IMG/VR virus record: IMGVR_UViG_3300005524_000029
Coordinates: 1 to 20,245 of that record
Origin: a virus
Reading direction: 5' to 3' (one strand)
DNA: 20,245 nt
Shown here: piece after piece, positions 1 through 20,245 of the stretch
How positions within the stretch are numbered: the stretch's first letter is position 1
How the letters are laid out: every line of letters starts with the position of its first letter
Program-made: the position numbers and the translations under genes
The notes under the pieces: model-generated
What the model saw: the letters and a program-made list of their open reading frames with translations, nothing else
Database searches by the model: none
Told to the model about the DNA's origin: nothing

Positions 1-158
1 CTCCGCGCGGGAGCATTGACCACTATGTTGCGCTTGATCCGTATACGCTAGATAGTTTTTTTAGGTTCCTTGAGCGCGTCGGCGGGGCTAAGATTACGAT
101 CTCAAAAATGGAGGATATCCAAGATGGGAACGCCAAAGACGATCAGAGAGGCGATTGA
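1..158 (+). CDS. C-terminal end of an upstream gene, function unknown (partial)
   Basis: An open frame enters from the left edge (first full codon at base 3) and runs 51 codons to TGA at 156-158. The visible tail contains the hydrophobic/aromatic stretch YTLDSFFRFLERVGGAKI and ends in a charged Asp/Lys/Arg-rich tail, which looks like genuine coding sequence rather than a chance frame. The next gene starts inside it at 124 from a GGAGG site at 111-115, an overlap style common in this window. No family is recognised. It could be chance, since only 51 codons are visible. Confidence 0.5.
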   Translation, partial: PRGSIDHYVALDPYTLDSFFRFLERVGGAKITISKMEDIQDGNAKDDQRGD

Positions 159-381
159 GAACGGCATCGCAAAATATAACGAGGCGCAGCAGCATGAGCG
201 CTCGGTAAGTCTTGTGGATTGCATTGCCGCTCAGATCAAGGATTTCCAGGCCCAAAAGATCGGCGCTGCGATGCTAAAGGCTAGCGAGGATAGGACAACG
301 GAAATGGCAATTGCAGAGCTTGCGGGCTGGCTTTGCTGCCCGGTTAGAGAGCAGAAAGAATCCGCTAGAAGGGTTTTATAG
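124..381 (+). CDS. Small hypothetical phage protein (85 aa)
   Basis: The ATG at 124 is preferred over an upstream in-frame TTG at 70 because GGAGG (111-115) lies at normal spacing before it. The protein is predicted mostly helical, starting MGTPKTIREAIENG, with a Cys pair near the C-terminus (LAGWLCCPV) and a basic end. No domain is recognised. It overlaps the preceding partial gene by 35 bases and is followed by a 60-base gap that may hold a promoter. That it is a real gene rests on the ribosome site and on codon use like its neighbours. Confidence 0.6.
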   Translation: MGTPKTIREAIENGIAKYNEAQQHERSVSLVDCIAAQIKDFQAQKIGAAMLKASEDRTTEMAIAELAGWLCCPVREQKESARRVL

Positions 382-391
382 AATTTCTGTA

Positions 392-420
392 TTGCATTTG
401 GTATATGCTTGCCTTATAGC
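392..420 (+). promoter_or_regulatory. Possible weak sigma70-like promoter
   Basis: TTGCAT (392-397) and TATAGC (415-420) are separated by 17 bases in the gap before the gene at 442. Both hexamers match the consensus only partly (3/6 and 4/6), so this is a weak guess. It is listed because the gap is one of the few intergenic stretches here. Confidence 0.2.
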
Positions 421-441
421 AAGGAAAGGGGATCAGAAAAA

Positions 442-669
442 ATGTCAAAATCATTGAAATCTTATATCGATGATCAAAAGGCTCCGCGAAGACCTAAAGG
501 GAAGCTATTCCAGGGGACAATCGATCCAGAGCTATTAGATCAGGTCATCTCTCAGCGCCGCCGAGATAAGCTTAGCTGGAGAGATCTGCTCGAGCCGCTT
601 TTTCGGATGTATCTTGATCAAGCAGCTGAGCGCGATCAGGCGCCGCAAAGGCGAAAGAAGGCGGCATAA
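442..669 (+). CDS. Ribbon-helix-helix-like small protein (75 aa)
   Basis: The ATG at 442 is chosen because the purine-rich site AAGGAAAGGGGA (421-432) precedes it; a TTG at 409 in the same frame lacks one. After a basic N-terminus, residues about 20-60 read as a short beta strand (KLFQGTIDPEL) followed by two helices (LDQVISQRRR and WRDLLEPLFRMYLDQ). That is the layout of ribbon-helix-helix DNA-binding proteins or small antirepressor-type proteins. The C-terminus is strongly basic (RRKKAA). DNA binding is an inference from shape only, with no diagnostic motif. It ends 2 bases before the next gene, so the two are probably co-translated. Confidence 0.55.
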   Translation: MSKSLKSYIDDQKAPRRPKGKLFQGTIDPELLDQVISQRRRDKLSWRDLLEPLFRMYLDQAAERDQAPQRRKKAA

Positions 670-671
670 GA

Positions 672-1127
672 ATGGCCGATGATCGCTGCGAGCAGTGCAA
701 GGGGTTTGATGCTGAGACAAAAAGGCTTGTAAGGCTTACGCATTCGCGCGAGGAGGTACTGGCAATCTGCAATGCCTTAGCACTGACGATGGTGAATTAT
801 CAGATGACCATTAAGCAGATGAAGCCTAATGATCCTAAGCGCTTTCCCTTGCAAGGCCAGCTTGATCTTATGGGGATGACGGCGGGAAAGTTTATCGTCT
901 CGCTTGAGCCGCAAGATCAGATGCAGCTTATTAAGATTTTTAAGGATCGCGGCGGCATTGTTCTCAATATAAATCATGAGGCATGCCCGCATAAAGCGGT
1001 TCAAAGGGGTCCAGAAACAGGCAAAAAGATCTCGCGCATAGGCCCGAGATTAGATCTAGCCGATCAAGCGCCAGCTCAAGCGCTCTCGGCAGCTAAGCCA
1101 GATGATTCAGGTCCTGGCGCAGCGTAG
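672..1127 (+). CDS. Putative zinc-binding protein with CxxC...C...CPH layout (151 aa)
   Basis: The N-terminus carries C6-x-x-C9, then a single C33 in a helix (LAICNALALTM), then C105-P-H107 (EACPHK). The same order of CxxC, lone Cys and CPH is found in the 94-residue protein at 1998-2282, and the hydrophobic pattern between them also aligns. The two are therefore likely diverged copies. Four such ligands suggest one structural zinc site joining the two ends of the protein (inference). Residues after about 110 form a Pro/Ala-rich, probably disordered tail absent from the shorter copy. No known family is recognised. It starts 2 bases after the preceding stop. Confidence 0.65.
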   Translation: MADDRCEQCKGFDAETKRLVRLTHSREEVLAICNALALTMVNYQMTIKQMKPNDPKRFPLQGQLDLMGMTAGKFIVSLEPQDQMQLIKIFKDRGGIVLNINHEACPHKAVQRGPETGKKISRIGPRLDLADQAPAQALSAAKPDDSGPGAA

Positions 1128-1162
1128 TAGTTAATCAATAATCCAGAGGGGGGATTTTTATT

Positions 1163-1513
1163 ATGGGAAGAAAACCAAAGCCGCTAACCGAAAAAGAGGC
1201 AATGCTTCATCGGCTGTATTTGGGCGCAAAGGATCAATACGATGGGGCCATGATGCGCTTGCAATCGCTTGAGGCAAAGCTAAACGCGCAGACAAGGCTT
1301 ATTGAGAGCCAAAAAAGAGAGCTGTTTTTAAATAAAGTCAGAGCTGCGGCGGCAGAGCGCATGCAGCTTAAAATGCATAGGCAGCTAATCTCTAAGCTTG
1401 CGCTCCAGGGCGAGATGCTCGAGCGCGCAAGGCAGGAGCAAAAGACCCAAGAACAGGCGGGTCTCGAAGAAGAGCACGCCGAATCAAAATTTAAAGGCTA
1501 TGACGCTAAATAA
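1163..1513 (+). CDS. Coiled-coil hypothetical protein (116 aa)
   Basis: The ATG at 1163 follows a strong GAGGGGGG site (1145-1152). After a basic start (MGRKPKPLTEKEAML) nearly the whole chain is a charged, Leu/Met/Ala-spaced helix (for example MMRLQSLEAKLNAQTRLIE), which suggests a coiled coil. Such proteins occur in phages as nucleic-acid-binding or assembly factors, but no family is recognised. Its last 14 bases overlap the start of a membrane-peptide gene at 1500, so the two are probably translated together. Confidence 0.6.
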   Translation: MGRKPKPLTEKEAMLHRLYLGAKDQYDGAMMRLQSLEAKLNAQTRLIESQKRELFLNKVRAAAAERMQLKMHRQLISKLALQGEMLERARQEQKTQEQAGLEEEHAESKFKGYDAK

Positions 1514-1619
1514 GGAAATCCCAATTTGGGTTGCTCTTATCTGGGTTGGCGTTGCCTATTTCTCGATGATCTTAATCGCTGCGTATTTGCTTGAGAGCGA
1601 GAAGAACAGCAAAGAATAG
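1500..1619 (+). CDS. 39-residue single-span membrane peptide
   Basis: The ATG at 1500 overlaps the end of the previous gene by 14 bases and opens a 39-codon frame. A short N-terminus (MTLNKEIP) is followed by about 22 hydrophobic residues from IWVALIWVGVAYF to AAYLL and then a charged tail (ESEKNSKE), the form of a one-span inner-membrane peptide. It lies just before the RusA-like gene. A holin-like or membrane-modulating role is possible but unproven. The charged tail would be cytoplasmic or external depending on insertion, and the N-terminal Lys/Glu do not settle it. Confidence 0.5.
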   Translation: MTLNKEIPIWVALIWVGVAYFSMILIAAYLLESEKNSKE

Positions 1620-1635
1620 ATCGGATACAAGGCAG

Positions 1636-1998
1636 ATGTATAAGCTATTTCTTGAGCTGCCGGGATTGCCAAAGCCGGTGAATAGGCTAACCGGCGAGCA
1701 CTGGGCTGTGCGGTTTAAGAACGCAAGGATGTGGAAGCAGGCCGTGATGGCAGCAACATATGGCAGAAGACCGCCGGTGCCGCTTGAAAGGGCAAGGCTA
1801 ACGCTAACGCGTATTAGCTCATGCAGCCCCGATCCAGATGGCCTGGTGAGCTCTTTTAAGGCCATCATCGATGGATTGATCGCGGCAAAGATCCTAGAGA
1901 ATGACCGAGCTAAGAATATCGGAATGCCTATTTATAAGTGGATTAAGGGCAAGCCAAAGCAAGGCAAGGTCATTATTGAGGTTGAGGAGATCGAATAA
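1636..1998 (+). CDS. RusA-family Holliday-junction resolvase (120 aa)
   Basis: RusA proteins are about 120-residue dimeric nucleases that cut four-way DNA junctions in phage recombination or before packaging. This protein has that length, the N-terminal LPGLPKPVNRLT stretch typical of the family, a conserved R-x-W-K-Q segment, and an acidic centre. D66 and D68 (SPDPDGLV) sit in a helix-forming segment ending with D79 (KAIIDGL), followed by LEND (D90), matching the position of the metal-binding Asp set in RusA. The Lys-rich end (KWIKGKPKQGKV) before the last beta strand is also typical. The ATG at 1636 is chosen because AAGG lies at 1629-1632 and the domain begins there. Its stop overlaps the next start (TAATG). 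Confidence 0.8.
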   Translation: MYKLFLELPGLPKPVNRLTGEHWAVRFKNARMWKQAVMAATYGRRPPVPLERARLTLTRISSCSPDPDGLVSSFKAIIDGLIAAKILENDRAKNIGMPIYKWIKGKPKQGKVIIEVEEIE

Positions 1999-2282
1999 TG
2001 GCGGTTTGCGATAATTGCTCTCGCACGGCGAGAAAATCAGTTGAGGTTTTTACCCTAAAAGAAAGGCTGCACATTCTTAGCGCCTGCGTTGCTATGCTGC
2101 GCTCGATTCAGGCGGGAAGAAATGAGCCAGAGGATCTAATTATAAGCAATTCGATTATCACAAAGATGCTGCTCTCCTTGCACGAAGAGGGCAGAGATAC
2201 GATCTTGCGGCATTTTCGGCAGACCTTAAATATGGATATCAAGCTTAGCAGCTGCCCGCATGGGCTTTCGGTGGTCTCATGA
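1998..2282 (+). CDS. Second CxxC...C...CPH putative zinc-binding protein (94 aa)
   Basis: This is a shorter relative of the protein at 672-1127. C4-x-x-C7 (VCDNC), C30 in a helix (ILSACVAML) and C86-P-H88 (SSCPHG) fall in the same order, with near-equal spacing between the first three Cys, while the middle is about 16 residues shorter. The segment from DLIISNSIITKMLL to DTILRHFRQ corresponds to QLDLMGMTAGKFIV to QLIKIFKDR in the longer copy. A small zinc-stabilised helical domain is inferred; the function is unknown. Start and stop both overlap neighbouring genes (TAATG before, ATGA after), so it is coupled to the RusA-like gene. Confidence 0.65.
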   Translation: MAVCDNCSRTARKSVEVFTLKERLHILSACVAMLRSIQAGRNEPEDLIISNSIITKMLLSLHEEGRDTILRHFRQTLNMDIKLSSCPHGLSVVS

Positions 2283-2467
2283 AATTAGATAATCCAGATG
2301 ATTACAATAAGGCCGCTGGTATTATTGCAGAATATTTGGAGATTCCTCGCATTGAGTTGAGGCATGTGTCTAAAGATATAACGATCGTCCACGCTTTCGC
2401 CAAGCTCATCGGAAAAATAGAAGAACTGGAAAAAAGAGTTGAGAACCTAGAGTCATTGAATTCCTAG
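2279..2467 (+). CDS. Small coiled-coil-ended hypothetical protein (62 aa)
   Basis: It begins at an ATGA overlap with the stop of the preceding gene. The first 30 residues are mixed; the last 25 (IGKIEELEKRVENLE and neighbours) form a clear heptad-like charged helix, suggesting oligomerisation. No family is recognised. It is the last of the string of small accessory genes; a 94-base non-coding leader with inverted repeats follows before the phosphoesterase gene. Confidence 0.55.
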   Translation: MKLDNPDDYNKAAGIIAEYLEIPRIELRHVSKDITIVHAFAKLIGKIEELEKRVENLESLNS

Positions 2468-2495
2468 AGGCTGAGAGGCTAGAGGGGATGCGCTT

Positions 2496-2565
2496 GCCAG
2501 GCCAATATTTCTGGCTTGTTTTTCCCTTGCAAGCCAAAAATGCCAATATAAAATTATTTTATTGG
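2496..2565 (+). promoter_or_regulatory. Structured leader of the phosphoesterase gene (competing inverted repeats)
   Basis: Three inverted repeats lie in the gap. GCCAG (2496-2500) can pair with CTGGC (2511-2515); TGGCTTG (2512-2518) with CAAGCCA (2530-2536); and CCAATA (2543-2548) with TATTGG (2560-2565). The first two cannot form together. The third would bury the TTG start at 2562. GCCAATAT is also a direct repeat (2501-2508 and 2542-2549), so the upstream copy could take the place of the downstream one. No Shine-Dalgarno is seen near the start. A translational switch is inference. Confidence 0.4.
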
Positions 2566-3509
2566 ATCAGCACGATCTCGTAGCAGCTCTTAAGCAGCTG
2601 GCAGGGGAATTAGGAAGAACGCCCACGCGCGAGGAGTTCTGCCGGGCCGTTCGCGGTGCGCATTACGCGCTACCAAAGTTCGGCGGATTCATGCCCCTTC
2701 TTCAAGCTGCTGGGATGGAGAGCAGGCGATTTGATAAAAAGGATCGCCCTCTAGGAAATATCGTCTTTGAGACCTCAATTGATAAGCACCTAGAGGCTTA
2801 TCAGCCAAAAGAGCCTATTATCCAAGGCCCATATCCAAGCATTGCCTCAATCTCTGATATCCATTGGCCATTTCCAAATAACCGCGTGGTCTCAAGATTC
2901 CAAGAGTTCTGCGGCGATCTTAAGCCAGAATGGGTGATCCTAAATGGCGATGCCTGGGATATGTATAGCCACGCCAAATTTCCAAGATCGCACAATGTTT
3001 TTACGCCAAGAGAAGAGCAGGCAAAGGCAAGGGCCATGAACGAAGAGTTCTGGCAAAAGATCAAAGCCAGATGCCCTGCAGCAAAATGCGTTCAGATGAT
3101 CGGCAATCATGACGTTAGACCGATGAAGCGCATCCTAGAGGCTTATCCAGAGGCAGAGGATTGGATAGCGGAAAAGCTTAAAAGCTTATTTTCTTTCACA
3201 GATGTGAAAACGATCTTTGATCCCAGAGAGGAGCTTGAGATCGGGAATATTTTAGTCTTCCATGGATATCGGAGCAAGCTTGGCGATCATAGGGATTATA
3301 CGCTCATGAATACGATCAATGGCCATACGCATCAGGGCGGGGTGAGCTTCCGTAGGATTAGAGGGCAAACGCTCTGGGAGCTTAATTCTGGATTAGCTGG
3401 AGATCCTGAGGCTAAGGGGTTGACCTATACGCCGCAGAGGATAACCAATTGGACGCCAGGCTTTGGAGCCGTGGATTGCCATGGCCCCAGATTTATATGC
3501 GAAGGCTAG
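2562..3509 (+). CDS. Calcineurin-like metallophosphoesterase with N-terminal homing-endonuclease-associated repeat
   Basis: All metal-binding motifs of the calcineurin-like phosphoesterase superfamily are present in order: SDIH (D99, H101), NGD (D130), GNHD (181-184), a lone FHG (H234) and GHTH (254-257). A dinuclear metal site acting on phosphodiesters or phosphomonoesters is therefore expected; the substrate (nucleic acid, nucleotide or protein) cannot be read. Residues about 5-50 resemble the HNH/homing-endonuclease-associated repeat (ALKQLAGELGRTPTREEF, then a FGGFMPLLQAAG half), a small DNA-contacting helix pair, which favours a DNA-directed enzyme. The start is uncertain: TTG at 2562 is the only standard start before that domain, there is no Shine-Dalgarno, and the frame is open back to 2475. 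Confidence 0.85.
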   Translation: MDQHDLVAALKQLAGELGRTPTREEFCRAVRGAHYALPKFGGFMPLLQAAGMESRRFDKKDRPLGNIVFETSIDKHLEAYQPKEPIIQGPYPSIASISDIHWPFPNNRVVSRFQEFCGDLKPEWVILNGDAWDMYSHAKFPRSHNVFTPREEQAKARAMNEEFWQKIKARCPAAKCVQMIGNHDVRPMKRILEAYPEAEDWIAEKLKSLFSFTDVKTIFDPREELEIGNILVFHGYRSKLGDHRDYTLMNTINGHTHQGGVSFRRIRGQTLWELNSGLAGDPEAKGLTYTPQRITNWTPGFGAVDCHGPRFICEG

Positions 3510-3631
3510 CCGGTGGGAGAAAAATACTAGACGCTCTTGCCATTGCTGAGTACTATATGCGTATGGATATAGTCAGATACGTGCGGCATATTTTTGTCCA
3601 AGCCGCGCAGAGCGAGAAGATCGGTGCCTAG
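3497..3631 (+). CDS. Doubtful 44-residue ORF between phosphoesterase and small terminase
   Basis: An ATG at 3497 opens a 44-codon frame with a predicted helical, basic product (for example ALAIAEYYMRMDIVRYVR) that fills the gap between the phosphoesterase stop and the terminase gene. It would overlap both neighbours slightly, as genes here often do. There is no convincing Shine-Dalgarno, so it may be a chance frame. Confidence 0.25.
   Translation: MRRLAGGRKILDALAIAEYYMRMDIVRYVRHIFVQAAQSEKIGA
3552..3573 (+). promoter_or_regulatory. Inverted repeat ACTATAT-8-ATATAGT
   Basis: A perfect 7-base inverted repeat, ACTATAT (3552-3558) and ATATAGT (3567-3573), with an 8-base spacer, lies in the gap before the small terminase. 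It could be an operator or a weak hairpin. It is AT-rich and overlaps any promoter that might drive the packaging genes, but no clear promoter is seen. Confidence 0.3.
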
Positions 3632-4130
3632 GACTGGAAGGCCACCTAGGCAATTTGATTGGCAATTTGTTGAGACGCTCGCCACGCTTGGCGCTCAGCT
3701 GACGTATGTGGCGGAGAACCTTCTTATCCGCGAATCGCGCGTCATTGATAAAGTCTCTGTTGCAACGAAAATGAAGATGATCGAGCGCAAAATACGCAAG
3801 AAATTCGATTGCACTTATGTCGAATACGTCTCACAAAGGCAAGAATATTGGAGACTTAAGCTTAAGCAGCGCATGAGAGCTGCAGCGCTTAATGGGAATG
3901 TCACCGCCATGATCTTTCTCTCAAAGCAGGCTGAGGAGAAGGGCGGATTGGCTTATAGCGATAAGATTGAGCAGAGTGTCACGCACGCAGGTGAGATTAG
4001 CGCGCCGGCAATAGACCAAGAGGTTTTGCAGAAAATCCATTCCGATCCAGAGGCTAAGAAGCTCGCAAGAGCCTTAGCGCTTAGGATCGCAACTCCAGGG
4101 GAGGAGAAAAAAGATGGGCAAGATCAATAA
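3594..4130 (+). CDS. terS: Terminase small subunit-like protein
   Basis: The small terminase binds phage DNA at the packaging site and hands it to the large subunit. This 178-residue protein has a basic N-terminus, a helical middle (WQFVETLATLGAQLTYVAEN and the following basic helices, roughly a helix-turn-helix zone), then LKLKQRMRAAALNGNVTAMI running into FLSKQ. That last run matches the 'A-x-x-G-N-x-T-A-x-I-F-L-x-K' ending common to many small terminases. The position one gene upstream of the large subunit supports the call. The start is uncertain: TTG 3594 lacks a Shine-Dalgarno, while GTG 3624 has a weak GAGAAG before it and would still leave the domain whole. The last 17 bases overlap the next gene. 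Confidence 0.65.
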   Translation: MSKPRRARRSVPRTGRPPRQFDWQFVETLATLGAQLTYVAENLLIRESRVIDKVSVATKMKMIERKIRKKFDCTYVEYVSQRQEYWRLKLKQRMRAAALNGNVTAMIFLSKQAEEKGGLAYSDKIEQSVTHAGEISAPAIDQEVLQKIHSDPEAKKLARALALRIATPGEEKKDGQDQ

Positions 4131-4557
4131 ACGCATTCTAAGGCGCGATCTGGCGCCCAATCATGTGCATAGCCTGCCAAATGGGCAATTAACCTACGGC
4201 GTGCAATATAAGCCAAATGCCAATCATCGGGCTGGGTTCCATACGCATCTCTATATGCATGATGGCATGCTCTTAGAATCGGACGCGGCCTACGAGGGCG
4301 ATGATCACGTGCATGATACGGAGTTTGGCTTTACAAGCGGCCCAATGCCGGCGCCAAAGCATAGAGGCGAGGAGTTTGCGAGAACGGATGCGAAAGAAGA
4401 GATGCCGCCTGATGAGCAGGTTGCGCTCGATTTTCTTGGAGATGATGACGTGGATGAGGGTCTCTGGGAGAAAGCAAAGCGCGCAAGCGAGCATGCCCTG
4501 GGCATGGTAAAATGGCCATTTGTGATGTGGTTTTATAAAGAACATGGCGGAAGCTAA
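4114..4557 (+). CDS. His-rich putative metal-binding phage protein (147 aa)
   Basis: The ATG at 4114 follows GGGGAGGAG. Residues 1-75 hold repeated His pairs: NHVHSLPNGQ, GFHTHLYMHDG and DDHVHD, each within a short beta-like segment ending in Gly. The layout recalls small phage proteins with HxH-Gly repeats and suggests metal binding (inference). The C-terminus, LWEKAKRASEHALGMVKWPF running into FYKEHGGS, matches a short helical motif that I associate with phage head proteins (a 'W-x-K-A-K ... YP-x-x-x-x-x-Y-K-x-x-G-G' ending). The gene sits between the terminase subunits. The function is unknown: a virion or packaging accessory protein is likely, and an enzyme is less so. Confidence 0.55.
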   Translation: MGKINKRILRRDLAPNHVHSLPNGQLTYGVQYKPNANHRAGFHTHLYMHDGMLLESDAAYEGDDHVHDTEFGFTSGPMPAPKHRGEEFARTDAKEEMPPDEQVALDFLGDDDVDEGLWEKAKRASEHALGMVKWPFVMWFYKEHGGS

Positions 4558-4608
4558 GCGATTTTTCGTTTAATCTTCGCCAATGCCTATTCGCTCTCAA
4601 AATAGGTT

Positions 4609-7014
4609 ATGGAAAACAATCAGCTCTCTTTATCCGCCGAAAAGGCCGTGCGGCTCTGGCGCGAATGGCCAGATAGCTTTGCCGCGAGAGCGAGCAATGG
4701 CAAATGGATGCCTTATCGCTGGTTGCAATATCTTAGCGATCGCATCAGCGATGGCCTAATCCATGGCGGCGGTAGGTATCTTGTCGAGGCCCCTCCGCAG
4801 CATGGTAAACTTTTGGCTCACGATACGCCGGTGCTGACCGCTGATGGCTGGAAAAAGCATGGAGAATTGCGTCCTGGCGATCTCGTTGTCCATCCTTCTG
4901 GTCGATTTATTCGTGTTCTAGCTCTTTCCCCAGATGGCTATGCAGATCACAGCGTTCAAATGACAAATGGGGAAACTTTCTTTTGCCATGGCAGACACGA
5001 ATGGACAGTTATTCGAGATCGAAAACGAGGAACGCTTCAGACGATTGAAACGCAAGAAATGGGATTATTCCATGCTTGCAATGGGAATGCTGGGCATCGC
5101 GGCTCAAGATATAGATTCCAGCTGCCGCTCTCTTGGCCTGTTATTGGAACCGAAAAAGATCTTCCCGTCGCTCCCTATGCTCTTGGAGCTTGGCTTGGCG
5201 ATGGAACTAGAGTTAAGCCAGCTATTTCTGTTTCTAAAAATGACGAGGCAATAATCCAGGGCATTATCCAATCTGGATATCGCGAGAGATCAAGGTGGGT
5301 TTATTCAAAAACCAAGGTCGTTACCGTAGCCTTTGATGGGCTATGGGATGGATTAAAGAAAGCCGGCGTTGCTAATATCAACGGAAGATTTCGTCCAAAG
5401 CTGATTCCAGATCAGTATCTGACGGCATCGATAAATCAGAGGTTAGAGCTTCTGGCTGGATTAATTGACACGGATGGTTATGCTTATTCTAAAAATGGTC
5501 GCCATGTTTTCACAACATCTGAACCAGAGCTGGCGGATTCATTTTGCGCGCTGCTCTCTTCTTTTGGATGGTCCTTTAGCAGAGTAAAAGAAAAACCAAG
5601 GCTTAGCTCTAGCGGCATTCAGGGCAAATCCGAATATTGGGTAATTGGCTTTAATCCAGATCGCCCTATCCCTTGCCGACTTTCCAGAAAGCAAGTCTAT
5701 AAGCCAACCAAAAGAAGGCGCGTTGCAATAAAATCAATCAAGAGATTAGAGATGCCAATTGCGGGCCGATGCATTCAGGTCGATAGTCCAGATGGCCTTT
5801 ATTTGGTTGGGCGAACGCTGATCCCAACGCATAATTCTGAATTCATCTCGCACTGGGTGCCAACCTGGTTCTTAAATAGATTCCCCAATAAAAAGGTCAT
5901 CTTGGCAAGCTATGCTCAGGATTATGCAACCAAATGGGGAGCAAAGGTCAGAGAAGAGCTCTCGCTTAATCCACTAGCTGCGATCCCCATGAGAATCGAT
6001 ACCAAGGCCAAGAAGCGCTTTATGACAGCTGATGGTGGTCAGATGATCACAGCTGGTATAGGCGGCCCGGTCACAGGCGAGGGCGCTGATCTGCTCATCA
6101 TCGATGATCCGTTTAAGAATTACGAGGAAGCGATGTCTGAGCGCATCCGCCAGCGCAATTGGGATTGGTGGGAATCCGTCGCACGCACGAGACTCCAGCC
6201 CGGCGCAACGGTCATTATTCTGCACACCAGATGGCATGAGGATGATCTTATTGGCAGGCTCTCAGAAGATCCGCAATGGGAGAAGATCCATCTGCCGGCG
6301 ATGGCCGAAGAGAATGACGCTATGGGGCGAAAGCCTGGCGAGGCTTTATGCCCGGAGCGCTACGATGAAAAGCACCTTGAGCAGCTAAAGCGTGATCTCA
6401 AGGAAGGATTAGTCTGGTGGGCGCTATTTCAGCAATCACCAGTGACCAAGGGCGGCAATATCATTCGCGGCGATTGGATTCAGCGCTATACCAGCCTGCC
6501 AAAAGATATTGATGAGATCGCAATCTTTGCTGATCTGACCTACGAAGAGGGAGAAGAGAACGATTATACCGTGGTTGAGGCTTGGGGACGCAAGGGAGCT
6601 GATATCTATCTCATCGCTCAGATCCGCTCGCAAATGGGCTTTGGCGACCAATGCGAGGCGATCGTACGCATGAAGGCGCTCTACCCTAAGGCTTATCATA
6701 TCGAGATCGAAAAGAAGGCCAATGGCGCAGCGGTTATCGAAACTGTAAAAAAGAAGATCCCAGGCATCTTTGCCAACAATCCAAAGACTAGCAAAGAGGC
6801 GCGCTTGCATGCCGTGGCTCCGATTTACCAGGCTAAAAACGTCTATTATCCTGATCTATCCATAGCGCCGTGGATCAAGGAGAACTTAAACGAGATCACC
6901 AAATTCCCAAGAGCAAAGCACGACGATACGGTTGACGTAGCAACAATGGCTGTTGGATATTTCGGTCAAATGGCAAGCACGCTGCAAAAGCTTGCAGCGA
7001 TGTCTAAGCGCTAG
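4609..7014 (+). CDS. terL: Terminase large subunit with in-frame intein
   Basis: This is the packaging motor: an ATPase that drives DNA into the prohead plus a nuclease that cuts the concatemer. The 801-residue precursor splices to a predicted 459 residues. ATPase: Walker A is split as PPQHGK (62-67) then Ser410 after the intein; Walker B is LLIIDD (495-500) before PFKN. RNase H-like nuclease: D642 (FADLTYEE), the Glu pair around 699-701 (HIEIEKK) and D772/D773 (KHDDTVD). C-terminal positions are precursor numbers. The ATG at 4609 has only a weak AGG nearby. The next gene starts 15 bases downstream with a GAGGAG site. Packaging activity should depend on splicing, because the Walker A Lys and Ser are 342 residues apart in the precursor. 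Confidence 0.93.
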   Translation: MENNQLSLSAEKAVRLWREWPDSFAARASNGKWMPYRWLQYLSDRISDGLIHGGGRYLVEAPPQHGKLLAHDTPVLTADGWKKHGELRPGDLVVHPSGRFIRVLALSPDGYADHSVQMTNGETFFCHGRHEWTVIRDRKRGTLQTIETQEMGLFHACNGNAGHRGSRYRFQLPLSWPVIGTEKDLPVAPYALGAWLGDGTRVKPAISVSKNDEAIIQGIIQSGYRERSRWVYSKTKVVTVAFDGLWDGLKKAGVANINGRFRPKLIPDQYLTASINQRLELLAGLIDTDGYAYSKNGRHVFTTSEPELADSFCALLSSFGWSFSRVKEKPRLSSSGIQGKSEYWVIGFNPDRPIPCRLSRKQVYKPTKRRRVAIKSIKRLEMPIAGRCIQVDSPDGLYLVGRTLIPTHNSEFISHWVPTWFLNRFPNKKVILASYAQDYATKWGAKVREELSLNPLAAIPMRIDTKAKKRFMTADGGQMITAGIGGPVTGEGADLLIIDDPFKNYEEAMSERIRQRNWDWWESVARTRLQPGATVIILHTRWHEDDLIGRLSEDPQWEKIHLPAMAEENDAMGRKPGEALCPERYDEKHLEQLKRDLKEGLVWWALFQQSPVTKGGNIIRGDWIQRYTSLPKDIDEIAIFADLTYEEGEENDYTVVEAWGRKGADIYLIAQIRSQMGFGDQCEAIVRMKALYPKAYHIEIEKKANGAAVIETVKKKIPGIFANNPKTSKEARLHAVAPIYQAKNVYYPDLSIAPWIKENLNEITKFPRAKHDDTVDVATMAVGYFGQMASTLQKLAAMSKR
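4810..5835 (+). mobile_element. Class 3-type intein with LAGLIDADG homing endonuclease, in the terL Walker A motif
   Basis: Residues 68-409 of the precursor form a self-splicing insert. The N-terminal block reads LLAHDTPVLTADGW, with Leu68 where most inteins have Cys or Ser. Class 3 inteins, known from phage proteins, lack that nucleophile and instead carry Trp (block B), Cys (block F) and Thr (block G). Here these are W132 (RHEWTV), C388 (GRCIQVD) and T407 (IPTHN), with terminal His408-Asn409 and Ser410 as the +1 residue. The endonuclease core has two LAGLIDADG motifs, LGAWLGDG (192-199) and LAGLIDTDG (282-290), with both Asp kept (D198, D289), so homing may be active. By eye GATC occurs 8 times in 1,026 bases here against 17 in the following 1,179 bases of terL, a sign of separate ancestry. 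Confidence 0.9.
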
Positions 7015-7029
7015 TATTCTGAGGAGAAC

Positions 7030-9381
7030 ATGGCTAAAATTACGCCCATCAGAAAAAGTCTCAGCTCTCATCGCGGTCCTATCGAAAGAAATCAAAAGCG
7101 CAAAGATGGATGGTCAAACCTAATCACAAGCCTTGGCACGGGCGCTGATAAGAGATTAGCATCGCAGCTTCTCTGGGAGAATCATGATCCAGAGTTCTTT
7201 GAGCAGATGTATGCTGGAGGCGGGATTCCCGCGCGAATCGTCGATATCTTGCCAGAGGAGTGTCTTCGCCATTGGATTGAATGGTCAAACGTTGACAAAA
7301 AAGAGCAAGAGCGCAGAAATGAGCTCTGCGAGCAGCTTGATGTTCGTGGCTCGCTTTTAAAAGCTTGGAAATGGGGCAGAGCTTATGGCGGCGGATTATT
7401 GCACATCGTTACTGACACCGCAGATCCAGCATCACCACTACGCATTGGAGAGCGCGTCATTGGTTTGCGTGATCTTAGCCGTTGGGATGTTCGTATTCTT
7501 ACTACGGATATTGAGTTCGACTTTGGGAGCCCAAACTGGGGACAGCCAAGAATCTATTACCTAAACGTCCAGATGGGGAGCCAATACAAGGGCTATCCGA
7601 TCCATTGGACTAGAATGCTAAGGTTTGATGGCCAACTTGTTCCACGTAGAACATATATCCGAAACGGCTATTGGCATGATTCGATCTTAAATCGCCTTTA
7701 CAACGCTATTAGGAATTATGAGACGAGCAACGACGCTGCGGCGGCGTGCTTGCAAGATTTCAATGTCGATGTTTTTAAGATGAAAAACCTAGCCAATCTC
7801 ATGGGCGCCGGCAACGAAGAGGTCGTAAGATCTCGCATCGAGATGCTCGAGTATTGCAAATCCACGCTTAATGCGATGCTCATTGATGCCGATGAGGAGG
7901 ATTACGAGAATAAGGCAAGGCAAATGCAAGGCGTTGCCGAGCTCTTAATCCATCAAGCAAATAGGCTCGTCGCTGATACGGATATCCCGCATACCAAGCT
8001 CTTAGGGGAATCGCCTGATGGATCAAATGCAACGGGCAATTCAACCTCTCAGCAGTGGTACAACTTTGTCGGCACAGAGCAGGAGAATTATCTTAAGCCA
8101 AAGCTTAAGCGCTTATTCTCGATGCTCTTTCCTGATGCCAAAGAGATTAGCTTTAAATTCAGAAGCCTTAGAGTGCTCGATGATACTGAGAAAGCGGATC
8201 TTAGGCTTAAGGTCGCTCAAACCGATCAGATCTATATCGAGCAAGGCGTGCTTGATAAATCAGAGGTCGCCGAATCTAGGTTTGGCGGCGATGAATATTC
8301 GATTGAGACCACGATCGATAAAGAGGCAAGAGAATCTGGCGAGCTTATCCCTGGCCAGCAGGAAATCGAAGGAAATGAGAGCGAAGAGGAAGAAAAAGAG
8401 CCAGACGAGGGAGATGGCGGAAAAGAGCCCAAAAATGATGCAGAGCCCTTTAATACCAGCGGCAATCAGCCGCCAGAGGGCAGATCTGAGCTCATCATGG
8501 AGCCAAGGCCATCTGAGCCAGAGCCTGGCCAAGATATGCGCGGGCACGAAGGTCGTGGTGGCGATATCTCTGGGCGCGAGCCTGAGCTAAATCCTAAGCC
8601 TAATGGCAAGGGCGTTGAGGGCCAAGGCATAGGCGAGCTATTTGAGGGCACAGGCAGACCAAGCACGGAGTTTGATCTACGCAATGAGCAAGGCCCTGGC
8701 GGATCAAAGCCCATTGAAAAGACGTTTATAAGCCAGACGATGAGCGAGCCTATGCGAGATCCGCGAACCGATCCGCATATCAAAGGCCCTGGAATTCCTA
8801 ATAAGCCTAGAACCGTATTGCCGACCAGGGGCACAGGCATCATGGCGCCAAGCGGATTTGATTTTGAGAAAGATGCCGGCAAAGAAGGCGCGCAGCGCGA
8901 GGGTGAGCAAATCGCCGCATCACCAGGGTCAGCTTATGCCTACGATAAAGAGGATCTAGATGAGGCGCCGGCAAAGAAGGCCAGAGCGGCAACGATTATC
9001 GTTCGCAAGGGCGATAAATTCCTGATGGGCAAAACTAATAAAGATGGCAGCTGGACATTGCCAGGCGGGCATATCGAAGATGGCGAATCCGCTCACCAGG
9101 GCGCGATCCGCGAGCTCACGGAAGAGACCGGCCTTAAAGCGCAAAAGCTTAAATGGCTTGGGACAAGGCTTGTTGAGAGCCGCGCTGGACAGCCGGTTGA
9201 GGTTGCCATCTATGAGCACAACGCTGATGCGGGATCTAGGCCAAGCGGAAAGAATGACCCAGATAAAGAGGTCGGCAAATGGCAATGGTTTGATTCTAAA
9301 AAGCCATTGGATGCAGAGGTGCTTGGGAATCTAAAGCACGCCTACAATGTCGCTCTTGATCACATGGGCTTGCTCAAATGA
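7030..9381 (+). CDS. DUF1073-type portal protein fused to a C-terminal Nudix hydrolase domain (783 aa)
   Basis: Residues 1 to about 440 match the DUF1073/phage portal family (for example YAGGGIPARIVDILPEE, WGRAYGGGLLHI, and LLGESPDGSNATGNSTSQQWY before the long clip helices). This is the ring through which DNA enters; its place between terL and the Mu F-like gene fits. Residues about 440-640 are a Glu/Gly/Pro-rich, probably disordered linker. Residues about 652-783 are a Nudix domain with a perfect box: G680, E686, R694-E695-L696, E698-E699, G701-L702. Nudix enzymes cleave nucleoside diphosphates linked to another group; the substrate here is unknown. The frame is unbroken and there is no stop or internal ribosome site that I can point to in the linker. 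GAGGAGAAC precedes the ATG. Some databases label DUF1073 proteins 'Acb1-like'; the context here is portal. Confidence 0.88.
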   Translation: MAKITPIRKSLSSHRGPIERNQKRKDGWSNLITSLGTGADKRLASQLLWENHDPEFFEQMYAGGGIPARIVDILPEECLRHWIEWSNVDKKEQERRNELCEQLDVRGSLLKAWKWGRAYGGGLLHIVTDTADPASPLRIGERVIGLRDLSRWDVRILTTDIEFDFGSPNWGQPRIYYLNVQMGSQYKGYPIHWTRMLRFDGQLVPRRTYIRNGYWHDSILNRLYNAIRNYETSNDAAAACLQDFNVDVFKMKNLANLMGAGNEEVVRSRIEMLEYCKSTLNAMLIDADEEDYENKARQMQGVAELLIHQANRLVADTDIPHTKLLGESPDGSNATGNSTSQQWYNFVGTEQENYLKPKLKRLFSMLFPDAKEISFKFRSLRVLDDTEKADLRLKVAQTDQIYIEQGVLDKSEVAESRFGGDEYSIETTIDKEARESGELIPGQQEIEGNESEEEEKEPDEGDGGKEPKNDAEPFNTSGNQPPEGRSELIMEPRPSEPEPGQDMRGHEGRGGDISGREPELNPKPNGKGVEGQGIGELFEGTGRPSTEFDLRNEQGPGGSKPIEKTFISQTMSEPMRDPRTDPHIKGPGIPNKPRTVLPTRGTGIMAPSGFDFEKDAGKEGAQREGEQIAASPGSAYAYDKEDLDEAPAKKARAATIIVRKGDKFLMGKTNKDGSWTLPGGHIEDGESAHQGAIRELTEETGLKAQKLKWLGTRLVESRAGQPVEVAIYEHNADAGSRPSGKNDPDKEVGKWQWFDSKKPLDAEVLGNLKHAYNVALDHMGLLK

Positions 9382-9461
9382 GCGATATGGATTTCTTTTT
9401 GATCCTGGTCGCAGCTTTCGGCGTGCTGATTATTCTCTTTGAGAAGGGCATTGATAATTGA
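9378..9461 (+). CDS. 27-residue single-span membrane peptide
   Basis: ATG at 9378 overlaps the portal stop (ATGA) and opens 27 codons: a short acidic start (MSDMDFF), about 16 hydrophobic residues (LILVAAFGVLIILF) and a charged end (EKGIDN). Its stop overlaps the TTG start of the Mu F-like gene (TTGA), so the frame sits neatly in the coupling chain between two head genes. The tight packing and the membrane-span composition argue for a real gene; the role is unknown. It could also serve only to couple translation. Confidence 0.45.
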   Translation: MSDMDFFLILVAAFGVLIILFEKGIDN

Positions 9462-10327
9462 AGATCAGCCAAAAAAGGTTGCCAGAGGCAACCGCTCCAG
9501 ATTCAGCAGAGCGAGAGTATCTTAAGCTGCTCTCAAAATACTCGAAAGCGTATATCGAGCTAATGAGAAAAGAGCTCGATGCGGTTATACCAAAGCTCAA
9601 AAAAACAGCAGGATCTGAAATCCCGCGAGCTGATAGTATCAGGATGGATGAGAATATCGCGGCACGGATAGGAAAGATCTTTGATCGCATTAATAAGCGC
9701 CTAGAGGAGATGTTCCCTAACCCGCTTCTTCGCAAATGGGCATCAAGCATGATCGGCGATGTGAATCGCAATGCCAAAAAGAATACCAAATCACAGCTTA
9801 ATGCCGGTGCGCGAAAGGGCGAGGAGACGCCTGATTTTGAGCCGCTCATGCATGATAAGAAGCTCTCTCCCTATTTTCAGAACATTGTTGATCAAAACGT
9901 ATCGCTAATCAGATCTATCCCTGGGCTTAAGATGGAAGCCTTTAAAAATCAGCTCGTATCGATGATCACAAATGACGCAACGCAAGCAGAGATTAGAGAT
10001 GCTATCCAGAATAATTTCGCTGTTTCGCGCGACCGCGCAGCGCTTATCGCTAGGGATCAGGTCGGAAAGCTAAACGGAGCGCTTAATAAATACCGACAGC
10101 AGCAGCTTGGAGGCAAGCGCTATATCTGGAGAACCTCAAAAGATAGCAAGGTTCGCCGCCCTCGAGCAGGAAAGCGCGGGCCAGACCATTTCCATTTAGA
10201 AGGAAAAGTGTTTTATTGGTCAAAGCCGCCAGTGGTTGATACCAGAACAGGCAGACGCGCGAATCCCGGAGAGGATTTCCAATGCCGCTGCTGGGCGGAG
10301 ATGGTTATGGAGGATGTCTTAGGATGA
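9458..10327 (+). CDS. Phage Mu F-like head morphogenesis protein (289 aa)
   Basis: The C-terminal third is the Mu F domain (PF04233-type): RAALIARDQVGKLNGALNKY, then RYIWRTSKDSKVRR, an H-x-x-L-x-G segment (FHLEGKVFYW) and the PGEDFQCRCWAEMV end with paired Cys. In this family the domain sits in minor head proteins that work next to the portal. The N-terminal two-thirds are helical and charged. TTG at 9458 is chosen because GAGAAGGG (9441-9448) precedes it at good spacing and the start overlaps the previous stop. The gene ends in an ATGA overlap with the HTH gene. Confidence 0.88.
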   Translation: MKISQKRLPEATAPDSAEREYLKLLSKYSKAYIELMRKELDAVIPKLKKTAGSEIPRADSIRMDENIAARIGKIFDRINKRLEEMFPNPLLRKWASSMIGDVNRNAKKNTKSQLNAGARKGEETPDFEPLMHDKKLSPYFQNIVDQNVSLIRSIPGLKMEAFKNQLVSMITNDATQAEIRDAIQNNFAVSRDRAALIARDQVGKLNGALNKYRQQQLGGKRYIWRTSKDSKVRRPRAGKRGPDHFHLEGKVFYWSKPPVVDTRTGRRANPGEDFQCRCWAEMVMEDVLG

Positions 10328-10524
10328 GATTATTAGACAGGATTCATCGGAAATGGCTTATCTGGGCTCTTAAGAGAACCTATGGGAATAAGACCCGCGC
10401 TGCAAAGCTTCTTGGGATATCGGTTAGAACGCTTCGGATTTGGGAAATAAAATTCGGATTGCGCCATGAGCAGCTGCCTAGCAGAAAAGACGCTTGTGCT
10501 GGAACTGGCGCGATGTCAAACTGA
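10324..10524 (+). CDS. Fis-type helix-turn-helix protein (66 aa)
   Basis: Residues about 10-42 (LIWALKRTYGNKTRAAKLLG followed by ISVRTLRIWEIKFGL) are a clear Fis/HTH_8 motif, the C-terminal DNA-binding helix pair of Fis and NtrC-type activators: Asn-Lys-Thr, Ala-Ala-x-x-Leu-Gly-Ile and Arg-Thr-Leu are all kept. The rest is a short polar tail. ATG 10324 overlaps the Mu F-like stop (ATGA). Its own stop touches a 14-bp palindrome at 10524-10537 that could be its binding site (inference). A lone DNA-binding module inside a structural operon suggests regulation of the head genes or a DNA-bound virion role. Confidence 0.8.
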   Translation: MRLLDRIHRKWLIWALKRTYGNKTRAAKLLGISVRTLRIWEIKFGLRHEQLPSRKDACAGTGAMSN

Positions 10525-10537
10525 TGGTCTAGACCAT
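10524..10537. promoter_or_regulatory. 14-bp perfect palindrome between HTH and protease genes
   Basis: ATGGTCTAGACCAT spans the last base of the HTH gene stop and the first two bases of the next start codon. It takes the place where a Shine-Dalgarno would be; none is visible. Candidate operator for the adjacent Fis-type protein, or a small hairpin acting on translation. Confidence 0.45.
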
Positions 10538-12188
10538 GGCAAATAAAAATCCCAAGCAGCGCAGATACGATATCGGAGAGCTAAGGCAGGCATCGCGCAC
10601 GCCACAGGGATTTCTTAAAATCCCAGGATTTGCCACACGCACAGGCGTTTTTCCCTATCTCGATGCCAACGGCAAGACAAGGCGCGAGCTAAGACATCCA
10701 GACGACGTCTTTGATCCAGCCTCAATGGAAACGCTTAAATACGCTCCAGTCACCATCGAGCATCCGCCTGAGATGCTTAATCCTGAGAACGTCAGCCAAT
10801 ACAGCGTAGGACATACGACTGAGCGCGTCGAAAAGATTGAGGAGAAGCTTGATACCGATCTGATCGTCGAGGATCAAGCAGGCATTGATGCCATTGAGAA
10901 GGATGGCATCAGAGAGCTTAGCTGTGGGTATGAGGCTGATATCGTCGAAGAAGATGGGGTTTACAACGGTGCTCCGTATGATTACCGTCAAATTAATATC
11001 CGCTACAATCACCTTGCGATGGTAAAAAGAGGAAGAGCTGGACCGGAGATACGATTGCGGTTAGACTCAAAGGATGCGGTCATGCAACCAGATGAGATTT
11101 CAAAACCAGGACGCGCGGAATTTTCGCAAGAATCTGGCGCAAACTCAGATGGTGATGATGAATCGCAAGCAAATATTGTGGGGGAGCCAAAAAGCAAGAA
11201 GCTCGTCGTCAGCGGTCGAGAGATAGAGCTTCCTTCTGATGTCGCCGATACGATTCAAGATCTAATCGATCGGTACGATGAAATGCGATCGAAACTTTCA
11301 ATCTTGGAGGAAAATGTGAAAACAAAACGATCTGACAATAAAGATGTCGATATCAACCAGAAGGGCGTATCTCCGCAAGTCAAAGTGGAACAGCAAAGCC
11401 CAGATGGCCGCAGTGCCGGCGGTAAAGATGCTGCCGCTGGGAAAGTTGCCCCTGGATCTAGCAAGCCTCATCCTGATGCCGAAGAGGAAATGGATGAAGA
11501 CGCGCGTGGCGTCGTTGGTGGCGAGCATTCCAATAGCCGCAAAGAGGGCGGAAAAGAGCTTGCTGACGATGATGAGCAAGAGGAAAAGCATGGCGACGAC
11601 GAGGAAGAAAAAGAAGAAAAGAAAGAGGATTACGAGGCTGGTGCAGGAAGCGGTGCGGGCGGAGCAGCGCTCTCCCCTGTTGATCAGCTCAAGAAGGATC
11701 TCGACGAGGCACGCAAAAAAGTCGACTCTCTTCAAGGCAAGCTCGATGCTTATGCGGCTGAGAGCATGGGTAAGGATGAAAAGCGCGGCGATAGCAAGGA
11801 TTTTTCTCAGCGCGTTCGCGCCAGGGTTATTCTTGAGCGCCAAGCAGAAAAGCTCGTGCCGTTTGAGGTCGCTAAGAAATTCGATTCGATGAGCGACGAT
11901 CAGATCCGCAAGGCTGTTATCAAGCACCATAGCCCGAAGGCTGAGCTTGATGGCAAATCCACGGTTTATCTGCAGAGCAGATTTGATCATCTCTGCGAGA
12001 GCCTTGAGGATGAGGATGGTTCAACGTCGCTTCGCGCGGAGGCTGGACGTCGGATGCTTGGCATTCGCACGGATAGCGATGAGCGCGAGGATGGCGCTGA
12101 AGAGGTTGATCCGAACCAGGCTCGCTTGAAGATGATTCAATCGAGCAGGGACTTCTACAAATCGGATCTGTCGGCACGGAAGAAGTAA
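10536..12188 (+). CDS. DUF2213-type prohead protease with C-terminal scaffold (550 aa)
   Basis: Residues 1 to about 175 match DUF2213 proteins, taken to be prohead proteases that mature the capsid shell. Candidate active-site residues are H76 (TIEHPP) and S129 (ELSCGYEAD), with a conserved YNHLAMVKRGRAG block (H159). These assignments are inferred by analogy with herpesvirus-like prohead proteases. Residues about 190-380 are acidic and low in complexity; about 385-410 form a coiled coil (KKDLDEARKKVDSLQGKLD); the end is helical. This is the shape of a protease-scaffold fusion. An internal GTG at 11316 with a strong ribosome site should give a separate scaffold. ATG 10536 has no Shine-Dalgarno, so initiation is probably coupled to the HTH gene. 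Confidence 0.85.
   Translation: MANKNPKQRRYDIGELRQASRTPQGFLKIPGFATRTGVFPYLDANGKTRRELRHPDDVFDPASMETLKYAPVTIEHPPEMLNPENVSQYSVGHTTERVEKIEEKLDTDLIVEDQAGIDAIEKDGIRELSCGYEADIVEEDGVYNGAPYDYRQINIRYNHLAMVKRGRAGPEIRLRLDSKDAVMQPDEISKPGRAEFSQESGANSDGDDESQANIVGEPKSKKLVVSGREIELPSDVADTIQDLIDRYDEMRSKLSILEENVKTKRSDNKDVDINQKGVSPQVKVEQQSPDGRSAGGKDAAAGKVAPGSSKPHPDAEEEMDEDARGVVGGEHSNSRKEGGKELADDDEQEEKHGDDEEEKEEKKEDYEAGAGSGAGGAALSPVDQLKKDLDEARKKVDSLQGKLDAYAAESMGKDEKRGDSKDFSQRVRARVILERQAEKLVPFEVAKKFDSMSDDQIRKAVIKHHSPKAELDGKSTVYLQSRFDHLCESLEDEDGSTSLRAEAGRRMLGIRTDSDEREDGAEEVDPNQARLKMIQSSRDFYKSDLSARKK
11306..11310 (+). promoter_or_regulatory. Internal Shine-Dalgarno for a nested scaffold
   Basis: A perfect GGAGG lies inside the protease-scaffold gene, 5 bases before an in-frame GTG at 11316. 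It decides the nested start described in the next entry. Confidence 0.55.
11316..12188 (+). CDS. Putative nested capsid scaffold from an internal in-frame start (290 aa)
   Basis: GTG 11316 (residue 261 of the full protein) lies 5 bases after GGAGG. Starting there gives a product with only the acidic, coiled-coil and helical parts, that is a protease-free scaffold. This repeats the logic of lambda C/Nu3, where the scaffold is made from an internal start in the protease gene and shares its C-terminus. The first residues (KTKRSDNKDVDIN) are basic and the boundary lies well past the protease domain. It is not proven that it is used; the GGAGG could be chance. Confidence 0.55.
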   Translation: MKTKRSDNKDVDINQKGVSPQVKVEQQSPDGRSAGGKDAAAGKVAPGSSKPHPDAEEEMDEDARGVVGGEHSNSRKEGGKELADDDEQEEKHGDDEEEKEEKKEDYEAGAGSGAGGAALSPVDQLKKDLDEARKKVDSLQGKLDAYAAESMGKDEKRGDSKDFSQRVRARVILERQAEKLVPFEVAKKFDSMSDDQIRKAVIKHHSPKAELDGKSTVYLQSRFDHLCESLEDEDGSTSLRAEAGRRMLGIRTDSDEREDGAEEVDPNQARLKMIQSSRDFYKSDLSARKK

Positions 12189-12215
12189 TAAATTATTCAA
12201 GGAAAGGGATAAAAA

Positions 12216-12749
12216 ATGTCACAGACCAGTTATTCGATCAATATCCCGGCGGTCTCGTACCCCGGGCAACTGGCCGATGGGTCCAATTTCAAGGATGTCC
12301 TATCGGCTCTGGCAGTAGCCGCTGCGATCGTCTTCGGCACTCTCGTGGTGACCGATGAATCGAACACCGGGGGCTTTGATGCTCTTGCTGGACGCGCTCC
12401 ATCGGCTAGCGGTGATATCACGGCTGTCGGCGCTCAGCTTGGCGTTGCTGTTGCCAACCAGGCGCTGGCTCAGAATCCAAGCGTATCTAATCCGCAATAT
12501 CCGCTTAATTACGCGGTGCCTTGTTTGCGGAAGGGCCGCATCTGGGTTCTTGCAGAGGAGGGCGTGGTTGATGGCGTTGCTCCATATGTGCGCTTTACTG
12601 CAAACGGTTCATTCGTTCCTGGCGTTCCTGGCGCCTTCCGCGCGAGTGCGGATAGCGGCAAGGCTGCGCAATTAGCGAGCGGTCAGGCGCTATATCGGGG
12701 ATCTTATGCGGCGGCTGGATATGCCGTCGTTGAGTGCGCGTTCGTATAA
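12216..12749 (+). CDS. Capsid decoration/structural cement protein (177 aa)
   Basis: ATG 12216 follows AAGGAAAGGG. The protein is Ala/Gly/Val-rich and mostly beta. It has features of phage cement proteins that bind the outer capsid at inter-capsomer sites: an N-terminal YSINIPAVSYPGQLADGSNF segment, a middle LRKGRIWVLAEEGV strand pair, VAPYVRFTANG, and a FRASADSGKAAQ end. The position directly before the major capsid gene is the usual one. No transmembrane meaning is given to the Ala-rich stretch near residues 30-42, since it fits a buried strand. Exact fold class is inferred. Confidence 0.75.
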   Translation: MSQTSYSINIPAVSYPGQLADGSNFKDVLSALAVAAAIVFGTLVVTDESNTGGFDALAGRAPSASGDITAVGAQLGVAVANQALAQNPSVSNPQYPLNYAVPCLRKGRIWVLAEEGVVDGVAPYVRFTANGSFVPGVPGAFRASADSGKAAQLASGQALYRGSYAAAGYAVVECAFV

Positions 12750-12770
12750 ACCCAGCTTTCAAGGAGAGGA

Positions 12771-13787
12771 ATGAAAATGAGAACTGAATATAGAAAGCCG
12801 GGTGCATCCGGCTCGAAAAATCAAGTTCGCATGGATACCATGCGAATGATCCAGCGTGGTCTTCGCTGCGACGCAAATGAATCTCTGTTCATGCTGCGCC
12901 AGCTGGACTACATCAAGCAGCAAACGTATGACATCAAATACCCGGAGCTTAAGGCTCGAAAGCTGATTCCCGTCAGCTCAGAAGCCGATCCGGGCGCAGA
13001 GAACATCTTCTACCGCCAATACGATCAGAGCGGCATCGCTAAGATCATCAGCAATTATGCCGATGATCTGCCTGATGCGGACGTGGTTGGCAAAGAGTAC
13101 TCGGCAACCGTCAAAACTCTTGGCGCGAGCTATAAGTACTCGATCCAAGAGATGCGCGCTGCGATTTATGGCAACGTGCCGCTTGAGCAAAGAAAAGCCA
13201 ATGCTGCGCGCAGAGCGATCGCTCAGAAGGAAAATAAGATTGCCTTCTTTGGCGATGCCGACTCTGGGTTGGTTGGTTTTTTCAATGCCCCGAACGTGAC
13301 CTCGGTCACCATTCCGGCAACCGGCACTGGCAGCGCCACGCAGTGGGTGAGTAAGACCCCGGATCAGATTCTCTACGATATGAACCTCGTAGCGAATACC
13401 GTGGTGAGCACCTCGCTTGGCATCGAGGAGCCCGATACGTTGCTCTTGCCATTGGCGCAATTCAACTATGTTGCCTCGACGGCTCGTTCCGATTACTCGG
13501 ATAAGACGATCCTAAACTACTTCCTTGAGAACAATCCGTATATCAAGCAAGTGGAATGGGTCAACGAGCTCAAGGGTGCTGGCTCTAGTGGATCTGGATC
13601 TGCGCCATATGATCGCATGTATGCATATCGCAGAAGCCCAGAGGTATTGACCATGGAAGTCCCAAGCGATTTCGAGCAGCTTGAGCTTGAAAAGCGTGGG
13701 TTGGTCTACAAGGTGCCTTGCATCGAGCGCTTTGGCGGCGTGCTGGTTTACTACCCGCTCGCTATTGCGTACGGCGACGGTATCTAA
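12771..13787 (+). CDS. Major capsid protein, DUF2184-type HK97 fold (338 aa)
   Basis: It builds the icosahedral shell. Position (after protease/scaffold and decoration, before neck genes) and sequence agree with the DUF2184 family: an N-terminal segment ending RQLDYIKQQTYDIKYPELKA, a GASYKYSIQEMRAA spine-helix region, AFFGDADSGLVGFFNAPNV, a PDTLLLPLAQFNYV stretch and a C-terminal VYKVPCIERFGGVLVYYPLA. ATG 12771 follows AAGGAGAGG. Codons lean towards GCG/CTC/GGC forms more than those of neighbouring genes, as often seen in highly made proteins (visual impression). The hairpins after the stop probably limit read-through or protect the 3' end. Confidence 0.88.
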   Translation: MKMRTEYRKPGASGSKNQVRMDTMRMIQRGLRCDANESLFMLRQLDYIKQQTYDIKYPELKARKLIPVSSEADPGAENIFYRQYDQSGIAKIISNYADDLPDADVVGKEYSATVKTLGASYKYSIQEMRAAIYGNVPLEQRKANAARRAIAQKENKIAFFGDADSGLVGFFNAPNVTSVTIPATGTGSATQWVSKTPDQILYDMNLVANTVVSTSLGIEEPDTLLLPLAQFNYVASTARSDYSDKTILNYFLENNPYIKQVEWVNELKGAGSSGSGSAPYDRMYAYRRSPEVLTMEVPSDFEQLELEKRGLVYKVPCIERFGGVLVYYPLAIAYGDGI

Positions 13788-13798
13788 AAAAGAAAACC

Positions 13799-13822
13799 CA
13801 TCGCAGCTGCTCCACTGCGATG
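13799..13822 (+). other. First hairpin after the capsid gene
   Basis: CATCGCAG (13799-13806) pairs perfectly with CTGCGATG (13815-13822) around an 8-base loop, starting 12 bases after the capsid stop. It may act with the next hairpin in termination or in mRNA 3'-end protection. Confidence 0.5.
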
Positions 13823-13837
13823 CTCCTAACCCGATCT

Positions 13838-13872
13838 GGCCCGAGAACTGGAGCAAGCGACGTTCTCGGGCC
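13838..13872 (+). terminator. Strong stem-loop after the major capsid gene, probable (partial) terminator
   Basis: GGCCCGAGAAC (13838-13848) and GTTCTCGGGCC (13862-13872) form a perfect 11-bp GC-rich stem with a 13-base loop, followed by TTCTT. The T tract is short and broken, so termination may be incomplete, letting the capsid message be abundant while tail genes are read at a lower level. Confidence 0.7.
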
Positions 13873-13906
13873 TTCTTACATCTAGGAAAGAAAGAGGGAA
13901 AACAAC

Positions 13907-14296
13907 ATGGCAAAGAAAAGGTTTCCTTCCGATGCCAATAAATCGAAGGAAGAATTAAAAGCTCCGAAATCTCAGGCAGACGCTCCATCTGCTCCTGAAA
14001 AAGTGGTCGAAGGCAAAAAGCTTGAGCTCGTAAAGCTCTCTTATAAGCTAAAAAATCATCACCTATTAAATCACGTTGTTGCTCTTCATCCAGGCGAGAA
14101 CCATGTCTGCAAGCTAGTCTGGGAAAAGGCAAAATCTCAGCCTGCTATCCAGAGATTGCTCAAAGATGGGCATTTGGTTGATCTCTCGGATGCTTGCGAT
14201 GAGCAAGAGGCTGAGCAAGAAGAAGATCAGGATCTCGAGACCAAGAGCGATCAAGATGAAGTTGTCAGCAGCGATGCTCCCGCGGCTGAAGAATAA
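13907..14296 (+). CDS. Acidic-tailed hypothetical with PGxN...VWE..PAI motif (129 aa)
   Basis: ATG 13907 follows AAAGAGGGAAA. A basic, probably disordered start is followed by a core (LHPGENHVCKLVWEKAKSQ and PAIQRLLKDGHLVDL) and then an acidic tail (Glu/Asp/Gln-rich). The core repeats in the next gene (LRPGWNEFPKEVWEQNKEH and PAIKKMLKKGTIELL), so the two are adjacent relatives. Short proteins with a 'PG-x-N ... W ... P-A-I ... G' core are frequent just downstream of phage capsid genes, but no function is established that I can name. It may be a capsid- or connector-associated protein. Confidence 0.6.
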   Translation: MAKKRFPSDANKSKEELKAPKSQADAPSAPEKVVEGKKLELVKLSYKLKNHHLLNHVVALHPGENHVCKLVWEKAKSQPAIQRLLKDGHLVDLSDACDEQEAEQEEDQDLETKSDQDEVVSSDAPAAEE

Positions 14297-14328
14297 GAAC
14301 GTAGTCTAAAACAGAGGGAAAGAAGATA

Positions 14329-14805
14329 ATGTTTATCAAGTATAACGGAACAAACGTCCACGCTCTGCCTTATATCAACAAAGCTCAAGCGCACATCATG
14401 CAAAGCCCGCAGGATGTGAAATGGCTGCGACCTGGTTGGAATGAATTCCCAAAAGAGGTCTGGGAGCAGAATAAAGAGCATCCTGCTATTAAGAAGATGC
14501 TCAAAAAAGGTACAATTGAACTCTTGAATTATAAGGCGAGCCTAAAGGTTCGAGATAAGAAATCAGGTCGGCTAAAAAAGGTCGTCAAAATGCTGGGCCA
14601 GGACGATAAGCCCATTAAGCTTAAGCATTTCGATGAGCCCACAGCTCTTAAGATTATCAAAGGCACCTTAAACCGAGAGATCCTTGAGAGGTGGCTTGAT
14701 GAGGAGCGCAGACATAAAATAAAGCGCGCCCTTAGAAAGCAGATCAAGCCGCTTCTTCCAAGCATGGATGATGACGATGAGCGGGATCAAGAGGATCTCG
14801 ATTAA
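14329..14805 (+). CDS. Second PGxN...VWE..PAI hypothetical (158 aa)
   Basis: ATG 14329 follows AGAGGGAAAGAAG. The N-terminal part (MFIKYNGTNVHALPY) leads into the core shared with the preceding gene. The C-terminal half is different: basic helices (DEERRHKIKRALRKQIK) and an Asp-rich end. The head-to-neck position suggests a small structural or assembly protein. A 48-base gap with an alternating CG tract follows before the connector gene. Confidence 0.6.
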   Translation: MFIKYNGTNVHALPYINKAQAHIMQSPQDVKWLRPGWNEFPKEVWEQNKEHPAIKKMLKKGTIELLNYKASLKVRDKKSGRLKKVVKMLGQDDKPIKLKHFDEPTALKIIKGTLNREILERWLDEERRHKIKRALRKQIKPLLPSMDDDDERDQEDLD

Positions 14806-14811
14806 ATAAAG

Positions 14812-14823
14812 TCGCGCGCGCGA
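14812..14823. repeat. Alternating CG palindrome
   Basis: TCGCGCGCGCGA, a perfect 12-bp palindrome of alternating C and G, lies in the 48-base gap before the connector gene. It could form a small hairpin or left-handed DNA, or it may be incidental. Confidence 0.35.
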
Positions 14824-14853
14824 GGGATCGCGGGCTGGACTAGGGGGTACTAG

Positions 14854-15279
14854 ATGGGAGCACCGAATCAACCAGCTGATCCACAGTATTTCTTGACGCT
14901 ATTTGACGAATTTAAAAACGTTCATCCAGAAAAGATCAAGGCATACCTTCAGCTGGCCGGTCAAAGAGTGCCCCCCTCTGTCTGGGCCGAGAGCACCCAG
15001 TACGCAACGGCTCTCTTGGCTGCGCATATGCTGGCCACCAGTGGACCGCAAGGAGGCGGCTCCGCTGGTGGAGCTTTAACCGCCGAGCAAGTCGGTAATC
15101 TCTCTCGCAGCTTCCAGGCCGTCTTTGAACCAGGAAGCGGCGATGCGCCTCTTATGACCACAAGATATGGCATAGATTTCGTTGCGCTAAGAAAAGAGAC
15201 GATTGTCTCAATGCGCGCCGTTAGGATGTTTTCTCCTCGAAGATTTCCGCCCTATGGCGGCGGAGGAGGCTGCTATTGA
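14854..15279 (+). CDS. DUF4054-type head-tail connector protein (141 aa)
   Basis: It resembles DUF4054 connector proteins that sit under the portal. The order is an FDEFKNVHPEKIKAYLQLAG start, WAESTQYATALLAAHMLATSG in the central helix pair, and a C-terminal MTTRYGIDFVALRKET block. Start ATG 14854 has a GGGGG site (14842-14846). The last residues are a Gly run (GGGGGCY) whose codons also make up the GGAGGAGG ribosome site of the next gene, which begins at TTG inside its stop. Confidence 0.75.
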   Translation: MGAPNQPADPQYFLTLFDEFKNVHPEKIKAYLQLAGQRVPPSVWAESTQYATALLAAHMLATSGPQGGGSAGGALTAEQVGNLSRSFQAVFEPGSGDAPLMTTRYGIDFVALRKETIVSMRAVRMFSPRRFPPYGGGGGCY

Positions 15280-15815
15280 GCGCGTTCTCAGATAAGGATA
15301 AGGGCTGGCGCGATCTAATGAAGAGATTCGAGGTCCATGCAGGCGAGACGCATGGATTTGCTGGATATCTGCGCTCAAGCGGTGATTATCAGCCCAAAAA
15401 TCAGCCTAATGGCAAATCAAATTCTGAGCATAAGCCAATCCGCATTGCAGCACTTGCAGCAGTGCATGAGTTCGGTGCGACGATCAAGAATGCCTTTGGG
15501 CGCGGGATTAATGTCACCATCCCTGAGCGATCCTATATCCGATCAGCCATTGATGGAAATAGGCAAGAATTAGAGAAGATGACAAAAAAGCTCGCCAATG
15601 CCGTGCTCGTTGGAAAGATCAAATCGCGTGCGCAAGCCATAGGTCTTTTGTGCGAGAAGGTCACAACGCTTATCCGCTCAAAGATTGATGAGGGCGTGCC
15701 TCCGCCTAATAAGCCATCGACGATAGCGCGCAAGGGCTCAAGCCATACGCTGATTGATACCGGACAGCTCAGAAATAGCCTTGATTGGGAGATCAGAGAG
15801 GGCAAAGAGAAATGA
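15276..15815 (+). CDS. HK97 gp10/Mu G-like neck or tail-completion protein (179 aa)
   Basis: It has the family hallmarks: LAAVHEFGATIKN (a His-Glu-Phe-Gly strand), IPERSYIRSAID, helices between, and the C-terminal segment GVPPPNKPSTIARKGSSHTL followed by IDTGQLRNSLDWEI. Such proteins join head and tail or complete the tail. The TTG start at 15276 is supported by GGAGGAGG just upstream. The last 4 bases overlap the next gene's start at 15812. Residues about 35-55 are polar and flexible. Confidence 0.8.
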   Translation: MSAFSDKDKGWRDLMKRFEVHAGETHGFAGYLRSSGDYQPKNQPNGKSNSEHKPIRIAALAAVHEFGATIKNAFGRGINVTIPERSYIRSAIDGNRQELEKMTKKLANAVLVGKIKSRAQAIGLLCEKVTTLIRSKIDEGVPPPNKPSTIARKGSSHTLIDTGQLRNSLDWEIREGKEK

Positions 15816-16120
15816 AATGCTCAAATAAGCAATGCACAAGCGCGATGGATGGCAAATGGAAGCCGCACGTTCTTCTTTGGTATGAGGGCGCGCGCGTGGG
15901 CTCTCATCAGCCAATCTCAGTCACTTGCGATGATCTTTTGGTCTGCGATCAGTGCCGAAAGCACCTAAAGGTGCGCCATTTCGTCGCCGCCGATATCGAT
16001 GGCTGGCAAAAGAACATCGCTAAGGTGATCCACTACGCCAGGCGCAGACCTGATCTGCGCACCGCACAAATAACATATACGCTCGAGGATTCGCTGACGC
16101 TAAAGGAGGATGCCGTTTGA
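15812..16120 (+). CDS. Small Cys-rich, zinc-ribbon-like protein (102 aa)
   Basis: ATG 15812 overlaps the previous gene's end (ATGA). Residues 3-51 hold C3-x4-C8, C39, and C45-x2-C48 with H51 close by (VCDQCRKH), an arrangement that could bind one zinc ion as a rubredoxin/zinc-ribbon-like site. The rest (FVAADIDGWQKNIAKVIHYA) is helical. No family is recognised. It lies within the neck operon between tail-completion and head-closure genes. It may be structural, or a passenger with its own role. Confidence 0.55.
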   Translation: MKCSNKQCTSAMDGKWKPHVLLWYEGARVGSHQPISVTCDDLLVCDQCRKHLKVRHFVAADIDGWQKNIAKVIHYARRRPDLRTAQITYTLEDSLTLKEDAV

Positions 16121-16500
16121 GCTTAATCCAGCGCTTTATGACTGGCGAGTATACCGTCATGCGCTCTGGCCCTGGACAATATGTCAAAGGCCGGTATCGG
16201 CGCGGTGAGATCGAGACGATTACCGTTATGGGCTCTCTCCAGCCTACGACAGCTCGCGAGCTTAAGCTTCCGGAAGAAGGAAATAGGCTTAGGCAGTATT
16301 GGCAATTTTTTACCGATAAGCCCGTGGTGACCGACAACACGGCAACCCTAGCGCGCGGTGATCAAGTGGTCATCAACGGAGAGACCTATCGCGCTATGTC
16401 GCTAACATCATGGCAGGGAACTGATTTAGACCACTATATCACGGTTCTCTGGAGAGAGCCTGAGCAGGCAAGCGATGGAAAAGGAGCTGCTAATCAATGA
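16117..16500 (+). CDS. Head-closure/neck protein (127 aa)
   Basis: It resembles phage head-closure or head-tail joining proteins in length, position and wording: an N-terminal FMTGEYTVMRSGPGQYVKGRY block, an MGSLQPTTARELKLPEEGNR stretch, and beta-rich C-terminus (TLARGDQVVINGETYRAMS) ending in a tyrosine/Trp-containing strand. TTG 16117 is chosen for its AAAGGAGG site and TTGA overlap. ATG within the protein is not needed. It ends in an ATGA overlap with the terminator gene. Confidence 0.65.
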   Translation: MSLIQRFMTGEYTVMRSGPGQYVKGRYRRGEIETITVMGSLQPTTARELKLPEEGNRLRQYWQFFTDKPVVTDNTATLARGDQVVINGETYRAMSLTSWQGTDLDHYITVLWREPEQASDGKGAANQ

Positions 16501-17087
16501 GCTCGGCGAATAAATATCCTGCTGGCAGTTTGAATATTGCGGCGATTCGCGATGCCTTGTACGATTGGTGTTATAGCGTAACCCGGGGAGTTCTCTCTGA
16601 CGATGGAGAGGATATCATCTGGAGAAACCAATCGGAGCCCTTGCCGGCGCGGCCATGCGTGACGCTTAAGCTAATCGATGGCCCTCGCCCAATAGCAAGA
16701 GATCCGAATCTGTTTTTCGGCGATGTCGGAAAGCCGTTTAACGCCGGAATGCAGCAGGAGGCAACCCTTTCCGTGCAAGTTTTTGCGAGCACCAGAATTG
16801 AAAACGACGCTCAGGCTCAGCAGATCGCATTTGATCTGAATGCATCGCTGACCAGGCAATCTGTTCTCGATCAGCTAAAGCTTGCTGGGATTACGATCCA
16901 GGGATTGGGAGCACCAAAGAATTTAAGCGCTCTTGAGGAGACGGAATACGAGGATCGCGCTGGATTTGAAGTCGCTCTTGGATTGGCTCAAAATATCCAG
17001 GACAACCCAGCAACGATTGGCACTATCAATATTGGAAGAATTGTGGATGGCCAGGAGCTATCCGATCAGGAAGTGAATCTACCCTAA
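16497..17087 (+). CDS. Neck/tail terminator protein (196 aa)
   Basis: It looks like the neck terminator family of myoviruses: an early helix (LNIAAIRDALYDWCYSV), then IIWRNQSEPLPARPCVTLKL, a strand-rich middle (EATLSVQVFAS), a helix with an AQAQQIAFDLNASL repeat pattern, and a C-terminal ETEYEDRAGFEVALGLAQNI strand. Such proteins cap the tail tube and set the joining face to the head. It lies just before the sheath gene, as expected. ATG 16497 overlaps the stop of the previous gene. Confidence 0.7.
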   Translation: MSSANKYPAGSLNIAAIRDALYDWCYSVTRGVLSDDGEDIIWRNQSEPLPARPCVTLKLIDGPRPIARDPNLFFGDVGKPFNAGMQQEATLSVQVFASTRIENDAQAQQIAFDLNASLTRQSVLDQLKLAGITIQGLGAPKNLSALEETEYEDRAGFEVALGLAQNIQDNPATIGTINIGRIVDGQELSDQEVNLP

Positions 17088-17102
17088 GGAGGGGTCAATA
17101 TC

Positions 17103-18440
17103 ATGGAGTCGCCTACTCTAATTGTCAACGTTACCATCACCAAAAGCACGCGCACGGTTAGCGGACTAGCCTTTAATGTGCCTGTGATCTTGGGTCCATC
17201 CAATAGGTTCTCGGATGCCTATCGCAGCTACGTTTCGCCTCAAGACATGATCTCAGATGGATTTGAGCTATCTGATCCGGAATACATCGAAGCTCTGGCA
17301 TTGATGAGCCAGGCCGGGCCAAAGCCTCCAAGGTTTCTCGTCTCAAAATTCAGCGCAGCCGTGGCTCAGGTCGATACCTTCCAGGTTGGAACGCTTACTA
17401 CCGGGCATCAATATAAATTCACCATGGATAGCGTTGTGATCTCGTACACCTCTAGCGGCGGCGATACTCAGCAATCTGTTCTTGCTGCATTGCTTGCGGC
17501 AATAGGCACGGCCTTCCCGAGTAATCCGCCTGTGACTGGCGCGGTTACCGGCTCAGGCGCTGGGGCAACGCTAACGCTGACGTCAAGCGTTGCTGGCCAG
17601 GGTGTAAGCTATACGGCAATCGATTCTGATTTAACGAAAGTAAACGTCACGCCAAACCATTCGATCGTAAACGACATTCAGATCTTGCAAGATGCCGTAG
17701 CGCCGGCAGATCAATTCTACGGCGTGCTCGTCACAAGCCACGTTGCAACCGATATCTTGCAGGTTGCTACCTATATCGAATCGCAGCTACTTGTTTATGT
17801 CACTGCAACGGCTGATGCGGGGTGCTTGACTAGCGGCAATACCGATATCATGTCGCAGCTCAAAGCGCTCTCGCTTGATCGGACGATGATCCTTTATTCC
17901 GCGCAAGCCAATACCAATGGCCCTGATGGCGCATGGATGGGATATATGCTTCCCACGACGCCGGGTGTGGGCAACTGGGCGATGAAAACCCTTGCTGGCG
18001 TTGATGCCGATAATCTTACGGCATCTCAGATCGCTAATGTCGTATCTAAGAACGGCAACGTCTATGTCATCGTCGGTGGAAACGGAACAACGCTTTACGG
18101 CATATCGACTGGCGGTGAGTATTTCGATGTCGCGATTTTCCTTGATTGGCTTGCGTCGACCTCGCAGACGAACCTTATCGCTGTTGAGACCGATCCGCTC
18201 AATCTTAAGGTGCCTTATACCAATCGCGGAATTGCTATGCTTGCCAACGCACTTAGGGCGACCTTACAGCAAGGCCAGGATAATCAGGGCTTAGCTGCTG
18301 GATGGTCGGTGTTTGCTCCAAACGTGAATGATGTTCCGCAAGCAGATAAGCTTTCTAGAACGCTAAACAACTTTGGATTTAATGCCACTCTTGCTGGAGC
18401 GATCAATAAAATCAATATCCAAGGCTACGTAAGCTCGTAA
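17103..18440 (+). CDS. Contractile tail sheath protein, DUF3383-type (445 aa)
   Basis: This protein forms the contracting sheath and marks the phage as a myovirus. The first strand/helix (MESPTLIVNVTITKSTRTVS) and C-terminal handshake-like region (TLNNFGFNATLAGAINKINI, then QGYVSS) fit the DUF3383 family. The middle (about residues 85-170) is an Ala/Thr/Gly-rich beta domain (VTGAVTGSGAGATLTLTSSV), an outer domain that is variable in the family. ATG 17103 follows AAGGAGGGG. The tube gene follows 32 bases downstream. Confidence 0.88.
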   Translation: MESPTLIVNVTITKSTRTVSGLAFNVPVILGPSNRFSDAYRSYVSPQDMISDGFELSDPEYIEALALMSQAGPKPPRFLVSKFSAAVAQVDTFQVGTLTTGHQYKFTMDSVVISYTSSGGDTQQSVLAALLAAIGTAFPSNPPVTGAVTGSGAGATLTLTSSVAGQGVSYTAIDSDLTKVNVTPNHSIVNDIQILQDAVAPADQFYGVLVTSHVATDILQVATYIESQLLVYVTATADAGCLTSGNTDIMSQLKALSLDRTMILYSAQANTNGPDGAWMGYMLPTTPGVGNWAMKTLAGVDADNLTASQIANVVSKNGNVYVIVGGNGTTLYGISTGGEYFDVAIFLDWLASTSQTNLIAVETDPLNLKVPYTNRGIAMLANALRATLQQGQDNQGLAAGWSVFAPNVNDVPQADKLSRTLNNFGFNATLAGAINKINIQGYVSS

Positions 18441-18472
18441 GCTTAAAAAAGAAACCACGGAGGAAATAAATC

Positions 18473-18925
18473 ATGTCAAGCGGACTAACTAGAGCATATG
18501 CCCCGGATGATGTTGCCGTTGTCGTGGGCACGCAAGCGATCACGGGCTTTAAAGAAGGCACCTTTGTTGAGGTCGAGCGCGATGTCGAAACAGCTGTTAT
18601 GGATATCGGATCTGATGGCGAGGCAACGCTTGTGATCAGCCCAAACCAAGCCGGCAAATTCAAATTCACGCTCCAGCAATCAAGCCCTAGCAATGATTAT
18701 CTGACGACCGTATTTCAGGCTCTGCAGAATAAGGACCTTACCAACGGAATCAAGCCTGTCAGCGTTGAGGATAAAAATGGCTCTACCCTTGCCAGCTGCA
18801 AGCAGGGTGCGGTTCAAAAGCCCGCTAAGGTAAGCTTTGCCGATAAGGCAGAGGGCAGAGAATGGACGATTGTGACTGGCTATCTAAATCTGGCTCCAGG
18901 AGGCGAGAACGTTATCGGCTCCTGA
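18473..18925 (+). CDS. Tail tube protein, DUF3277-type (150 aa)
   Basis: It makes the inner tail tube through which DNA leaves. Family features are a short start then YAPDDVAVVVGTQAITGFKE, an FVEVERDVE strand, a QQSSPSNDYLTTVF helix with the conserved Ser-Pro-Ser-Asn, and a C-terminal REWTIVTGYLNLAPGGENVI strand. Length and place (right after the sheath) fit. ATG 18473 follows CGGAGGAAA. Confidence 0.85.
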   Translation: MSSGLTRAYAPDDVAVVVGTQAITGFKEGTFVEVERDVETAVMDIGSDGEATLVISPNQAGKFKFTLQQSSPSNDYLTTVFQALQNKDLTNGIKPVSVEDKNGSTLASCKQGAVQKPAKVSFADKAEGREWTIVTGYLNLAPGGENVIGS

Positions 18926-18951
18926 TTACGCTCTAAAAACAGGGGGGAATA

Positions 18952-19407
18952 ATGGAACGCAGTATTGAAATGAGCAAAGAAGTTGTGGTTGATGGCGTGC
19001 GATATCTGATCACGCATCCATCGCCTGATGTGGGGATAAAGCTTGGGATTGAGCTCTTAAATCTCATGGCAGCTCCCGCCGTAGGCATGGGCGCTATCGG
19101 CAATGCTGAGAGCGAGGATGAGAAGATCAAGGCCGCCATGGCGTCGGTTCGTGAGCTGATGACAAAGCTTACGCCAGATAAGTTTTTAGATCTCTCGCGG
19201 CGGATCTTGTCGACAGTTGAGATCCAAGAGCCAAAAAAGCAGCTCTTAGCAGAGGATCATGTTTTTAAGCTGCATTTTAGAGGCAGGCTTGGATCGATCG
19301 TAAATCTAGTTCTTAAGACGTTGGAGTTTACCCACGAGGATTTTTTAAAAGCGATCATGGCTGGGATCGCGACGATGAAGACGAAAGGGGAAAGCCAGCC
19401 CGCGTAA
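18952..19407 (+). CDS. Tail assembly chaperone, short (G-type) product (151 aa)
   Basis: Tail chaperones coat the tape measure protein while the tube grows. The position between tube and tape measure, and the helical form (VRELMTKLTPDKFLDLSRRI, FTHEDFLKAIMAG), agree. ATG 18952 follows AGGGGGG. At codons 131-133 (TTT TTA AAA) an in-register slippery site lets part of the ribosomes move to the -1 frame and read the next ORF, as in lambda G/GT and many other tailed phages. The shifted product would be 218 residues. Confidence 0.78.
   Translation: MERSIEMSKEVVVDGVRYLITHPSPDVGIKLGIELLNLMAAPAVGMGAIGNAESEDEKIKAAMASVRELMTKLTPDKFLDLSRRILSTVEIQEPKKQLLAEDHVFKLHFRGRLGSIVNLVLKTLEFTHEDFLKAIMAGIATMKTKGESQPA
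19341..19350 (+). other. Predicted -1 ribosomal frameshift site
   Basis: TTTTTTAAAA contains two overlapping heptamers in the correct register: T TTT TTA (19341-19347) and T TTA AAA (19344-19350). A hairpin follows, GCGATC (19351-19356) with GATCGC (19365-19370). The -1 frame is open from here to TAG at 19605-19607. Confidence 0.65.
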
Positions 19408-19409
19408 GC

Positions 19410-19607
19410 TTGCCGATTCCAGATGATTTGTGCTGGCCTGTTTTAAGGCTTGTTTTAGAGGGCCATGATTACGCGAAAATACTAACGAGCTGGACGATGA
19501 AGATGGTTCTTGATGTCAACCGAGCTCTGGATATCAGAGATCAGCTAAGAGCCATGCAGCAAGAGCAGCAGGCATTACAGGCGCAGAATAAAAGGCGGGC
19601 AATCTAG
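19410..19607 (+). CDS. T-type extension of the tail chaperone (made by -1 frameshift)
   Basis: The frame carries residues such as CWPVLRLVLEGHDYAKILTS, then MKMVLDVNRALDIRDQL and a Gln/Lys-rich helical end. That resembles the second domain of tail-chaperone fusions, which contacts the tape measure protein. It is -1 relative to the chaperone frame and open back past the slippery site, so frameshift fusion from 19347 is the likely route. The TTG at 19410 has no good ribosome site of its own, so independent translation is less likely. Confidence 0.65.
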   Translation: MPIPDDLCWPVLRLVLEGHDYAKILTSWTMKMVLDVNRALDIRDQLRAMQQEQQALQAQNKRRAI

Positions 19608-19609
19608 AG

Positions 19610-20245
19610 ATGGCCTTTGGTGAGACGCTCCGAGAGTTCGGGGTAAAAATATCGCTGATCTTCGATAAGAAGAAAGCAAAAGAGGCCCAAGATGCTGTTG
19701 AGGATCTTGGCGCTAAGATGAAATCTTTTGCGCTTGGCCTTGCCGGCATGACAGCTGGTCTTTTTGAGAGCCAGAATCTATTTACGAGCAACTCAAGAGC
19801 GCTCGAGGATCAAGCGCAAACGCTTGGCATTACCACAGAAGCACTTCAGGCGTATGAGTACGCCGCAAAGGTTGGTGCTAATGTCAACCGCGAAGAGCTT
19901 GTTGGTAGCTTTGAAAAGCTTGCCGATACGATGGACCAAGCTAGAGCTGGAATTCCAGAGGCCGCTCAAGCGATTTATCAGATAGGAGAAGCGGCTGGGA
20001 TTGGCGGCCAGAATTTGCTTAATAAGATGCGCGATCCGACCTTTAAGGTGACCGACGCCATGAATGTGATGGCCGATGGAATAAAGCGCATCCAGCAGAC
20101 AAGCCCCATGGCAGCGCAAAGGCTAGCTGAATTCGCGCTTGGCAATGCAAAGCTTATCCCGCTTTTGCGCATGGGCTCTGATGGCGTCTCAAAGCTGACA
20201 GACGAGGGCTATAAGAATTTCGTGATGTCAGACAAGATGATCCGC
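19610..20245 (+). CDS. Tape measure protein, N-terminal part (partial)
   Basis: ATG 19610 starts 2 bases after the previous stop and the frame is open to the right edge (212 codons seen). The product is helical and Ala-rich with amphipathic stretches (for example FDKKKAKEAQDAVEDLGAKM), a TLGITTEALQAYEYAAKVGA block and a LAEFALGNAKLIPLLRMGSD block. These are typical of the N-terminal region of phage tape measure proteins, which set tail length and pass through the tube during ejection. Order after the tail chaperones is canonical. Any C-terminal membrane or lysozyme domains are beyond the window. Confidence 0.88.
   Translation, partial: MAFGETLREFGVKISLIFDKKKAKEAQDAVEDLGAKMKSFALGLAGMTAGLFESQNLFTSNSRALEDQAQTLGITTEALQAYEYAAKVGANVNREELVGSFEKLADTMDQARAGIPEAAQAIYQIGEAAGIGGQNLLNKMRDPTFKVTDAMNVMADGIKRIQQTSPMAAQRLAEFALGNAKLIPLLRMGSDGVSKLTDEGYKNFVMSDKMIR

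Follow-up and report, generated by a model that had tools for sequence, protein, structure and literature searches.

The stretch of DNA analysed here (the window) covers the whole of record IMGVR_UViG_3300005524_000029, 20,245 bases that are probably a genome fragment. On its plus strand, positions 4609–7014 translate into an open reading frame (ORF) of 801 amino acids, which contains the Pfam domains Terminase_6N, Terminase_6C and LAGLIDADG_3 and matches the PHROGs terminase large subunit with an E value of 2.8e-93. This ORF is the terminase large subunit (TerL) of a tailed phage; because the record is a 20-kb fragment, a further TerL may lie elsewhere in the phage genome. Positions 7030–9381 encode a portal protein with a C-terminal NUDIX hydrolase fusion (Pfam Phage_portal_3; NUDIX E value 9.8e-17), and counterparts 58–69% identical to the NUDIX region lie downstream of the portal gene in the sister phages L254–L259. 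The gene at 2562–3509 encodes a calcineurin-like phosphoesterase with an N-terminal HNH_repeat domain, a repeat associated with homing endonucleases. Further along, in the head module, a small ORF at 10282–10524 overlaps the end of the Mu F-like head gene and bears a Fis-type helix-turn-helix-like sequence (NKTRAAKLLGISVRTLR). The features of the terminase gene are as follows.

4609..4809, + strand: TerL N-extein, its last residues PPQHGK forming the first half of the Walker A motif
4810..5835, + strand: intein assigned to class 3, with a putative LAGLIDADG homing endonuclease, 342 amino acids from Leu1 to Asn342 (alignments; AlphaFold)
4996..5004, + strand: block B, His63 (B:10), Glu64 and Trp65 (B:12; first member of the Trp-Cys-Thr, or WCT, triplet); His63 and Trp65 invariant in 65 inteins
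5137..5679, + strand: predicted homing endonuclease domain, limits approximate (Pfam, phmmer, Foldseek)
5200..5202, + strand: Asp131, first LAGLIDADG acidic residue (LGAWLGDG)
5398..5400, + strand: Lys197, the block D lysine of the endonuclease, the same in all 65 aligned inteins
5473..5475, + strand: Asp222, second LAGLIDADG acidic residue (LLAGLIDTDG), the same in all 65 aligned inteins
5770..5772, + strand: Cys321 (precursor C388), predicted block F:4 nucleophile, aligned to class 3 structures and invariant in 65 inteins
5827..5838, + strand: Thr340 (G:5), His341 (G:6), Asn342 (G:7) and Ser+1 (G:8, the Walker A serine)
5836..7014, + strand: TerL C-extein, with the remaining ATPase and the RNase H-like nuclease (Pfam Terminase_6N/Terminase_6C; PHROG)

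The intein comprises precursor residues 68–409, and the ligated TerL has 459 residues. With slashes marking the two junctions, the precursor reads ...EAPPQHGK / LLAHDTPVLTADGW...CHGRHEWTV...LGAWLGDG...LLAGLIDTDG...GRCIQVD...LIPTHN / SEFISHW.... The insertion point thus falls between PPQHGK and Ser+1, exactly inside the Walker A loop, and the flanks joined without the intein give an unbroken alignment to intein-free TerLs at PPxHxKS. Ser+1 (5836–5838) doubles as the serine of the Walker A motif, so the ATPase site is rebuilt only if splicing is exact. Within the intein, LAGLIDADG_3 spans precursor residues 277–329, and a phmmer match to PI-SceI covers intein residues 120–278. The initial annotation had placed the element at these same coordinates, with the same residue numbers and the same 459/342 split, and translation reproduces them exactly; its proposals that the insertion splits the Walker A motif precisely and that both acidic residues of the endonuclease are kept also hold, the former by the unbroken alignment and the latter by the presence of D131 and D222.

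Several observations place the intein in class 3. First, position 1 carries none of Cys, Ser or Thr but Leu, and the element has Trp at B:12 (W65), Cys at F:4 (C321), the series T340-H341-N342 and a Ser at +1. Across 65 aligned relatives, H63, W65, C321, T340, N342, D222 and K197 never vary, and conservation is 90% or higher for D131 and H341. Second, in phmmer searches of the PDB both termini of the intein align with DnaB inteins of class 3, 6bs8 (E value 1e-9) and 6rix, such that W65, C321 and the THN motif are paired, and tblastn against the phage collection returns matches over 100% of the intein with E values down to 2e-62; such matches lie far beyond chance. Third, the intein nests within clades of TerL P-loop inteins (47 rows, SH-aLRT 97; 34 rows, SH-aLRT 99), both clades coming from trees built without a class 1 outgroup. 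Fourth, the AlphaFold model of the intein (mean pLDDT 96.9, pTM 0.93) aligns in Foldseek with most of the length of the DnaB inteins of class 3, with TM scores normalized by target of 0.75–0.80 (6bs8 0.80; 6rix 0.76–0.77), and with PI-SceI over most of the intein length (TM 0.72 by query); I-DmoI is matched as well. These PI-SceI and I-DmoI fold matches, together with Pfam LAGLIDADG_3 and two motifs with catalytic acidic residues, identify the LAGLIDADG domain. The three residues on which class 3 membership had initially been proposed, precursor Trp132, Cys388 and Thr407, are the invariant W65, C321 and T340, and Cys388, on whose place in block F the proposal had been staked, aligns with the block F Cys of the solved class 3 inteins. 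We are confident in reading the insertion, which parts the Lys of the TerL Walker A motif from its Ser (the 'TerL-a' site), as a mobile class 3 intein, and this P-loop intein with its homing endonuclease is very probably functional.

A leucine as residue 1, which the initial annotation had implied to be rare, turns out to be ordinary in class 3 inteins. A tabulation of related inteins in viral contigs, genomes and phages gave 224 distinct sequences, in which position 1 is Ala in 95, Leu in 49, Gln in 44, Glu and Pro in 7 each, Arg in 4, Ser and Met in 3 each, and another residue in a few others. Leu1 is found mainly at sites with GK directly before the intein, including the terminase of Gordonia phage Verity (VGK/LVAHDTP), and exchanges between Leu and other residues number at least 18 on one tree and at least 31 on the other. 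The same survey gives Trp B:12 in 222, Cys F:4 in 218, Thr G:5 in 222 and Asn G:7 in all 224. In class 3 inteins residue 1 is not a nucleophile (PMC5222942, PMC4031507), and its identity can vary because it has no chemical role; the repeated changes to and from Leu on the trees show how weakly this residue is constrained.

The intein is sporadic in its distribution and foreign in its composition. A scan of viral contigs found no close relatives of the C-extein, and it was a search with the major capsid protein that brought up the sister phages, in which this protein is 88%, 86% and 83% identical. Three of them, L254, L255 and L258, are syntenic with the window and have TerL exteins 61–70% identical to those here, and all three are free of the intein, reading contiguously at the insertion codon as PPQHGKSEF, PPQHGKSQL and PPQHGKSKF, respectively. 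More distant intein-free TerLs, from Staphylococcus, Faecalibacterium, Arthrobacter and Listeria phages, are contiguous at the same codon. The GC content at third codon positions is 0.380 in the intein versus 0.577 in the C-extein; resampled codons of the other genes give 0.533 ± 0.027, and none of 5,000 resamples is as low as the intein. The closest intein, that of L010, is 51% identical, yet the TerL that houses it shares only 39% identity in the C-extein, whereas intein-free TerLs reach 70%; no intein relatives more than 52% identical were available. Because the third-position composition deviates, the nearest intein resides in a less similar TerL and the sisters are intein-free, the data point to horizontal acquisition as a mobile element. 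The window thus offers a clean case of a class 3 intein that apparently reached an essential packaging ATPase by horizontal transfer, and with sisters empty at the same codon, homing and splicing become directly testable. Asn replaces the first LAGLIDADG Asp (D131 in the window) in 28 of the 224 relatives, L092 and L095 among them, suggesting that the endonucleases there are inactive or altered.

TerL P-loop inteins are known, their splicing and their homing-endonuclease cutting of intein-free partner DNA have been published, and insertion between the Lys and Ser of the P-loop has been named TerL1-a (PMC5050341). Following the biochemistry established for class 3 (PMC5222942, PMC7664689) and by analogy with these proven relatives, Cys321 (F:4), aided by His63 and Thr340, would attack the Lys67–Leu68 peptide bond (precursor numbering) to form a branched thioester at block F. 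The N-extein would then be transferred to the hydroxyl of Ser+1, cyclization of Asn342, assisted by His341, would release the 342-residue intein, and an acyl shift would leave a 459-residue terminase with a continuous PPQHGKSEF P-loop. The LAGLIDADG endonuclease probably cuts intein-free terL genes at the conserved P-loop codons, and repair would copy the intein in.

Three other readings were weighed against that of a functional, mobile class 3 intein. That splicing is conditional, for example on redox state through Cys321, and so gates packaging to suitable conditions, a control point suggested in the initial annotation, is possible only by analogy with the P-loop class 3 intein DnaBi1 of Mycobacterium smegmatis, in which oxidation of the catalytic Cys causes reversible inhibition (PMC6195587); TerL before splicing would be without a continuous Walker A motif. 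We consider such control improbable, however, as splicing proceeded readily in the five mycobacteriophage TerL-type inteins that were assayed (PMC5050341), and sporadic presence, foreign composition and intein-free sisters fit a selfish element rather than a needed switch. Less probable still is a degenerate, non-splicing intein within a dying or redundant terminase: one element resembling class 3, Arth_1007, has been proven to be a pseudogene (PMC3196547), but it is without Cys F:4 and His B:10, whereas here all catalytic residues are present, the ORF stays open across both exteins and the terminase domains are intact, and this reading was rejected. Finally, a class 1 or class 2 intein mistaken for class 3, a reading favoured only by the shared HINT fold and blocks, is exceedingly improbable and was rejected: Leu cannot start class 1, and class 2 requires Ser at G:6 with Cys+1 (PMC4031507), positions that hold His341 and Ser+1 here. 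The intein also has every member of the WCT triplet and falls among class 3 relatives in the trees.

Among the relatives of this intein, the survey uncovered a variant triplet, Trp-Ser-Thr, with Ser replacing Cys at F:4 in 6 of the 224 inteins, all in the TerL P-loop: L020, L022, L033, L178, L179 and L220. All six have Thr at +1, versus 48 of 199 inteins with Cys at F:4 at Lys-preceded sites. The tree requires three changes at F:4, corresponding to about three origins. L033 (the same as L174, L175 and L176) recurs as the identical copies L175 and L176 in contigs of two other metagenomes. The F:4 Ser codons differ synonymously (TCT and TCA; also TCC and AGC), and within the main group, where selection was measured, a dN/dS of about 0.15–0.24 between members points to purifying selection, so that these inteins look maintained, not broken. 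L178 and L179 carry Leu1 and thus have no thiol at either usual starting position; L020 and L220 carry Ser1 and could use the class 1 route, which L178, L179, L033 and L022 cannot. The TerL ORF of L020 has two inteins, the Ser-F:4 intein in the P-loop and a class 1-like intein downstream that starts with CLTGDTPILMSDGS, has Cys1 and VVHN/T, and lies directly before TRWH.

By the published rule, active class 3 inteins all need Cys F:4 (PMC3196547, PMC4031507): a class 3-like intein without it is a pseudogene (PMC3196547), and in AceL NrdHF a Cys-to-Ser change abolishes splicing (PMC7891396). A survey of 1701 inteins demanded Cys at the F:4 position (PMC7891396), so the Ser-F:4 members would have dropped out of it, and we found no prior description of Ser-F:4 TerL P-loop inteins in the literature examined. 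We tentatively propose, at somewhat below even chances, that they splice either along an all-oxygen route resembling that of serine proteases or with Thr+1 attacking directly. If active, these members would break the Cys-F:4 rule for class 3.

Among known systems, the TerL intein of the Gordonia phage Verity group (NC_053249) shares the Walker A site (VGK/LVAHDTP...PTHN/S), Leu1, the WCT triplet and LAGLIDADG with the window intein and is 41% identical over its full length, but lies in a different terminase and host and has diverged in sequence. The mycobacteriophage TerL1-a and TerL1-b inteins (BAKA gp6 and others, PMC5050341) are likewise insertions in the large-terminase P-loop. For BAKA TerL1-b, both splicing and cleavage of intein-free DNA have been proven (PMC5050341). 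Its triplet positions read W, C and T, and it includes a LAGLIDADG domain; unlike the window intein, to which it is 36% identical, it is inserted one residue further on and begins with Asp. MchDnaB1 (6rix) and MsmDnaBi1 (6bs8), whose structure and mechanism are known, share the WCT triplet, the P-loop site and HN/S, but reside in DnaB and are mini-inteins without an endonuclease. PI-SceI (the VMA intein), the best overall fold match, has the same combination of a splicing domain and a LAGLIDADG endonuclease, but is a class 1 intein (Cys1) of 454 amino acids in a eukaryotic host gene. The IMG/VR TerL inteins, L010, L002, L003 and others, share the site, the WCT triplet and LAGLIDADG at no more than 51% identity, and L002 and L003 begin with Leu as here; in the group as a whole position 1 may be L, Q, E, A or R, and the terminases are less similar. 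The window intein is an addition to the already known class 3 inteins of the TerL P-loop.
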